Positions 1 to 64,000 of a stretch of DNA of 64,000 nucleotides are shown in pieces; position 1 is the stretch's first letter, and every line of letters starts with the position of its first letter. The notes beneath the pieces were generated by a model that worked only from the letters and a program-made list of their open reading frames with translations, had not been told where the DNA came from and did no database searches. Origin of the DNA: Sphingopyxis sp. H115. Lineage in GTDB: Bacteria > Pseudomonadota > Alphaproteobacteria > Sphingomonadales > Sphingomonadaceae. The stretch is from the NCBI RefSeq assembly GCF_001468465.1, contig NZ_LNSA01000006.1:1-64000 (forward strand), read 5' to 3'. The position numbers and the translations under genes are program-made.

Positions 1-104
1 GGCGGCGGCGGAGCTTCGGTCCGCGGGATCGCCGCGCAACCCGCCGCCGCCAGCATCAGCGTGCCGACGACGCCGTAGCGAAAAACCCCAAGTCTGCCGT
101 TCAT
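1..104 (-). CDS. Putative lipoprotein, N-terminal part only
   Basis: Only the first 34 codons are inside the window; the gene continues beyond base 1. The peptide starts MNGRLGVFRY, has a hydrophobic stretch and a lipobox (LAAAGC, Cys23), then a Pro/Ala-rich region. This is a clear lipoprotein signal for signal peptidase II and predicts a membrane-anchored periplasmic protein. The start lies two bases after the stop of the upstream nitroreductase, so it is probably the last visible member of the minus-strand MoxR/DUF58 operon. The function cannot be judged from 34 residues. Confidence 0.7.
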   Translation of the reverse strand, partial: MNGRLGVFRYGVVGTLMLAAAGCAAIPRTEAPPP

Positions 105-106
105 CC

Positions 107-796
107 TCAAAATCCCTGCCAATCGATCACTTCTTCGAGTTCGGCGCGCGGCACCGGCCACCGGTTCACCGCCGCATCCCGGTCGGCATAGCCGATCGCA
201 AGCCCGGTGAATAAGATCTGCCCTTCGTCCAGCCCGAGCGCGGCCCGGACCGTCTTGCCGTACATCGCCCAGCATTCCTGCGGACAGCTGGCAAGCCCGG
301 CTTCGACGAGCAGCAGCATCACCGATTGCAACCACATGCCCATGTCCGACCATTGCGGCGGACCCATGATGCGCGAGCAATGGAGGAAAAGCATCACCGG
401 TGCGCCGAACCCCCGATAATTCTCCACGAACTGAGCGATCCGTCCGGCCTTGTTGTCGCGTGGAATGCCGAGCGCGCCATACAGCGCCTCGCCGACGCCG
501 AAGCGGCGGGCTTCCCAGGGCTCGGTCAAGCCCTTGGGGTAGATGTCATATTCGGGTTCGTAACCGTCGCGGCCCATTGCGATCCGTGCCGCGACCGCAT
601 CCTTCACCGCCGCCCAGCGGTCGCCGGTCACCACGGTCGCCTGCCAGGGCTGGAGATTGCCGCCCGACGGGGCGCGCTGCGCCGCGGCAAAGATATCGCT
701 GAGCAGCGCCGGGTCGACCGGCGTATCGGTAAAGGCGCGCACCGACCGACGCGCGTGCAGAGCCTCGGTAACGGAAAGCGGGTCAGTCGCTGGCAT
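107..796 (-). CDS. Nitroreductase family protein
   Basis: A 229-residue FMN-dependent nitroreductase-fold protein. The N-terminal ARRSVRAFTD segment (about residues 15-24) and the APSGGNLQPW motif (about 42-51) are the usual FMN phosphate and isoalloxazine contacts. The C-terminal part has the LGLDEGQILFTGLAIGYAD-like segment typical of the family. Members reduce nitro, quinone or enone groups with NAD(P)H; the substrate cannot be told from sequence. The start at 796 lies 14 bases inside the end of the RDD gene, so it is translationally coupled to the MoxR operon, an unusual partner for that cluster. Confidence 0.9.
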   Translation of the reverse strand: MPATDPLSVTEALHARRSVRAFTDTPVDPALLSDIFAAAQRAPSGGNLQPWQATVVTGDRWAAVKDAVAARIAMGRDGYEPEYDIYPKGLTEPWEARRFGVGEALYGALGIPRDNKAGRIAQFVENYRGFGAPVMLFLHCSRIMGPPQWSDMGMWLQSVMLLLVEAGLASCPQECWAMYGKTVRAALGLDEGQILFTGLAIGYADRDAAVNRWPVPRAELEEVIDWQGF

Positions 797-1652
797 ATTT
801 ATCCTCTCGCCTCTTGCCGAACAGCAGCTTGCGTTCGAGCCGGGCCTTCAACTGGCGGTAGTAGGAAAGGAGGAAAGCGTCATCCTCTTCGGCCACGGGG
901 CGTCCGATCTTGGCGCGGATCGCATCGGCCACCTCGCGCATCGCGCGCGGGTCGCGCCCGCGCAGCACGCGCTCGAGTTCCTGCAGTTCAAAAATGCCAT
1001 AGACCGAAAGCTCGGCTTCGGTGAAACTCATTGCGTCGGCGGCGGCATCGACGCCGATATCGGCGTCGAGCTTGACGCGCTGCGCCATCACTACCCAGGT
1101 GCCGGCGATCAGGTCGCCCATCCGCATTCGGTCGCGATTGAACAGCAAGAACAGGCTGAGCGTCAGCGACCAGACAAGACCCGCGATGATCGTCCACGCC
1201 GATGCCATGTCTTCGGCCGCCGCAACGCCCATCATCATCAGCGGCAGAAAAAGTTCGAGTTCACGGATCAGGTTGCGCGCGACCACCGCGTCGGCGGTCA
1301 GTCGGCCGCCGTCGCGCGCGACGACGCGAATGCCCATCAGCCTTTTCCCCGGCGTCGCCGCGCGCGACCCGAGCTCGAAACCGATGAACCAGAAGGTCCG
1401 CAGCAGGAAAGCGCCGAGCATCCAGATGACCACCGTCATGTCGGATTGCGACCCGAAGCCGATCCAGATCATCAGCAGGGTGAAGAGGATCAGCGTCACA
1501 AGGATGAGAATGACGTCGGTCATCAGCGCGCCAAGACGCAGCCCCGAACTCGCGATTTTCAGTTCGAGGTCGACGCCTTCGGGCGTGATGAACTGGCGAA
1601 CTTTTTTCGCGTCGGCTTCACGATGCTTCGCATGGGTCGCGGCGGCGGTCAT
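783..1652 (-). CDS. RDD family membrane protein
   Basis: A 289-residue protein with an RDD domain (about residues 15-170). It opens FITPEGVDLEL and has hydrophobic segments rich in Leu/Ile/Val (for example DVILILVTLILFTLLMIW), followed by the family's GKRLMGIRVV motif and another pair of membrane segments. The C-terminal ~110 residues are soluble and charged. RDD proteins are integral membrane proteins of mostly unknown role, sometimes linked to transport. It overlaps the SpoIIM-like gene upstream by four bases and the nitroreductase downstream by 14, so it is a core member of this operon. Confidence 0.85.
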   Translation of the reverse strand: MTAAATHAKHREADAKKVRQFITPEGVDLELKIASSGLRLGALMTDVILILVTLILFTLLMIWIGFGSQSDMTVVIWMLGAFLLRTFWFIGFELGSRAATPGKRLMGIRVVARDGGRLTADAVVARNLIRELELFLPLMMMGVAAAEDMASAWTIIAGLVWSLTLSLFLLFNRDRMRMGDLIAGTWVVMAQRVKLDADIGVDAAADAMSFTEAELSVYGIFELQELERVLRGRDPRAMREVADAIRAKIGRPVAEEDDAFLLSYYRQLKARLERKLLFGKRREDKYASD

Positions 1653-2689
1653 GCCACGTCCTCGCGCCGCGGAATGTAATAATATGCGAGCCAGAACAGC
1701 AGCATCAACGACCCGATGGCATAGCGCAGCATGGTATCGGTGATGAGCTGGCGCCCGAATCCTTCGAGCAGCCCCGCGACGAACAGCATCACTATAACCC
1801 CGACCATCACCTTGCCCGCGGTTCGTCCGGCGTCAGCCGCAGCCTGCAATCGCCCCCTCGCGCCGGGAAAGACGACGGCGGCACCGATGCGGAGCCCCGC
1901 GGCACCCGACAGGGCCGCGGCGAATAATTCGGTGGTGCCGTGAATGAACAGCCAGCCGCCGAAATCGAACCCCAGCCCCTTCGCCGAGAAGACCGCGATC
2001 ATCGCGCCGAGACCGATCCCCTGATAATATTCGAGCATCATCGTCGGCACGCCGAAGGCAAAGCCGAGCGCGAAGGACAGGATCGACACGCGGCTGTTGT
2101 GCGTGAACAAATAGGTCGCGAAGATGTGCAGCGCGCTTTCGCTCTCGTCGGCCGCGGCTTTGCCGTGGCCGATCGTCGATTGCAGGAATTCCGCGGTGGC
2201 GCGCGGGTCGCGTCCGCCCGACATGTCTTCGTCGACGAAGTTGAAATACCATTCGGGATTGTTCGCGACGAGCGAATAGCTGGTCAGCGCGCCGAGCAGG
2301 ATGATCAGCGCGATGACGATCGTTTCCTTCCACACCGATCGCACCGCGGCGGGCCAATCGTAAAGGAAAAAGCGGCGGATCCGGCTCCAGCGGCTCTCGC
2401 GCACGCCATAGACGAGGAAATAGCCGCGAATCGACAGGGCTTCGAGATGATCGAGCAGTGCCTTGTCGAGGCTGGTGGCGCGCGCGATCGACAGCGACGA
2501 CAATGTCGCGCGATAGAGCAGGGGCAGCTGCAGCAACTCATCGCTGGTCAGCGCCTTCGCGCCCTTTTTCTCGAGCTTGCCGAGCAGCAGGTCGAAGGCG
2601 ATCCAGTCGGCTTCGCGTTCGGCGCGGAACCGGCTGGTCGAAAAGCTCGGTGCTTCGATCGTGCGCGAAGGGGCCGCGGGCGAGATCAC
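1649..2689 (-). CDS. Stage II sporulation protein M-like (DUF95/SpoIIM) membrane protein
   Basis: A 346-residue polytopic membrane protein of the SpoIIM/DUF95 family. The first ~110 residues are soluble (an RFRAEREADW segment, then a helical region). Five or so hydrophobic segments follow, including TIVIALIILLGALTSYSLV and the conserved LFIHGTTELFAAALSGAAGL region that marks the family. In spore formers SpoIIM acts in septal remodelling; in non-sporulating Proteobacteria the relatives sit beside MoxR and DUF58 genes and have no established role. It overlaps both neighbours by four bases. The organism shows no sign of sporulation. Confidence 0.85.
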   Translation of the reverse strand: MISPAAPSRTIEAPSFSTSRFRAEREADWIAFDLLLGKLEKKGAKALTSDELLQLPLLYRATLSSLSIARATSLDKALLDHLEALSIRGYFLVYGVRESRWSRIRRFFLYDWPAAVRSVWKETIVIALIILLGALTSYSLVANNPEWYFNFVDEDMSGGRDPRATAEFLQSTIGHGKAAADESESALHIFATYLFTHNSRVSILSFALGFAFGVPTMMLEYYQGIGLGAMIAVFSAKGLGFDFGGWLFIHGTTELFAAALSGAAGLRIGAAVVFPGARGRLQAAADAGRTAGKVMVGVIVMLFVAGLLEGFGRQLITDTMLRYAIGSLMLLFWLAYYYIPRREDVA

Positions 2690-4002
2690 AGGCTGCCCGC
2701 CCTTTTGATGCCGAGATAGGCTTCGACCGCGTTCGCACCCATCGCGTCGGCGGGCACCTCGAGGACGTCGGCGCCCAGCCGCTGGAGCCGCGCGATCACC
2801 AGCTGGCGATCGCGCAGCATCGCCGCCGCGACGTTCGACCGGGTGACGTCGGCGCCGGTTTCCGGGCGGCGGCGTTCCTCGCTCTCGACTTCTTCGTCGC
2901 GGATCACCACGAACAGCAGCCGGTGTTTCTTGACCAGCCGCCCGGCCGCCCGGATCATCAGGGCGGCGCTCGTCGCGTCAGTGAATTCGGTGAACAGGAT
3001 GATCAGCGAGCGGCGGTTGAGCTGCGCGCTCAGGGTGGTCAGCGCGAGGGTGAAATTGCTTTCGACATGCGCATAGTCGATCAGGCTGGCAGCGCGCTGC
3101 AGCGCCGGGAAATCCTGCGTGTGCATATAGGCGGGGGTTAGCGCCTGCGGCTTGGCGGCGAAGGAGAACAGGCTGATCCGGTCGTTCATCTTCAGCCCGA
3201 CATAGGCGAGCAGCAGCGCCGCCGACACCGCGCGGTCGACGCGCGGCATGTCGCCGACGGGTTCGGCCATCGTGCGCCCGCTGTCGATCGCCAGGACGAC
3301 GCGATTGTCGCGCTCGACGCGATATTCCTTGGCCAGCAGCTTGACGTGGCGCGCCGATGCGTTCCAGTCGATCGCGCGCCGGTCCATCCCCGGCTGATAT
3401 TCGGCGAGCGCTTCGAACTCGGTGCCTTCCCCGCGCAGGCGCTGCTGGCGCAGCCCGAACCAGCTGTTGCGCTGGAACAGACGGCTCCCCTCCTCGGTGA
3501 CCGCGCGCAGGCTGGGGACGATATTGATCGCGCCGTCGATCGGGAATTTGCGCTGTTTCCAAAGCAGGCCAAGCGGCCCGGCCCAGCGGACCCACAGCGC
3601 CTCGACCCGCGCCTGTCCGCGCCGCGACGCGGCAAGCGGGATGGTGCGCAGCAGCCGGTCGCCAGCGTCGGTTCGGCGCATGTCGCCGGCAAGCCGCCCG
3701 CCTTCCACCAGCCGCTCGTCGAGTGCGAGTGCGATCTCGGCGCGCAGCGGAACTGCGGCACCGCCGGCGGCGAGCGACAGGTTGAAGCGATCGCCGACGC
3801 CGACCTGATGCGGAAAGCGCGCGTCGAGGCTGAGCTGGCGCGGGCTCGCTCCCGCGATGGCGTCGAGAAACAGGCAGGCGAGGATGACGGCGATCCAGCC
3901 GGGCGCGACAAGCCACAATTCGGGCCGCACGAGCCCGAGCGCAAGCGCCATCGGGGCGCCCAGCAGCAGCAGATATATCGCCCGCCGCGTCGGATAGATC
4001 AC
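2686..4002 (-). CDS. DUF58 domain-containing protein
   Basis: A 438-residue protein with two N-terminal membrane segments (about residues 8-50), a beta-rich central part and the DUF58 signature [18 protein letters not shown] (about 201-218). Directly after it comes a VWA-like segment, [11 protein letters not shown] (about 235-245), in which the MIDAS DxSxS pattern is only partly kept (DSGRT). DUF58 proteins pair almost always with a MoxR ATPase, and here the MoxR gene lies immediately upstream with a four-base overlap. They are thought to be the target or adaptor that MoxR remodels. The process served here is unknown. Confidence 0.9.
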
Positions 4003-4961
4003 CTCGGGACTTCCTCGCGTTCGAGCAGCGCCGCGACGACCTGCTCGACATTCCGGCCCTCGATCTCGGCCGCCGCCGACAGGATGACGCGGTGGCGCAA
4101 CACCCCAGCGGCGAGCCGCTGGATATCATCGGGGATCACATAGTCGCGCCCGTCGAGCGCCGCCGCAGCGCAGGCCGCGCGGGCGAGCAGTGTCGCGGCG
4201 CGTGGGCTGGCGCCGCATTCGAGGTCGGCGCTCTCGCGCGTCGCGCGGACGAGCCGGACGATATAATCGACGATCTCCTCGGCGAGCCGGACCGACGCGA
4301 TCGTATCGATCGCGGCTTCGATCGTCTTGGCATCGGCAACCTGCGCGACGCCGAAATCGCCAACCACCGGGCTTTTGAAGCGCCCGCCATGATCGGCAAC
4401 GATGCGGCGTTCCTCGGCGGCGTCGGGATAATCGACGACGAGCTTGAACAGGAAGCGGTCGAGCTGCGCCTCGGGCAGCGGATAGACGCCCTGCTGTTCA
4501 ATCGGGTTCTGCGTCGCGAGCACGGTGAAGCGCGGACTCATCGCGTGCGGTTCGCCATTGATCGTCACGCGCCGTTCCTGCATCGCCTCGAGCAGCGCCG
4601 CCTGCGTCTTGGGCGGGGTGCGGTTGATTTCGTCGGCGAGCAGCAGTTCGGTGAAGATCGGGCCCTTGGTGAGCGTGAAGCTCGAGGTCTGGAAGTTGAA
4701 CAGGTTCGATCCTAAAATGTCGCCGGGCATCAGGTCGGGAGTGAACTGGATGCGCCCGAAATCGAGCCCAGTCGCCCGCGCGAAGGCCTGGGCGAGCAGG
4801 GTCTTCGCAGTTCCCGGCGGACCTTCGAGCAGGACATGGCCGCCCGCGAGCAGCGCGATGGTCACCATGCGGGTCAGCGGGCCCTGCCCGAACACGGCCT
4901 TGGCGACCTCGCCCTCGATCGCGGCGCCGAGTGCCCGCACGTCCTCGATATTAGCCGTCAC
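3999..4961 (-). CDS. MoxR family AAA+ ATPase
   Basis: A 320-residue AAA+ ATPase of the MoxR group. Walker A is GPPGTAKT (about residues 47-54), Walker B is LLLADEINR, and sensor 1 is the [23 protein letters not shown] region typical of MoxR proteins. MoxR ATPases act as chaperone-like remodelling factors, classically inserting metals or cofactors into dehydrogenases, usually together with a VWA or DUF58 partner. The gene overlaps the DUF58 gene by four bases and the DUF4350 gene by 11, which gives strict coupling within the operon. Confidence 0.95.
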
Positions 4962-6186
4962 GGAGTAGATCCTTCCTGATGTCGTGCAGCGCCTGTGCGC
5001 CCTCTAGAAACTCATGGGTGTTGCGCGCGAGCGGCAGGCGCCGCGCAAGGCTCGAAAAAAGCTCGCTGTCCTTGCGCAGATGCCGGTCGATCCACGCATC
5101 GGTTTCGGCATCGCCCAATCCGGCGGGGGCGTGCAGGCGGCGGGCGATCGCGGTGCGCTGGCTCCTCACAAAGGCGTCCGCCCCGTCGAGTTCGCGCCGC
5201 GCCTGCTTGATCAGGTCGGCGCTGTTCGCGATCAGCGCGGCCTTCGACACCGGGATTGCGCGTCCGGGGCGGAGCGCCGGGCCAAAGCGCATCCATGCCT
5301 GCCACAGCGCCAGCAGGCCGGCCGCGATCAGGCAGAGCGTGATGCCGATGAATGGCGGGACGAAGGCGAAACGCAGCAGCGAGCGCCCGCTGCCGAAGCC
5401 ATTGAGCGTCAGGTCGAACGCCAACGCGTCGGCTTCGGCATCCTCAGCAACGGCGTCGATCAGCATGGCGGCCGCCCGCGCGCTGTCGCGATCGGCAAAG
5501 GCGAGGTTGTTCACAAGGTCGGGCTCGGACAGGATATAGATATTATCGCGGCGATGCTTCGCGAGCAGCGCCCCGCCGTGCGGAAAGCCGACGAGCGTAT
5601 CGAAATCGTTGGCGACGAGGATTTGCGAGCGAAGACCGCGGAGCGGGACCGACAGGCGGTGCCCGGCGATGGTCCCCGTCGCGGTGACGCCCCGCGCATG
5701 CGGTTCGCTGGCGATCCGTTCGACTTTTCCAGCGATCGGAGGCAGCAGGCGGGGCGAGGGGGTCAACGGAAAGCCGCCCGCAGCCCAGCCGGGCTTTTCG
5801 GGATGCTTGCCCGTCTGCCATTTGGGCAGGACGATCAGCGCCGGCCCGCCGCGATGCCCCTTGAGGATACGGGCAATCTCGTCGGGCTTGGTCCGATGGG
5901 TCGGCGTCAGGACGAGCAGCTCGCGCCACTCGCCGTCGTAGAAGGGCGCCTCTTCGCTGCGCCGCAGTTCGACACTAGCCCCGGCGCGTTCGACCAAGTC
6001 GACAATCCCGGCATAGCCCGGCGCGGCTTTCGACAGCGCATGGCCGCCGCCGTCATTGCCACTCGAAAGCTGGGGGCCGAGCGCAATCAGCGCCCAGAGC
6101 GCGATGAAAGCGATCACGCCGATCGCGACCAGTCCGGCCATCAGCCGTGGGTTAAACCCGTGATCGCTGGTGTCGGCGCCGCTCAT
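4951..6186 (-). CDS. DUF4350 domain-containing membrane protein
   Basis: A 411-residue protein. The start at 6186 ([10 protein letters not shown]) is chosen because it overlaps the stop of the upstream gene in an ATGA arrangement; a 20-codon upstream extension would lie wholly inside that gene. One membrane segment sits near the N-terminus (about residues 16-36) and a second at about 276-300. Between them lies a DUF4350/GATase-like region ([21 protein letters not shown]...). The C-terminal cytoplasmic part is helical and charged. It is found next to MoxR, DUF58 and DUF4129 genes in many Proteobacteria; the function is not established. Confidence 0.82.
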
Positions 6187-6878
6187 GCCCGCGCCCAATT
6201 CTGCGGCACCGTCATTTCGGCGTAAGCGGCGCGGCACTGGCTCCAAGCGCCGCTGTCGATCGCGCGCCCCCCGAACAGGCTGATTTCGACCGCGCGCGCG
6301 ATACGGCTGAACGCGTCGCGCGCAACCGAGGGCAGGTCGCGCGCTTCGGCGAGTTCGCGCGAGGTCATCGCGGGCTTCACCAGCCCCGGGCGCCGGCCCT
6401 CGATATCCTCGACGCTGCGATAGAGCAGCAGGTGGACCGCTTCGGCAAAGCGGCCCTCGGCGGCGAGTGCGTCGGCCTCGGCGAGCAGCGCGCGCGCCGC
6501 GCCCGCCTCGGCCAGCCCAACGCCGTCGGGTTCCTCGTCACCTTCGGCCTTGCGACGGAAGCGGAGGGCGTCGATCCAGCGGGCGAAGCCAGGAACGAAA
6601 AAATAGAGCAGCAGCAATGCGATGATGGTCACCGCGATCCACAACAGCGGCGTGGCCACCGGCGCGCTCCACCGAAAAAAACTTCCGATCGCCTCGGTCA
6701 GCGACTTCAGCCATTCGGGTACGTCTGGCGGTGGCGGTGGCGGGGGGAAGCCGGTCTGGATCTCGCCCCCCGCGATCGTCTGACTATAGGCGGGATCGAC
6801 CAGTTCGGGATCGACCAGCCATCCCGCACTGTGCGGGTCCGACGCGGTCGAGGCTTGTGCGATCCACAAGGATATCAT
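6183..6878 (-). CDS. DUF4129 domain-containing membrane protein
   Basis: A 231-residue protein and the first gene of the minus-strand operon. It has a proline-rich linker (PPPPPPPD, about residues 45-52), a single strong membrane segment at about 74-96 and a C-terminal DUF4129 domain (LLYRSVEDIEGRRPGLV...). In some family members this domain sits at the end of a transglutaminase-like protein; here it stands alone. It is separated from the plus-strand E1 gene by about 165 bases, which must carry two divergent promoters. Confidence 0.82.
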   Translation of the reverse strand: MISLWIAQASTASDPHSAGWLVDPELVDPAYSQTIAGGEIQTGFPPPPPPPDVPEWLKSLTEAIGSFFRWSAPVATPLLWIAVTIIALLLLYFFVPGFARWIDALRFRRKAEGDEEPDGVGLAEAGAARALLAEADALAAEGRFAEAVHLLLYRSVEDIEGRRPGLVKPAMTSRELAEARDLPSVARDAFSRIARAVEISLFGGRAIDSGAWSQCRAAYAEMTVPQNWARA

Positions 6879-7043
6879 GTTGAAATTGTGGTCCCGCCCC
6901 GGTCGTTCATCGGCAATGGTGGTAGCGCGAGCGGGTGAGGCAAGGCAAGAGATGCTTGCGCGCCGGGCGGCCCCGTTCTAGCGCGCGGCGAAATCGGCCG
7001 GTTCGTTACGCTCGTAACCAGCGCCGCGATATAGGAGAGACAG
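6879..7043. promoter_or_regulatory. Divergent intergenic region between DUF4129 operon and E1 gene
   Basis: This 165-base gap separates two divergently transcribed units, so it should hold both promoters. The only element I can point to is a good ribosome binding site (TAGGAGAG, about 7032-7039) five to six bases before the GTG start of the E1 gene. I see no clear operator. Confidence 0.4.
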
Positions 7044-9245
7044 GTGGACGCGGCGCAAGCGGTACATGAAAAATTCCTAGCGGCGCTGGCGGCGGGACGC
7101 TTGCCCGGCCGGGCCGACGCGCCCGATCCGACGGCAGCGGGCCTGTCGCGCGCCGAGGCAACCGATATCTTCCTGTCGCAGCTCACCAGCCGCCAGATGG
7201 ACCGGCTGTCGCGCCACCTTCAGGCGCGCGGCGAGGGTTTCTACACGATCGGATCGTCGGGGCACGAGGGCAATGCCGCGGTCGCCGCGGCGCTGCGCGT
7301 TACCGACATGGCGTTCCTCCACTATCGCTCGAACGCCTTTCAGCTCCATCGCGCACGCCAGCTTCCGGGCGGTACCCCGACATGGGACATGTTGCTGAGC
7401 TTCGCCGCCTCGTCCGAGGATCCGATTTCCGGCGGCCGGCACAAGGTCATCGGCTCGAAACCGCTGGCCATCCCGCCGCAAACCTCGACGATCGCCTCAC
7501 ACCTTCCCAAGGCGGTCGGGGCGGCCTTTTCGATCGGGATTGCGCGGCGGCAAGGGATGAAGGATTTGCCGCTGCCCGACGATGCGGTGGTGCTCACCAG
7601 CTTCGGCGACGCCTCGGCGAACCATTCGACCGCGCAGGGGGCGTTCAACACCGCGGGTTGGGCGGCGTTCCAGGGTTCTCCCATGCCGCTGATCTTCCTG
7701 TGCGAGGACAATGGCATCGGCATTTCGACGCGCACCCCGACGGGCTGGATCGAGGCGCAGTTCCGCCACCGCGCGGGGCTCCATTATATCCAGTGCGACG
7801 GCACCGACCTCGCCGCGGCCTATTCCGGCGCGAAAGAAGCCGCCGACTATGCGCGGCGCACGCGCAAGCCGGTGTTCCTGCACATGGCGACGGTGCGGCT
7901 TTACGGTCACGCCGGTTCTGACGTGCAGGGCGCCTATCTTCCCAAGGCGTTGATCGAGGCCGACGAAGCGCGCGATCCGCTGCTGAAGGGCGCGGCGCTG
8001 ATGGCCGAGCAGGGCTGGATGACGCCCGGCGAGATCGCCGAAGCCTATGAGGAGATCGGCGCGACGCTGGCGCGACAGGCCGAGGCCGCGATCCTGCGCC
8101 CGAAGATCACGACGCCGGCGCAGGTTATGCAAAGCCTGATCCCACCGAAGCGCGATTTGACGCGCGCGAACACGCCGTCGGGCGAGGACCGCAAGGCAAT
8201 GTTCGGCAGCGACGCGGGCCAGATGGACAAGCCGATGCACATGGCGCGGCTGCTCTCCTGGGCGCTCGCAGACCTGATGCTCGCGCACAAGGAAATCGCC
8301 GTGATGGGCGAGGATGTCGGGCCCAAGGGCGGCGTCTACAACGTCACCGCCAAGCTCCACCAGCGCTTCGGTTCGTCGCGCGTGATCAACACGCTGCTCG
8401 ACGAGCAGGCGATCCTCGGGCTTGCGATCGGCATGGCGCACAATGGGTTCGTGCCGATGCCCGAAATCCAGTTCCTCGCCTATGTCCACAATGCCGAGGA
8501 CCAGATCCGCGGCGAGGCAGCGACATTGAGCTTCTTTTCCGACGGCCAATATACCAACCCGATGGTGATCCGCATCGCGGGGCTGGGGTATCAAAAGGGG
8601 TTCGGCGGGCATTTCCACAACGACAACAGCCTCGCGGTCTTTCGCGACATTCCGGGCGTCATCCTCGCGGTGCCGTCGAACGGGCGCGATGCGGTGGCGA
8701 TGCTGCGCGAATGCGTACGGTTGGCGCGCGAGGAGCAGCGCGTCGTCGTCTTCGTCGAACCAATCGCGCTCTATATGACCCGCGACCTCCACGAAGAGGG
8801 CGACGGCCTGTGGACCAGCGTCTACGAGGCGCCGGGCGTGGGCGCGCCGATCGCCTTCGGCGACGTCGGTGTCCATGGCGACGGCAGCGACCTCGCGATC
8901 GTCACCTATGGCAATGGATATTATCTCTCGCGGCAGGCCGAGAAATTGCTCGCCGCCGATGGCGTGAAAGCGCGCGTCATCGATCTGCGTTGGCTCGGCC
9001 CGGTCGACGAAGAGAAACTGGTGGCGGCCGTCGGCGATGCGAAGCGCATCCTGATCGTCGACGAATGCCGCATCACCGGCTCGCAGAGCGAGGCGCTGAT
9101 GGCGACCTTCGTCGAACGCACACCCGAGAAGAAATTGAAGCGGATTGCCGCCGACGACAGCTTCATCCCGCTCGGCAAGGCGGCGACGCTGACGCTGCCG
9201 AGCCGCGATTCGATCTATGCCGCCGCGAAGGAGCTTCTGGCATGA
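7044..9245 (+). CDS. Fused alpha-beta 2-oxoacid dehydrogenase E1 component
   Basis: A 733-residue thiamine-diphosphate enzyme in which the E1 alpha and beta chains are fused. The alpha part (about residues 1-385) carries the ThDP/Mg motif GDASAN (188-193) followed by EDNG (221-224). The beta part starts near residue 390 and includes MGEDVG, the DEQAILGLAIG segment and GHFHNDNS, equivalent to the beta-chain active-site histidine region. E1 decarboxylates a 2-oxo acid and hands the acyl group to a lipoyl E2. The fusion resembles branched-chain-type E1s, but the substrate is uncertain. The GTG start is supported by the AGGAGA site just before it. No E2 or E3 gene is nearby. It overlaps the next gene by four bases. 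Confidence 0.88.
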   Translation: MDAAQAVHEKFLAALAAGRLPGRADAPDPTAAGLSRAEATDIFLSQLTSRQMDRLSRHLQARGEGFYTIGSSGHEGNAAVAAALRVTDMAFLHYRSNAFQLHRARQLPGGTPTWDMLLSFAASSEDPISGGRHKVIGSKPLAIPPQTSTIASHLPKAVGAAFSIGIARRQGMKDLPLPDDAVVLTSFGDASANHSTAQGAFNTAGWAAFQGSPMPLIFLCEDNGIGISTRTPTGWIEAQFRHRAGLHYIQCDGTDLAAAYSGAKEAADYARRTRKPVFLHMATVRLYGHAGSDVQGAYLPKALIEADEARDPLLKGAALMAEQGWMTPGEIAEAYEEIGATLARQAEAAILRPKITTPAQVMQSLIPPKRDLTRANTPSGEDRKAMFGSDAGQMDKPMHMARLLSWALADLMLAHKEIAVMGEDVGPKGGVYNVTAKLHQRFGSSRVINTLLDEQAILGLAIGMAHNGFVPMPEIQFLAYVHNAEDQIRGEAATLSFFSDGQYTNPMVIRIAGLGYQKGFGGHFHNDNSLAVFRDIPGVILAVPSNGRDAVAMLRECVRLAREEQRVVVFVEPIALYMTRDLHEEGDGLWTSVYEAPGVGAPIAFGDVGVHGDGSDLAIVTYGNGYYLSRQAEKLLAADGVKARVIDLRWLGPVDEEKLVAAVGDAKRILIVDECRITGSQSEALMATFVERTPEKKLKRIAADDSFIPLGKAATLTLPSRDSIYAAAKELLA

Positions 9246-10294
9246 GCGCGCGCAAGACCGCGCTGGTCGTCGCGCCGGGGCGCGGAACCTATGGCAAGAG
9301 CGAACTCGGCAGTATCGGGCGGCTGCACGGCGCGCGCTTCGCCGCGCAGATCGCGAACTTCGATGCCCAGCGCCGCGACCGCGGCCAGCCGACCGTTACC
9401 GAGCTCGACGGCGCCGACCGCTTCAGCGTTTCGACGCATATGCGCGGCGATGTGGCGGCGCCATTGATCTATGCTGCGACCGCGCTCGACTGGCTCAGTA
9501 TCGACCGCGACACGTTCGACGTAGTTGCCGTGGCGGGCAATTCGATGGGCTGGTACAGCGCGCTCGCGCTCGGCGGCGCGGTATCGATCGAAGACGGGTT
9601 CCGTATCGCGAACGCGATGGGGCTTAACAGCCAGACGCACGGCCCCGGCGGGCAGATATTGCTGCAGGTGGTCGACGAGGGTTGGCGTCCGGTCCCCGGC
9701 CTTCGCGAGAGGCTGTTCGACCTTGTCGCCGATATCAACGTTCGCGCGAACCACACGCTGGCGCTGTCGATCGATCTCGCCGGGATGCTGGTGTTCGCTG
9801 GCAATGAGGAAGGCCTTGCCGCCTTGCTCGCCGAAGCGCCGCCGACGCCGGGGCGCGATCCGCTGCGCCTTGCGGGGCACGGCCCCTTCCACACGCCGCT
9901 GATGTTCGGCAGCTCGGACAAGGCGAAGGCCGAACTGCCGCCCTCGCTGTTCGGGCGTCCCGCGCTGCCGATGGTCGACGGCCGCGGCCACGTCTGGCGC
10001 CGCTTTTCGTCGGACTCCGCCGACCTGTGGGATTACAGCTTCGGGCACCAGATCCTCGCGCCCTATGATTTCGCGCTGTCGGTGCAGGTGGCGATGCGCG
10101 AATATGCGCCCGACGTCGTGATCCTGCCCGGCCCGGGCGACACGCTGGGCGGCGCGATCGCGCAGTCGCTGATCGGTATCGGCTGGCAGGGGATCGCGAG
10201 CAAGGCCGACTTCGCCGCGCGGCAGGCGGCCGACCCCGTGCTGCTGTCGATGGGCCGTGCCGAACAGCGCGGGCTCGTCACCGGACTGCAATAG
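9242..10294 (+). CDS. FabD-like acyltransferase-fold protein
   Basis: A 350-residue protein related to ACP S-malonyltransferases. The nucleophile motif is GNSMGW (Ser101), in place of the usual GHSLGE, and the catalytic His is in GHGPFHTPL (His217). The N-terminal FPGQGSQ motif is replaced by VAPGRGTYGKS. These changes suggest a divergent acyltransferase or hydrolase rather than the housekeeping FabD. It starts in an ATGA overlap with the E1 gene, so its product is made with the 2-oxoacid dehydrogenase and may act on the same acyl group (inference). A strong hairpin follows the stop. Confidence 0.7.
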   Translation: MSARKTALVVAPGRGTYGKSELGSIGRLHGARFAAQIANFDAQRRDRGQPTVTELDGADRFSVSTHMRGDVAAPLIYAATALDWLSIDRDTFDVVAVAGNSMGWYSALALGGAVSIEDGFRIANAMGLNSQTHGPGGQILLQVVDEGWRPVPGLRERLFDLVADINVRANHTLALSIDLAGMLVFAGNEEGLAALLAEAPPTPGRDPLRLAGHGPFHTPLMFGSSDKAKAELPPSLFGRPALPMVDGRGHVWRRFSSDSADLWDYSFGHQILAPYDFALSVQVAMREYAPDVVILPGPGDTLGGAIAQSLIGIGWQGIASKADFAARQAADPVLLSMGRAEQRGLVTGLQ

Positions 10295-10325
10295 GGCCGA
10301 CGGAGAGGAACGTCTCCGCCGGCCC
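10294..10325 (+). terminator. Probable terminator after E1/acyltransferase operon
   Basis: A hairpin with about 13 paired bases (GGGCCGaCGGAGA / TCTCCGcCGGCCC) starts at the stop codon of the acyltransferase gene. It has no T-run, so it is either a weak intrinsic terminator or an mRNA 3'-end stabiliser. A second short hairpin (GGGGTCA/TTGACCCC) lies at about 10338-10359. The rest of the gap up to 10462 shows nothing I recognise. Confidence 0.5.
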
Positions 10326-10462
10326 TGTCGGTGGCGCGGGGTCAGGTGGGGTTGACCCCGCGCGGATGAACGGCAGCGCCCATGGGGACCAACTCAAAGG
10401 CGGTGCGCCGTTCATCATCCTTATAGGAGCTTTGCAGCCGCATCGGCCGGGGGACACCGCGA

Positions 10463-11116
10463 TCATGCACCGAAACGGACCGGATTGGCCGGGGGGGCGT
10501 CGGCATATTCGGCGATGAAGCGCAGGCGCAGCAATTCGGCGACATTGCCCGCGCCCGCGCGGCGCATGATATTCGCGCGATGCACCTCGACCGTCCGCGG
10601 GCTGAGCGCGAGCTGCCGAGCGATTGCCTTGTTGCCGAGCCCCGCCGCGATAGCGTCCAATATGTCGCGTTCGCGCGGCGTCAGCGCCGCCAGCCGTTCT
10701 TCGGCCTCGCGATGCCGCGCCAGCCGGTCCTGCCGCAGACGCCAGTCGCCGAGCGACCGGTCGATCGCCCGGCGAACCAGGCCCGGATCGAGCGGCGCGG
10801 GCAGCAGGTCCTGTGCTCCGCCGCGAAGGATCGCGCGCGATTCGACGATATCGAGCCGATCGGCGGCGACGAAGATCGTCGTTCCCGCGCGTCCCGCAAC
10901 GCGCTCAAGCAGCGCCGCACCGCTCATCCGGCCCGGCTGGCGCCAGTGAAAGAGCAGGATGCCGCCGTCGCGGTCGGCGCCGGCGTCGATCCAGTCGTCG
11001 GCGCTTGCAAAGCTGCGAACGATGCGCCCGCCGCCGCCCGCGAGCAGGCGAAAACAGGCTGCACGCTCGATCGGGTCGGGCAGGACGAGATGGATATGGC
11101 CCCCGGCGTCACTCAC
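10463..11116 (-). CDS. LuxR-family regulator with degenerate receiver domain
   Basis: A 217-residue FixJ/NarL-type protein if the GTG at 11116 is used. The reading frame stays open further upstream, but that part is basic and low-complexity, and the receiver-like fold begins just after this GTG. The C-terminal LuxR HTH (about residues 145-210) is intact: LTPRERDILDAIAAGLGNKAIA and SPRTVEVHRANIM. The receiver lacks the phospho-acceptor Asp (FHW where FixJ-type proteins have an Asp before the xMPG-like segment) and the conserved Lys of the KP motif (LLPAP). It therefore probably works without phosphorylation. It is divergent from the aldehyde dehydrogenase gene, a possible target. Confidence 0.72.
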   Translation of the reverse strand: MSDAGGHIHLVLPDPIERAACFRLLAGGGGRIVRSFASADDWIDAGADRDGGILLFHWRQPGRMSGAALLERVAGRAGTTIFVAADRLDIVESRAILRGGAQDLLPAPLDPGLVRRAIDRSLGDWRLRQDRLARHREAEERLAALTPRERDILDAIAAGLGNKAIARQLALSPRTVEVHRANIMRRAGAGNVAELLRLRFIAEYADAPPANPVRFGA

Positions 11117-11208
11117 CGGGCGATGCTGCCGTACGCGACGCCGCAGGCCCAGCGCAGGTCGATCGGTTTTCGCGCCATTGCGGAAACAGTCGCCGCGACT
11201 TGACCAAA

Positions 11209-11220
11209 ATCGTATACGAT
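11209..11220. promoter_or_regulatory. Palindromic GntR-type operator upstream of aldehyde dehydrogenase
   Basis: The perfect 12-base palindrome ATCGTATACGAT lies 97 bases before the start of the aldehyde dehydrogenase gene. Its GTATAC core is the type bound by FCD-subfamily GntR regulators. An identical palindrome lies in the hydroxyproline cluster promoter at 58610-58621, close to a GntR/FCD gene. I infer that the same regulator controls both places. Confidence 0.75.
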
Positions 11221-11316
11221 GCGACGAGACACTCTCCGCGGAATCGCCCACCACGACGAAAACAGCCAGGGCCTCGCCGACCCCATTCCTCCCCCGGGAA
11301 CGATGAAGGACGATAT

Positions 11317-12885
11317 ATGATTGCTGGTTCGATACTGATCGGCGCGGCCGAAGATAGCGCGGCGGAAAGTTTTGCCGCGGTCGACCCCGCGACCGGCGAG
11401 GCGATGGCACCTAAGTTCGCCGCGGCCGATCCTGGACATGTCGACCGTGCCTGCGTACTCGCCGACGCCGCCTTCGCGAGCTTTTCCGAAACCGCTCCTG
11501 GCGAACGCGCCGCCTTTCTGGAGGCGATCGCCGACGGTATCGCCGCGATCGGCGACGCGCTGATCGAGCGCGCGATGGCCGAGAGCGGCCTGCCGCGCGC
11601 GCGGCTCGAAGGGGAACGCGGCCGCACGATAGGACAGCTCAGGATGTTCGCCGCCTTCGTGCGCGCGGGCGACTGGCTGCATGCGACGATCGACCCGGCG
11701 ATGCCCGATCGCGCGCCGCTGCCGCGCCCCGACCTGCGCCGCCGCCATGTCGCGCTCGGCCCGGTGGCGGTGTTCGGCGCGAGCAATTTCCCGCTCGCCT
11801 TCTCGGTCGCCGGCGGCGACACGGCGTCGGCGTTTGCCGCCGGCTGTCCCGTCGTCGTCAAGGGCCACCCCGCACATCCCGGCACGGGCGAACTGGTCGC
11901 GCGCGCGATCCGCGCGGCGGTCGCAAGCTGCGGCCTACACGAAGGCGTCTTTTCCTATCTCCCCGGACCGTCGAACGCGCTCGGCGCCGCGCTCGTCGCG
12001 GATCCGCGGATCAGGGCGGTCGGTTTCACCGGGTCGCGCAGCGGCGGACTTGCGCTGATGCGCATCGCAGCCGCGCGCGCCGAGCCGATCCCCGTCTATG
12101 CCGAAATGAGCAGCATCAACCCCGTCATCCTGTTTCCTGCCGCGCTGCAAAATCGCGCCGACACGCTGGGCGAAGCCTTCGCCCAGTCGCTGACGATGGG
12201 TGCGGGGCAATTTTGCACAAACCCCGGGCTGCTGGTCGCAATCGGCGGCCCCGACTTCGACCGCTTCGTCGCGGCGGCAGGCGCGGCGCTGGCGGGCATT
12301 GCGCCGGCGACGATGCTCACCCCCGCGATCCACGCGAGCTTTGAAAGCGGGGTCGCGGCGCTCGAAGGACATCAGGGAACGCAGCTTGCCGCCCGCGGCG
12401 CCGATGGCCCCGGCGCCTGCGCGGCGCTGTTCGTCACCGACGCGGCGACCTTCGGCGGCGATGCCGCGCTTGGCCATGAAGTGTTCGGCGCTTCCTCGAT
12501 CATCGTGCGGTGCCGCGATATCGACGAGGTGGCGTCGGTCGTCGCGGGGCTGGAGGGCCAGCTCACCGCCACGCTCCAGCTCGACGCCGACGACGAGGTG
12601 CTGGCGGCGCGGCTGCTGCCACTAATCGAACGCAAGGTCGGACGCATTCTCGCCAACGGCTGGCCGACGGGGGTCGAAGTGTGTCACGCGATGGTGCACG
12701 GCGGGCCCTATCCCGCGACGTCCGACGGTCGCAGCACCTCGGTCGGCACGCTCGCCATCGAACGCTTCCTGCGCCCGGTCAGCTATCAGAACCTGCCCGA
12801 AAGCCTGCTGCCGGCGGCGCTGAAGCCCGCCAACCCGTGGCACATCGCGCGCCGCGTCGACGGTGTGCGCATCGCGGGCGATTGA
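11317..12885 (+). CDS. Aldehyde dehydrogenase, probable alpha-ketoglutarate semialdehyde (2,5-dioxovalerate) dehydrogenase
   Basis: A 522-residue NAD(P)-dependent aldehyde dehydrogenase. The ATG at 11317 is preceded by GAAGGA; the longer open frame upstream is ignored. Visible motifs are FGASNFPLAF (about residues 153-162), the nucleotide-binding FTGSRSGG (238-245), catalytic Glu263 in AEMSSINP and catalytic Cys300 in GAGQFCTNPG. The FGASNFPLAFSVAGGDTASAFAAG region and the GAGQFCTNPG motif are typical of 2,5-dioxovalerate dehydrogenases, which oxidise alpha-ketoglutarate semialdehyde to 2-oxoglutarate, the last step of hydroxyproline and some sugar-acid pathways. A GntR operator shared with the hydroxyproline cluster lies upstream and supports the hydroxyproline role. 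Confidence 0.88.
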   Translation: MIAGSILIGAAEDSAAESFAAVDPATGEAMAPKFAAADPGHVDRACVLADAAFASFSETAPGERAAFLEAIADGIAAIGDALIERAMAESGLPRARLEGERGRTIGQLRMFAAFVRAGDWLHATIDPAMPDRAPLPRPDLRRRHVALGPVAVFGASNFPLAFSVAGGDTASAFAAGCPVVVKGHPAHPGTGELVARAIRAAVASCGLHEGVFSYLPGPSNALGAALVADPRIRAVGFTGSRSGGLALMRIAAARAEPIPVYAEMSSINPVILFPAALQNRADTLGEAFAQSLTMGAGQFCTNPGLLVAIGGPDFDRFVAAAGAALAGIAPATMLTPAIHASFESGVAALEGHQGTQLAARGADGPGACAALFVTDAATFGGDAALGHEVFGASSIIVRCRDIDEVASVVAGLEGQLTATLQLDADDEVLAARLLPLIERKVGRILANGWPTGVEVCHAMVHGGPYPATSDGRSTSVGTLAIERFLRPVSYQNLPESLLPAALKPANPWHIARRVDGVRIAGD

Positions 12886-12959
12886 AGGGACATCCCGGCC
12901 CAGAAAGGGGGGTGACCATATCGCTACGGCCGCCCCAGTGGTCAGGATGACGGAAAATC

Positions 12960-13097
12960 TTACGGCGCCGCAGCGATTTCGGGCAGCGCGGCGTTGAAAC
13001 CCGGGAGGCTGACCCCGCCGCCGGCGATGAACTGGTCGAGCCGCGCTTCGCCGAAAGGGAAGCGAGCGAAAGGGAAGCGGCACCGGACCGCGGACAT
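12960..13097 (-). pseudogene. Short unrecognised ORF or C-terminal gene remnant
   Basis: A 45-codon frame (ATG at 13097, TAA at 12960). Its last 35 residues read like a normal protein end (ARLDQFIAGGG then SLPGFNAALPEIAAAP). A 15-base duplication at about 13052-13079 produces the repeated RFPFA/RFPFG pentapeptide. I do not recognise the family. There is no convincing ribosome binding site, so a leftover C-terminus is as likely as a small gene. Confidence 0.3.
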
Positions 13098-13169
13098 GCG
13101 GCGCGACGGCGCATCGCCAGATCTTCGTGATTACGCCGCAACCTGCCCGACGAGCTGGTCGCGCTGATC

Positions 13170-13448
13170 GTGGAGAAGGATGTACTGCGCAGCGTTCGCG
13201 CAAATTACATTATCGGCGATTATCGGCGGAAACATCTGGCGAAATGTGCTGAGGTCGAGGCGCGGCAGGCGAAAATGCCAGCGGCGGCGGCGAATGCCGA
13301 ACGCTGGCGGCGGCTCGAGGCGATGGACGACAATCAGGACGTGCAGGCGCGGAGTGCTGACGGAGGAGCGACCAGCGCGACGTCGCCGCGCTCTCGAGGC
13401 GCCTGCGGCGTCGCCCCCCTCTCCATGGCTTCGCCGCGAGGAGGATAA
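13170..13448 (+). other. Unrecognised ORF, possible gene remnant
   Basis: From a GTG at 13170 the frame encodes EKDVLRSVRANYIIGDYRRK and a further charged helical stretch (HLAKCAEVEARQAKM). It then drifts into Ser/Gly/Arg-rich sequence that does not look coding. The first ~60 codons have protein-like composition and also read back to about 13131 without a start. No family is recognised and no good ribosome binding site is visible. It could be the tail of a lost gene. Confidence 0.25.
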
Positions 13449-13479
13449 ACCTCTGCAATCGGTCGCTTTCTTCCGCGCT

Positions 13480-14562
13480 CTAGCCGCCGCTCCGCGCAAG
13501 GAGGTCGATCAGGTCGGCCTTCCAATGGACCGCCCAGGTGTGCGTGCCATGGCCGCGCGTGGCGTCGCTTTCGGCGATCAGGCGAAAGCGCGCATTGGGC
13601 ATCCGTTTTAGCGCCTGCTGCGGAATGTCCAGGTTGCGCGGATTGATGAAGTCGTCGGCCGAGTTGATCCACGTCATCGGCGCGGTGATCTTTTCGAGAT
13701 GGGGCCAGGGATTATAGGTCCGCGACGATTCGAACTGATAGATCATGTCGTTGGCGTCACGGTTCGCGATATCGCGCGCGACCCGTTCGCGCACATAGGT
13801 GGCTGCGGCATCGCGCGTAGGATAATTTTTCTGAAGGTTCAGCGGCGCGCCGCCCGCGACCACGGACAGTGACGCCGCAGTGCGCAAGCCCAGATGTGGC
13901 TGGCTTTTATACTCGCCGCCCATCCACGCCGGGTCGGCCTTGATCCCGTCAATCAGCATCTGGCGCCACATGCGGTTCAATCCCGCAATCTCGACCGGCT
14001 GGCACGCCAGCGGCATCAGCGCCTGCGCAAAATCGGGATAGGCCTCGCCCCAGATGAAACCGTGCATGCACCCCATCGATGTACCCATGATCAGGCGCAG
14101 CTTCGTGATACCCAGTCCCTCGGTGAGCATCCGGTGCTGCAATTCGACCATGTCGGCATAATCATATCGGGGAAATTTCATGCGGAGCCCGTCCGACGGC
14201 TTCGACGAGGCGCCATGACCGATATTGTCGGGCAGGATGATATAATAGCGATCGATGTCGAGCGGCTGGCCTGGGCCGTAGAGTTCGTCGGCGAATTGCG
14301 GTTGCAGGAATTGCTTGCCGCTGCCGCCTGTGCCGTGGAGGATCATCACCGCATTGTCGATCTCGCCCTTGGCATTTCGGTGCGGCGTGCCGAGGGTCGT
14401 ATAATGGATTCGCACCGCCGGCATCGCCTCGCCCGATCGGAAGCGGACATCGCGGATCGTGACGTCGCTTTCCTTCGTCGCCCATTTCGGCGGCGCGGCG
14501 GCCGGAGGCGTAGCCGGGGTGGCCGGCTGCATGGCGAGCAGGGCCAGGGTCAGAAACGTCAT
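13480..14562 (-). CDS. Secreted alpha/beta hydrolase, MetX (homoserine O-acetyltransferase)-like
   Basis: A 360-residue protein. The ATG at 14562 is chosen because it gives a signal peptide (MTFLTLALLAMQPATPA, cleavage after about residue 17-22); the frame runs further upstream without such a feature. The alpha/beta-hydrolase triad is visible: the nucleophile elbow GTSMGC (Ser162), an Asp in NSADDFINP near the C-terminus, and the His in GHGTHTWAVHW. The HYTTLG and LPDNIGHGASSKPSDGLR segments match the MetX-like group. With a signal peptide it is more likely a periplasmic esterase or acylase than a methionine enzyme. A degenerate copy of the GntR palindrome lies upstream at 14645-14656. Confidence 0.8.
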   Translation of the reverse strand: MTFLTLALLAMQPATPATPPAAAPPKWATKESDVTIRDVRFRSGEAMPAVRIHYTTLGTPHRNAKGEIDNAVMILHGTGGSGKQFLQPQFADELYGPGQPLDIDRYYIILPDNIGHGASSKPSDGLRMKFPRYDYADMVELQHRMLTEGLGITKLRLIMGTSMGCMHGFIWGEAYPDFAQALMPLACQPVEIAGLNRMWRQMLIDGIKADPAWMGGEYKSQPHLGLRTAASLSVVAGGAPLNLQKNYPTRDAAATYVRERVARDIANRDANDMIYQFESSRTYNPWPHLEKITAPMTWINSADDFINPRNLDIPQQALKRMPNARFRLIAESDATRGHGTHTWAVHWKADLIDLLARSGG

Positions 14563-14644
14563 CGCTTTTCCTTCGGCATGTCGCGATCCGCCCGCGCAGT
14601 GATCGGCATTTCGGGGCGGACGGCGCCGCACGGCGCCGGCGCAT

Positions 14645-14656
14645 ATCGTATACTAA
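14645..14656. promoter_or_regulatory. Degenerate copy of the GntR-type palindrome upstream of the hydrolase
   Basis: The sequence ATCGTATACTAA matches the 12-base palindrome ATCGTATACGAT at 10 positions, with the left half and GTATAC core intact. It lies about 80 bases before the hydrolase start. It might place the hydrolase in the hydroxyproline regulon, but with only a single half conserved this is weak evidence. Confidence 0.35.
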
Positions 14657-14703
14657 ATGCCGGAGCGGGCGCGTCAATCGATGATGCGACGAATATGCGA
14701 AAC

Positions 14704-14778
14704 TGGTGACCCCTACGGGAATCGAACCCGTGTTTCAGCCGTGAGAGGGCCGCGTCCTGACCGCTAGACGAAGGGGCC
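14704..14778 (-). tRNA. tRNA-Glu (CTC)
   Basis: Read on the minus strand this 75-base segment starts GGCCCCTTCGTCTAG and ends GGGGTCACCA, with the CCA encoded. It forms a 7-bp acceptor stem (one G-U pair), the T arm GTTCGATTC and an anticodon loop CTCTCAC giving anticodon CTC, which reads GAG. It is close in sequence to the neighbouring tRNA-Glu. Confidence 0.95.
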
Positions 14779-14829
14779 TTGAGGGTCGGAGATTTTGCAG
14801 AACGGGGAGCCGACCGCTCCCGTGACCGA

Positions 14830-14905
14830 TGGTGACCCCTACGGGACTCGAACCCGTGTTTTCGCCGTGAAAGGGCGACGTCCTAGACCGCTAGACGAAG
14901 GGGCC
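14830..14905 (-). tRNA. tRNA-Glu (TTC)
   Basis: A 76-base tRNA on the minus strand starts GGCCCCTTCGTCTAG and ends GGGGTCACCA with an encoded CCA. The anticodon loop is CTTTCAC, anticodon TTC, reading GAA (and GAG by wobble). It lies 51 bases before the second tRNA-Glu, and the two are probably co-transcribed. Confidence 0.97.
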
Positions 14906-15019
14906 GTCTGATCGGTGAGCGGGCGCCTTAGACGGGCCTTCCGGTGCGGTCAAGCGCGGTGGCGCGGTCGCACGCAAAAATGTTGCGTCGCGGCATGCCG
15001 ACCGGCCGGCGACCCGCCT

Positions 15020-16786
15020 TCAATCGGCCCAGGCTGCATCCTCCAGATGTAGTTCGGCGGCGGGCCGGCTGCCCCAATCGTCGCGTTTCGCGCGGCCCGC
15101 GAGCCACAGCTTGCGCCCGCGGGCGTTCAGCAGCGTCTGCCCCAACTCGGTCTCCGCGCTGCGAAACGCGACCGCCTTGAACCGCGCGCCATCGTCGCCC
15201 GACACAATTAGCCGGACATGGTCGGTGCCAACGATCCCCGATTCGACGATTCGCACCGGCCCGGTCGCGACGCGCGGCGCGGGCCAGCCGGCGCCATAGG
15301 GCCCGGCGCTTTCGATCGCGTCGCACCACAGCGGATTAATGCCCCTCGGCGCGAGCACCGCGTCGATCAGCAGCGGCTTGTCGCCGCTCGCGCGCTCGAC
15401 GTCGGCGGCGAGCCGGTCGTTCAGGAAGGCGCCGAGCGCGTCGACCTTGTCGGCGGCGACGGTCAACCCCGCCGCCATCGCATGGCCGCCACCCGCGACG
15501 AGCAGGCCGCTCTCTTTCGCAGCAAGGATCGCGGCGCCCAGGTCGACGCCGCCAATCGAGCGTCCCGACCCCTTGCCGACGCCATCCTCGTCGAGCGCGA
15601 TCACGATCGCGGGGCGGTGCAGCCTCTCCTTCAGCCGCCCGGCGACGATGCCGATCACGCCAGGGTGCCAGCCCTGGCCCGCGACGATCGCGACGGGGGC
15701 ATTGCCGCACGCCGCGCTCGCGTCGATCGCCTGTTCGAGCACGGCAGCCTCGATCGCGCGCCGTTCCTCGTTGAGCCGGTTGAGTTCCTGCGCGATTTCG
15801 GCCGCTTCCTGCGGGTCCGAAGTCGTCAGTAGCCGCACGCCAAGGTCCGATTTGCCGACGCGGCCGCCGGCATTGATTCGCGGGCCGAGCGCAAAGCCCA
15901 TATCGCTCGCGCCCGGCGGCTTGGTGAGGCGCGCGGCGTCCATCAGCGCGGCAAGGCCGATATTGCCGCGTCGGGCCATCACCTTCAGCCCTTGCGTGAC
16001 GAGTGCGCGGTTGAACCCGGTCAGCCGCGCGACGTCGGCGACGGTGCCGAGCGCGACAAGGTCGAGCAGGTCGATCAGCGCGGGCTCGTCGCGATTCGCG
16101 AAAAAGCCGCGCGCGCGAAGCGTCCGGAGCAGCGCCGCGCCGAGCAGAAAGGCGACCCCGACCGCCGCCAGATTGCCGTGGATCGCCGCGTCCGCGTCCT
16201 CGTCGAGCCGGTTGGGGTTCACCAGCGCCAGCGCCGCGGGAAGCGTGGTCGCGCATTGGTGATGGTCGACGACGATCACCTCGACCCCGGCGGCATTGGC
16301 CTCGGCGATCGCATCGAACGCCTGCGCGCCGCAATCGACGGTGACGACCAGCTTCGACCCAGCCTCGCCGATCTTGACCAGCGCGGCGCCCGAGGGGCCA
16401 TAGCCTTCCATCAGGCGGTCGGGGATATAAGCGCCCGCGGGCAGGCCGAGCGCGCGCAGCAGCCGCACGAGCAGCGCCGCCGAGGTCGCGCCGTCGACAT
16501 CATAATCGCCGAAGATGGTGACCGCTTCGCCCTTTTCGACCGCGTCGGCCAGCCGCGCGGCGGCGGCGTCCATGTCGCGGAACAACGACGGATCGGGCAT
16601 GAACCCGCGCAGCGTCGGCGTCCGCTGCCGGTCGAGGTCGTCGCGCGGCACCCCGCGCGCGAGCAGCAATTGCGTGACGAGGTCGTCGGGCGCGAGATTC
16701 TCTGCCCCGGTGTCGGCGCTCATCCGCCGCCAATGCCACGGCTGACCGAGGATCGAACGGGTGATACCCAGCGCCGCGTCGGTCAT
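15020..16786 (-). CDS. recJ: Single-stranded-DNA-specific exonuclease RecJ
   Basis: A 588-residue 5'-3' single-strand DNA exonuclease of the DHH family, acting in recombination and repair. The DHH motifs are present: GDYDVDGATS (Asp94, Asp96, Asp98), VTVDCG (about 149-154) and VVDHHQC (DHH at 174-176). The DHHA1 part has GGGHAMAAG. The start at 16786 is chosen from the ATGA overlap with the upstream PH-domain gene; the open frame runs about 70 codons further into that gene. The length fits RecJ. Confidence 0.95.
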   Translation of the reverse strand: MTDAALGITRSILGQPWHWRRMSADTGAENLAPDDLVTQLLLARGVPRDDLDRQRTPTLRGFMPDPSLFRDMDAAAARLADAVEKGEAVTIFGDYDVDGATSAALLVRLLRALGLPAGAYIPDRLMEGYGPSGAALVKIGEAGSKLVVTVDCGAQAFDAIAEANAAGVEVIVVDHHQCATTLPAALALVNPNRLDEDADAAIHGNLAAVGVAFLLGAALLRTLRARGFFANRDEPALIDLLDLVALGTVADVARLTGFNRALVTQGLKVMARRGNIGLAALMDAARLTKPPGASDMGFALGPRINAGGRVGKSDLGVRLLTTSDPQEAAEIAQELNRLNEERRAIEAAVLEQAIDASAACGNAPVAIVAGQGWHPGVIGIVAGRLKERLHRPAIVIALDEDGVGKGSGRSIGGVDLGAAILAAKESGLLVAGGGHAMAAGLTVAADKVDALGAFLNDRLAADVERASGDKPLLIDAVLAPRGINPLWCDAIESAGPYGAGWPAPRVATGPVRIVESGIVGTDHVRLIVSGDDGARFKAVAFRSAETELGQTLLNARGRKLWLAGRAKRDDWGSRPAAELHLEDAAWAD

Positions 16787-18300
16787 CGCCGGGCCCTCGC
16801 CGCGAGAATGCGGTCGCGCAGGCTGCGGGCGGTTTCGATCGGGATCGCGGGAATTTCGTGGCTCGCCAGCGAGCTGCCGCCGGGAACGCCGAAAACGAGC
16901 GTTGCGAGGCCGAGCGGGCGGAGGATGAAATCGGTCTTGAGGTCGATGCTCTGCACCGACGCGTGAGGCAGCAGGGTCATCTTGGGTGTCCACAGCCCGC
17001 GGCGAATCGCGACCTGATCGCCCATGTCGGTCCAGCGGTGGAAGCGCGCGCCGACCAGCGATCCGGCGGCGATCAACAGACCTGCGAGCGGGCCGAACCA
17101 GCCGAGCGGCTGCCCGAGCGAGACCGCGACTAGCCCGCCGGTCGTCGCGCCGAGCGCGCCGACCAGACCGCCGAGCGCGATGATCCGGTGGCTGTGCTGC
17201 CAGGCGGTGTCGGCATCGGGCCGCGCGATCGCGACCTCGGCGAGCACCGGGTCAACTTCGCCCAGCTTGCCAAAGGGAACCACCTGATGATCGCGTTCCT
17301 TCTCGCCATCGCTGGCAAGGCTTTGCAGGCGCAGTTCGTGCCAACCGAAACGCTGGCGCAGCCACCCGGTGACCAAGATCGCCGCCTGCACGCGCTTCAC
17401 CGGCACCGCGACGTCGGTGCGCGTTGTGAGGCCCCGCGTGCGGCGGAGAGCGCGCGGCTCGCGCGTCAGCCGGAACGCCCAGTTGGCAAAGACCATCGTT
17501 ACGATCCCGCTCGCGAAACCGATCAGCAGCAGCGAGACGATGCCGCCCACTGCCGCGATCCAGCGGTGCGCGAGCAGCCATTGGTCGAGCCCGTAATCCT
17601 CGGCGATGTCGATCCAGTCCATCGGGTTGAAGATGTTGAAATCGAACGGCAGCAGGTTGTCGAAAAACTGCATGCCCGCGCCGACCACCGCCAGCGCCGC
17701 GAGCGAAAAATTGAACAGGCCGGCGATCAGCAGCCGCCCCGGCCCCATCGCGAAGAGCAGCCGGTCGTCGGCCGGCCCCGCCGCCTCGGGCGAATCGGGA
17801 GCGGCGGCGGGCGCGGCAACCGCGCTGCTGCGATGCGCGCGGATCGTGGTGCGCAGCGCCTGCGCTGCGTCGAGGGCGATCGCGTCGAGGCTCGCGTCAT
17901 TCTCCTTGCCCCCTGCGCCCGTTTCGAACCCGACCTTGGCGATGCCGAGAGCGCGCGACACCAGCCCCTGTTCGATGCTGACGTCCTGGATGCGGTCGAA
18001 CGGGATGGTGCGGTGCTGGCGCGAAAAGACGCCGCTTTCGATCACCACCTCACCGTCGCCGACGACGAAGCGGAAGCGCAGCCACTGGAACCAGGCCGCG
18101 GCGAGTGAGATGAGGAGAAAGGCGCCGATCGCAGGCACGATCCAGACCCAGTTGCCGGTAAAACCCAAGGCGGCGACGGCGGGGAGGAATTGCAGCGAGC
18201 GCGGCCCCAGCTCGACGACCGCGAGCGCGAGCGTCGCGGGGTGCAACCGCTGCCAGTCCGGCTCGGCTTCGACCGTCGTTGTCGCGGCGGCGTCGTTCAT
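16783..18300 (-). CDS. Bacterial PH-domain membrane protein (YdbT-like)
   Basis: A 505-residue membrane protein with repeated bacterial PH (bPH2) domains. The first, after two membrane segments, has the pattern FRFVVGDGEVVIESGVFSRQ then IPFDRIQDVSIEQGLVSR. Later copies read RLTREPRALRRTRGL and VAIRRGLWTPKMTLLPHASVQS. Further membrane pairs lie between them. It forms a coupled pair with the smaller PH-domain gene upstream (four-base overlap), the YdbS-YdbT arrangement known from Firmicutes. The exact role is not established. It also overlaps recJ by four bases. Confidence 0.85.
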   Translation of the reverse strand: MNDAAATTTVEAEPDWQRLHPATLALAVVELGPRSLQFLPAVAALGFTGNWVWIVPAIGAFLLISLAAAWFQWLRFRFVVGDGEVVIESGVFSRQHRTIPFDRIQDVSIEQGLVSRALGIAKVGFETGAGGKENDASLDAIALDAAQALRTTIRAHRSSAVAAPAAAPDSPEAAGPADDRLLFAMGPGRLLIAGLFNFSLAALAVVGAGMQFFDNLLPFDFNIFNPMDWIDIAEDYGLDQWLLAHRWIAAVGGIVSLLLIGFASGIVTMVFANWAFRLTREPRALRRTRGLTTRTDVAVPVKRVQAAILVTGWLRQRFGWHELRLQSLASDGEKERDHQVVPFGKLGEVDPVLAEVAIARPDADTAWQHSHRIIALGGLVGALGATTGGLVAVSLGQPLGWFGPLAGLLIAAGSLVGARFHRWTDMGDQVAIRRGLWTPKMTLLPHASVQSIDLKTDFILRPLGLATLVFGVPGGSSLASHEIPAIPIETARSLRDRILAARARR

Positions 18301-18830
18301 GCGAAGTCGGTCTGGATATGGCGGCGGATCGTCTCGCGCATCGCGGCGGCGAGGTCGCTGCGCAGGCCGGGCAGCGTCACCGTGCTGTTGTGCGTCCCCG
18401 ACGTGTGGACGATCAGGTGCGACAGGCCGAAGAGGCGCTCGACCGGCCCCTGCCCGACGTCGATATGCTGGACGCGCACAAAGGGCACGATCGTGTCGGT
18501 GCGGAACAGCCAGCCGCGCGCGACGCGGAGCTGTCCCTCGCCGATCTTGTATCCCCAGCGCTGCATGCGCCGCGACGGAAAGCTGACGATCATCACGATC
18601 GCGGCCAGCCAGGCGAGCGCGGTGATCAACCCATAGGGTCCCTCGATATGGCGGATCAGCAGATAGTCGAAGACGCTCGCCGCGATCGCAAGCGGGATCA
18701 GGTTGAGCGCGGTCGTGATGCGGAGCACCTGCGCATAGGCAGGATCGACGTGGTCGAGCCCTTCGGCGGCGTTGATCGCCTCTGCGTCGAAGGGATCGGT
18801 CGGGTGCGCGGCAGTGGCGGTATCGGTCAT
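18297..18830 (-). CDS. Bacterial PH-domain membrane protein (YdbS-like)
   Basis: A 177-residue protein (start at 18830, MTDTATAAHP; a GTG at 18866 would add 12 residues and cannot be excluded). Two membrane segments near residues 45-90 are followed by one bPH2 domain: GYKIGEGQLRVARGWLFRTDT, then VPFVRVQHIDVGQGPVERLFGLS. This is the small partner of the YdbS/YdbT pair and overlaps the larger gene by four bases. Function unknown. Confidence 0.82.
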   Translation of the reverse strand: MTDTATAAHPTDPFDAEAINAAEGLDHVDPAYAQVLRITTALNLIPLAIAASVFDYLLIRHIEGPYGLITALAWLAAIVMIVSFPSRRMQRWGYKIGEGQLRVARGWLFRTDTIVPFVRVQHIDVGQGPVERLFGLSHLIVHTSGTHNSTVTLPGLRSDLAAAMRETIRRHIQTDFA

Positions 18831-18874
18831 GAGCTTGTCTTTAAAGATATCGCCGGCGACTGACACCTAGAATT

Positions 18875-18954
18875 CCGTTCGCGTCGAGCGAAGTCGAGAC
18901 ACCGTGAGGTCGTGTGCCGACGACCGGCATTTCGACTTCGTTCGATGCGAGCGG
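18875..18954. repeat. Interspersed inverted repeat, family A, copy 1
   Basis: Two imperfect inverted arms of about 29 bases (left 18875-18903, right 18926-18954) share the core TCGAGCGAAGTCGAGA and its complement. Two further copies occur at 25541-25624 and 47863-47938. All three lie between genes, which fits a REP/MITE-like element. Confidence 0.8.
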
Positions 18955-18972
18955 ATTCGAGAGCTGGCTGCC

Positions 18973-20934
18973 CTATGGGACAACCACATTGAAGCGCGGG
19001 TCGGCGGGCGGATGCAGCGCGAACCATGACATGAACGCCGCGCGGTCACCATCGATGCGGATCGCGCCCGACTGCATCAGCGCCGGGAACTGCGCCGCGC
19101 CCAGCATCACATCGTCGAGCGTCTTGCGGTCGAGCGTGATCGTCGCCGTCGGTGCGGCATCGGTGACGCCGTGGCGCGGCACCTCGACCCCGCCGCCCAC
19201 GACGACGGCGACCGTCTCCTTGCTGTCGGGCAGTATGAACTGGAACGTCCCCTTCAGTGCCGCGCCCTTCGCGGCGTCGAAGCGCGTTGCGAGCGCGTCG
19301 AAGAAGACGGCAGTCGGGATGGCGCTGACGAAGCTGCGGCTCTGTCCGTTGCCCGACAGGCTTTCGATCGCGGTACCGCGCAGCGTCGCGGCCGCGGCGA
19401 GATAATAGTTCCGCCACGCACCCGATTCGGCCTGGTAGCCGAGTTGGTCATAGGCCGATGCGAGCGCGGCGCGTGCTTCCCGGTTATCGGGTTCGGCGAA
19501 CACCAGCTTGTTCAGCAGCTCGGCCGCCCAGCGATAATCGCCCGCAGCCACCGCCGCCTGCCCCGCCGCGAGCAGCTTATCCGCGCCGCCCGCCAGCGCG
19601 ACATATTTGGGTGCCGATTGTTTGGGCGGCAACGGGTTGAAATTCGCCGGGTTGCCGTCCCACCAGCCGAAATAGCGCTGATAGACCGCCTTCATGTCGT
19701 GGTTGAGCGTGCCATAATAGCCCCGCGTCGAGAAATCCCGCCCCTGCACCGGCGCCTCTGCCGTCTGATCGGCCAATTCGTGCAACGTCGCGCCGCGGTT
19801 CGCGAGGAACAGCGTGCGGTCGTGGACATAGCGGTATGCGTCGCGCTGGTTCGCGAGCAGCGCCGTCACCTCGCCTGCGCCCCAGGTTGGCCAATGATGC
19901 GACGCCATCGCGACCTCGGCCGAGCCGCCCCATTTGAGCAGCATCGCGTCGATCACCTTCGACCAGCGCAGCGCGTCGCGCACCTGCGCGCCGCGCAGAG
20001 TCAGGATATTATGGAGATTGTGGGTCACCACCTCGGTCGTGTGCAGCGCCTTGTAGGCGGGGATATAGAAAACAAACTCCGAGGGTGCCTCGGTCCCGCC
20101 CGCGTCGAGGAAATCGAACTCCAGCCCGTCGATCGTCAGCGTCCCGCCCTGTTCGGGCACGGTTTCGGTCGGCTCCATATAGCCGATCGTTCCCGACGAC
20201 AGTTTTGGCCCCAGCCCGGTATCGACCTGCCCGGTGGGTCCGGGGGCCAGGATCGACCCGAACATATAGAGCGCACGCCGCCCCATCGCGGTGCCGGCAA
20301 GAATATTCTCCGACGTCGCTTCCTCCGAAAAACCGTGCGGCGCAATGATGCGGATATGGGCCTTCTTTACCTGCTCGGGGCTGACGATCCCGCCGACACC
20401 GCCGAAATGGTCGCTATGGCTGTGGCTAAAGATTACGGCCCGGATCGGCAGCTTGCCCGATTTCGCCTCGACCGTGTCGGCAAACAGCTTCCAGCTCGCC
20501 GCCGCGGCTTCTTCGGACAAGAGCGGGTCTACGACGATCCATCCCGTCTTGCCGCGGATGATCGTCATCACCGACAGATCGTAGCCGCGCAGCTGCCAGA
20601 TCTTGCCCGGCACCACTTCGAACAGACCATGCACCGCGTTCAGCCGCGCCTGTCGCCACAGCGACGGATTCACGGTGTCGGGCGCCTCGGGGGCGTCGAG
20701 AAACGCGTAGGACCGCCGGTCCCATATCGTCTTGCCATTCTTGTCGAGGATCACGCCTTCTGGAATTTCGGCCAGCTTTCCGCGCCGGGCATTGGCCTCG
20801 TCGCGTGGATCGCCTAGCGGCAGCCGCCCAGCGACTTCCGCCTGCGCGGTCCGCGTCGCCTCGCTCGCGGCATCTTGTGCGAGCGCCGCGAACGGCAGGC
20901 AACCCGCGAGCATCACGGTGGTCAGTCGTTGCAT
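18973..20934 (-). CDS. Alkyl sulfatase (SdsA-like, metallo-beta-lactamase fold)
   Basis: A 653-residue secreted linear alkylsulfatase. The ATG at 20934 gives a signal peptide (MQRLTTVMLAGCLPFAALAQ) and has GGGGAGAGA upstream; the long upstream open frame is spurious. The metal-binding motif HSHSDHFGG (His171, His173, Asp175, His176) identifies the metallo-beta-lactamase fold, and HNLHNILTLRG and the helical dimerisation region follow as in SdsA1. The last ~120 residues form an SCP2-like domain (TITLDRKTLDDVMLG...). The enzyme cleaves medium-chain alkyl sulfates such as dodecyl sulfate to alcohol and sulfate. No regulator lies next to it. Confidence 0.92.
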   Translation of the reverse strand: MQRLTTVMLAGCLPFAALAQDAASEATRTAQAEVAGRLPLGDPRDEANARRGKLAEIPEGVILDKNGKTIWDRRSYAFLDAPEAPDTVNPSLWRQARLNAVHGLFEVVPGKIWQLRGYDLSVMTIIRGKTGWIVVDPLLSEEAAAASWKLFADTVEAKSGKLPIRAVIFSHSHSDHFGGVGGIVSPEQVKKAHIRIIAPHGFSEEATSENILAGTAMGRRALYMFGSILAPGPTGQVDTGLGPKLSSGTIGYMEPTETVPEQGGTLTIDGLEFDFLDAGGTEAPSEFVFYIPAYKALHTTEVVTHNLHNILTLRGAQVRDALRWSKVIDAMLLKWGGSAEVAMASHHWPTWGAGEVTALLANQRDAYRYVHDRTLFLANRGATLHELADQTAEAPVQGRDFSTRGYYGTLNHDMKAVYQRYFGWWDGNPANFNPLPPKQSAPKYVALAGGADKLLAAGQAAVAAGDYRWAAELLNKLVFAEPDNREARAALASAYDQLGYQAESGAWRNYYLAAAATLRGTAIESLSGNGQSRSFVSAIPTAVFFDALATRFDAAKGAALKGTFQFILPDSKETVAVVVGGGVEVPRHGVTDAAPTATITLDRKTLDDVMLGAAQFPALMQSGAIRIDGDRAAFMSWFALHPPADPRFNVVVP

Positions 20935-21033
20935 CGTCTCTCTCCCCTGTTGGCGCCCAGCTTGCGCCGCGCCGCGCGGCTTGGCAAGCGAGGGGTCGGC
21001 GATGCCGGCGGAGGCAGGATAGAGGATCGGCGC

Positions 21034-21516
21034 ATGGAAGAATGTAAACTTCTTGTCATTTGGCACAGCCGCACCGGCGGCAGCCGCGCGCTGGCGGAGG
21101 CGGCGACCGACGGAGCGGCCGGCGCCCGGCTTGTCGCGGCGGACGATGTCACCCCGGAGCTGCTGCGCGCCGCCGGCGGCTATCTCTTCGTCGGCCCCGA
21201 AAATCTGTCCGCGCTGTCGGGTACGATGAAAGAGATGTTCGACCGCTGCTATTACCCCTGCCTCGGCAGGCTCGAAGGCCGACCCTATGCGACGATCATC
21301 TGCGCCGGTTCCGACGGCGAGAACGCCCAGCGCCAGCTCGACCGTATCGCGACCGGCTGGCGGCTGAAGCGCGTCGCCGACCCGCTGATCGTGAACACCG
21401 CCGCGCAGACACCCGAAGCGATCCTCGCGCCCAAGACGATCGCCGAAAATCGCCTCGCCGAAGCGCGCGACCTTGGCGCCGCACTGGCCGAGGGCATAGC
21501 GGCGGGCATTTTTTGA
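21034..21516 (+). CDS. Small flavodoxin-like NAD(P)H-dependent oxidoreductase
   Basis: A 160-residue flavodoxin-fold protein. The FMN-phosphate loop is HSRTGGSRALAEA (about residues 11-23), and a GPENLSALSGTMKEMFDRCYY segment (about 52-72) matches the second FMN loop of NADPH-dependent FMN reductases. The ATG at 21034 is preceded by GAGGAT; the longer open frame overlaps the promoter of the divergent alkylsulfatase and is not used. The redox partner is unknown. The 99-base gap to the alkylsulfatase start must hold both promoters. Confidence 0.82.
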   Translation: MEECKLLVIWHSRTGGSRALAEAATDGAAGARLVAADDVTPELLRAAGGYLFVGPENLSALSGTMKEMFDRCYYPCLGRLEGRPYATIICAGSDGENAQRQLDRIATGWRLKRVADPLIVNTAAQTPEAILAPKTIAENRLAEARDLGAALAEGIAAGIF

Positions 21517-21649
21517 GCGGTGCGCGGGTCGGTCAAGCGGTGACCGGCGGCATTGGGGTGGTGATGAGCGGACTTTCCTTCCCCAGCCGGGGAGGAACGG
21601 CAGCAATCGGTCGCTAGCCGGCGCGAACCGTTTCACGCACTTGGCAAAA

Positions 21650-21682
21650 AAGAAAGGGGGCCGAAGCCCCCTTTCCCTTTTT
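21650..21682. terminator. Bidirectional intrinsic terminator
   Basis: A strong hairpin (GAAAGGGGGC / GCCCCCTTTC, four-base loop region CGAA) is flanked by an A-run on the left and a T-run on the right. It can end both the plus-strand flavoprotein transcript and the minus-strand permease transcript that meet here. Confidence 0.85.
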
Positions 21683-21696
21683 GATCGTCCGAGCCG

Positions 21697-23253
21697 TCAG
21701 TTGAACGACGGTGCCGGTGGGACCGGCGGCGGCGGGGCGTCGCTGTCGTCCTCGTGGACCTCGACGATGCCACGGCCGACGTGGCTCTTGCGGTAGCCAT
21801 AGAGGAAATAGAGAACGAGGCCGATGGCGCCCCAGACCGGCAGAACCATCTTCGCATCAAAGGGCAGGTTCAGGTAAAGGCCGAGCGTGCCGAGGACGGC
21901 GAGCGGCGCAACCACCCAGACCAGCGGCGTGCGGAACGGCCGATGGCGGCCCGGATCCTTGATGCGCAAGATCAGCACTGCGATCGCCACCATGAAGAAG
22001 GCGAAAAGCGTTCCCGAGTTCGAAATGTCGGCAAGCTTGCCGACCGGCAGGAAAGCGGCGAAGCAAGCGACGGCAACGCCGGTGATCATCGTCACGACGT
22101 GCGGAGTCTTCCACTTCGGATGGATCGTCGCGAGCTTTTCGGGCAGCAGCCCATCGCGCGCCATCACGAAGAAAATCCGCGTCTGGCCAAACAGCATGAT
22201 CAGGATGACCGAGGGCAGCGCCAGGAAGGCGGCGATACCGATCGCATTGCCGATCGCGGGATAGCCGACTTCGCGCAGGACGTGCGCCAGCGCCTCGCGC
22301 GAGCAGACCAGAGGCTCCTGGCCCATAGCGGCGAGCGAAGCGCAGCGCTCGGCGAGCGCCGTTGAACCGGGCGAGAGAATCTCGCCGGCGGCACCGTTCA
22401 CCGGCTGGGCGCCCATCGTGCCGATCGCGCCAGCGGCAACGAGGAGGTAGAAGACGGTGCAGATGCCGAGCGAGGCGATGAGCCCGATGGGGACATTCCG
22501 TTGCGGGTTCTTGGTTTCCTCGGCAGCGGTCGAGACCGCGTCGAAACCGACATAGGCGAAAAAGATCGAGGCCGCGGCGCCGACCGCGCCGAGCCCCGCC
22601 ATCTGGCCGAACCAGCCGTTGGGCATGAAGGGATCGAAATTCTGGCCCTTCATCATGGGCAGCGTCAGGATGATGAACAAGGTCAGCGCGGTGACCTTGA
22701 TAACCACAAGTACGGCATTCACGCGCGCGCTTTCGGTGGTGCCAATCATCAGCAACCAGGTGACGAGCAGTGCGATGACGAGCGCCGGCAGGTTGACGAT
22801 GCCGCCCGCATAGGGCCCGACCGTCAGCTCCATCGGCAAGTTAATGCCCGCATTCGCCAGCAATCCGACGAAATAGCCGGACCAACCGACCGACACGGCC
22901 GATGCGGCGACCGCATATTCGAGGATGAGCGCCCAGCCGACCGTCCAGGCAAGCAGTTCGCCCATCACCGCGTAGGTATAGGTATAGGCGCTGCCCGAAA
23001 CGGGCACCATCGAGGCCAGCTCCGAATAGCAGAGCGCTGCGACGACGCAGACGAGGCCCGCGATCACAAAGCTCCACATCATGCCGGGGCCTGCCTTTTG
23101 CGCGGCTTCGGCCGTCAGGACGAAGATACCGGTGCCGATGATGGCGCCGATACCGAGCATGGTGAGCTGGAAGGCTCCGAGCGTTCGATGGAGCGACTTT
23201 TTCTCGGCAGTCGCCAAGATGGCGTCGAGTGGTTTGACGCGGCCAAATATCAT
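21697..23253 (-). CDS. APC-family amino acid permease
   Basis: A 518-residue transporter with about 12-14 hydrophobic segments. The N-terminal signature LTMLGIGAIIGTGIFVL and the following VSGSAYTYTYAVMGELLAW segment are hallmarks of the cationic amino acid transporter branch of the APC superfamily. The substrate is not determinable. The C-terminus is Pro-rich and cytosolic. The gene stands alone on the minus strand and ends at the terminator at 21650-21682. A decayed relative of the same superfamily lies at 55719-55894. Confidence 0.9.
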   Translation of the reverse strand: MIFGRVKPLDAILATAEKKSLHRTLGAFQLTMLGIGAIIGTGIFVLTAEAAQKAGPGMMWSFVIAGLVCVVAALCYSELASMVPVSGSAYTYTYAVMGELLAWTVGWALILEYAVAASAVSVGWSGYFVGLLANAGINLPMELTVGPYAGGIVNLPALVIALLVTWLLMIGTTESARVNAVLVVIKVTALTLFIILTLPMMKGQNFDPFMPNGWFGQMAGLGAVGAAASIFFAYVGFDAVSTAAEETKNPQRNVPIGLIASLGICTVFYLLVAAGAIGTMGAQPVNGAAGEILSPGSTALAERCASLAAMGQEPLVCSREALAHVLREVGYPAIGNAIGIAAFLALPSVILIMLFGQTRIFFVMARDGLLPEKLATIHPKWKTPHVVTMITGVAVACFAAFLPVGKLADISNSGTLFAFFMVAIAVLILRIKDPGRHRPFRTPLVWVVAPLAVLGTLGLYLNLPFDAKMVLPVWGAIGLVLYFLYGYRKSHVGRGIVEVHEDDSDAPPPPVPPAPSFN

Positions 23254-23356
23254 GTAGATGTCCCCTTTGGGGCCCGGTGCGGGCCCTTCTCCTGGCGGGG
23301 TAGACTAGCCGCTCTGCACGTCAGCGCAACTTAATTTCAGACCTGTGACACGCAGT

Positions 23357-25498
23357 TTATCGCACCGTAAAGCGCACGCGGTCGATCATCCGGCCGCCCG
23401 GATCGACGAGCGCGAGCATATGGCTGCCCGGGCGCGGCAAGATTTGCTGACCGCCATCGGCATCGCCGAGCGGCTTTTTGTCGAGAATCAGCCGGTATCC
23501 CGTCACCGAGCCGCTGACGGTGACGGCGAGCCGCTGGCGGTCCAACGGGATGTCGGGATCGAGCGCATAGACACTGCCGCTGACCGGGCTGGTGATGCGC
23601 GGGCGGCGCGCGGCTTGCGGCGCGGCGGCCATTTCGCTTTGCGCGGTGCCGGCGAGGAAATATTCGCGGCGCGGGGGCTCGCGGGTGCCGGGGAGGCTGA
23701 TCCGGCGCGCCTCGACCCCGTCGGGTATCGCGGGGGACCTGCCGGGACTGCCCGCGTGGAGAGCCATCATCACATCGCGCCACACCGGCGCCGCGCCCGA
23801 GGTGCCCGAGACGGCGCGCATCGAATCGCCCTCGAGATTGCCGACCCACACCGCGACGGTGAAGCGGTCGGTGAAGCCGATGCACCAATTGTCGCGCATG
23901 CCCTTCGAGGTGCCGGTCTTGGCGGCGGCCCAGAAAGGGAGGCGGAGCGCGCTATCGGCGCCGAAGGCGTCGGCGCGGGCGGAGGCGTCGGCGAGGATGT
24001 CGCCGACAATGAAGGCGGCGGCGGGGGAGACGATCTGGTGCGTGGCGCCCGCCTTTTCCTTCGGTGTAAAACGAACCGAAGAGTAGCGACCCTGATTGGC
24101 GAACGTGCGGAAGGCATTGGCCTGTTCGACCAGCGACACTTCGGCCGATCCGAGCGCGAGGCTGAAGCCGTAATATTCGCCGTCCTCGACCAAGCCATGG
24201 TAGCCGAGGGCCCAGAGGCGGTCGCGGAACTGCTGAACGTCGTCGATGACGAGCGCCCGCACCGCGGGGACGTTGAGCGATGCGGCGAGCGCGTGGCGGA
24301 CGCTGACCGGGCCTTTAAAGCTGCGGTCGTAATTTTTGGGGACGTAGAGCCCCGAGGCGGTGTCGAGCTGGACCGGGCTGTCGTCGAGGATCGATGCGGC
24401 GGTGAGCCAGCCATGCTCGATCACCTGCGCATAAAGATGCGGTTTCAGCGTCGATCCCGCCTGCCGCCGCGCATTGGCGCCGTCGACCGACGCAGCGGTC
24501 GATTTCAAACCGACGCCGCCGACATAGGCGAGCACTTCGCCGGTGGCATTGTCGAGCACGACGACCGCGCCGTCGCGCACGCGCGCCGCGCCGAGCCCCG
24601 AAAGCTGGCGACGCAGCGCGACGATCGCCGCGGTCTGGATGCGGCGGTCGATGGTGGTGGTGACACGCTTGCCGGGCTGGTCGAGCAGGCGGACGGCAAG
24701 GTGCGGCGCGAGCGCAGGGTCGAAACGCGCAGCATGCTCACCCGAAACGAGCGTCGCGGCGGCAGCGCGGATCGCGCTGCAATCCTTGGCGTGCGCGATG
24801 CGGCAGGCGCGGCGGCCGAGCGCCTCGGCGCCCGCGGCGGGGCTGGGCAGCAACCCCGCGAAGAGAGCGGCATCGGTGCGGCTCATCTGGGCGGGTGTCT
24901 TGCCGAAAAGGCTTTGCGCGCCCGCGCCGATGCCCTGCGCTTCGCCCCGCAACGGGAGGAGGTTGAAATAGGCCTCGAGCATCTGTTCGTGCGACCAGTT
25001 TGCCGCGAGCGCCTGCGCGGCGCGCATCTGGCGGATCTTGGTGCGCCAGTCACGCTGGCCGGGCTGCGCGAGGCTTGGGTCGAGAAAGGCCGCAAGCTGC
25101 ATCGCGAGCGTCGAGGCGCCGCGCGAACGGTCGCCGCCGCCGCCTATCGCTAGGCGCGTGCGCACCGCACTCGCGACCGCGAGCCAATCGACCCCACCAT
25201 GCGACCAGAAGCGGCGGTCTTCGTTCTGCACGACGGCGTCGCGGACCGCGGGGCTGATATCGTCCAGCGGCACCCATGCGAGGCGGCGGCGCTCGAAATT
25301 GACGCGCTCGCTGTCGAGCAGGCGGCCGTCACGGTCGTAGAGCCAGGCTTCGCTGGGCTGCCATTTTGCGCGGACGTCGGCGTATGCCGGCATCGCGGGC
25401 GGTTTGGTTGCGAGGTGCGCGGCGGTGACGAGGATGAGCGCCGCGAGCGCCACCCATGCCAGCGCGTCAAGCCAGCGGCGTTTGCGAGAAGATTCCAT
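23357..25498 (-). CDS. pbpC: Penicillin-binding protein 1C
   Basis: A 713-residue bifunctional class A PBP. It has one N-terminal membrane anchor (about residues 12-30) and a glycosyltransferase domain with catalytic Glu93 in QNEDRRFWSHGG and the RGASTLAMQ motif. The transpeptidase domain carries Ser349 in AGSTLKP, an SLN motif and AKTGTSKG. A C-terminal BiPBP_C-like domain ends the protein (ARRPRITSPVSGSVYALD). It polymerises and cross-links peptidoglycan. The gene lies downstream of the alpha-2-macroglobulin gene on the same strand, a widespread pairing thought to let the macroglobulin guard the periplasm when the wall is breached. Confidence 0.95.
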   Translation of the reverse strand: MESSRKRRWLDALAWVALAALILVTAAHLATKPPAMPAYADVRAKWQPSEAWLYDRDGRLLDSERVNFERRRLAWVPLDDISPAVRDAVVQNEDRRFWSHGGVDWLAVASAVRTRLAIGGGGDRSRGASTLAMQLAAFLDPSLAQPGQRDWRTKIRQMRAAQALAANWSHEQMLEAYFNLLPLRGEAQGIGAGAQSLFGKTPAQMSRTDAALFAGLLPSPAAGAEALGRRACRIAHAKDCSAIRAAAATLVSGEHAARFDPALAPHLAVRLLDQPGKRVTTTIDRRIQTAAIVALRRQLSGLGAARVRDGAVVVLDNATGEVLAYVGGVGLKSTAASVDGANARRQAGSTLKPHLYAQVIEHGWLTAASILDDSPVQLDTASGLYVPKNYDRSFKGPVSVRHALAASLNVPAVRALVIDDVQQFRDRLWALGYHGLVEDGEYYGFSLALGSAEVSLVEQANAFRTFANQGRYSSVRFTPKEKAGATHQIVSPAAAFIVGDILADASARADAFGADSALRLPFWAAAKTGTSKGMRDNWCIGFTDRFTVAVWVGNLEGDSMRAVSGTSGAAPVWRDVMMALHAGSPGRSPAIPDGVEARRISLPGTREPPRREYFLAGTAQSEMAAAPQAARRPRITSPVSGSVYALDPDIPLDRQRLAVTVSGSVTGYRLILDKKPLGDADGGQQILPRPGSHMLALVDPGGRMIDRVRFTVR

Positions 25499-25540
25499 CG
25501 GTCGTTCTATTCGAGGAGAAACCGCGCCGGCCCTTCAATT

Positions 25541-25624
25541 CCCGTTCTTATCGAGCGAAGTCGAGATGCCCATCGGTCGCGTGCGCCTTTGGGGTGTCTC
25601 GACTTCGCTCGACACGAACGGCGG
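25541..25624. repeat. Interspersed inverted repeat, family A, copy 2
   Basis: Inverted arms at about 25541-25571 and 25591-25624 share the TCGAGCGAAGTCGAGA core with copies 1 and 3. It fills most of the 145-base gap between the macroglobulin gene and pbpC, and may form a large mRNA hairpin between the two. Confidence 0.82.
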
Positions 25625-25643
25625 AAGGAGGGGCGGATGCGTG

Positions 25644-28600
25644 TCACTGCCCGACGCTGGCTACCGTCATCGGCGCGTTCGGCCACTGGCCGCGGATAGC
25701 GGGCGAATACATCGCCTCGACGCGCGTCGGCGGCAGGGTGAAGCGGCCCGAGCCATTGAGGCGGACGACATATTCGACCGCGTGCGTGCCCGCGGGCATC
25801 CAGCCGAAATAGCCGCGCCAGCTGTCCTTGCCGCGTTCGACATAGCTCGGCTGCGCGCCCGATCCGCTGGCTTGGCTGCCGAGCATTTCGGACTGGCCGC
25901 CGAGGTTGCCGACGATCGTCGCGCCGGGGGCGATGGGGTCGCTCACCACGACCCACGTCCGGCCCGCGGCCGCAACGACCTCGATCCGCACCTTGATCAC
26001 GTCGCCGCGCGTCAGCCGGTCCTTGTTCGCCGCCTTGACGATGCTGACCGAACGCTTGATCCGGTAGCCGGCGTTTAGCGGTTCCTTCAAGGGCACCGCG
26101 GCCTTGACACTGACGGTCGCCCAGGGCGTGCCGGTGCCTTGGTGGCCGAGGCTCATCGTCGCGGCGTTCAGCGCGACGCGCAGCGGCGAAACCGGTTCGG
26201 CGGGAAGCGGCCAGCTTTGCGACGCGGTGGCGCCCGCAAGGCTGACATTGGTGACACCCGTGATCGCGCTCGCCGGATAAAGTTCGGCGAAGCGGCGGAC
26301 GGTGACCGCGCCCCATGCGTTGGCGGGGGTGGTGTCCCAGTGGCCTTTGCGCTGGCGCTGCGCGACGCCGACCATCAGCTTGCCTGCGTCATCCTCCCAG
26401 CCCTTGCGGCCGAGCACGGCTTCCAAGGCCTTGATCGCCATTTCGTCGCCGCTGGTCATCATCCACCAGGGCGCGCGTGCGTCGTCGACAAGGTCGAGCC
26501 GCGTGCCTTCGTAGACGAGGCGCTTGCGCAGCTCGGCCTCGGCCGCAGTGCGCAGAGCGGGGGCGTTCCGCACGCCCGGCGTCTTTTCGAGCGCGACGAG
26601 CCAGTCGGCGAGCGTGCCCGTCGCCATGTCAGCGGGCGCGACGTCGATCGCGGCGGCGAGGCTGGCGCTCGACGCATTGTTACGCGCGAGCGCGGCGAGC
26701 GCCGCGATCCGCACGGGGCGGATATCCCACGGGCCATAGCCCTTGCGCGTCAGCCGCCCTTCGACGACCGCCTGCAATGCCTTGACCATCTTCGCCTTTG
26801 ATGCCTCGGGGATCGCGAAGCCGTTCGCCGCAGTCACGTTCATGACATAGGCGGTGAGTTCGATCGAGCCGGTGAGATTTTCGTTCGGCCAGTAGCGGAG
26901 CAGCCCGTCGTCATCGAGATAGGTCGGCATCGCACCCGCGAGCGCCTGCCACCGTCCGACATCACCCAATGCCACGGCGCGCGACGTCTGTTGCTCGAAA
27001 CAGGTATAGGGATAGGCGGCCATATAATCGCGCACGCCGGTGAGCGGCGGCGCGAGCGTGCCGGCAAGCGCGATATCGACATAGCCTCCGGGCAGCGCGC
27101 CCGCGGGGATCGCGATCGGCAGCGTCGTCGCGGGGCCGACGCGGAAAAGGCTGGCGGCCCAGGTCTCGACGGGTACCGCGGGTTCGACGACCTGTTCGAA
27201 GACGAGGCGGTCGCGCGCCTTGCCGCCTTTCGCCACCGCATCGACGGTCCATTCGATCGGGCCGGTTTGTTCAGGCGCGGTCATCGACCAGCTGATCGGT
27301 ACCGCGCCGCCGGCGGGGATGGTGACGGTAAGCGGCGGGGCGGTGGCGACGGCGGGCGACAGCGTCGGGGTCGCGGTGACCTCCATCGGCTGGTCGGTGC
27401 CGTTGCGCAGTGTAAAGCGCGCATCGTAAGTGTCGCCGGTGCGGACGAGTTCGGGCATGCCCGCGAAGACGCCGAGATCCTGCACGGTGCGCACGCTCGT
27501 TTCGCCGGTGCCGAAATATTGCGATCCGTCGGTCGCGATCGCGACGAGGCGGAAACCTGACAGATTGTCGCTGAGCGGCACGTCGACGGTCGCGCGGCCC
27601 TTATTGTCGAGCGGGACATTGCCCTTCCAGAGCAGCACGGGCCGGAAATCCTCGCGCGTCAGCCCCGACAGGTCGCCACCGCCCCCGCCACCGGGTTCGA
27701 GCGCCTTGCGGCCATAGTGGCGCTTGCCGACCACCTGCATCTGCGCGGTCGAGGTGAGCACGTCGAGCGTGCGTTCGCCCATCATCGCCGAAAGAAGTTC
27801 CCAGCTGTCGTTGGGGGCGAGCTGGAGCAAGGCTTCATCGACTGCGGCAAAGGCGACATCGGCGTTTTTCGGTGCCTTGCCGTCGGGAGTCTTGACCTCG
27901 ATGCCGACCTTTGCGGTTTCGCGAACCGAATATTTCGCCTTGTCGGCCTTGACCTTGACGCCGAGCTGATGGCCTTCCCAGCCGACCTTGATGCGCGCGA
28001 TGCCCATCCGATAGGCCGGCTTGGCAAGGTCGACGAGGGCGGTCGGGGGAGCGCCCTCGCTATTTTCGATCTTGAAGCCGACGGCGCGCTTCATCTTGCG
28101 GAACCAGCTTTCTTCGCCGGTCACGCGCCCGCGCACCGCCATCACCGAGACATAGACGTCGGGTGCGTAGGTGTCGGGCAGCTTGACCTTCACGACGGGG
28201 TTGGTGCCCTTCAGCGGCACGACGAAGCTCGACAGCACGCCTTCGCGTTCGACGGTGACGAGCGCGGTCGCTTCGCGGAAAGGCATGCGCACCTGGAAAC
28301 TGGCGGTATCGCCCGCAGCATAGCGCGGCTTTTCGGCGATCACGTCCATGCGGTCGCCATTGTCGCCGCCGAACCACCAGTCGTCGTCGCCCGCGAGCCA
28401 GACCGAGCGCACCGCGCGCGCCTCGTTACCGTCGGCATCCTGCGTCGTTGCGACGACGGTGACCTCGCCCGAGACGCCGGGCGCCATTGCGCAGCTTGCG
28501 CGGCCGAGCTTGTCGGTCGTCGCCGAACAGGTCGCTCCGAGCCGTGTCGTGCGCATCTGGTTGTCATAGGCGTAGAAGCCGCCAATCAGCCGGCGCCGCG

Positions 28601-31499
28601 CGGTGATGATCTCGCGGTTGTAAAGTGCGACAGCGATGCGCTTGCCGGCGATCGGCTTGCCGTCGAGGTCGAGCGCGATGAAATTGAGGCGGAGGTCATT
28701 GTCGCGCATCAGCCAGCCGTCGGTCTTGAGGCCAAGCCGGACCGCGGAGGGGTAGAGGGTGATGCGGCGGCTCGACGTCAGCGTCTCGCCATTCGCATCC
28801 TCATAGTCCATTTCGGCAGCCATCAGCGTCGGTTCGGTGATCGGCTGATCGACCGTGACGCTCGTCGTCGCGGCGCCATTGGCATCGAGTTTGAGCGGCA
28901 CCGAGCGCGCGAGCGGCAGGTCTGCCGAGGGGGTGTCGCCGCTGTCGTCGAGCTGGACGACGCCTTCCTTCACCGGCTGGCCGTCGAAATCCCAGTCGCG
29001 ATAATCCTCCGGCGGGGACCAGCTCGCACGGAAATTGGTGCGCAGTTCGACGGGCAAGTTCGGCGCGGGACCGCCCGAGAGATAGCCGACGAAGAGGTTA
29101 AGCGGCACTGCGGCGGGGCGGACGAGCGCGGTCTTTGGCCCGGTGATCGTCGCCTTCATCGTCGGCAGGCGATATTCGTCGACCTTGACCGTCTGGCCCG
29201 ACCAGATCGTCTTGTCCTCGCCATCCCCTTCGCCTTTGGGGTCCTTCGTCACGAAGACGAGCTCATAATCGCCCATCGGGGCGGATGCGGGGACATTCCA
29301 GACCGTGTCGCCGCTGCCGCTCGCGGCAATCGCGAAGGGCATTTCGAATTCGGTGTCCGAGCCGCGGTGGACGAGTCGGAGCTTGCCCGCCATCGCTTCG
29401 GGCGTGCGGAAGCCGAGCCCGACCGGGCGGCGCAGGATATGCTTCATGTGGACCGTCTCGCCCGCTTTCACGAGCGCGCGGTCGAAAACGGTGTGAAGGA
29501 TATCCTCACGTTCCGACCAGCCATAGGGCAAGTCGAAGTCATAGGGGCGGATGCCGCGGCCCCAGTCGGTGAGCGTGAAGCTGAAATCGTCGCCCGATCG
29601 CGCGCTGACCATTAACGCGTGGCCTTCGCTGCTCGCCGGGTCGGCGTCTTCGCGGCAGCTCGAATAGGTTTCGGGCTGCGGCAGGCCGCCGGGGAAGGCG
29701 AGGCGGCCCGCCTTGTCGGCGATGCCGCGCGCGAGCAGGCGGCCGGTGCAGCTGTCGGAGACGCGAATCTCGGCGCCCGCGACGGGTAGCCCCGTATTGA
29801 GCGATGTCACCCAGGCGAGCGAACCTTCGCGGCCCCATTTGAAATGCACCGCCATATTGGTGACGAGCGCGGCGGTCGCGACATAACGCGTCGATTTGCG
29901 ACCGAGCAGCGCGGCGCCGAGCTCAGGACTCGCAATCTCGACGACATGGAAGCCCTTTTCCGACAGGGGAATGCCGACGACCTCGAACTCCTTGCCGCCG
30001 CCCGGCGGGGTTAGCTGAAGGTTGCGGCGTTCGCCGCCCGATGGCGCGCCGTCGAAGACTGACTTGGTGCCCGTGTAGTTGACCGTGACATCCTTGCCCG
30101 CGGCGTTCTTTTCCTCGCGATAGTCGCTGTCGTCAGCGTCCTCGACGCGTTTGAGCCAGCGCGCGATCGCGGCGTCGTCGTCGCCGACCTTGAGCGTCGC
30201 GGCGGGCATTTTGAGGTTCGACTGGACGAGGCTGCTTTCGACCCCGCGCACGGTGACGGGCAATACGCCGCCCTCGCCGGCTTCAAGAATCCCGAATTCG
30301 GCGGCGAATTTCACCAAAGGCGGCGCGCGGTCGATGTGGAATTTCAGCGGGAAGTTCGACTGGTTCTGCAGCTTGCGGCCGCTCTGGTCGGTGACATCGG
30401 CGGGCAGGATTAGCGTCGCGTCGACATTCTGCGGCAGCGGGCCGGCGAAGCGGACCTGTGTCAGCCAGGCGTCGTTCTTGTCGTCCGCGTCGATCTTCGG
30501 CGTCAGTTTCTTGCCGTCGGCGGTGTTGAGCGTCGCGGCGAGGATCGTTTCGCGGGGCACGGGCGAGGCGAAGCTCAGCACGACATCCTTGATCGGGTTG
30601 CACCCCGCCTGCGGGTTGACGCGGCTGCACGACATCTTGGCGGTGAAGGCGGGGCGCACGTCATGGTCGAAGCGCTGGTCGCGCCCGGCGGTGCGGCTCG
30701 GCACACCCGCCTGCGAAATGCGCGCGTCCCACACGAGCGCCATCTCGCGGCCGGGGGGCAAGGGGCGGCGACATTTGACCGCGACGACGCGGTCTAGCGC
30801 GGCTTCGCGGTCGGGGCCCGCGACGGGCAGGCGCTGCGGCAAACCCGCATCATAGGTGAAGGACTGGCGCGACCAATTATTGTCGCCGAGCCCGGTCAGA
30901 ATCTCGGTTGCGGTCGCGCGCGGCAGCACGTCGACGGGGATTTTTTCGCCGATGCCGTCGACCGCGCAATAGGCGAAGCGGCCGACCGAGGCGCGGTCGG
31001 CGGCGACATTCGTCGCGACGAGGAATATCTGGTTTTCCTCGATATCCCCGTCGATCCCGCCCGCAAGCACGGCGCGCGCCGAGGGGCCGCCGGTGTCGAG
31101 CGCGAAGCGGCTGTTGCCCGCGACCGACACGCCGCGTGCGGTCTTGAGCCCGTCGCGCAGCTCGACATGGCAGGCGAGTCCGCCGGGGAGCGGTTTGTCG
31201 AATTCGAGCACCCAGGTGCGCGTATCGACCCAGCGGCCGCTCGCGGGCAATTTGCAGTCGTTGGTCGCGGGCGCGGGAGCGCGGGGATCGCCGAGCGGGA
31301 CCATATCTTCGGAAAAGCGCAGCGTGAAGCGGGTGATCGTGCCGTCGCCGGTGCCGCTGCTGCCCGGGGTCGCCAGCGTGACCTGCGGCACGGTGTCCGC
31401 GGTCGCGGTCGCGGCCATCGCGAGGGTGAGGGGGACGAGCAGCACCAGCTTCGCCTTGCCGGCCAGCAATGTAGCCAGCGCGCGCCATCCCGTTTTCAT
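25644..31499 (-). CDS. Bacterial alpha-2-macroglobulin (YfhM-like)
   Basis: A 1951-residue protein. The ATG at 31499 follows GGGGAGACGAGG and gives a signal peptide (KLVLLVPLTLAMAATATA). It has a series of macroglobulin beta domains, then a thioester motif CFEQ (Cys1500) and the alpha-helical thioester domain (residues ~1470-1780). Bacterial macroglobulins trap attacking proteases in the periplasm by covalent thioester capture. Unlike E. coli YfhM there is no lipobox Cys, so it is probably soluble in the periplasm. pbpC follows downstream, as in many genomes. Confidence 0.95.
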   Translation of the reverse strand: MKTGWRALATLLAGKAKLVLLVPLTLAMAATATADTVPQVTLATPGSSGTGDGTITRFTLRFSEDMVPLGDPRAPAPATNDCKLPASGRWVDTRTWVLEFDKPLPGGLACHVELRDGLKTARGVSVAGNSRFALDTGGPSARAVLAGGIDGDIEENQIFLVATNVAADRASVGRFAYCAVDGIGEKIPVDVLPRATATEILTGLGDNNWSRQSFTYDAGLPQRLPVAGPDREAALDRVVAVKCRRPLPPGREMALVWDARISQAGVPSRTAGRDQRFDHDVRPAFTAKMSCSRVNPQAGCNPIKDVVLSFASPVPRETILAATLNTADGKKLTPKIDADDKNDAWLTQVRFAGPLPQNVDATLILPADVTDQSGRKLQNQSNFPLKFHIDRAPPLVKFAAEFGILEAGEGGVLPVTVRGVESSLVQSNLKMPAATLKVGDDDAAIARWLKRVEDADDSDYREEKNAAGKDVTVNYTGTKSVFDGAPSGGERRNLQLTPPGGGKEFEVVGIPLSEKGFHVVEIASPELGAALLGRKSTRYVATAALVTNMAVHFKWGREGSLAWVTSLNTGLPVAGAEIRVSDSCTGRLLARGIADKAGRLAFPGGLPQPETYSSCREDADPASSEGHALMVSARSGDDFSFTLTDWGRGIRPYDFDLPYGWSEREDILHTVFDRALVKAGETVHMKHILRRPVGLGFRTPEAMAGKLRLVHRGSDTEFEMPFAIAASGSGDTVWNVPASAPMGDYELVFVTKDPKGEGDGEDKTIWSGQTVKVDEYRLPTMKATITGPKTALVRPAAVPLNLFVGYLSGGPAPNLPVELRTNFRASWSPPEDYRDWDFDGQPVKEGVVQLDDSGDTPSADLPLARSVPLKLDANGAATTSVTVDQPITEPTLMAAEMDYEDANGETLTSSRRITLYPSAVRLGLKTDGWLMRDNDLRLNFIALDLDGKPIAGKRIAVALYNREIITARRRLIGGFYAYDNQMRTTRLGATCSATTDKLGRASCAMAPGVSGEVTVVATTQDADGNEARAVRSVWLAGDDDWWFGGDNGDRMDVIAEKPRYAAGDTASFQVRMPFREATALVTVEREGVLSSFVVPLKGTNPVVKVKLPDTYAPDVYVSVMAVRGRVTGEESWFRKMKRAVGFKIENSEGAPPTALVDLAKPAYRMGIARIKVGWEGHQLGVKVKADKAKYSVRETAKVGIEVKTPDGKAPKNADVAFAAVDEALLQLAPNDSWELLSAMMGERTLDVLTSTAQMQVVGKRHYGRKALEPGGGGGGDLSGLTREDFRPVLLWKGNVPLDNKGRATVDVPLSDNLSGFRLVAIATDGSQYFGTGETSVRTVQDLGVFAGMPELVRTGDTYDARFTLRNGTDQPMEVTATPTLSPAVATAPPLTVTIPAGGAVPISWSMTAPEQTGPIEWTVDAVAKGGKARDRLVFEQVVEPAVPVETWAASLFRVGPATTLPIAIPAGALPGGYVDIALAGTLAPPLTGVRDYMAAYPYTCFEQQTSRAVALGDVGRWQALAGAMPTYLDDDGLLRYWPNENLTGSIELTAYVMNVTAANGFAIPEASKAKMVKALQAVVEGRLTRKGYGPWDIRPVRIAALAALARNNASSASLAAAIDVAPADMATGTLADWLVALEKTPGVRNAPALRTAAEAELRKRLVYEGTRLDLVDDARAPWWMMTSGDEMAIKALEAVLGRKGWEDDAGKLMVGVAQRQRKGHWDTTPANAWGAVTVRRFAELYPASAITGVTNVSLAGATASQSWPLPAEPVSPLRVALNAATMSLGHQGTGTPWATVSVKAAVPLKEPLNAGYRIKRSVSIVKAANKDRLTRGDVIKVRIEVVAAAGRTWVVVSDPIAPGATIVGNLGGQSEMLGSQASGSGAQPSYVERGKDSWRGYFGWMPAGTHAVEYVVRLNGSGRFTLPPTRVEAMYSPAIRGQWPNAPMTVASVGQ

Positions 31500-31638
31500 C
31501 GCCTCGTCTCCCCGGTTCCCGCCCGAATGCCTATCCTGCTGGAAACAGGGGACAGAGTCCACCCGTCGCCGCGCCTTGCACCCGGTTAGTCGCGCTTGAG
31601 GAAAAAGCTGTGACCGCAGTCACAGACAAAACTGGAAA

Positions 31639-32016
31639 TCAGCGGGCGAGCATCGGGCCGAGCTTCCGACCCGCGAAGATGTGGACGTGAAGGTGGGGAA
31701 TTTCCTGGTGGCTGTCGAGGCCGGTGTTGGCGAGCAGGCGGTAGCCGGGCGCGACAAGGCCCTGGTCGCGCGCGACATGGCCGACGGCGCGGACGAAGCC
31801 CGCGATTTCGGCATCGCTGCCGCGCTCCGAAAAATCGTCCCAGCTGACATAGGCGCCCTTGGGGATGACGAGGATATGGAGCGGCGCTTGCGGATTGATG
31901 TCGTGGAAGGCGAGGGCATATTCGTCCTCATAGACGGTCTTTGACGGCAGCTCGCCGCGCAGGATGCGCGCGAAGATGTTGCTGTCGTCATAGGGAAGCG
32001 TCGCGTCGATCGGCAT
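31639..32016 (-). CDS. HIT (histidine triad) family hydrolase
   Basis: A 125-residue HIT protein of the HINT/PKCI type. The triad HLHVHIF (His108, His110, His112) lies near the C-terminus, and FARILRGELPSKTVYEDEYALAFHDINPQAPLHILVIPK is the standard N-terminal half. HINT proteins hydrolyse nucleotide phosphoramidates. It lies 10 bases after hisE and is probably co-transcribed with it, a common alphaproteobacterial pairing. Confidence 0.94.
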   Translation of the reverse strand: MPIDATLPYDDSNIFARILRGELPSKTVYEDEYALAFHDINPQAPLHILVIPKGAYVSWDDFSERGSDAEIAGFVRAVGHVARDQGLVAPGYRLLANTGLDSHQEIPHLHVHIFAGRKLGPMLAR

Positions 32017-32026
32017 GGGAAAGCTC

Positions 32027-32359
32027 CTATTGCGGCCGGCTGGCTTTTTCGGCGTGGCCCGAAGTGCCGTGGCGGCGGTCGAGTTCGGCGGCGATCGCGT
32101 CCCAAGTCAGGCCGCGCTCGGCGAGCAGGATCGAAAGGTGGAAAACGAGGTCGCTCGCTTCGCCGATCAGTTCAGGGTCGTCCTCGCTGACTGCGGCGAT
32201 GACAGCCTCGACCGCCTCTTCGCCCAGCTTTTGCGCAATCTTGCCGCGGCCCTTCGCCGCGAGGCTGGCGACGTAAGAGGCGTCGGCCTCGCCCGCGGCG
32301 AGCCGGTCGTGGATGACCGCTTCGAGCCGTCCCAGCGTTTCGCCCATTGCCTTGCTCAT
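32027..32359 (-). CDS. hisE: Phosphoribosyl-ATP diphosphatase
   Basis: A 110-residue HisE of the MazG-like all-alpha NTP pyrophosphohydrolase fold. Key pieces are SYVASLAAKGRGKIAQKLGEEAVEAVIAA (Lys and Glu metal ligands) and EASDLVFHLSILLAERGL. It catalyses the second step of histidine synthesis, hydrolysing phosphoribosyl-ATP to phosphoribosyl-AMP. In alphaproteobacteria it often follows hisF; here the divergent neighbour is a TonB receptor, so hisE starts the transcript, with the HIT gene behind it. Confidence 0.93.
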   Translation of the reverse strand: MSKAMGETLGRLEAVIHDRLAAGEADASYVASLAAKGRGKIAQKLGEEAVEAVIAAVSEDDPELIGEASDLVFHLSILLAERGLTWDAIAAELDRRHGTSGHAEKASRPQ

Positions 32360-32522
32360 CGCGCGATCCTTTCGCGAGCCTGCCTAGCCGCGCCGTGCGG
32401 GCGCGACAAGCGGCCCGTTCGGACGCGAAAACTTACCGTCCCGGTAACCATATCGAAACGCCCTGTGGCGTAATTTCCGACGCGCCGGGGGGCGTGATCA
32501 ACTATTAGGTCGGAAATAGACA

Positions 32523-35500
32523 ATGAAATCAGGCACCCATTCTCAGGTGTTGCTGGCCCAGGCGTTGCTGGCGACGACAGTTTCGGTCACCGCGCTTGCG
32601 GCGTCGCCCGCGATGGCGCAGGACGGGGGCGAGATTGTCGTCACCGGATCGCGCATCGCGAAAAGCGAGTTTACCAGCGCCGACCCGATCCAGGTCATCG
32701 ACCCCGAAACCGCGAAATTGCAAGGCCAGGTCCAGCTCGCCGACATGCTGCGGCAAGCGCCGGCTGCGCAGGGATCGATCCAGGTTACCTCGGCGATTTC
32801 GAACCGTTTCGTCGCGAATGGCGGCAATGACGTGCAATCGCTGTCGCTGCGCGGGCTGGGCGCCGAGCGCACGCTGGTGCTGATCAACGGCCGCCGCGCG
32901 GGGCCCGCGGGCATTCGCGGGTCGGTGGCGCCCTTCGACCTAAACGTGCTGCCGCTGTCGGTGGTGCGGCAGGTCGAGATCCTCAAGACCGGCGCGTCGT
33001 CGATCTATGGTTCGGACGCGGTCGCCGGGGTGGTCAATATCCTGACCCGCGACGACCTCGACGGCTTCGAGGGCGGCGGTTTCTCGTCGATCACCGAAGA
33101 TGGCGGCGGCGAGAGCTATGGCGCCGATGTGAGCTTCGGCAAAAAATTCGACCGCGGGCATTTCTTTGCGACGGTCGACTATTTCCGCCAGCAGAATCTG
33201 GCGCGGCGCGATCGCGATTTCCTTTTCTGCGCCGAGGAATATCTGAAGCGCGAGGCCGACGGCAGCCGAGCCGACATCGTCGATTTCCGTACCGGTCGGC
33301 CAGCGTGCAGCAGCACGCAGGCGAACATGATCGTGTTCAGCGACTTTTCAGGGGTCGACGAGAATGGCTTTCCCACCTTCGGCCCCGGGCTGATCGCGCC
33401 CAATGGACAGGCCATCTTCGCGGGTCAATATGGCAGCGAATTCGCGGGCGTGGGCATCCCGATCAACGCCTATAACCCGATCGGTGTGTTCGGCCCCGCC
33501 GACTTTTTCGGGATCAATTTCGACGGCCCCTCGACGGGTGCGCTCAACCAGTTCGAGCCCGCCGAACGGGACTCGGACGTATTTTCGGGCGTTCGCCGCG
33601 TCAGCGCCTTCGCGGAAGGCGCCTATGACATCGCCGACGGCATCACCGCCTATGGCGAATTCCTGTTCAGCAACCGCAAGTCGCATAACAATGGCGTCCA
33701 GCGGATCGAGCTCCAGCAGTTCACCGGCGCATCGATGCTGCCGTTTTTCCTCTGCGACCCATTGGCCTATAATTGCGACCCCACCGATTTGGGCGACCCG
33801 CTCAACGGCGAGTTTGCGGGCAACCTGATCCTGCGTCCGCGCGTGCTGGTGAAAAGCGAAAGCACGACCGACGTCGATTATTATCGCGGCGTGCTTGGGC
33901 TGCGCGGCGATTTCGGGGCAGGATGGAAGTGGGATGTCCACGGCCAGCACAGCCGGTCCGATGCCAGCTATACGCAGGATGTCATCTATCAGGATGCGAT
34001 CGCGTCGCAGACGCTGCGCACGCGCTCGTGTACGGGCACGCGGACGGCGATCCGCGACGTACAGTGTATCGACATCGACTTCACCGATCCGCGCGTGCTG
34101 CGCGGCGATTTTACGCCCGAGGAGCGCGCGTTCCTGATGGGGCGCGAGACCGGGCGGACACTGTTCAAGCAGACGTCGGCCGAAGCGATGGTGACAGGCA
34201 AGCCGTTTACCCTGCCCGCAGGTCCGGTGGGCGTTGCGTTCGGGGCGAATATCCGCCGCGACGAGATCGACGACACGCCGGGCGAAGCGACGCTGACGGG
34301 CAATGTCGCCAATTTCACGACGTCGGGGATCACCGCCGGGCGCACCGTGTCGAAGGAGCTGTTCGGCGAGATCGAGGTGCCCTTGCTCGAAGGCGTGCCG
34401 ATGATCGAGCGGCTGACGCTGTCGGGCGCGGCGCGCTATACGCATGTCGAGGCAACCGCGCGCACCGGCGCACGGGACAATTTCAGCGACACGACGTGGA
34501 AGGTCGGCGCCGACTGGGCAATCAACGACTGGCTGCGCTTTCGCGGCACCTGGGGCACCTCGTTCCGCGCTCCGGCGCTGTTCGAACTCTTCCTGCAGGA
34601 CCAGACAGGCTTCCTTGGCCAGCAGGACATCGATCCGTGCATCCAGACCGCAGCGCGGCTCGCGGCGGGGGCGATCAGCCAGCGCCTATTCGACAATTGC
34701 GCCGCCGATGGCATTGCGCCCGACTTCACGGGCGGGATCGGTCCCGCGACAATCACCTCGGGCGGCGGCCTCGGCCAGCTGAAACCCGAAACCTCGACCG
34801 CAAAGACGGTGTCGGTCATCCTTACCCCCGATTTGTCGGGGGCGTTGTGGGGCGGGCTCAAGACGCGCCTCGCCGTCGACTATTTCGACATCAAGGTGAA
34901 AGACGAGATCACATTGCTCGGCGCGGGCAATATCCTGACCAGTTGCTATGATTCGGACAATTTCGCGGCCGAGCCCTTCTGCGGGCTGTTCACCCGCACC
35001 GCCACCGGGCCGGACGCGCAGAGCGTCGCGAGCGTCACCGACCGCTATGTCAACATCAGCCGCCAGCGCAATCGCGGCGTCGACCTGTCGCTGGCGATCG
35101 ACCAGGATCTTGGCAGGCTCGGCGCGCTGACCGCGCGCGCGCAGATGACCTGGCAATTCGAGGATGAGGTCGAACTGTTCCCCGGCACGACGATCGACGA
35201 CAATGGCAAGATCGGCAATCCGAAATGGGTCGGCGATTTCAGCCTCGGCTGGATGAAGGAGGGCTGGACGCTCTTTTACGGGCTCGACGTCATCGGCGCG
35301 GCATCGAACGCGGAGGATCTGCTCCGCGCGCAGGGCGGCGACGCCTGCCGCACCTCGAGCTTCCGCCCGGGTGGGCGCTTCTGCCCCGACGTCAGCGTTC
35401 CCGCGACCTTCTATCACTCGCTGTCGCTCAGCCGCGATGTCGCCGACCGTTTCCGGATCACACTGGGCGTCGCCAACCTGTTCGACACACCCCCGCCGCG

Positions 35501-35615
35501 TGTGTCGACCGTGGTCACCGCGACGCCGCCGGTGATCGGACAGGCGCCCGCCTTCGGAACGCAATATGATTATCTGGGCCGCCGTTTCTTCCTGGGCGTG
35601 CGCGGGAAGATTTGA
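32523..35615 (+). CDS. TonB-dependent receptor (large, sphingomonad type)
   Basis: A 1030-residue outer-membrane receptor. It has a signal peptide ending SPAMAQ (residue 33), then a TonB-box-like EIVVTGSRI (37-45). The plug domain includes SLRGLGAERTLVLINGRR and SSIYGSDAVAGVVNIL. A 22-strand barrel follows, ending in the usual aromatic-rich RRFFLGVRGKI. The LVLINGRR/GSDAVAGVVNIL plug pattern is typical of the expanded Sphingomonadaceae/Caulobacter receptors for peptides, glycans or plant compounds rather than a known siderophore. The substrate is unknown. It is monocistronic and followed by a repeat-containing gap. Confidence 0.93.
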   Translation: MKSGTHSQVLLAQALLATTVSVTALAASPAMAQDGGEIVVTGSRIAKSEFTSADPIQVIDPETAKLQGQVQLADMLRQAPAAQGSIQVTSAISNRFVANGGNDVQSLSLRGLGAERTLVLINGRRAGPAGIRGSVAPFDLNVLPLSVVRQVEILKTGASSIYGSDAVAGVVNILTRDDLDGFEGGGFSSITEDGGGESYGADVSFGKKFDRGHFFATVDYFRQQNLARRDRDFLFCAEEYLKREADGSRADIVDFRTGRPACSSTQANMIVFSDFSGVDENGFPTFGPGLIAPNGQAIFAGQYGSEFAGVGIPINAYNPIGVFGPADFFGINFDGPSTGALNQFEPAERDSDVFSGVRRVSAFAEGAYDIADGITAYGEFLFSNRKSHNNGVQRIELQQFTGASMLPFFLCDPLAYNCDPTDLGDPLNGEFAGNLILRPRVLVKSESTTDVDYYRGVLGLRGDFGAGWKWDVHGQHSRSDASYTQDVIYQDAIASQTLRTRSCTGTRTAIRDVQCIDIDFTDPRVLRGDFTPEERAFLMGRETGRTLFKQTSAEAMVTGKPFTLPAGPVGVAFGANIRRDEIDDTPGEATLTGNVANFTTSGITAGRTVSKELFGEIEVPLLEGVPMIERLTLSGAARYTHVEATARTGARDNFSDTTWKVGADWAINDWLRFRGTWGTSFRAPALFELFLQDQTGFLGQQDIDPCIQTAARLAAGAISQRLFDNCAADGIAPDFTGGIGPATITSGGGLGQLKPETSTAKTVSVILTPDLSGALWGGLKTRLAVDYFDIKVKDEITLLGAGNILTSCYDSDNFAAEPFCGLFTRTATGPDAQSVASVTDRYVNISRQRNRGVDLSLAIDQDLGRLGALTARAQMTWQFEDEVELFPGTTIDDNGKIGNPKWVGDFSLGWMKEGWTLFYGLDVIGAASNAEDLLRAQGGDACRTSSFRPGGRFCPDVSVPATFYHSLSLSRDVADRFRITLGVANLFDTPPPRVSTVVTATPPVIGQAPAFGTQYDYLGRRFFLGVRGKI

Positions 35616-35704
35616 CGCACGCCGGTTGGATTTCTGCCCTGGGGGCGGATCGATTGCCGGATGTCGGTTTCGGGGTGGTCAGCGGACGTCGGTCGCGCCC
35701 CCTC

Positions 35705-35777
35705 GCCACCCCGGACTTGATCCGGGGTCGATGACTTCGACGCCGCGCTGGATCCCGGGTCAAGTCCGGGATGACGA
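35705..35777. repeat. Interspersed inverted repeat, family B
   Basis: Arms CACCCCGGACTTGATCCGG (about 35707-35725) and its near-complement ending GTCAAGTCCGGGATGACGA (about 35758-35776) form a long imperfect stem-loop. The CCCGGACTTGATCCGGG core recurs widely between genes in alphaproteobacteria. This is the only copy in the window. The rest of the 279-base gap between the TonB receptor and helicase shows nothing else. Confidence 0.75.
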
Positions 35778-35894
35778 TGGGTGGAATATCCTCCCTGTGG
35801 CGCAGCCATGGGGAGGACCTTATTTCCGCAATCGGTCCTAACCGACGATCAGAGAGGCATTGCGCGCATTCGGCTCACGCCCCAAGTTGGTCGC

Positions 35895-38306
35895 ATGGGT
35901 CTCCCCGCTCCCTTTGCTGACTGGTTCGCCACGCGCGGGTGGCGCCTCAGGCGGCACCAGACCGATATGCTGGCGGCGGGGCAGCGCGGCGAACATGCCT
36001 TGCTTGTCGCGGCGACGGGCGCGGGCAAGACGCTGGCGGGGTTCCTGCCCAGCCTCGTCGACCTCGCCGAACACCCCTCCGACCGTCTGCACACGCTCTA
36101 TGTATCGCCGCTGAAGGCGCTGGCGGCCGACGTCGAGCGAAATTTGCTCGGCCCGATCGCCGAGATGGAGCTCGACATCAGCGTCGAGAGCCGCAGCGGC
36201 GATACGTCGTCGGACAAGAAGGCACGCCAGCGCAGCCGGCCGCCGAACATCCTGCTGACCACCCCCGAATCGCTGTCGCTGCTGCTCTCCTATCCCGACA
36301 GCTTTACGATCTTCGCCGATTTGAAGACCGTGGTGATCGACGAGATTCACGCCTTTGCGCCGGGCAAGCGCGGCGATTTGTTGAGTCTTGCGCTGGCGCG
36401 GCTCCAGAGGATCGCGCCGGGGCTGCGCCGCGTCGGCCTGTCGGCGACGATTGCCGATCCGGTGCAATATGCCGGCTGGCTCGCGCCCGATGCCGATGCG
36501 CGCGCGGTGACGTTGGTCGAGGGCGAGGCCGGCGCCGATCCAGATATCGCCATCCTGCTGCCCGAAGGCGCGGTGCCCTGGGCGGGGCATTCGGGGCGCT
36601 ATGCGGTGCATCAAGTGATGGAGGTGGTCGCGGCGAACCGCACGACGATCATCTTCTGCAACACGCGCGGCCTTGCCGAGCTGATTTTTCAGGAGCTGTG
36701 GAAGGTCAACGACCTGTCGCTACCCATCGCGATCCATCACGGCAGCCTCGACCGCGAGGCGCGGCAGCGGGCGGAAGCGGCGATGGCCGAGGGGCGATTG
36801 CGCGCGCTCGTCGCGACGTCGAGCCTCGATCTCGGGCTCGACTGGGGCGACGTCGATTGCGTGATCCAGATGGGCGCGCCCAAGGGATCGTCGCGGTTGC
36901 TGCAGCGGATCGGGCGCGCGAACCACCGGCTCGACGAACCGAGCAGGGCGCTGATCGTGCCAGGCAACCGCTTCGAATATCTGGAGGCGCAGGCGGCACT
37001 CGATGCGGTCGAAGCCGGCGAGCGCGACGCCGACCGCTTCCGCCCCGGCGCGCTCGACGTGCTGGCGCAGCACGTGATGGCGCTCGCCTGCGCCGCGCCG
37101 TTCGAGGAGGAGGAGCTGCTCGCCGAAATCCGCAGCGCCGCACCCTATGGATGGATCGATGCCGAAACCTTCGCCCGCCTGCTCGGCTTCGTGCGCGACG
37201 GCGGCTATGCCCTCAAAAGCTATGACCGGTTTCGCCGCCTTGCCCCCGACGGACGGGGCGGTTGGCGGATCGCGCATCCGAAGCTTGCGGCACAGCACCG
37301 GCTGAACGCCGGGATCATCGTCGATGCGCCGACGCTCGACGTGCGCTTCAAGAACGGCCGGCGCCTAGGCAGCGTCGAGGAATATTTCGCGAGCACGTTG
37401 GTGACGGGCGACACCTTCGCGTTTGCCGGGCTCAGCCTCGAGGTCGAGTCGATCCGCGACACCGACCTGTATGTCCGTGCGACGACGCGGCCCGCGCGCA
37501 TCCCCTCCTATGTTGGCGCGCGCATGGCGCTGACGACCCGGCTCGCTGACCGGGTACGCGGCTTCCTGGCCGATCCGGTGAGCTGGGCGCGCTTTCCCGA
37601 AGACGTCCGTTTCTGGCTGGAGATGCAGCAACTCCATTCGGTGCTGCCGCGCCCCGGCGAGCTGCTGGTCGAAACCTTCCCGCACGAGGGTCATCACTAC
37701 CTCGTCGCCTATCCGTTTGAGGGATGGAACGCGCACCAGTCGCTCGGCATGCTGGTCACCAAGCGCATGGAGCGCGCGGGGATGCAGCCGCTGGGCTTCG
37801 TTGCGTCGGACTATGCGCTGGCGATCTGGTCGCTGAAACCCGTGACGCATCCTGAGACATTGTTCGACGCCGAGATCCTGTCGGACGAGTTCGTCGAATG
37901 GGTCGAGAATTCGCACTTGCTCAAACGCGCCTTTCGCGAGGTTGCGGTGATCGGCGGGCTGATCGAGCGCCAGCATCCCGGCAAGCGCAAGACGGGCAAG
38001 CAGGTGACCTTTTCGACCGACCTGATCTTCGACGTACTCCGGAAATATGAGCCCGACCATCTGCTGCTCGAAGCCGCCTGGGCCGACGCCCGCGAGCGGC
38101 TGACCGACGTCGCGCGGCTGGGTGACCTGCTCGACCGCGCAGCGGGGACGATGCTTCACAAGGCGCTCGATCGGATCAGCCCGCTCGCCATCCCGGTGCT
38201 CGTGCTGATCGGGCGCGAAAATGTCGCGGCTTCGGACCTTGACGACGCGCTGCTGGGCGAACTTGCCGACACGTTGGCCGAAGCCGCGATGGCCCCCGAC
38301 CGCTGA
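35895..38306 (+). CDS. Ligase-associated DNA damage response DEXH-box helicase (Lhr-like)
   Basis: An 803-residue superfamily 2 helicase. The ATG at 35895 (MGLPAPFADWF) matches the usual family N-terminus; the open frame starts earlier without support. Motifs seen are ATGAGKT (Walker A, about residues 40-46), TTPESL, DEIH (149-152), GLSATIAD (motif III), QRIGRANHR (motif VI) and a C-terminal Lhr winged-helix region. This subfamily accompanies an ATP-dependent DNA ligase, an exonuclease and PdeM. PdeM is two genes downstream; the ligase and exonuclease are not in this window. Confidence 0.92.
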   Translation: MGLPAPFADWFATRGWRLRRHQTDMLAAGQRGEHALLVAATGAGKTLAGFLPSLVDLAEHPSDRLHTLYVSPLKALAADVERNLLGPIAEMELDISVESRSGDTSSDKKARQRSRPPNILLTTPESLSLLLSYPDSFTIFADLKTVVIDEIHAFAPGKRGDLLSLALARLQRIAPGLRRVGLSATIADPVQYAGWLAPDADARAVTLVEGEAGADPDIAILLPEGAVPWAGHSGRYAVHQVMEVVAANRTTIIFCNTRGLAELIFQELWKVNDLSLPIAIHHGSLDREARQRAEAAMAEGRLRALVATSSLDLGLDWGDVDCVIQMGAPKGSSRLLQRIGRANHRLDEPSRALIVPGNRFEYLEAQAALDAVEAGERDADRFRPGALDVLAQHVMALACAAPFEEEELLAEIRSAAPYGWIDAETFARLLGFVRDGGYALKSYDRFRRLAPDGRGGWRIAHPKLAAQHRLNAGIIVDAPTLDVRFKNGRRLGSVEEYFASTLVTGDTFAFAGLSLEVESIRDTDLYVRATTRPARIPSYVGARMALTTRLADRVRGFLADPVSWARFPEDVRFWLEMQQLHSVLPRPGELLVETFPHEGHHYLVAYPFEGWNAHQSLGMLVTKRMERAGMQPLGFVASDYALAIWSLKPVTHPETLFDAEILSDEFVEWVENSHLLKRAFREVAVIGGLIERQHPGKRKTGKQVTFSTDLIFDVLRKYEPDHLLLEAAWADARERLTDVARLGDLLDRAAGTMLHKALDRISPLAIPVLVLIGRENVAASDLDDALLGELADTLAEAAMAPDR

Positions 38307-38375
38307 GCGGCCTTTCGCTTGCTGCCAAAGCCGATGAGGCGTAGATTGCGGCAAAATATACAGAGGATGCCTGCG

Positions 38376-39413
38376 ATGACCCAAGCCACCAAGCGGTTCG
38401 TCCCATGGGCGCTGCTGCTCGCCACCCCCGCGCTGCTCGGCGCGACGCCGGCGCCCGCCGACCGGCCCACGCCGCCGGCCGCCACGCCCACGCCGGCCGG
38501 CGAAGCGCTGGCCCCGCCGGTGACGATCACCCCCTTCATCCAGCCGTTCGATCTCGACGCAACGCGGCGTATGGCGGTGAAGGTCATGGTCGGCGGCGAG
38601 GGGCCCTTCTCCTTTCTCGTCGACACCGGCGCCGAACGAACGGTCATCGCACGCGAACTGGCGGCGCGGCTGGGACTGGCCGAGGGGGCGAAGCTGCGGC
38701 TCGCGACGATCGGCGGGTCGGCGATGGTCCCGAGTTTCCGCATCGCGGCGCTGCAAATGTCCGACCTGCACCTCGCAGCGGTCGAGGCGCCTGCCTTTTC
38801 CGGCCGTCATATCGGCGCCGCGGGCCTGATCGGCGTCGATATGCTCGAAGAGCGGCGGGTGCTGATCGATTTCCGCAAGGAAAGCATGTCGATCCTTGAA
38901 ACGCGCAGGCGCGCGAGGCCGATCATTCGCGACGACGACGCGATCGTCGTCACCGCGCGCAACATGGCTGGCAGGCTGATCCTGTCCGACGCGCGGCTGG
39001 GCGGAAAGCGCGTCGACGTCATCGTCGATACCGGCGCCCAGACCAGCATCGGCAATATGGCGCTGCAGAAACTCGTGGCGAGGACGCGCCAGAATCGCCT
39101 GCCCTTCACCCCGACGGAACTGTCGGCGGTGACCGGCGAAACGGTCGCGGCGACGCGCACCGCGATCAAGCGCATCGTCCTCAATGGCATGGACGTCAAC
39201 GACCTGCCGATCAGCTTCGCCGACAGCCAGGCCTTTCGCGCGCTGGGTCTCGACGAACGCCCGGCGATCCTGCTCGGCATGGATACGTTGGCGCTGTTCG
39301 ACCGGGTCGAGATTGACTTCCCGAACAAGCGCGTCGTTTTCGACCTGCCCGACGGCGCGCATCGCCAGACCGGGCAACGCTTCGCCGCAAACATGGCCGC
39401 CGCAGGCGGATAG
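38376..39413 (+). CDS. Secreted retropepsin-like aspartyl protease with two DTGA half-domains
   Basis: A 345-residue protein. The ATG at 38376 lies nine bases after GAGG and gives a signal peptide (about residues 1-27) followed by a Pro/Thr/Ala linker. Two retropepsin-type half-domains follow: the first has LVDTGAERT (catalytic Asp83) and LIGVDML, the second IVDTGAQTS (Asp218) and ILLGMDTL. A single chain carrying both catalytic Asp residues could form the active site without dimerising, like pepsin rather than HIV protease (inference). It lies between the ligase-associated helicase and PdeM, although it is predicted to be exported. Confidence 0.85.
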   Translation: MTQATKRFVPWALLLATPALLGATPAPADRPTPPAATPTPAGEALAPPVTITPFIQPFDLDATRRMAVKVMVGGEGPFSFLVDTGAERTVIARELAARLGLAEGAKLRLATIGGSAMVPSFRIAALQMSDLHLAAVEAPAFSGRHIGAAGLIGVDMLEERRVLIDFRKESMSILETRRRARPIIRDDDAIVVTARNMAGRLILSDARLGGKRVDVIVDTGAQTSIGNMALQKLVARTRQNRLPFTPTELSAVTGETVAATRTAIKRIVLNGMDVNDLPISFADSQAFRALGLDERPAILLGMDTLALFDRVEIDFPNKRVVFDLPDGAHRQTGQRFAANMAAAGG

Positions 39414-39463
39414 CCCGCCGGCGCGCGCTTGCGGCGCCGCCGCGGCATTGCCATAGCGGGCGC

Positions 39464-40186
39464 ATGTCCGGCGCCGTCTCCTTCGATTTCGCGGGCCAGC
39501 AGTTCGACATGCTGGCCGACCGCGCGCTATTTTGGCCCGCGCACGGCGCGCTGATCGTCGCCGACCTGCATCTGGAAAAGGCCAGTTGGTATGCGGCGCT
39601 GGGCCAGCCGCTGCCCCCCTATGACAGTCACGACACGCTCGACCGGCTCGCCGCGCTCGTCACCGCGACGGGCGCCCGCGCGCTGTGGTGCCTTGGCGAC
39701 AGTTTCCACGACCGCCGCGCGGCCGAACGGATCGCCCCCGCGGTGGCCGACCGGCTGCACCGGCAGGCCGCGTCGACGCAGCTGCTATGGATCGCGGGCA
39801 ATCACGACGGGCTGACCGGCGGTGCGTGGGGCGGGCAAATTGCCGACGAACTGGTGGTCGACGGCATCGTTTTTCGCCATCAGAGCGAACGGGGCGAGAC
39901 GCGGCCCGAAATATCGGGTCATTTCCATCCCAAATTGCGCCTCAGCCTGCGCGGCCGCCCCGTGTCGCGCCCCTGCTTCGCTGGCGACGACCGCCGGTTG
40001 ATTCTGCCGGCTTTCGGGAGCCTGACGGGAGGGCTTGCCGCCGAAGACCCGGTGATCGCGGCGAATTTTTCCGGCGCCTACCGCGCGATGCTGGTCGCCC
40101 GCGGGCGCCGGCTCTGCATTCCCTGCCCCGGCGTCGGCGGCGATGACGCTACGGCAAGCCGCATCATCGGGCTCGCCGGCGCCTAA
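39464..40186 (+). CDS. pdeM: Ligase-associated DNA damage response endonuclease PdeM
   Basis: A 240-residue calcineurin-like metallophosphoesterase. The metal ligands are in VADLHLEK (Asp34, His36), CLGDSFHDR, IAGNHDG and SGHFHPK. PdeM proteins occur with the ligase-associated helicase and are annotated as part of a DNA damage response module. Here the helicase lies two genes upstream, with a retropepsin-like gene between. A 50-base gap follows that gene, so co-transcription is likely. Confidence 0.9.
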   Translation: MSGAVSFDFAGQQFDMLADRALFWPAHGALIVADLHLEKASWYAALGQPLPPYDSHDTLDRLAALVTATGARALWCLGDSFHDRRAAERIAPAVADRLHRQAASTQLLWIAGNHDGLTGGAWGGQIADELVVDGIVFRHQSERGETRPEISGHFHPKLRLSLRGRPVSRPCFAGDDRRLILPAFGSLTGGLAAEDPVIAANFSGAYRAMLVARGRRLCIPCPGVGGDDATASRIIGLAGA

Positions 40187-40339
40187 GCCTCGCCGAACAG
40201 GCGCTTTTCCGGCTGTGGCCAAAAAGCATCACCTCTCCAAAAACGACGCAAATACGGGGCTTCGGCTGGATTGGCCGCGCAATTGAGTTATGTTGCGCCC
40301 CGCAACAAAAATAATGAAATGTTGAGAGGAGTGCCCGAC

Positions 40340-43171
40340 ATGAAATCATCTTCCCTTCGTGCTGCCCATTTTCTGCGTAGTAGCGCACTCGGCGTATCGA
40401 TCGCCATGGCCGCCATCGCGGTGCCCGCCTATGCCCAGGACGCCCCCGCCGACACTGCGGCCGACGACAGCGATGATACCCCGATCATCGTCACCGCGCA
40501 GGGCCGTTCGCAGCTCCTGTCCGACGTCCCCGTCGCGATTTCGGCGGTCAGCGCCGAAACCCTCCAGAACAGCGGCGCGAACGACATCCGCCAGCTGAAC
40601 CAGGTGGCCCCGTCGCTACTCGTCTCTTCGACGGGTTCGGAAGCCAATGGTTCGGCGCGTATCCGCGGCATCGGCACGGTCGGCGACAACCCCGGCCTCG
40701 AAAGCTCGGTCCCGGTATTCATCGACGGCGTCTATCGCTCGCGCTCGGGCATCGGCCTCAACGAACTCGGCGAAATCGACCGCATCGAAGTGCAGCGCGG
40801 CCCGCAGGGCACGCTCGGCGGCCGCAATTCGTCGGCGGGCCTGATCAGCATCTATTCGAAGAAGCCGGATTTCCAGTTCGGCGCCACGGGTGAGGTCACC
40901 TATGGCAATTACGATTATTGGCGCCTGGGCGGCAGCGTCACCGGCCCGATCGGCGACACGCTCGCCGCGCGCCTCGACGGTGTGTGGGTCAAGCGCGACG
41001 GCTTCTACAACGATGTCAACAATGACCGCGACGTCAACAATCGCGACCGCTATTTTCTGCGCGGGCAGCTCTTGTTCGAACCGACCGATGCGCTGTCGGT
41101 CCGCCTGATCGCCGACTACACCTATCGCGACGAGGAATGCTGCGCGGCGACCTATGTCGGCCCGACGGTCAATCCCTTTATCGGGAACCTCAATACGCCG
41201 AGCCCGACGGGCACCCCCACGCCGACCACGAACAACATCATTCGCGTGCTGAACGATCTCGGCCAGCCGCTATCGGCGTTCAACCAGGGCTATAGCCGCG
41301 ACATTTCGGTGACGCCGGGACGCAGCTTCGCCGGCAAGACCAAGGATTACGGCTTCTCGGGCCAGATCGACTATGATTTCGGCGGCGCGACGCTGACGTC
41401 GATCACCGCGTACCGCGAATATCGGTCGAGCCAGGCGGGCGACGTCGATTACGGCGCTGTCGACATCCTCTACCGCGCGCCCGATGCCGACGCCTATCGC
41501 CAGTTCCATACCTTCACGCAGGAACTGCGCTTGCAGGGTGAAGCCTTCGACGGCAAGCTCGACTGGCTCGTCGGCGGCTTCTATGCCGACGAAAAACTGC
41601 GCGTGCGCGACAATCTGCGCTTCGGTGAGGATTATGGTCGTTTCGCGGCGTGCCGCCTCATTTCGGGTACCCCGCTGTCGGGCCTCTATTCGCCGACCAG
41701 CCCGGCCTGCGTCGTGCCGTTTGCGGCACCCGGCGTACCCGGCCTGGCCGCGATTGCGGGGGCGAACGGCGCATCGGGACCCGATATCGTCGCCGCGCTG
41801 ACCGCGCTCGACGGGCTGAGCGACCTTGGCAGCGTCAACGACGTCTATCGCCAGAACGGCAAGAATTGGGCGCTGTTCACGCACAATATCTTCCACATCA
41901 CCGACAAGCTCGATTTCACCTTCGGCGTCCGGTACACCAACGACAAGAAGAAGTTCTCGGCAACCTTCACCAACGACAATACGGTCTGCACCACGGTCCA
42001 GGGCCTCGTGCTCGACGACCTGACCCAACCCGATATCGCGGGGACCGCCGACAATCTGGCGCGCGCCGTCGCGGGCGGCCTGATCGGCTTGGCCTGCCAG
42101 GGCAATTCGACCGCCGAGCTCAACAATGTGTCGATCCGCGACAAGCGCAGCGAGGACGAATGGACCGGCACCGCAATCCTGTCGTACAAGCCGGTCGACG
42201 ACCTGATGCTCTACGCTAGCTATTCGCGCGGCTACAAGGCGGGCGGCTTCAACCTCGATCGCTCGGCGCTCAAATCGCCGATCCTGCCCTTCGCGGCAGC
42301 GGGCGGGGCACAGGCTCTGGTCGGCAATTTGCAGTTCGATCCCGAAAAGGTCGACAGCTATGAAATCGGCGCCAAATATGCGACCGGCCCGTTCAGCCTC
42401 GGCCTGACGCTGTTCCGTTCGGACTTCTCGAGCTTCCAGCTCAACACGTTCAACGGCACCGTCTTCCTTGTCCAGAACATCAACGGCTGCGACAGCGACC
42501 TGAACGGCGGCGATCGCGACCAGAGCAAGTTCGCCGGTGCGCCGAACTTCAATTCGGCGGCGGCAACCACCGGCGCCTGCCCGGCCGACGACGTCAGCCA
42601 TGGCGTCCGGTCGGAAGGCTTCGAACTCGAAGCCTCGCTCGTCCCGGCGCGCAGCTTCCGCATGACCGCGGGCCTGACCTATGCGAAGACCAAATATCGC
42701 GATCAGCTGGTCGGCAATAATTCGGGCGCGCCGCTCGACCAGGCGCTGCGCCTGCTGCCCGGCAACAACCTGTCGAACGCGCCCGAACTGGTCGCGACCG
42801 GCAGCGTCGCCTGGACCCCCGACATCGGCAGCAGCGGGCTGACCGGCCTCGTCTATCTCGATGGCCGTATGACCAGCGACTACAACACCGGGTCGGACCT
42901 GTTCCCGCAAAAGGGGCAGGACGGCTATGCGATCTTCAACGCGCGTATCGGCATTCGCGGCCCCGACGAGAAATGGGGCCTCGAATTCTGGGGGCAGAAC
43001 ATCTTCAACAAGCAATATGCCCAAGTCGCGTTCAACTCGCCGTTCCAGGAAGGCGCGACATCGTCGGGCGCCGCCTTTGCCGACCCGCAATATCCGGGCG
43101 GCCGCCAGATCTTCTCGCAGTTCCTGGCCGAACCCAGGACCTATGGCGTGACGCTGCGCGGCAAATTCTAA
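40340..43171 (+). CDS. TonB-dependent receptor, first of a tandem pair
   Basis: A 943-residue outer-membrane receptor. The ATG at 40340 follows GAGAGGA and gives a signal peptide ending AVPAYAQ. The TonB-box-like PIIVTAQGRS is followed by a plug with RIRGIGTVGDNPGLESSV and FIDGVYRSRSGIG, then the barrel ending in YGVTLRGKF. The usual FGRN of the plug is GGRN here. A vicinal Cys pair (EECCAATY) and a second conserved Cys pair (NGCDSD, TGACPAD) also occur in the next receptor. The NPGLESSV plug group is common in sphingomonads; the substrate is unknown. A strong terminator follows. Confidence 0.92.
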   Translation: MKSSSLRAAHFLRSSALGVSIAMAAIAVPAYAQDAPADTAADDSDDTPIIVTAQGRSQLLSDVPVAISAVSAETLQNSGANDIRQLNQVAPSLLVSSTGSEANGSARIRGIGTVGDNPGLESSVPVFIDGVYRSRSGIGLNELGEIDRIEVQRGPQGTLGGRNSSAGLISIYSKKPDFQFGATGEVTYGNYDYWRLGGSVTGPIGDTLAARLDGVWVKRDGFYNDVNNDRDVNNRDRYFLRGQLLFEPTDALSVRLIADYTYRDEECCAATYVGPTVNPFIGNLNTPSPTGTPTPTTNNIIRVLNDLGQPLSAFNQGYSRDISVTPGRSFAGKTKDYGFSGQIDYDFGGATLTSITAYREYRSSQAGDVDYGAVDILYRAPDADAYRQFHTFTQELRLQGEAFDGKLDWLVGGFYADEKLRVRDNLRFGEDYGRFAACRLISGTPLSGLYSPTSPACVVPFAAPGVPGLAAIAGANGASGPDIVAALTALDGLSDLGSVNDVYRQNGKNWALFTHNIFHITDKLDFTFGVRYTNDKKKFSATFTNDNTVCTTVQGLVLDDLTQPDIAGTADNLARAVAGGLIGLACQGNSTAELNNVSIRDKRSEDEWTGTAILSYKPVDDLMLYASYSRGYKAGGFNLDRSALKSPILPFAAAGGAQALVGNLQFDPEKVDSYEIGAKYATGPFSLGLTLFRSDFSSFQLNTFNGTVFLVQNINGCDSDLNGGDRDQSKFAGAPNFNSAAATTGACPADDVSHGVRSEGFELEASLVPARSFRMTAGLTYAKTKYRDQLVGNNSGAPLDQALRLLPGNNLSNAPELVATGSVAWTPDIGSSGLTGLVYLDGRMTSDYNTGSDLFPQKGQDGYAIFNARIGIRGPDEKWGLEFWGQNIFNKQYAQVAFNSPFQEGATSSGAAFADPQYPGGRQIFSQFLAEPRTYGVTLRGKF

Positions 43172-43193
43172 GCCTTCACTTTGGCCGAAATTG

Positions 43194-43229
43194 GGGGCGG
43201 GACAGGCAATGTCCCGCCCCTTTCTTTTT
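43194..43229 (+). terminator. Intrinsic terminator after first tandem TonB receptor
   Basis: An 11-base-pair stem (GGGGCGGGACA / TGTCCCGCCCC) with a five-base loop is followed by TTTCTTTTT. It is a textbook rho-independent terminator and shows that the two tandem receptors are separate transcripts. Confidence 0.92.
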
Positions 43230-43381
43230 GCCGGCAAAGTCAACCCGTCATTTCTGACAGCTGTGGCACAAAAGCCGCGCCCTTTCGGGAATGACGTTAC
43301 GGCATGGCCCCGCGCTGGTGACAGATGCCCGCAGCATGATAGCCTCCGCTTCAAATATAATGGGAAGAGGAGGGCCTGTTC

Positions 43382-46111
43382 ATGAACCATCATGCCTATC
43401 GTGCCGCCTGCCTGCTGCGCTCGGGTGCCGCCGGCCTGTCGCTTGTCGCCGCGCTTGCTGCGGCACCGGCCATGGCGCAGGATGCCGCCGGCGCCGAAAG
43501 CGACGACAGCACCATCATCGTTACCGCGACGCGCCGCAGCGAGGCGCTGTCCGACGTGCCGATCGCCGTGTCGGCGGTTACCGGCGAGACGCTCGAAAAA
43601 AGCGGCGCGACCGACGTGCGCGCGCTCGGGCAGGTTGCGCCGTCGCTGCTCGTCTCGGGTGCGACAAGCGAGGTCAATTTCACCGCGCGCATCCGCGGCA
43701 TCGGCACGGTCGGCGAAAACCCCGGCCTCGAAAGCTCGGTCGGGCTGTTCATCGACGGCGTCTATCGCAGCCGCACGGGCGTCGGCCTGTCCGAACTTGG
43801 AGATATCGAACGGGTTGAAGTGCTGCGCGGCCCGCAGGGCACGCTGTTCGGTCGCAATTCGACCGCGGGCCTGATCAACATCGTCACCAAAGGTCCCGAC
43901 CTGTCGGCGTTCAGCGCCAAGGGATCGCTGTCCTACGGCAATTATGATTATTGGCGCGTCGACGGCATGGTCAACGCCCCGCTAGGCGACAGGGCCGCAG
44001 TGCGGATCGACGGCGTGTGGCAGCAACGCGACGGCTTCATCCGGAACGTCACCCCGGGCGAGCGCGATATCAACGACCGCGATCGCTGGCTGGTCAAGGG
44101 CCAGCTGCTGCTCGAACCGACCGAAAATATCACGTTGCGGCTGATCGCCGACTATAGCGAGCGCAAGGAAAATTGTTGCGGCGGGGTGTTGTTGGGGCCC
44201 GTTCGAAACCTGACCCGCGGCCCCGACGGTTTTCCGGTTACCTCACCCAATACGCTGCTCCCGCTGCTGCAACTACTCGGCGCCAATCACCAGGTCCCGC
44301 CGCAGGGAAAGAGCTTCATCCGTCAGCAGGTGACCACCCCCGGGGTCGACTACCGGTCGGATACCAAGGATTGGGGCGTGTCGGGCGAGCTTGGCTGGGA
44401 TCTCGGCGGCGCGACGCTGACTTCGATCACCGCCTATCGCGACTATCAGAATGCGCAGGGGCAGGACGCCGATTTCAGCGCGCTCGATATCTTGCGCCGC
44501 ACCGACCTCGATCGCCGATTCCGCCTGTTCACGCAGGAACTGCGGCTGCAGGGCGAAGCCTTTGACGGGCGGCTCGACTGGCTCGTCGGCGGCTATTACG
44601 CGAACGAGAAACTCGATGTCGACGACGACATCAAATATGGCGCCGATTACCAGCGCTATGCCAATTGTCTGGCGGCGGCGACGCTTGCACCGGCGCTGCT
44701 GAACCCCGCGTCGGCGACCTGTTCGAACCTGCCCGCAGCGAGCTTCCCCGGTTTCCAGGGGATCGCCGCGCTGCTCGGCGCCACGCCACTCAATGGCACC
44801 GGCAACAACGGATCGACCTTTGCGCAGCGCAGCAACAACTATGCCGTGTTCACCCACAACAGCTTCGACATCGTCGAGGATGTGCTGACCTTCACCATCG
44901 GCGCGCGCTATACGCATGAAAAGAAAACGCTGGCTGGCGACGCCAATTTCACCAACACGCTGTGCCCGGCGATCGTCAATTCGTCCTTGCAGGCGCTCGC
45001 CAGCCTCGCGTGCGTGATCAATGGCACCGCGCCCGACATTGTGCGCGGCGCGCCGGGCACGAAATTCAGCGAAGGCCAATGGACGGGCACCGCGGTGCTG
45101 AGCTGGAAACCCGACCCGGCGTGGCTGATCTATGGATCGGCGTCGAAGGGCTATAAGGCTGGAGGCTTCAACCTCGACTATTCGGCACTCGACCGGCCGT
45201 GCAGCACGACCGCCGGGTCCGACGCGCAGGATGCCGCCTGTGTCGCAGCCCTGGCCCGGCCCGCGAACACACCGGGCAATGGACGCCCCGAGGCGAGCGA
45301 CCTGCAGTTCGCGAGCGAAAAGGTCGATGCCTATGAATTCGGTGTCAAATGGGACGGCCCCGGGGTCGACATCAACCTCGCCGCCTTCTGGCAGGAATAT
45401 AGCAATTACCAGCTCAACACCTTCAACGGCATCAATTTCGAGGTGACGAATATCCAGGCGTGCAAGGACGATCTGGGGACCGGGCCGATCGACAATAGCG
45501 CCGCGACCGGCGCCTGTCCGTCCGACAGGCTGAAGCCCGGCGTTGTCGCCAAGGGGTTCGAGATCGAGACCTTCATCCGTCCCGCGCGTTACCTGTCGGT
45601 CAATATGGGGCTGACATATGTCGATACGCTCTATCGCCGCAACCTGGTCGGCACCGGCGGGCGGCCGCTGTCGCCGGTGCTGTTCCAGCTTCCCGGCCGC
45701 GGCGTGTCGAATGCCGCCAAATATGTCGCGACGGCAGGGGTCAGCTGGACCCCGCCGATCGGATCGTCGGGGATGAGCGCACTCGTCTATCTCGACACGC
45801 GCCTGCAGAGCGACACCAACACCGGATCGAACCTCGATGTCGAAAAGATCCAGGACGGTTTTGCCGTCTTCAACGGCCGCATCGGCCTTTACGGCCGCGA
45901 TCGCCGCTGGGGGATCGAGCTGTGGGGACAGAATCTTTTCAACAAGCGCTATTACCAGATCGGCGCCGACATGCCGCTGCAGGGAGCGAACAGCTTCCGG
46001 TCGGTTGCGGCCCCGGCGGCGCTGGGCTTCCCCGCGACCGCGAACAAATTGTTCGTCGGCTTCCCCGGCGAACCACGCACCTATGGCGTGACGCTGCGCG
46101 GCCAGTTCTGA
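43382..46111 (+). CDS. TonB-dependent receptor, second of a tandem pair
   Basis: A 909-residue receptor, clearly paralogous to the one just upstream. The plug shares RIRGIGTVGENPGLESSV and FIDGVYRSRTGVG, and the end shares YGVTLRGQF. The signal peptide ends AAPAMAQ, followed by TIIVTATRR. The plug motif is the canonical TLFGRNSTAG. The CC pair (ENCCGGVLLG) and the QACKDD/TGACPSD Cys pair are conserved with its neighbour, which suggests two disulfides in extracellular loops. GAGGAGG precedes the start at 43382. It has its own terminator, so the two copies may be regulated separately and bind related ligands. Confidence 0.92.
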   Translation: MNHHAYRAACLLRSGAAGLSLVAALAAAPAMAQDAAGAESDDSTIIVTATRRSEALSDVPIAVSAVTGETLEKSGATDVRALGQVAPSLLVSGATSEVNFTARIRGIGTVGENPGLESSVGLFIDGVYRSRTGVGLSELGDIERVEVLRGPQGTLFGRNSTAGLINIVTKGPDLSAFSAKGSLSYGNYDYWRVDGMVNAPLGDRAAVRIDGVWQQRDGFIRNVTPGERDINDRDRWLVKGQLLLEPTENITLRLIADYSERKENCCGGVLLGPVRNLTRGPDGFPVTSPNTLLPLLQLLGANHQVPPQGKSFIRQQVTTPGVDYRSDTKDWGVSGELGWDLGGATLTSITAYRDYQNAQGQDADFSALDILRRTDLDRRFRLFTQELRLQGEAFDGRLDWLVGGYYANEKLDVDDDIKYGADYQRYANCLAAATLAPALLNPASATCSNLPAASFPGFQGIAALLGATPLNGTGNNGSTFAQRSNNYAVFTHNSFDIVEDVLTFTIGARYTHEKKTLAGDANFTNTLCPAIVNSSLQALASLACVINGTAPDIVRGAPGTKFSEGQWTGTAVLSWKPDPAWLIYGSASKGYKAGGFNLDYSALDRPCSTTAGSDAQDAACVAALARPANTPGNGRPEASDLQFASEKVDAYEFGVKWDGPGVDINLAAFWQEYSNYQLNTFNGINFEVTNIQACKDDLGTGPIDNSAATGACPSDRLKPGVVAKGFEIETFIRPARYLSVNMGLTYVDTLYRRNLVGTGGRPLSPVLFQLPGRGVSNAAKYVATAGVSWTPPIGSSGMSALVYLDTRLQSDTNTGSNLDVEKIQDGFAVFNGRIGLYGRDRRWGIELWGQNLFNKRYYQIGADMPLQGANSFRSVAAPAALGFPATANKLFVGFPGEPRTYGVTLRGQF

Positions 46112-46149
46112 TCGACCTCTCCCCCTCCTCCTTGCGGGAGGGGAACCGG

Positions 46150-46186
46150 GGCCTGCCGCGACCGGGCACTGTCGCGGCAGGCCTTT
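46150..46186 (+). terminator. Intrinsic terminator after second tandem TonB receptor
   Basis: A 12-base-pair stem (GCCTGCCGCGAC / GTCGCGGCAGGC) with an eight-base loop is followed by CTTTCG. It ends the receptor transcript before the convergent holA operon. Confidence 0.85.
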
Positions 46187-46252
46187 CGGGTTGGGGCTGA
46201 TGCGACGGGATGGCGGTTTCGGTTACCAGCCATTCGTGGGTCGAAACCGACC

Positions 46253-47284
46253 TTATCGCGCCCGTGCAGCCTGGTGCGCTATGTCGGTCATCAGCTTGCG
46301 GAACAGCACGGCGCCCGCAGTGCCCGATGCCTTGAGCGCGCGTTCGCAATCGAGAAGCCGGCTCATCAATCGCGCGATGCGCAGCGAATCCCAGATGTGC
46401 AGCTGCGCGGTCACCGCATCGCGCTCTTTCCAGAAAATGCCGCTCGTCCGCGCCGACACGACCGTCGCGGGGTGTGCGCCGGCGTCGACTTCGGCGCGCA
46501 GGCGCGCGAGCGCGGTCGCGCGGATCGCCAGCGCGCGGATGATGCGGATTTCGGCGACGCCGACCGCCGCGGCGGTGGACAACATCGCGGGAAGCTCGCG
46601 CACCTTGCCGCCCAACGCGACATTGATGCATTCGCTGACATCCTCTTCGTGCGTCGCGGCGCCCAGCGCGGCAATATCGGCCGCCGTCACCTGGCGCTGG
46701 CGGTCGGGTGCGGCATCCAGATAAAGCGCAATCTTCTCGATCTCGCGGCGCATCAGCGCCTGGTCGCCCGAAACAAGATCGACGAGCAGTTGCGCCTCGG
46801 CATGGGCGATACGCAGCCCCTGATCCTGACCCGCCGCCATCGCGATGCCGACCAGCGCGCGCCGGTCGGGCTGGTAGCAGATTGCGGCAACGGCATGGTC
46901 CGACGCTTCGACCATCTTGACCAGTTTCGACTTGGCGGTGACCGACGTGCCGGTCGCGATTACAGGGTTGATCGCGGTTTCGGCGGCGAGCAGCGCTTCG
47001 ACCGCGGCAAGGCTGTCGTCGCCGCTGCCCGCGAGTTCGAGCCGGATGACGCGCGCGGACGAGAAAAGCGACATCGAGGCGGCTTCGGCCGCGAGCAGCG
47101 ACGGATCCTGCGACAGTTGCGCCCCCGTTAGACCGACGCGTTCGGCGTCCCGCCCCGCCAGCGCGATCAGATGGCTCGCGACGGCTTCCATCGTCGCCTC
47201 GTCGGGGCCGGTGAGCAACGCGAAGCGGACCGCGGGATCAAGCCGCGACTGGCGTTCGAAGTCGGCGGGTTTGACCGTTTTCAT
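46253..47284 (-). CDS. holA: DNA polymerase III subunit delta
   Basis: A 343-residue HolA, the clamp-loader delta subunit that opens the sliding clamp. The family pattern is seen in FALLTGPDEATMEAVASHL (N-terminal), MSLFSSARVIRLE and the C-terminal helical collar region (ALAIRATALARLR). The length is normal. It is the last gene of the leuS-DUF3576-lptE-holA group, starting five bases after lptE ends, an order common in alphaproteobacteria. Confidence 0.92.
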   Translation of the reverse strand: MKTVKPADFERQSRLDPAVRFALLTGPDEATMEAVASHLIALAGRDAERVGLTGAQLSQDPSLLAAEAASMSLFSSARVIRLELAGSGDDSLAAVEALLAAETAINPVIATGTSVTAKSKLVKMVEASDHAVAAICYQPDRRALVGIAMAAGQDQGLRIAHAEAQLLVDLVSGDQALMRREIEKIALYLDAAPDRQRQVTAADIAALGAATHEEDVSECINVALGGKVRELPAMLSTAAAVGVAEIRIIRALAIRATALARLRAEVDAGAHPATVVSARTSGIFWKERDAVTAQLHIWDSLRIARLMSRLLDCERALKASGTAGAVLFRKLMTDIAHQAARAR

Positions 47285-47289
47285 ACCCG

Positions 47290-47835
47290 CTAGGGGTTCG
47301 AGGCGGGCGCCGGGATCGCCTGTTCCTTGCCGCCACCACGGTTCGCAAAGACGGCAAGCCGCGTCACGATCTGGTCGGCGACCGCCGAGGCGAGACGTTC
47401 GAGCGCCGAGGATTCAGCGGCAATCGTGGCATATTCGCTGCCGACCACGTCGATACCGGCGTCCGAGAAGGCCGTCGCATCGAGCACGACTTGGCCCGAT
47501 GCTGAATCGACGAGCTGGTAGCGCGCGCGCAAAGTCCGCCGCTCGCGTGTCACCGCATCGTCGGCGCGGACGCCGAAGCCGGTAATCGAATCCTCGAGCC
47601 GGACATCGAGCCGCAGCCGCTTGCCCGCACCATGCCCGCCCTGCGCCGCCTCGAGCCGGTCGCGCAGCGCGTTGCGCACAAGCCAGCCCGAATGCCCTTC
47701 GATCGGCGCGACGTCGACGTCGGCAAGCACCGTCGCGACCGGCCCCTTGCTGCCATTGGCGTACAAGGGGCGCAGCCCGCAACCGCCGAGCATCAGCGAA
47801 GCGGCGACGAGCGAGGAGACGAGGAGGCTGCGCAT
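47290..47835 (-). CDS. lptE: LPS-assembly lipoprotein LptE
   Basis: A 181-residue lipoprotein with lipobox LMLGGC (Cys19) followed by GLRPLYA, the typical LptE start. It partners LptD in the outer membrane to place lipopolysaccharide in the outer leaflet. The ATG at 47835 is used; a TTG three codons upstream is possible. The Shine-Dalgarno sequence is poor. The gene lies between leuS/DUF3576 and holA, the normal context. A family A inverted repeat lies in the gap to leuS. Confidence 0.88.
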   Translation of the reverse strand: MRSLLVSSLVAASLMLGGCGLRPLYANGSKGPVATVLADVDVAPIEGHSGWLVRNALRDRLEAAQGGHGAGKRLRLDVRLEDSITGFGVRADDAVTRERRTLRARYQLVDSASGQVVLDATAFSDAGIDVVGSEYATIAAESSALERLASAVADQIVTRLAVFANRGGGKEQAIPAPASNP

Positions 47836-47862
47836 CTTAAACAATATTGACCCTTATCGCGT

Positions 47863-47938
47863 CCGTGTCGAGCGAAGTCGAGACATCCCGACGGTACGAA
47901 CGAACGATGGGCATCTCGACTTCGCTCGACGCGAACGG
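47863..47938. repeat. Interspersed inverted repeat, family A, copy 3
   Basis: Arms at about 47863-47889 and 47909-47938 carry the TCGAGCGAAGTCGAGA core and its complement, as in copies 1 and 2. It lies in the gap between leuS and lptE and so interrupts an otherwise conserved operon. Confidence 0.82.
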
Positions 47939-47953
47939 AAATGGGGATGCCAT

Positions 47954-50503
47954 TTACGGAACGATATTCACCAAACGGTCGGGTACCACAATCACCTTCT
48001 TGGGCGTCGCGCCCGCGAGCAGCTCGACGATGCGTGGGCGCGCGAGCGCGGCGGCTTCGGTCGAAGCCTTATCGAGACCCTTGGCGATCGTCATCGTGTC
48101 GCGCAGCTTGCCCGCCATCTGGATCGCGATTGTCACCTCGTCATCGACGAGCAGTGCCGGATCGGCGGCAGGCCATGCGGCGTCGGCGACCATCGGCGTC
48201 GTGCGCTGGCTTTCGGGCAGCGCAGCCCACGCCTCTTCGGCGAGGTGCGGCAACATCGGCGCGACGAGCAGGATCAAAGTGCGGCATGCCTCGGCGCGCG
48301 TCGCCGATGGCTTCGCCTTTTCGATCTCGTTGGCGAGCGCGTGGATCTTGGCGACCGCCTTGTTGAAGCCGAGCGCCTCGATATCGGCGGCGACGCCGGC
48401 GATCGCCTGATGGAGCTTGCGCGCGAGGGCCTTGTCCTCGCTGCCGTCACCGATATTTTCGGTATCGCCGAACAGGCGCCACAGCCGCTGGACGAAGCGC
48501 CACGCGCCCTCGATGCCCGCCTCGCTCCATGGCAGGTCGCGCTCGGGGGGGCTGTCGGACAGCATGAACCATCGCGCGGCGTCGGCGCCATATTGATCGA
48601 GGATGGCGTCGGGATCGACGACATTCTTCTTCGACTTCGACATCTTGATCACGCGGCCGATTTCGACCGGCGCGCCGTCGGCAGCGAGGGTCGCGCCATC
48701 GGCGCTGCGCTCTATCTCGTCGGGCGTGAAAAAGACCGGCGGCTGGCCTTCTCCCTGCGCGCGGCTGTAGGTTTCGTGCGTCACCATGCCCTGCGTGAAC
48801 AGGCTGGCGAAGGGCTCTTCGATGTCGATCATCCCGAGCTTGTTGAGCGCGCGCGTCCAGAAGCGCGCGTAGAGCAGGTGGAGGATCGCATGTTCGATGC
48901 CGCCGATATATTGATCGACGGGCAGCCAGCGGCGGATGACTTCGGCGTCGAACGGCTTGTCCGCCGGCGCCGAGGCGAAGCGCAGGAAATACCAAGACGA
49001 ATCGACGAAAGTATCGAGCGTGTCGGTCTCGCGTACCGCGTCGCCGCCGCACGACGGGCAGGCGACATGCTTCCACGTCGGATGGCGGTCCAAGGGATTG
49101 CCGGGGACCGAGAAATCGGCGTCCTCGGGCAGCACGACGGGAAGCTGGCTCTTCGGCACCGGTACCATTCCGCACGCCGCGCAATGGATGAACGGGATCG
49201 GGGTGCCCCAATAGCGCTGCCGCGAGACGCCCCAGTCGCGCAGGCGCCACACGGTCGTGCCCTTGCCCCAGCCCTCATGCTCTGCGCGCGCGATCACCGC
49301 GGCCTTCGCTTCGTCGATGGTCATGCCGTCGAGGAAATGGCTGTTCACCAGCTTGCCGGGCCCTGTGTAGGCCTCGGTGCCGGTGAAGTGTTGCGCGATT
49401 TCGTCGCCGTCGGCGATCACACGGTGGACGGGCAGCTCATATTTATGCGCGAAGTCGAGGTCGCGCTGGTCGTGCGCCGGGCAGCCGAAGATCGCGCCGG
49501 TGCCATAATCCATTAGCACATAATTCACGACCCAGACGGGCAAGTGCCAGTTGGGATCGAGCGGATGTTCGACCGACAGGCCGGTGTCGAAGCCCAGCTT
49601 CTCGGCCGTGTCGATCTGCTCGGCGGCGGTGCCCTGGCGGCGGCATTCCTCGATGAAAGCGGCAAGGCGCGGCGCGTCCTTTGCCAATTTCTCGGCGAGC
49701 GGGTGATCGGGCGAGATCGCCGCGAAGCTCGCGCCGTAAAGCGTGTCGGGACGGGTCGTAAAGACGTCGAACCCCGGCGCGCCGCCAGCCATCTTGAAGC
49801 TGAACTCGAGCCCCTGCGACTTGCCGATCCAGTTTTCCTGCATCAACCGCACCTTGTCGGGCCATTTGTCGAGGCTGTCCAAACCGTCGAGCAGTTCGTC
49901 GGCGAAGTCGGTGATCTTCAGGAACCACTGCGACAGTTTCTTCTTCTCGACCAGCGCGCCCGAACGCCAGCCGCGGCCGTCGATCACCTGCTCGTTCGCG
50001 AGCACGGTCATGTCGACGGGGTCCCAGTTGACGTAGCTTTCCTTGCGCGTGACGAGGCCATGCGCGAACAGGTCGAGGAACAGCGCCTGTTCCTGCCCGT
50101 AATAATCGGGCTCGCACGTCGCGAGCTCGCGGCTCCAGTCGATCGCGAGGCCCAGGCGCTTCAATTGCGCGCGCATCGCGGCGATATTGTCGCGCGTCCA
50201 GCCGCCGGGGTGGACACCCTTTTCCATCGCGGCATTTTCGGCGGGCATGCCGAAGGCGTCCCAGCCCATTGGGTGCAGCACGTCGTGCCCCGTCATCCGC
50301 TTGAACCGCGCCAGCACGTCGCCCATCGCATAATTGCGGACATGGCCCATGTGGATGCGCCCCGACGGATAGGGGAACATTTCGAGGATATAGGCCTTGG
50401 GACGATCCTCGTTATCGGTCGTGGCAAAGCTGTTCGCCGCCTCCCACGCCTTTTGCCAGCGGGCGTCGGCGGCGAGGGCGCCAAAGCGCGGTTCGCGGGT
50501 CAT
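47954..50503 (-). CDS. leuS: Leucyl-tRNA synthetase
   Basis: An 849-residue class I aminoacyl-tRNA synthetase. The HIGH motif is HMGH (51-54) in [15 protein letters not shown], and KMSKSKKN is near residues 615-622. The large CP1 editing domain is present with the conserved [11 protein letters not shown] zinc-binding CAAC ... CPSC pair is in the mid part. The length and order of domains are normal. It is followed by lptE and holA and preceded by a DUF3576 lipoprotein gene. Confidence 0.97.
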
Positions 50504-50556
50504 TCGTCGGTTACCCCGTTAGTCTGTCTGGGCAGGCGCGCGTCCGCGCCGCCGGA

Positions 50557-51027
50557 TTAGTCCCTGATGGCGCTGCGACGCAAGTCGCGGGCGCGGGTGA
50601 GGATGATCTCCTCGAGCTTCTGCACGGTCGCCGCCTGCACCGGCGAATCAACCCAGGCCCCACCCTGCGACACCTGGCGCGACGCCGCGACACGCAATGC
50701 ATCGGCGCGGAGATCCCGGTCGAGGATCGAAACGGTGACCTTCATCCGCTCGCCCGGGTTGCCGGGGTTCGCATACCAGTCGGTGATGACCACGCCGCCC
50801 GACGAATCGGCCTGGAGCAGCGGCATGAACGAAAGGGCATCGAGCGAAGCGCGCCACAAATAGCTGTTCACGCCGATCGTCGTTACCTGGCTTGCAGCGA
50901 GGTCGGCGCGCGGCCGCTCCTTGCCTCCGCACGCCGAGAGGCCGAGCGCCGCGACCCCGAGCAACGCGAGCGTGGCCGGCCTGCCGAACGAAGCGCCGAG
51001 CCTGGCAGGGGCGGAAAGCTGGAACAT
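50557..51027 (-). CDS. DUF3576 domain-containing lipoprotein
   Basis: A 156-residue protein with lipobox LGLSAC (Cys33), followed by the DUF3576 domain: IGVNSYLWRASLDALSFMPL and WVDSPVQAATVQKLEEIILTRARDLR. It is a conserved alphaproteobacterial outer-membrane or periplasmic lipoprotein of unknown role. It lies immediately upstream of leuS on the same strand, a conserved position. Confidence 0.9.
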   Translation of the reverse strand: MFQLSAPARLGASFGRPATLALLGVAALGLSACGGKERPRADLAASQVTTIGVNSYLWRASLDALSFMPLLQADSSGGVVITDWYANPGNPGERMKVTVSILDRDLRADALRVAASRQVSQGGAWVDSPVQAATVQKLEEIILTRARDLRRSAIRD

Positions 51028-51304
51028 GCCGATAACACCTTATCACTTGGCGACGCCCGGACGGAAACCAGGTCGCGCTTGACGGAATTGCCAGCGTCTC
51101 TATCGCCCTTGTCGCCGCCCCGCAAGCACGGCAATTTTCGCGCCGCGGCGGTTCAGATTCTGGTCAGAATCGATCCGGACTGTGTTGATCGCGCAACAAT
51201 TTCGGTGAAAAGCAGAACCCCTGCGACGAATTGACGGGATTCGCTGGAAATATTGTGGCAGGGGGCCTATCTCCTGAGTCGATTGGGGTTGGAGTCGCAG
51301 AGCA
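51028..51304. promoter_or_regulatory. 277-base divergent promoter region
   Basis: This gap separates the minus-strand DUF3576-leuS operon from the plus-strand envelope protein at 51305. It must hold two promoters. I see no repeat, operator or small ORF in it. Confidence 0.4.
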
Positions 51305-52018
51305 ATGGCGCGGAAATCGCGACATTTTTGGAAAGCAGGTCTCACCGCTTTGGCGGTGACTTCGCTTGCGCTGCCGCCAGCGCTCGCGGCAATGTCGCGT
51401 TCCGACCGTATCCGCGACACCTCGCTTTCCGAAACCTTGCTCGGCCAGTTCACGCCCGCATCGGGCGATCCGCGCCTGATCGCGCGCTATGCCAAGATAT
51501 CGGCCGAGCAACGCGGCAATTTCAGCTTCACGCCGGCGCTGACCGACGAAAGCCGCAAGAACCGTGCGATCACCGTCGTGATTCGCGCCCGCGAAGACGC
51601 CTCGGCTAGCGCGCGAACGGCAGGGCTGCCAACTGGCCGCACCGCGCCGATCGCAATCACGCCGGTCGCCTATGATCTGGGCGCGTCGGTCGGCTTCGAA
51701 AAATTCGTCACGCCGTCGCTGCCGCGCGGCACCGACCTTCGCAACCTGCCGGTCGCAAGGGCGCCCGAACAAGCAGAGAAAAAGTCGCGTTTCGCGACCC
51801 GCATGCTCAACCGGCCGAGCGACCCGAGCGGCGCGACCGATCGCGTCACCGCGCCGGGCAGCGACCAGGCCGTCGATGTCGTCAGCAGCTATCGCCTGAC
51901 CAAGAATATCGATGTGACGGCAGGCGTCCGCTACAAGAGCGACGACCGCGTCGAGCCGCTGACCGATTCGCGGCGCGACAGCCAGGCGGTCTATGTCGGG
52001 ACGGCTTTCCGCTTCTGA
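51305..52018 (+). CDS. Secreted beta-rich protein of unknown function
   Basis: A 237-residue protein with a signal peptide (about residues 1-29, ending PALAAM). The middle is polar and Ala/Arg-rich. The last ~60 residues alternate polar and hydrophobic positions and end DSQAVYVGTAFRF, an outer-membrane beta-strand with terminal Phe. The SYRLTKNIDVTAGVRYK segment also resembles a barrel strand pair. It is probably a small outer-membrane or surface protein. I do not recognise a named family. Its 3' end overlaps the end of the convergent ThiE-like gene by 28 bases. Confidence 0.75.
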   Translation: MARKSRHFWKAGLTALAVTSLALPPALAAMSRSDRIRDTSLSETLLGQFTPASGDPRLIARYAKISAEQRGNFSFTPALTDESRKNRAITVVIRAREDASASARTAGLPTGRTAPIAITPVAYDLGASVGFEKFVTPSLPRGTDLRNLPVARAPEQAEKKSRFATRMLNRPSDPSGATDRVTAPGSDQAVDVVSSYRLTKNIDVTAGVRYKSDDRVEPLTDSRRDSQAVYVGTAFRF

Positions 52019-52617
52019 CGCGTTCGGCGCTTCGCCGCTCGGTCTTCCCAGATATCGATCCCCGCCCATCCGGTCCGGCAACCACGCGCATGGCTCAACA
52101 CCCGCGCGCGCTTCGGCGTCATGCCGCCCAGCGCTACCGCCGCCGTGCCCGACAGTCGCGCGAGACGCAGCCACGTGGCATGCCCTAGCGCGGGTGCGCC
52201 GGGATGCGAGCGCGTGCGATGCAGCGGCGAGACGAACACGACGTCCGCCCCCGCCCGGCGCGCGCGGCGCGCCTCGCGTGCGCCGTGGGCGGGCATGGTA
52301 ACAAACAGGCCAAGCCCGCGCGCCTGCTTCGCGCGCGCGGCATGATGATGCCGAAGATGGACGCCGTGGGCGCCCGCCCGCCGCGCGTCGGCGGGCGGGC
52401 CGGCGAGAAGAACGACCAATCGCCGCGCCTTTGCGATGCGCATCAGCCGACGCAACAACCGCCAGCGGACGCCGCGCGCGAGGCCATCGTGGCGCAGGAC
52501 GATACCGCTCCCCGGCGGGAGTAGCGCCGCAAGCTCGGGCAAACCCGTCTTCGCCCGTTCGTCGCTGAACAGCCATTGCCGCGGTAAATCGACGGACGAG
52601 GGGTGGCGCGCGCGCAT
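51991..52617 (-). CDS. ThiE/TenI-like protein lacking catalytic residues
   Basis: A 208-residue TIM-barrel protein related to thiamine phosphate synthase: GAHGVHL, RRAGADVVFVSPLHRTRSHPG and AAVALGGMTP match the family in order. The key ligands look lost, however. The NDR loop is replaced by LAGPPADA, the GQ(E)D after GVHL reads RHHHA, and the Lys of the GPVxxTxTK loop is missing. It is therefore unlikely to make thiamine phosphate. Arg/Ala content is very high. The ATG at 52617 is used; a TTG further out would overlap the yggS start. The gene is divergent from yggS with 56 bases between. Confidence 0.75.
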   Translation of the reverse strand: MRARHPSSVDLPRQWLFSDERAKTGLPELAALLPPGSGIVLRHDGLARGVRWRLLRRLMRIAKARRLVVLLAGPPADARRAGAHGVHLRHHHAARAKQARGLGLFVTMPAHGAREARRARRAGADVVFVSPLHRTRSHPGAPALGHATWLRLARLSGTAAVALGGMTPKRARVLSHARGCRTGWAGIDIWEDRAAKRRTRQKRKAVPT

Positions 52618-52673
52618 CGCGCTTTCTATAGGCGCGTCGCAAGCGCACGCAACGCACAGGATGGAACGAGACA

Positions 52674-53363
52674 ATGAGCGAAGCAGCAGACCGGCTGGCG
52701 GATGTGCGGGCGAATATTGCCGACGCGGCGATGCGCGCGCAGCGCAAGGCGGACGATATCTGCCTGATCGCGGTATCGAAAACGCACGATGCTGACGCCA
52801 TTCGCCCGTTGATCGCCGCGGGGCAGCGGCATTTCGGCGAGAATCGGGTGCAGGAGGCCGCCGCCAAATGGCCCGAGCTGCGCGCCGAAACGCCCGGCAT
52901 CATGCTGCACCTGATCGGCCAGCTGCAGTCGAACAAGGCCGAAGAAGCGGTAACGCTGTTCGACGCTATCCACTCGGTCGACCGCTCGTCGCTCGTCCAG
53001 GCGCTCGCCAAAGCGTGCGCCAAGGCCGGCAAGCAACCGCAGCTGTTCGTACAGGTTAATATCGGCAACGAAGAGCAGAAGGGCGGTTGCGCCGTAGCCG
53101 ACCTGCCAGCGCTGCTGGCCGAAGCGAAGGCGGCAGGGCTCGCGATCGAGGGGCTGATGGCGATCCCGCCCGCGGCACAGGAACCCGCACCTTATTTTGC
53201 GCTGCTTGACGAATTGGCTGAGCGGCATGACGTGCCACTGCGCTCGATGGGCATGAGCAGCGATTACGAGACCGCGGCGACACTGGGCGCGACGCATGTG
53301 CGTGTCGGCACGGCGCTGTTCGGAACGCGGGAACCGGCGATCGCCACCGGCGGCGACCGATAG
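52674..53363 (+). CDS. yggS: YggS family pyridoxal-phosphate homeostasis protein
   Basis: A 229-residue PLP-binding TIM-barrel protein. The PLP Lys is in LIAVSKTHDA (Lys36), with HFGENRVQEA and the C-terminal SMGMSSDYETAATLGATHVRVGTALFG phosphate-binding segment. YggS proteins buffer free PLP and affect amino-acid and ketoacid metabolism; no enzyme activity is known. The full length and motifs are intact. Confidence 0.95.
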   Translation: MSEAADRLADVRANIADAAMRAQRKADDICLIAVSKTHDADAIRPLIAAGQRHFGENRVQEAAAKWPELRAETPGIMLHLIGQLQSNKAEEAVTLFDAIHSVDRSSLVQALAKACAKAGKQPQLFVQVNIGNEEQKGGCAVADLPALLAEAKAAGLAIEGLMAIPPAAQEPAPYFALLDELAERHDVPLRSMGMSSDYETAATLGATHVRVGTALFGTREPAIATGGDR

Positions 53364-53483
53364 AATATCCTTCTGCGCCAAATCGGGACAGATTTGTCAG
53401 GGTTAACGGATTCGCCCAACCGCGCCGATTTTGCTAACAAGCTGTTAACCAACCGGTTCAGGCCGGGGAACAGGGAGTTTAGC

Positions 53484-54305
53484 ATGCGTACCATCATGTT
53501 GCTGGGTGTGGCCGCAGGGTCGTTGTTGCTGGCGGGGCACGCCCGCGCCGAAGCGCCCGCGCTCGACTATGGCGTGCCGGCCGATCCCGACGTTCGCGTC
53601 TACACCGGCTATCCCGACCGCGTGCCGAGCGAAGTCGATTATCGCACGGTCCGCGGAACCTACGACGCCGAGGGCCGCTGGACCGGCACCTGGGACGGCA
53701 CATATGAAGCGCCCGATGGCCGCCGCTACGACGGCCGATACGAAGGCACGGTCGAAGGCCATGGCGCAGCGTATCCGCCGCCGCCCTACGATCCCTATTA
53801 CGGGGCGTACGACCCCCGCTATCACGAAGACATGGAACGCCGCTGTGGCCGGGGGGACACGGTGGGCGGCGCGGTTGTCGGCGGGCTCGTAGGGGGCATC
53901 GCCGGCAACCGCATCGCCGGGCGTGGCAACCGGACCGAAGGCACGTTGATCGGCGCGGGGGTCGGCGCGATCGCCGGCGGCGCGATCGGCGACGCGTCCG
54001 ACAAGAAGAGGTGCGAAGAATGGCTGGCCAGTCGCGAGCAATATCGCGGCGGCTATTATCAAGGCGGTCATTATCCCGGCGGCTATTCGACGACCTATCA
54101 CCACGGCGGCTATGGTTATGGCTACGGCTATTACACGCCGGGCGTCGTTGTCACGACGATCATCACGAACGGCGCGCCGGTCGTGACCGAAACCGTCGAG
54201 ACCTCGACCCGCACCTATTATGAGACCGTGCCGGTGCGCAAACGCCATGTCGCGAAGAAAAAGTGGAAACCGAAACCAAAGCCCAAGCCGCGCTGCGTGT
54301 GCTGA
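53484..54305 (+). CDS. Glycine-zipper surface protein (RcnB-like/Gly-zipper 2TM)
   Basis: A 273-residue protein. The ATG at 53484 follows CAGGGA and gives a signal peptide ending HARA. The N-terminal half has tyrosine-rich polar sequence (GTYDAEGRWTGTW and DGRYEGTVEG repeats). The central part is a glycine zipper (GGAVVGGLVGGIAGNRIAG and GTLIGAGVGAIAGGAIGDA, about 128-170). The C-terminus is Gly/Tyr-rich, then strongly basic (KKKWKPKPKPKPR). Glycine-zipper proteins of this type are small envelope proteins. A terminator follows. Confidence 0.82.
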   Translation: MRTIMLLGVAAGSLLLAGHARAEAPALDYGVPADPDVRVYTGYPDRVPSEVDYRTVRGTYDAEGRWTGTWDGTYEAPDGRRYDGRYEGTVEGHGAAYPPPPYDPYYGAYDPRYHEDMERRCGRGDTVGGAVVGGLVGGIAGNRIAGRGNRTEGTLIGAGVGAIAGGAIGDASDKKRCEEWLASREQYRGGYYQGGHYPGGYSTTYHHGGYGYGYGYYTPGVVVTTIITNGAPVVTETVETSTRTYYETVPVRKRHVAKKKWKPKPKPKPRCVC

Positions 54306-54339
54306 TACCCGTATAGGTCTGGTCACCTGTATCCGGTCG

Positions 54340-54371
54340 AAGGCCCGTCGTCCGAAAGGACGGCGGGCCTT
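54340..54371 (+). terminator. Probable terminator after glycine-zipper gene
   Basis: A 14-base-pair stem (AAGGCCCGTCGTCC / GGACGGCGGGCCTT) with a GAAA loop. The T-run is weak (TTGCCCGTT). It is probably the end of the transcript. Confidence 0.75.
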
Positions 54372-54495
54372 GCCCGTTCCGGGACCCGCCTTGCCGCGCA
54401 TCCGCAACGGTTCAGCGGCGCGAAAGCATGACCGGCTTAGACTGGGCATATCGGGGCCGGACCGTCCGGGCCCCGCCGAAGGGGAGTTGTCCTCG

Positions 54496-55020
54496 ATGCG
54501 TAAGCTGACCAGCGCCACCACCGCCGCAGCGATCGTCCTGACGTCGGTCGGGTTCGCAGCCACCCCCGCCGAAGCGCGCGGGCGCCACGGCGGATGGGGT
54601 TATCGCCATCACGACCGCATCAGCGCCGGCGACGTGCTGGGCGGCCTGCTCATCATCGGCACCATCGCCGCGATCGCCAGCGCCGCCAGCAAGGACCGGC
54701 GCGAGCGGGCGCCCGATTATCGCTACGACCCGCCATACCGTGGTGACGAGCGGCAGGATGTGCCACGATACGAACCCGACGACGACGGCGCGACCGGCCG
54801 CTATGGCCGCGGCGAGGCGGAAGCGCGTGCGGCCGACGCATGCAGCTGGGCGGTCGAGGGCGAAATGGGCGAGGATGCCCGCGTCGACAGCATTGCCGGC
54901 ACCGAAGCCTCCGCCGGCGGCTGGTACGTCACCGGCACCGCCTCGCGCCTCGGCGGCGAGGTGCGGAGCTTTGGCTGCAGCTATCGGAACGGGCGCGTCG
55001 TCGACGTCAGTTTCGGCTGA
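54496..55020 (+). CDS. Small secreted protein, paralog 1 (ISAGD-type)
   Basis: A 174-residue protein with a signal peptide (about residues 1-28, ending AEA). It is followed by HHDRISAGDVLGGLLIIGTIAAIAS (a membrane-like segment), a charged linker and a C-terminal domain with a Cys pair (ADACSWAVEGEM and FGCSYRNGRVVDVSF). The next gene encodes the same architecture with low identity, so the two look like an old tandem duplication. No named family. A terminator follows. Confidence 0.75.
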   Translation: MRKLTSATTAAAIVLTSVGFAATPAEARGRHGGWGYRHHDRISAGDVLGGLLIIGTIAAIASAASKDRRERAPDYRYDPPYRGDERQDVPRYEPDDDGATGRYGRGEAEARAADACSWAVEGEMGEDARVDSIAGTEASAGGWYVTGTASRLGGEVRSFGCSYRNGRVVDVSFG

Positions 55021-55040
55021 CCCGGCCGGATCGAAGGCAA

Positions 55041-55070
55041 GGCCCCCCGCCCAGCGGCGGGGGGCTTTTC
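55041..55070 (+). terminator. Intrinsic terminator after paralog 1
   Basis: A stem of 11 base pairs (GGCCCCCCGCC / GGCGGGGGGCT) is followed by TTTTCCTTT. It separates the two paralogs into different transcripts. Confidence 0.85.
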
Positions 55071-55202
55071 CTTTATGAACGCCAGCAAAACCAAGGCTGA
55101 ACCCCAGATAAGCGCGGGGTTCAGCACGGCGTCACCCCCGGTCCGCTAAATCATCCTCAACAGGTCGCGACACGCCGCCTGCGCTTTTGAGGAGACCGAA
55201 CC

Positions 55203-55718
55203 ATGGCTATAAAGACCAAGCTGACCAAGGCCGCAATTGGTGCGGCCACCACCGCCGCGATGCTGATGAGCGCCGCCCCCGCCGCCGCGCGCGACCGGTA
55301 CGACCGCGACGGGATCAGCGCGGGCGAAATCATCGCTGGCGCCGTCGTGATCGGTGGCCTCGCCGCGATCCTGTCGAGCGGCGATAACGACCGTTACGAC
55401 GACCGCTATCGCGGACGCTATAACGATGCGCGTTACGGCTATGGCTATAACTATAACCGCTATGGCAATAGCCGCAGCGCGGTCAGCCAGTGCGTCAACG
55501 CCGTCGAACGCGGCAGCCGTCGCTACGGCCGCACCGACGTGACCGAAGTCACGGGCATCGACCGCAAGCGCGACGGATATAGGGTCAAGGGCCGCGTCGT
55601 CGTTCGCGACGGTTATGGCGGCCGCTGGGGTCGCGGCGGCTATTACGACAACGGCAAGTTCAACTGCGAGATCCGCTACGGCCGTGTCCAGCGGGTGAAA
55701 TTCTCGGGTCTGCGTTAA
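55203..55718 (+). CDS. Small secreted protein, paralog 2 (ISAGE-type)
   Basis: A 171-residue protein with signal peptide MAIKTKLTKAAIGAATTAAM and onward to AAPAAA, then RDGISAGEIIAGAVVIGGLAAILSS, matching the upstream paralog's ISAGD segment. A Tyr/Arg/Gly/Asp-rich linker (GYGYNYNRYG) follows, then a C-terminal domain with two Cys (VSQCVNAVE and FNCEIRYGRVQRVKFSG) that align with the paralog's pair. It is probably a small envelope protein with a disulfide. GAGGAG precedes the start. The function is unknown. Confidence 0.78.
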   Translation: MAIKTKLTKAAIGAATTAAMLMSAAPAAARDRYDRDGISAGEIIAGAVVIGGLAAILSSGDNDRYDDRYRGRYNDARYGYGYNYNRYGNSRSAVSQCVNAVERGSRRYGRTDVTEVTGIDRKRDGYRVKGRVVVRDGYGGRWGRGGYYDNGKFNCEIRYGRVQRVKFSGLR

Positions 55719-55894
55719 TCCGCGCGAGCGCCTCGTCGAGCACCGAATAGGTATGGGCATAGGTGCTGCCCCGACGTCGGGATCGGAGTCGCGCGTTCGG
55801 CACCAACGCCGTTCAGCGTATAGACGCCGATGCCGACGGTCGCGCCGAAGCCCAGCGCCACGAGATGCGGCGAGCTGAGCGCGTGGCGCGCAGC
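55719..55894 (-). pseudogene. Remnant of an APC-family amino acid permease
   Basis: On the minus strand this stretch reads SSPHLVALGFGATVGIGVYTLNGVGAERA, the first-helix signature of APC amino acid permeases. After a deletion and a one-base frameshift it reads GSTYAHTYSVLDEALARI, the later GSxYxYxYxxxGE segment of the same family (compare GSAYTYTYAVMGE in the intact permease at 21697-23253). A stop precedes the first fragment, and the remaining ten or so helices are gone. It lies just downstream of the GntR gene of the hydroxyproline cluster, so it may be the lost importer of that locus. Bases 55895-56000 show nothing further. Confidence 0.75.
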
Positions 55895-56000
55895 CTATGC
55901 CCCGCCTCCTGCTGCGAAACCGCGATGGGCCTTATCGGCCCGAAAATACCTGCTGCCCCTGCTCCTCCCTTGTGTCGGAGCCGACGGTAGCCGGCTCCCG

Positions 56001-56648
56001 TCAATCGTCGACAAGCTGTTGCCTGAGGTCGTCCAGCGTCTTGCGGATATGCGCGTCGACCAGCGTCGTGATCCGGCTCGCGTCGCGCGCGAGCCAGGCT
56101 TCGAGCAGCTGGCGATGTTCCTTGTTCGCGCGTTCGTCACGCCCCAGGGGTTCGAGGTGAACGCGCACATAGCGTTCGGACAATACCTGCAGCCGTTCGA
56201 GAATGCTGACCGTGATCGGCTGGCCGCACGGGCGGAACAGCGCGCGGTGGAAGGCGCGGTTGAACGCCCCGACCCCGTCGCCATGTTCGTCGGTGACATG
56301 GTCGAGCGTCTTGAGCGTTTCGATCGCATGCCCATGGTCGGCCTCGGTCGCGCGGAGCGCGGCGAGCGCCGTTGCCTCAGGCTCCAGCTTGATACGCAGC
56401 TCATAAACCTCCCTCGCCTCTTCGGCGCTCAAAGGCCGGACGAAGAAGCCCCGGTTCGCCTGCGAACGGACCAGCCCCTCTTCTTCGAGGCGCGCCAGCG
56501 CTTCGCGCAGCGGGATCTTGCTGACTCCGAGTTCGGCGGCGAGCGCGTCTTGGCGGATGGCATGGTCGCTGGTAACGGCACCCGAAAGGATGCGGTCGCG
56601 GACGAGGTCCACCAGCTGGTCAGAGAGGTTTCGGATGACGAGGCTCAT
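56001..56648 (-). CDS. GntR/FCD transcriptional regulator, probable hydroxyproline regulator
   Basis: A 215-residue FCD-subfamily GntR regulator. The winged HTH (about residues 8-75) has DALAAELGVSKIPLREALARLEEEGLV. The FCD ligand domain follows: AREVYELRIKLEPEA, and AFNRAFHRALF and EHRQLLEAWLARDA with the usual metal/ligand His and Asp. It is the last gene of a minus-strand set with the epimerase and deaminase, seven bases after the epimerase, which fits a HypR-like regulator that senses hydroxyproline or a pathway intermediate. Its likely operators are the GTATAC palindromes at 58610 and 11209. Confidence 0.9.
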   Translation of the reverse strand: MSLVIRNLSDQLVDLVRDRILSGAVTSDHAIRQDALAAELGVSKIPLREALARLEEEGLVRSQANRGFFVRPLSAEEAREVYELRIKLEPEATALAALRATEADHGHAIETLKTLDHVTDEHGDGVGAFNRAFHRALFRPCGQPITVSILERLQVLSERYVRVHLEPLGRDERANKEHRQLLEAWLARDASRITTLVDAHIRKTLDDLRQQLVDD

Positions 56649-56655
56649 TCATGCC

Positions 56656-57654
56656 TCATAGCACCGAAAATCCATTCCAGAAGCTGTCTGCTTGATCGAC
56701 CCAGATCGTGTTGAATCCGGTCGCGATGGCCGATCCTTCGATCGACGGAATGATGGCGGGGGTGATGCCGAGCGCCGCGGCTTCGTCGACACGCCCGATG
56801 AAGCGGCTGCCGATATAGCTTTCGTGGACAAAACGGTCGCCGACCTTGAGCTGCCCGTTGGCCACGAGCTGCGCCATCCGGGCCGAGGTGCCGGTGCCGC
56901 ACGGGCTGCGATCGATCGCGCGCTCGCCGTAAAAGACCGCGTTGCGGCCGTCGGCGCCCTCACTCTTGGGCCGGTCGGTCCACATCACATGGCTGACCCC
57001 CCGGATACGCTCGTCGAGCGGATGCACCGGCTCGCACGCCGCCTGCATCAACGCGCGGACGGTACGGCTCAAATCGACGATCCGCGACGCGCCGAGCGCG
57101 TCGAGCCCGATATAGGGGCCCTGCGGTTCGACGATCGCATAATAATTGCCGCCATAGGCGACATCGACCTTGAGCCGGCCAAAACCGGGGACATCGATTT
57201 CCACACCTTCGGCAGCAAGGTAGGAGGGCACGTTGCGGAGGCGCACCCACGCGACCCGCTCGTCCTCGGTTCCATATTCGATGTCGATGATGCCGGCGGG
57301 AACCTCGACGCGCAACTTGCCCGGGGTCCGCGGGGCGATCAGCCCGTTCTCGAGCCCGAAGGTCACGAGGCCGATCGTCCCATGCCCGCACATCGGCAGG
57401 CAGCCGCTGGTTTCGATGAATAATATGCCGATGTCGCTGTCCGCCTGCGTCGGCGGATAAAGGAAGCCGCCCGACATCATGTCGTGCCCGCGCGGTTCGA
57501 AACAGAGGCTCGTGCGGATCCAGTCGAACCGCTCGAGGAAATCCTGGCGCCGCTCACCCATCGACCCGCCGCGAAGGAGCGGCGCACCGCCGGCGACCAG
57601 CCGGACCGGATTGCCGGCCGTATGGCCGTCGATGCAGAAAAAGGTGTGGCGCAT
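56656..57654 (-). CDS. 4-Hydroxyproline 2-epimerase (proline racemase family)
   Basis: A 332-residue cofactor-independent epimerase converting trans-4-hydroxy-L-proline to cis-4-hydroxy-D-proline, the first catabolic step. The two catalytic cysteines are present: Cys89 in MCGHGTIG and Cys252 in DRSPCGTGT. A Thr in the second position would mark a trans-3-hydroxyproline dehydratase, so the epimerase is favoured. The start at 57654 follows GGGGAG; the open frame extends 18 codons further. It lies between the DapA-like deaminase and the GntR gene on the same strand. Confidence 0.92.
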   Translation of the reverse strand: MRHTFFCIDGHTAGNPVRLVAGGAPLLRGGSMGERRQDFLERFDWIRTSLCFEPRGHDMMSGGFLYPPTQADSDIGILFIETSGCLPMCGHGTIGLVTFGLENGLIAPRTPGKLRVEVPAGIIDIEYGTEDERVAWVRLRNVPSYLAAEGVEIDVPGFGRLKVDVAYGGNYYAIVEPQGPYIGLDALGASRIVDLSRTVRALMQAACEPVHPLDERIRGVSHVMWTDRPKSEGADGRNAVFYGERAIDRSPCGTGTSARMAQLVANGQLKVGDRFVHESYIGSRFIGRVDEAAALGITPAIIPSIEGSAIATGFNTIWVDQADSFWNGFSVL

Positions 57655-57671
57655 GGAAACTCCCCGCCTAG

Positions 57672-58586
57672 TCAGGCCGCCAGCTTGCTCGGTTGGGTCG
57701 CCGCGCATTTTTCGACCATCGCGATCACATCCTTGCGGCGTTGGCCGGCGAGCGGCAGGCGCGGCAGCCGCACGCGTTCGGACCCGCGTCCCATGATCGC
57801 TTCGGCAAGCTTGATCGACTGGACGAGATCATGTTCGGCGTCGAGGTGGAGCAGCGGCATGAACCAGCGATAGATGGCCCGCGCCTCGTCATATTTGCCC
57901 TCGTTGAACGCCTCGACCAGGCGGACCGATTCGGTCGGGAAGGCGCTCGTCAGCCCGGAAACCCAGCCGCTGGCGCCGAGGAACAGGCCCTCGAGCGCGA
58001 CATCATCGAGCCCAGCCATCATCGTGTAGCGGTCGCCGAAGCGGTTGAAGACGTCGGTGAAGCGGCGCGGATCAGGCGCGCTTTCCTTGACCGCGACGAT
58101 ATTGGGCACGTCGCGCAGCGCTTCGAGCGTCGCGAAATCGACATCGACGCGATAGGCAGGGGGATTGTTGTAGAGCATGATCGGCAACGCCGTCGCTTCG
58201 GCTACCGCGCGGAAATGCGCCTGCAGTTCTTCGGGCGTCGGCACATAGACCATCGCGGGGAGCAGCATAAGCGCGTCGGCGCCCAGTTTTTCGGCGTCCT
58301 TCGCATATTGGACTGCACGCGCGGTGGTCAATTCGGATATCCCGGCGACGATCGGCACGCGACCTGCGATCGCCTCGACGGCGCCCGTCAGCACCTTGCG
58401 CTTCTCATCGGGTTCGAGCGAGTTATTCTCGCCGCAGGTGCCGAGGATGATGAGCCCGGTCACGCCGTCGTCGACGAGCGCGCTCTGCACGCGCTGGGTC
58501 GCAGTGTAATCTACCGACAGATCTTCGCCGAATTGAGTGGTAGCTGCGGGATATACGCCTTCCCACAGGGTCCTTATCACGCTCAT
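57672..58586 (-). CDS. DapA-family lyase, probable pyrroline-4-hydroxy-2-carboxylate deaminase
   Basis: A 304-residue class I aldolase-fold protein. The Schiff-base Lys167 is in VAVKESAPD and the catalytic Tyr139 in MLYNNPPAY; GTCGENNSL is the usual pyruvate-loop variant. In hydroxyproline loci such DapA relatives deaminate Delta1-pyrroline-4-hydroxy-2-carboxylate to alpha-ketoglutarate semialdehyde. The context (epimerase, D-hydroxyproline dehydrogenase, GntR) makes this role far likelier than lysine synthesis. GGAGG lies just before the start, and the operator is 24 bases upstream. Confidence 0.88.
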   Translation of the reverse strand: MSVIRTLWEGVYPAATTQFGEDLSVDYTATQRVQSALVDDGVTGLIILGTCGENNSLEPDEKRKVLTGAVEAIAGRVPIVAGISELTTARAVQYAKDAEKLGADALMLLPAMVYVPTPEELQAHFRAVAEATALPIMLYNNPPAYRVDVDFATLEALRDVPNIVAVKESAPDPRRFTDVFNRFGDRYTMMAGLDDVALEGLFLGASGWVSGLTSAFPTESVRLVEAFNEGKYDEARAIYRWFMPLLHLDAEHDLVQSIKLAEAIMGRGSERVRLPRLPLAGQRRKDVIAMVEKCAATQPSKLAA

Positions 58587-58609
58587 TCATACCTCCGTTG
58601 AAGCCTCAG

Positions 58610-58621
58610 ATCGTATACGAT
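58610..58621. promoter_or_regulatory. Palindromic GntR-type operator in the divergent hydroxyproline promoter
   Basis: The perfect palindrome ATCGTATACGAT lies in the 44-base gap between the divergent deaminase and dehydrogenase genes, so it can control both directions. It is identical to the site at 11209-11220. It ends only nine bases before the dehydrogenase ATG, so the bound regulator would block the very start of that transcript. Confidence 0.82.
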
Positions 58622-58630
58622 ATATGATAA

Positions 58631-59908
58631 ATGATGCCAAATGATTTTCCATCGCGCGTCCCCGACCCGCACACGGCCGTCGTCATCGGCGGTGGCGTAG
58701 TCGGCCTTGCCACTGCCATCGCGCTGCAAAAGCGGGCCATTGCTACCCTGTTGATCGATTCGCCCCTGCTGGTTCCGAGGGCGTCATGGGGCAATGCGGG
58801 CCATATCGCCATCGAGCAGATCGAACCGCTCGCCTCGCGCGCAACGATCCGGTCGATGCCGCGGCGCCTGTTCTGGCGCGGCGGCGCGCTGTCGCTGCCG
58901 CTGCGCGATATCGCGGCGTGGCTGCCCTTCGCGCTGCGACTGGTCGCCGCGACGCGTCCGGTGCGATTCGCGTGCGGCTGCGCGGCACTGTCCGACGCGA
59001 TGGGCGATGCGATGGGTGCCTGGCGCCGGCTGCTCGGCGACATCGGTGCGCCCGACCTGCTGATCGAGGACGGCCATTATATTATGTGGGAAAGCGCGGC
59101 GAGCGCCGCAAAGGGGCGGGCGCACTGGTCCGCCGCGGATATCGGCCGCGCGTCGATGCGCGACGCGACTGCGGACGAACTCGAACGACTCGCGACGCTG
59201 ACCTCGGCGCCGGTTGCCGGCGCGGTGCACATCGCGGGGTCGGGGCAGATCGCCGACCTCGATGCGCTCGGCGCTGCGCTGCGCGCGGGCTTCGACGCCG
59301 CCGGGGGCATACGAATCGAGGCGCGGATCGACCGGCTGGTGGTCGAGGACGGCCGCGCCATCGCCGTCGCCGCCGACCGGACACGCCACGCGGCCGACGC
59401 GATGATCGTCGCGGGCGGCGCCGCATCGGGCGCGCTGCTCGGGCCGGTCGGGCACCGGGTGCCGATCATCGCCGAGCGGGGTTATCATATCCAGTCGGCC
59501 GAAACCGACTGGCCGCGCGACATGCCGCCGGTGGTGTTCGAGGACCGGTCGATGATCGTCACGCGCTTCCGTTCTGGGCTGCGGGCGGCAAGCTTCGTCG
59601 AATTCGGCCGCGGCGCGAGCCCCGCCGATCCGCGCAAATGGGCACGGCTGCGCCGTCATGTCGCCGCGCTCGGCCTGTCCTTCGGCTTGCCCGGCGCCGA
59701 ATGGATGGGCGCGCGGCCGACGCTGCCCGACTATCTGCCCGCGATCGGGCGGAGCGACCGGGCGGCGAACCTCTTCTATGCCTTCGGGCATCAGCATCTC
59801 GGCTTGACGCTTGCCGCGACGACGGGCGACGCCGTCGCCGCGATCGTCGCGGGCGATGCCCCGCCTTTCGACCTTGCCCCCTTTGACCTCAACCGTTTCG
59901 GAGCCTGA
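58631..59908 (+). CDS. FAD-dependent D-amino acid (D-hydroxyproline) dehydrogenase, DadA-like
   Basis: A 425-residue FAD oxidoreductase of the DAO/DadA group. The Rossmann motif is VIGGGVVGLATA (about residues 18-29), and the C-terminal PDYLPAIGRS and YAFGHQHLGLTLAATTG segments are typical of DadA-like enzymes. In this locus it should oxidise cis-4-hydroxy-D-proline to Delta1-pyrroline-4-hydroxy-2-carboxylate. The start is 58631 or 58634. No Shine-Dalgarno is visible because the operator occupies the region, so the mRNA may be leaderless. It is followed after one base by the prolidase gene. Confidence 0.9.
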   Translation: MMPNDFPSRVPDPHTAVVIGGGVVGLATAIALQKRAIATLLIDSPLLVPRASWGNAGHIAIEQIEPLASRATIRSMPRRLFWRGGALSLPLRDIAAWLPFALRLVAATRPVRFACGCAALSDAMGDAMGAWRRLLGDIGAPDLLIEDGHYIMWESAASAAKGRAHWSAADIGRASMRDATADELERLATLTSAPVAGAVHIAGSGQIADLDALGAALRAGFDAAGGIRIEARIDRLVVEDGRAIAVAADRTRHAADAMIVAGGAASGALLGPVGHRVPIIAERGYHIQSAETDWPRDMPPVVFEDRSMIVTRFRSGLRAASFVEFGRGASPADPRKWARLRRHVAALGLSFGLPGAEWMGARPTLPDYLPAIGRSDRAANLFYAFGHQHLGLTLAATTGDAVAAIVAGDAPPFDLAPFDLNRFGA

Positions 59909-59909
59909 C

Positions 59910-61112
59910 ATGACCAGCGGAATCGGCGGATCGACCGCCGCACAGGAACTTGCCACCATCGCCCCTTGGGCCGACCGCGCGGCGCCGATCACCGCCGACG
60001 AGCGCGAGGCGCGTATCGAAAAGGCGCGGCGGCTGATGCACGCGAACGGCGTCGACGCGCTGCTGATCGGGGCAGGCGCGAGCCTGCGCTATTTTGCCGG
60101 CATCCCATGGGGGGCGAGCGAACGTCTCGTCGCGATGCTGCTCCCCGCGCGCGGCAAACCGATCGTCATTGCGCCGGCTTTCGAGCTCGGCACGCTCGAG
60201 GCCGATCTGAAGATCACGGTCGAATTGCGCCTGTGGGAAGAGGATGAGAGCCCGTCGACGCTCGTCGTCGGTGCGCTACGTGAATTGGGCGCGACGCGGC
60301 TCGCGATCGATCCCGCGATGGCGTTCCTGTTCGTCGATCGCATCCGCCGCGCCGGGCCGTCGCTCGACCTGATCGACGGCGGCCCGGTCGTCCACGGTTG
60401 CCGGATGTATAAATCCGCCGCCGAGCTCGCGCTGCTCCAGCAGGCGAAATCGATGACACTCGAAGTACATCGCCGCGCGGCGCGCATCCTGGTCCCCGGC
60501 ATCCGCGCGAGCGAGGTCACGCGTTTCCTCGATGAAGCGCACCGCAAAATCGGGGCGTCCGGCGGGAACAGCTTCTGCATCGTCCAGTTCGGCCGCGCGA
60601 CCGCCTTCCCGCACGGGCTTCCCGGCGACGCGATCTTGCAGGAGGGTGATGTGGTGCTGATCGACGTCGGCTGTGTCATCGAAGGCTATAACTCGGACAT
60701 CACGCGCACCTATGTTTTCGGCGAGGCCGACGCCGAACAGCGGCGCATGTGGACGCTCGAACAGGAGGCGCAGGCCGCCGCATTCGACGCTGCGCGCCCC
60801 GGCTTGTCGTGCGAAGCGGTCGATGCCGCAGCGCGCGCGGTGCTCGAAGCGGCGGGGCTCGGTCCCGATTACCGCCTGCCCGGCCTGCCGCACCGCACCG
60901 GGCACGGCATCGGCCTGTCGATCCACGAGCCCGCCTATCTGGTGCGCGGCGACACGACCCCGCTTGCGCCCGGCATGTGCTTCTCGAACGAACCGATGAT
61001 CGTGATCCCCGACCGCTTCGGCATCCGGCTGGAGGATCATTTCTACATGGCCGAGGACGGTCCGCGCTGGTTCACCGAACCTTCGCCCGCGATCGACCGG
61101 CCGTTCGGCTAG
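59910..61112 (+). CDS. M24 family Xaa-Pro peptidase (prolidase)
   Basis: A 400-residue pita-bread metallopeptidase. An N-terminal creatinase-like domain is followed by the M24 catalytic domain with all five metal ligands: Asp252, Asp263, His332, Glu361 and Glu375 (LIDVGC, NSDITRTY, TGHGIGLSIHE, SNEPM, LEDHF). Such enzymes cut Xaa-Pro (and Xaa-Hyp) dipeptides. The ATG at 59910 is one base after the dehydrogenase stop; the upstream open frame is ignored. Its place in the operon suggests that hydroxyproline is taken from collagen- or plant-derived peptides. Confidence 0.9.
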   Translation: MTSGIGGSTAAQELATIAPWADRAAPITADEREARIEKARRLMHANGVDALLIGAGASLRYFAGIPWGASERLVAMLLPARGKPIVIAPAFELGTLEADLKITVELRLWEEDESPSTLVVGALRELGATRLAIDPAMAFLFVDRIRRAGPSLDLIDGGPVVHGCRMYKSAAELALLQQAKSMTLEVHRRAARILVPGIRASEVTRFLDEAHRKIGASGGNSFCIVQFGRATAFPHGLPGDAILQEGDVVLIDVGCVIEGYNSDITRTYVFGEADAEQRRMWTLEQEAQAAAFDAARPGLSCEAVDAAARAVLEAAGLGPDYRLPGLPHRTGHGIGLSIHEPAYLVRGDTTPLAPGMCFSNEPMIVIPDRFGIRLEDHFYMAEDGPRWFTEPSPAIDRPFG

Positions 61113-61270
61113 CCGAGCAGCGCCCGCACATCTTCGTAGAGCGAACGCGGCAGCCGTGCGCCCTGCCCGGTGATTGCGTCGAACACCGCGCCCGTCGCGA
61201 AATCGAACACATAGGGTAGGCGCCTGGGCTGGGCCAGCCGAAGGCGATCGGGTTGGTCCCGTCCTTGCCT
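61109..61270 (-). pseudogene. Frameshifted remnant of an Ldh_2-family dehydrogenase/reductase
   Basis: On the minus strand the stretch reads KDGTNPIAFGWPSP, the hallmark GTNPIAF motif of the Ldh_2 (malate/sulfolactate/ureidoglycolate dehydrogenase-like) family. After a one-base shift it reads LPYVFDFATGAVFDAI, matching the family's (V/I)xDMATSxVA segment. It then continues GQGARLPRSLYEDVRALLG and stops, which resembles the family C-terminus with the middle deleted. The family includes Delta1-pyrroline/piperideine-2-carboxylate reductases used in imino-acid catabolism. It directly abuts the hydroxyproline operon and shares its stop-codon bases with the prolidase end. Confidence 0.65.
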
Positions 61271-61781
61271 ATTGATATTCCACTGTCACGGGAATGCGCC
61301 CGCGATAGTCGCCGTCGCTGGCGCCGTCGACCTGGAGCCGACCGCCGAAACGAAAGACGAGACGGCCGTCGGGGCCGAGCCGCGGCGCCGCCGACAGGTC
61401 GGTCGCGAGCCCGGTTACGCGCGCGGTGCGCCCGTAACCGCCTTCGAGATCGACCGTCGCGGGCAAAATCACCCGCACGTCCGCGCCCGGCTCGCCCCGC
61501 ACGGTCACGACGCCGGTCAGCGCGAAACCGCCCAGGTCGACGACATCGCCGCGCACCCGGCGCGCGCCCGACATCGGATCGATCTCGACCTCGCCGCCCA
61601 TCGCGCCGACCGCCACGCGGCCCAGGTCGAGCTGGGTTTCGACCTCGACGCGCAGCGGCACCTCGGCCCTACGCGCTGCGATCGCGCCGTCCTTGCCCTG
61701 CCCGCAGAGCAGGCATTGGGCGGCCGCAACCGGCGCACCGGCAACGGCCAGCATGGCCCCGAGGACAAGACGCAGTTTCAC
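61269..61781 (-). CDS. DUF4402 domain-containing secreted protein
   Basis: A 170-residue secreted protein. The signal peptide is about residues 1-21 (ending VAAA). It starts QCLLCGQG with a Cys pair just after cleavage, then a DUF4402 beta-sandwich (LDLGRVAVGAMGGEVEIDP and the end GRIPVTVEYQ). DUF4402 proteins are pilin-like or surface-associated and widespread in sphingomonads. The gene is divergent from the type III PKS, with 86 bases between. Confidence 0.85.
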   Translation of the reverse strand: MKLRLVLGAMLAVAGAPVAAAQCLLCGQGKDGAIAARRAEVPLRVEVETQLDLGRVAVGAMGGEVEIDPMSGARRVRGDVVDLGGFALTGVVTVRGEPGADVRVILPATVDLEGGYGRTARVTGLATDLSAAPRLGPDGRLVFRFGGRLQVDGASDGDYRGRIPVTVEYQ

Positions 61782-61867
61782 CGCTCCTCCGCTAACCCGG
61801 TCATGGTTAAGTCCGCGTAAACCGACCTGCGCGCTAATCGCTGGTCAGTGCTCGGCTTTTCGGTCAC

Positions 61868-62944
61868 ATGTGCGCGATGGACACCCCGCCGTTCCCCCGA
61901 CTGAACGCTCTCGCCACTGCGGTGCCGGGCCATGACGTCCATCAGGCCTTCATCGACTGGGCAACGCCGCGCATCGCCGACGAGCGGACGCGCGCGATCT
62001 TTACCCGCATGGCGGCACGATCGGGAATCGAGCATCGCTGGTCGGTGCTGCCGCCGACCGCGGACGGCGGCTCCCCCGTCTCGCCTGGCGGCTTTTACGA
62101 CGTCGCCGGCCTGCCGCCGACCTCGGCGCGCATGGCCGCCTATGCGCGCCACGCGCCCGGGCTGGCGATGCAGGCGATCACCGCGCTCGGCGACGCGTTC
62201 GATCCGGGGCGCATAACGCATCTTGTCGTCGCGAGTTGTACCGGGTTCGTCGCGCCGGGGATCGACCAGATCATCGCGCGGCGGCTCGGCCTTTCGGCCA
62301 CCGTCGAGCGCGTGCTGATCGGCTTCATGGGCTGCTATGCCGGGGTCACCGCGCTGCGCAGCGCGCGGCATATCGTGCGGTCAGAACCCGGCGCGGTCGT
62401 GCTGATGGTGAGCGTCGAGTTGTCGACGCTGCACCTCAGCCTCGCCGACGCGCCCGAACCCCTGCTCGCGATGCTTCAGTTCAGCGACGGCGCGGCGGCG
62501 GGGATCGTATCGGCCGCGCCGCACGGCCCCGAACTCGGCGAGGGACGGAGCCTCGCGCTCGAAGACAGCGCCGAGTTGATCCGCTGGGACATCGGCGACA
62601 AGGGTTTCGAAATGACGCTGTCGGGCGAGGTGCCGGGGCGGCTGCGCGAGGCGCTCGCTAATCCGGACGTCCAGCGCGAGCTGTTCGGCGACAGCGGCGC
62701 GCCGCCGCTGCTCGCGGTCCATGCCGGAGGCCGGTCGGTGCTCGATGCGGTCGAACATGCGCTGGGCGCCGAACCGCACGCGCTTGTCGACAGCCGGTCG
62801 GTGCTCGCGCGGTTCGGCAATATGTCGTCAGCGACGATCCTGTTTGTGCTCGCCGAGATGATGGCACGCGGCGCGCGCGGCGACGGGATCGCGATCGCCT
62901 TTGGCCCCGGGCTCGCCGCCGAGGCGATCCGGTTCCGGGCATGA
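61868..62944 (+). CDS. Type III polyketide synthase
   Basis: A 358-residue chalcone-synthase-like enzyme. The triad is Cys156 (GFMGCYAG), His285 (LLAVHAGGRSVL) and Asn318 (RFGNMSSATI). It builds a small phenolic or pyrone product from an acyl-CoA starter and malonyl-CoA. The start is 61868 (or the ATG three codons in). It overlaps the next gene in an ATGA arrangement, and a methyltransferase and an FAD oxidoreductase follow, the standard set for alkylresorcinol/alkylpyrone-like products in bacteria. The starter unit cannot be told from sequence. Confidence 0.92.
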   Translation: MCAMDTPPFPRLNALATAVPGHDVHQAFIDWATPRIADERTRAIFTRMAARSGIEHRWSVLPPTADGGSPVSPGGFYDVAGLPPTSARMAAYARHAPGLAMQAITALGDAFDPGRITHLVVASCTGFVAPGIDQIIARRLGLSATVERVLIGFMGCYAGVTALRSARHIVRSEPGAVVLMVSVELSTLHLSLADAPEPLLAMLQFSDGAAAGIVSAAPHGPELGEGRSLALEDSAELIRWDIGDKGFEMTLSGEVPGRLREALANPDVQRELFGDSGAPPLLAVHAGGRSVLDAVEHALGAEPHALVDSRSVLARFGNMSSATILFVLAEMMARGARGDGIAIAFGPGLAAEAIRFRA

Positions 62945-63654
62945 ATCCCTTCGCCAGCCTTCGTATCCCGATCGCGCGCGAAGAGGAGATGGACGCCGCC
63001 GACCTGTCGCCTGAAGATTACGCGCGCGTGCTTGCCGACCTGTCGCGGATCAACGCGCTGACCATGGCGCCGCGTCCGACGCTCGGTTTCCTCGACCGGG
63101 TGCGCAAGCGCGGCGTTGGCGAACGGCCTTGGCGCATCCTCGACGTCGGGTTCGGCGCCGGCGACATGCTCGCGCGGATCGCGCGCTGGGGCGATAAGCG
63201 AGGGATCGCGCTCGATCTGGTCGGCGTCGATCTCAATCGCAAGAGCGAGGCGGTGGCGGCGGTGCGGCTTGGCGGGCGGGCGCGGCTGATCACCGGCGAT
63301 TATCGCGCGCTCGCGGGACAAGGGTGGGACATCATCCTGTCCAGCCTCGTCACGCATCATATGACGCCCGCGCAGCGTAGCGAGTTCCTCCTCTTCATGG
63401 AGCGCGAGGCGGCGCGCGGCTGGCTGGTGAACGACCTGCACCGCCAACGCCTGCCCTTTGCCAGTTATCCGCTGCTCGCGACATTGGCGTGGGTGGACCC
63501 GATTGTGCGGCGCGACGGGCAATTGTCGGTCGGACGCAGCTTCCGCCATTCCGAATGGCGGGCGATGCTGGCCGAAGCGCTACCCGAAGCGGCGCCCGGC
63601 TGCCGTATCTTTCGCAGTTTCCCCTACCGGCTTTGCGTCGAGCGGATCCGGTGA
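62941..63654 (+). CDS. Class I SAM-dependent methyltransferase (type III PKS cluster)
   Basis: A 237-residue Rossmann methyltransferase. The SAM-binding motif I is ILDVGFGAGDM (about residues 66-76), with DLVGVDLNRKS (motif II) and DIILSSLVTHHM. It probably methylates the product of the adjoining type III PKS. The start overlaps the PKS stop and the stop overlaps the GTG of the next gene, so all three are translationally coupled. Confidence 0.9.
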   Translation: MNPFASLRIPIAREEEMDAADLSPEDYARVLADLSRINALTMAPRPTLGFLDRVRKRGVGERPWRILDVGFGAGDMLARIARWGDKRGIALDLVGVDLNRKSEAVAAVRLGGRARLITGDYRALAGQGWDIILSSLVTHHMTPAQRSEFLLFMEREAARGWLVNDLHRQRLPFASYPLLATLAWVDPIVRRDGQLSVGRSFRHSEWRAMLAEALPEAAPGCRIFRSFPYRLCVERIR

Positions 63655-64000
63655 GCGACGCGATCGTCGTCGGCGCCGGGCCGGCCGGGTCGGCGGCGGC
63701 GATCGGGCTGGCCCGCGCCGGTGCAAGCCCACTCCTGCTCGAACGCGCGCGCGAAACGGGCGACGCGCTGTGCGGCGGTTTCCTGAGCTGGCAGACGCTG
63801 TCGCGGCTCGATGCGCTGGGGATCGACCGCGCGCTGCTCAGCGGGCAGACGGTCCGGCGCGTACGGCTGTTCGCGGGACTGCGGCAATGCGAAACGCCGC
63901 TGCCCGGCGAGGCTATGGGCGTGTCGCGACGAACGCTCGACGGCGCGCTGCAGGCAGCGGCGATAGCCGCCGGGGCGGGCCTCGAACGCGGCGTCCACGC
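63651..64000 (+). CDS. FAD-dependent oxidoreductase (geranylgeranyl reductase/UbiH-like), partial
   Basis: Only the first 116 codons are in the window. The GTG at 63651 overlaps the methyltransferase stop. The N-terminus is an FAD-binding Rossmann fold: AIVVGAGPAGSAAAIGLARAG and an LLLERA beta-strand end, then CGGFLSWQTL. This matches the NAD(P)/FAD-dependent oxidoreductases that follow type III PKS and methyltransferase genes. It should hydroxylate or oxidise the PKS product. The 3' end lies outside the window. Confidence 0.88.
   Translation, partial: MSDAIVVGAGPAGSAAAIGLARAGASPLLLERARETGDALCGGFLSWQTLSRLDALGIDRALLSGQTVRRVRLFAGLRQCETPLPGEAMGVSRRTLDGALQAAAIAAGAGLERGVH

Follow-up and report, generated by a model that had tools for sequence, protein, structure and literature searches.

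A candidate GntR-FCD hydroxyproline regulon in Sphingopyxis sp. H115 that takes in a distant aldehyde dehydrogenase through shared GTATAC-centred palindromes

RESULTS

Hydroxyproline genes and shared palindromes in the window

The window, a stretch of 64,000 nucleotides from Sphingopyxis sp. H115, carries a cluster of hydroxyproline genes at 56.0–61.1 kb. On the minus strand lie the genes for a GntR-family FCD regulator (56001–56648; Pfam GntR and FCD), a predicted repressor, for a 4-hydroxyproline 2-epimerase (56656–57654; Pfam proline racemase), and for a DHDPS-family protein with the motif VAVKES that is a probable pyrroline-4-hydroxy-2-carboxylate deaminase (57672–58586; Pfam DHDPS). The plus strand encodes an FAD-dependent oxidoreductase (58631–59908; Pfam DAO), a probable D-hydroxyproline dehydrogenase with 32% identity to its homologue in the Sinorhizobium meliloti hyp cluster, and an M24 peptidase of the proline dipeptidase type (59910–61112; Pfam M24; 530 bits to the proline dipeptidase PDB 4r60). 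The epimerase scores 538 bits against a cut-off of 376 for NF010578 and contains two catalytic cysteine motifs, MCGHGT and PCGTGTS. It is the only one of the six pathway proteins to pass a curated NCBIfam cut-off, so the exact reactions of the other five rest on neighbourhood.

The sixth protein is encoded far from the cluster, at 11317–12885 on the plus strand. It is an aldehyde dehydrogenase (ALDH; Pfam Aldedh) that we assign to the pathway as a predicted HypH-type alpha-ketoglutarate semialdehyde dehydrogenase. Over 500 residues it shares 54% identity, as well as the cysteine motif GQFCTNPG, with the ALDH encoded in the pSymB hyp cluster of S. meliloti. No other candidate scored from its own genome matched at E 1e-60. 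This bears out the original prediction of a "matching dehydrogenase" at this place. The families that had been named for the GntR, epimerase, dehydrogenase, deaminase and ALDH genes likewise all pass Pfam cut-offs, and only the M24 gene was missing from the earlier list for the cluster. Near the ALDH gene, on the minus strand at 13480–14562, is the gene for an alpha/beta hydrolase (PRK06489/MetX-like) with, by eye, a signal-like N-terminus and a GTSMG motif.

Both loci carry the same perfect 12-bp palindrome, ATCGTATACGAT. At 11209–11220 this candidate operator stands 108 bp before the ALDH start and directly after a −35-like TTGACC (11200–11205). At 58610–58621 it stands in the divergent deaminase/dehydrogenase promoter between TTGAAG (58598–58603) and TATATG (58621–58626). 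The two sites had been predicted from the sequence, together with the absence of a third perfect copy from the window, and a scan of the window agrees on both counts; the loci are separate as proposed, with 47.4 kb rather than about 45 kb from site to site. A further candidate operator with two mismatches had been overlooked. It reads ATCGTATACTAA on the plus strand at 14645–14656 and TTAGTATACGAT on the minus strand, 82 bp before the hydrolase start.

Co-occurrence of the cluster site and the GntR gene

We searched 199 genomes of the family, taking matches to the hydroxyproline dehydrogenase at E 1e-60 and to the GntR protein at E 1e-40. The dehydrogenase was found at 24 places in 23 genomes and the GntR gene in 21 genomes, all of them among those 23. 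Near the dehydrogenase start, 22 of the 24 places have a palindrome centred on GTATAC that differs from the window word by at most three mismatches. Counted by genome, a matching palindrome is present at the dehydrogenase promoter in 21/21 genomes with the GntR gene and in 0/2 without it (p=0.004). In these two genomes (G003 and G159) the fetched loci contain no GTATAC, and there is no GntR match at E 1e-40. Both belong to one genus, and G159 is 84% complete. The hydroxyproline gene set is patchy: three other genomes drawn from the window strain's own genus gave no match to the dehydrogenase, the ALDH or the GntR protein. One genome, G112, has a second cluster in which the site is present with no adjoining GntR gene, a GntR gene being located elsewhere in that genome.

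A second sample was made up of named loci drawn by GntR profile, of which the best 80 of 366 confirmed loci were scored. Among these best 80 of 366, GTATAC lies no more than 150 bp before the start in 59/59 scored deaminase genes (more than 60% identity, start in view), compared with a background of about 1.7% per 150 bp in the same DNA. With up to three mismatches and up to 250 bp allowed, where the chance rate is about 2.8%, a site was scored for 59/60 deaminase and 38/56 dehydrogenase genes. Many of the dehydrogenase genes without a close site stand further down the deaminase operon.

As in HypR regulons, a GntR-FCD regulator is encoded alongside the pathway genes. On the strand of the deaminase and epimerase genes, gntR follows the site, and its product shares 95% identity with the GntR protein of Sphingopyxis sp. 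JAI128, one of the closest named relatives. Across 19 aligned GntR sequences, that of the window included, the segment SKIPLREA is invariant and the wing-helix region nearly so. The box itself, TCGT/ACGA, departs from the TKGT/ACMA boxes of the FadR subfamily, with C at the K position in 35/44 half-sites (22 sites, preselected for GTATAC). Its spacing, GT-AT-AC, leaves 2 nt between GT and AC, the gap that is described for HypR sites (Suvorova et al. 2015, PMC4494728).

The palindrome could be a genuine operator and yet be read by another regulator, with the linked GntR protein sensing something else. The second cluster of G112 would fit such an arrangement, as would further intergenic GTATAC words in the window strain's own genome, such as TTAGTATACTAA at C15:32411, which adjoins a TonB receptor gene. 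We nevertheless consider it quite unlikely in view of the joint presence and joint absence of site and GntR gene across the 23 genomes, the position of gntR behind the site, the near invariance of the wing-helix region and the HypR-like spacing. Control by the linked GntR protein, suggested by this co-occurrence, is the reading that we prefer.

Placement of the site within promoters

In the window's dehydrogenase promoter, the putative operator fills the 17-bp space between TTGAAG and TATATG. A similar layout, with TTG and TA elements 15–17 bp apart bracketing the site, was seen at 15/22 dehydrogenase promoters, whereas TTG occurred in three at a control position 40 bp further up; the other 7/22 lack this −35/−10 layout. 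A dimer bound between −35 and −10 would exclude RNA polymerase, which makes repression the likelier mode of action. The −10 element is very close to the ATG, so the dehydrogenase message may be leaderless. The ALDH promoter has a clear TTGACC and, by eye, no clear −10 element.

The distant aldehyde dehydrogenase

We compared the ALDH region with that of five sisters (Sphingopyxis JAI128, LC81, H053 and Root154, and Sphingomonadaceae bacterium 3R27C6). In 5/5 the genome's single exact palindrome precedes the ALDH unit, and the dehydrogenase site carries one mismatch. The ALDH gene begins 108 bp past its site in JAI128; in the other four sisters, where a whole or shortened frame, proC-like by eye, lies in between, the distance is about 330, 400, 935 and 935 bp. 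The core TTGACCA(A/G)AATCGTATACGATG is common to the window, JAI128, LC81, Root154, Sphingomonas horti and Sphingomonas changbaiensis, and in the last two the ALDH site is kept despite otherwise different flanks.

Over the whole family this link is looser. The ALDH subfamily occupies 59 places in 53/199 genomes, 33 of them lacking the hydroxyproline dehydrogenase. Where the genome also has the dehydrogenase, GTATAC was found within 300 bp of 6/23 ALDH copies, as against 0/36 copies in the 33 genomes without it (p=0.002). The core enzymes thus stand behind one operator word in the window (58610 and 11209), with the sites kept in the sisters, but the ALDH part of this arrangement often fails family-wide, and we reject a universal ALDH operator since 17/23 copies have no GTATAC within 300 bp. 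Four of these 17 may be served by a site-bearing operon: in G001, G157 and the cluster copy of G095 the ALDH gene follows gntR in the same orientation and may belong to the main operon; in G144 it comes after a hydrolase gene that is preceded by a site. For the remaining 13 of the 17 copies no operator link was found. Three of the 23 genomes with the dehydrogenase (G003, G159 and G186) have no ALDH match; given these and the 33 genomes of the opposite kind, ALDH and dehydrogenase are not tightly tied. Among the best 80 of 366 named loci, a site was scored within 250 bp for 3/13 ALDH genes, and in several relatives the ALDH gene is found downstream of the permease gene on the strand of the main operon.

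This distribution bears on another reading, in which the ALDH serves general semialdehyde or fatty-aldehyde oxidation, mainly outside hydroxyproline breakdown, and its operator is a side link. Alpha-ketoglutarate semialdehyde also arises in sugar-acid pathways. The solved relatives of the protein, 3v4c and 1eyy, are both named merely aldehyde dehydrogenase, and the spread of the subfamily into genomes without the hydroxyproline dehydrogenase would suit a general role. None of the copies in those genomes has a site, however, and relatives of the gene stand downstream of the permease gene, in the single hydroxyproline block of LC81 and Root154 (see below) and in the S. meliloti hyp cluster, all of which makes a general role very unlikely as the explanation of the window's gene. 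Its assignment to hydroxyproline breakdown is the reading that we carry forward.

Copies of the palindrome in the genome

Exact ATCGTATACGAT occurs three times in the 4.49 Mb genome (11209, 58610 and C17:36151). The original prediction had proposed scanning the genome with one or two mismatches; near-copies of ATCGTATACGAT number five with one mismatch and 84 with two. The exact palindrome is thus not common in the genome, and the prediction withstands the sequence part of its own refuting test. From the density of near matches about 0.14 exact copies would be expected, giving a probability of about 4e-4 for three or more. Looser counts are less striking. GTATAC is present three times in the window against 1.56 expected, with at least three reached in 19/100 shuffles, and the palindrome with up to two mismatches three times against 1.09 expected (13/100 shuffles). 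The degenerate form WYNGTATACNRW has 11 genomic occurrences compared with nine for a reversed control, so that loose matches are hardly enriched. As the window counts and loose-pattern counts are unremarkable, the weight of the argument rests on position and conservation.

The remaining copies were inspected as possible further members. We set aside the third exact copy as an operator, since C17:36151 is inside a 269-aa reading frame. Among the one-mismatch copies, two are in predicted frames (L004 and L006), two in no frame that passes the filter (L005 and L007) and one is intergenic, just before a MarR-family gene (L008). Other WYNGTATACNRW sites lie in predicted frames (L115–L117), within a 187-aa open frame (L112), before an HlyD-type gene (L118), or beside a TonB receptor/DUF3237 pair and, by the frame call, just inside the DUF3237 frame (L114). 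No link to hydroxyproline was seen for any of these one-mismatch or WYNGTATACNRW sites, and they were rejected as members; site L011 is retained as a lead.

Pure coincidence, with the 12-bp match being a chance event and the second copy lacking any function, is in keeping with the near-expectation counts in the window and the loose genomic matches, yet we reject it as next to incredible because the exact copies exceed genome-wide expectation and the ALDH copy is conserved in the five sisters and, amid different flanks, in S. horti and S. changbaiensis. The rarity of the exact palindrome and its place upstream of the ALDH unit in all five sisters argue for the single regulon that had been proposed. 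A single regulon of the cluster and the distant ALDH is, in our view, well supported. The proposal was incomplete in that the window appears to hold a reduced form of a larger regulon with the hydrolase as a probable third part, and in that the separate ALDH operator is not family-wide.

A larger candidate regulon in relatives

Sister genomes also hold GH127, DUF885, TonB receptor and permease genes in the regulon. In LC81 and Root154 the set, without the hydrolase, forms one block of about 28–30 kb that ends in the ALDH gene and its site. In JAI128 the set is in two blocks, and the ALDH and dehydrogenase sites are 37 kb apart. In the best 80 of 366 named loci, a site stood no more than 250 bp before 16/20 genes of the GH127 beta-L-arabinofuranosidase family, 16/38 DUF885, 13/26 Ldh_2 and 4/10 DUF5695 genes, two TonB receptor types (3/3 and 3/15), 2/3 amidohydrolase genes and 1/6 GGT genes. 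Scores in the same best 80 of 366 loci were low for the epimerase (2/59), permease (3/64), M24 (5/41) and GntR (11/86) genes, as expected of genes inside operons.

The alpha/beta hydrolase is a probable member of the regulon. Its relatives are in or beside the hydroxyproline loci of six other family genomes (G043, G081, G083, G112, G123 and G144), and TTAGTATACGAT likewise stands before the hydrolase gene in JAI128. A site within 250 bp was scored for 2/4 hydrolase genes in the best 80 of 366 named loci; the gene was not seen in the stretches fetched from LC81 and Root154.

GH127 is found behind the same operator in relatives only, and the family name does not fix its substrate. Enzymes of this family release beta-L-arabinose from hydroxyproline-rich glycoproteins (as described in PMC6085000, PMC7263609 and PMC10850190). 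Because GH127 enzymes release hydroxyproline-linked arabinose, strains with the full set would most likely obtain their hydroxyproline from plant hydroxyproline-rich glycoprotein, judging from family names.

Scars of lost genes

Alignment to JAI128 points to the deletion of regulon genes from the window at three places. Between the ALDH and hydrolase genes there are 8,989 bp in JAI128 and 594 bp in the window, of which 452 bp align at 79–90%; here the scars (12886–13346) comprise sequence from where a DUF885 gene ends, a piece of the amidohydrolase-TonB receptor intergenic region and a piece of the amidohydrolase gene (13135–13346). The stretch behind gntR is 1,551 bp in JAI128 and 282 bp in the window, with 280 bp aligning. 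In relatives gntR is followed by an amino acid permease gene, and this stretch contains its scar (55719–55998, minus strand), which matches the JAI128 permease region in two separate pieces and has 75% protein identity over residues 24–55. Behind the prolidase gene 7,159 bp are reduced to 156 bp, 144 bp of which align to three pieces of the JAI128 Ldh_2 gene (malate/L-lactate dehydrogenase family); this is the scar (61113–61261) of an Ldh_2 gene that is present here in relatives. For the lost permease, DUF885 and TonB receptor the genome has relatives elsewhere (64%, at most 40% and at most 36%, respectively) that are not close counterparts; a GH127 gene was sought in the window strain's genome and not found.

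The single block was presumably the older state, as it is present in two sisters. The split pathway is common to the window and its closest sister, and gene loss then followed in the window. With the genes and operators that it has kept, the window strain should be able to use free hydroxyproline and X-Pro dipeptides.

DISCUSSION

We conclude that the window very probably holds a hydroxyproline regulon under one GntR-FCD repressor acting through GTATAC-centred palindromes, in which the binding, repression, inducer and enzyme reactions are predicted from sequence comparison. Without substrate, a repressor dimer would occupy the palindromes of the deaminase-epimerase-gntR, dehydrogenase-prolidase, ALDH and alpha/beta hydrolase promoters, and a hydroxyproline-related metabolite would lift it. 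L-hydroxyproline would then be epimerised, oxidised and deaminated to alpha-ketoglutarate semialdehyde, which the distant ALDH would convert to alpha-ketoglutarate. The regulon, hydrolase apart, is a single block in two sister Sphingopyxis. The window shares with its closest sister a separate ALDH-hydrolase part that has kept its operators, and it then lost genes for uptake, deglycosylation and peptide cleavage.

A broader proposal takes in the sphingomonads and caulobacters, and we regard it as evenly poised between true and false. In these bacteria one GntR operator may join glycoprotein capture by a TonB receptor, de-arabinosylation by GH127 (perhaps with DUF5695), cleavage of hydroxyproline peptides by DUF885, amidohydrolase and M24 proteins, import, and oxidation to alpha-ketoglutarate. 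The window strain would then be a natural scavenger that, through deletions at three places, has given up the half of the set that attacks the polymer and retained the half for the monomer, operators included. If so, the regulon would explain how sphingomonads associated with plants could use extensin-like wall proteins as food, and sister strains that have or lack the polymer-attacking genes could be compared directly for growth. More immediately, the analysis yields a testable operator word for a hydroxyproline regulon of sphingomonads and places the distant ALDH in the pathway, with DUF885, DUF5695 and the MetX-like hydrolase as further likely members of the regulon. A joint glycoprotein-hydroxyproline regulon was not described in the titles and abstract openings listed from a largely open-access literature, and no functional study of DUF5695 or DUF885 was apparent among the literature titles listed.

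Comparison with known systems

The system resembles the HypR regulons of Proteobacteria as these are outlined by Leyn et al. (2016, PMC5343134), which have the same core of epimerase, dehydrogenase, deaminase and semialdehyde dehydrogenase, a GntR regulator and a varying operon layout, and which in some lineages include prolidases, TonB receptors, permeases and collagenases. The GH127, DUF885, DUF5695 and MetX-like hydrolase genes present here or in relatives are not named in section 11 of that paper. In S. meliloti, whose HypR was described by White et al. (2012, via PMC5343134), the GntR gene that we take as hypR by its place is flanked by TTGT-CG-ACAA palindromes (TTGTCGACAA), unlike the TCGT-AT-ACGA boxes found here. 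The window's GntR protein is of the same family as the S. meliloti hyp-cluster protein, with about 25% identity (E 1e-9), or 27% in a profile comparison that used a longer open frame around the S. meliloti gene.

A semialdehyde dehydrogenase gene located away from the operon, together with a GntR-FCD repressor, is also a feature of Streptomyces coelicolor HypR, which in the account of PMC6608401 represses a putative collagenase gene as well. The S. coelicolor system differs from the window in its motif, CTNTGC(A/C)ATGTCAC, and in its three-subunit dehydrogenase, and the distant ALDH promoter was not tested there. GH127 likewise acts on hydroxyproline-linked arabinose in the HypBA1/HypBA2 set of Bifidobacterium longum and in the Xanthomonas euvesicatoria set. 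As presented in PMC6085000, PMC7263609 and PMC10850190, those sets serve arabinose use or are under HrpX control, and no single operator links them to the breakdown of hydroxyproline. Without claiming orthology to HypR, we therefore describe the system as a putative HypR-like regulon, a variant of the known HypR regulons and perhaps one for plant hydroxyproline-rich glycoproteins.

Candidate regulon members outside the window

Elsewhere in the window's own genome (contig C1:166341; L141:6342-9615), a gene for a 1079-aa TolB-propeller/amidohydrolase protein has ATGGTATACGAA 22 bp upstream of its ATG. By eye the protein looks secreted, and it shows a weak likeness, below the cut-off, to a model of Xaa-Pro dipeptidase. 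This gene, which the window does not include, may be a fourth member of the regulon. A perfect palindrome, TTAGTATACTAA, is found in the same genome at C15:32411 (L114), with a TonB receptor gene on one side and a DUF3237 frame on the other; it is perhaps the operator for a different regulator of the same family. In relatives, a gene for a DUF5695 protein of about 900 aa recurs near GH127, the beta-L-arabinofuranosidase family, and the palindrome (L081, L179, L183, L186, L188 and others), and 4 of 10 such genes in the named loci have a site at most 250 bp before them. DUF5695 is possibly a further enzyme acting on hydroxyproline-linked sugars.

Promoter, gene order and genomic setting

Since the predicted −10 element (in the region of 58621-58633) stops 4 bp short of the ATG of the probable D-hydroxyproline dehydrogenase gene, its transcript may be leaderless. 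The order of the core genes varies among L142-L221, the best 80 of 366 loci drawn by the GntR profile (for example L152, L163, L174 and L175). One lineage has deaminase-epimerase-permease followed by the dehydrogenase instead of the divergent layout, and there the palindrome still precedes the deaminase gene.

In the sister-genome loci L223-L226, the interval that separates the operator from the aldehyde dehydrogenase gene holds a frame that by eye resembles proC. The frame is whole in two of these sister genomes, shortened in the two others, and absent from the window and its closest sister, Sphingopyxis sp. JAI128. Perhaps this was an operon gene that has been lost stepwise.

Two tRNA-Glu genes (anticodons CTC and TTC; 14704-14905) lie directly upstream of the hydrolase gene and its operator. 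The left third of the window (107-21636) is inverted relative to JAI128 C3:470861-440994. After the scar behind the prolidase gene comes a gene for a chalcone/stilbene-synthase-like type III polyketide synthase (61868-62944), which JAI128 also has.
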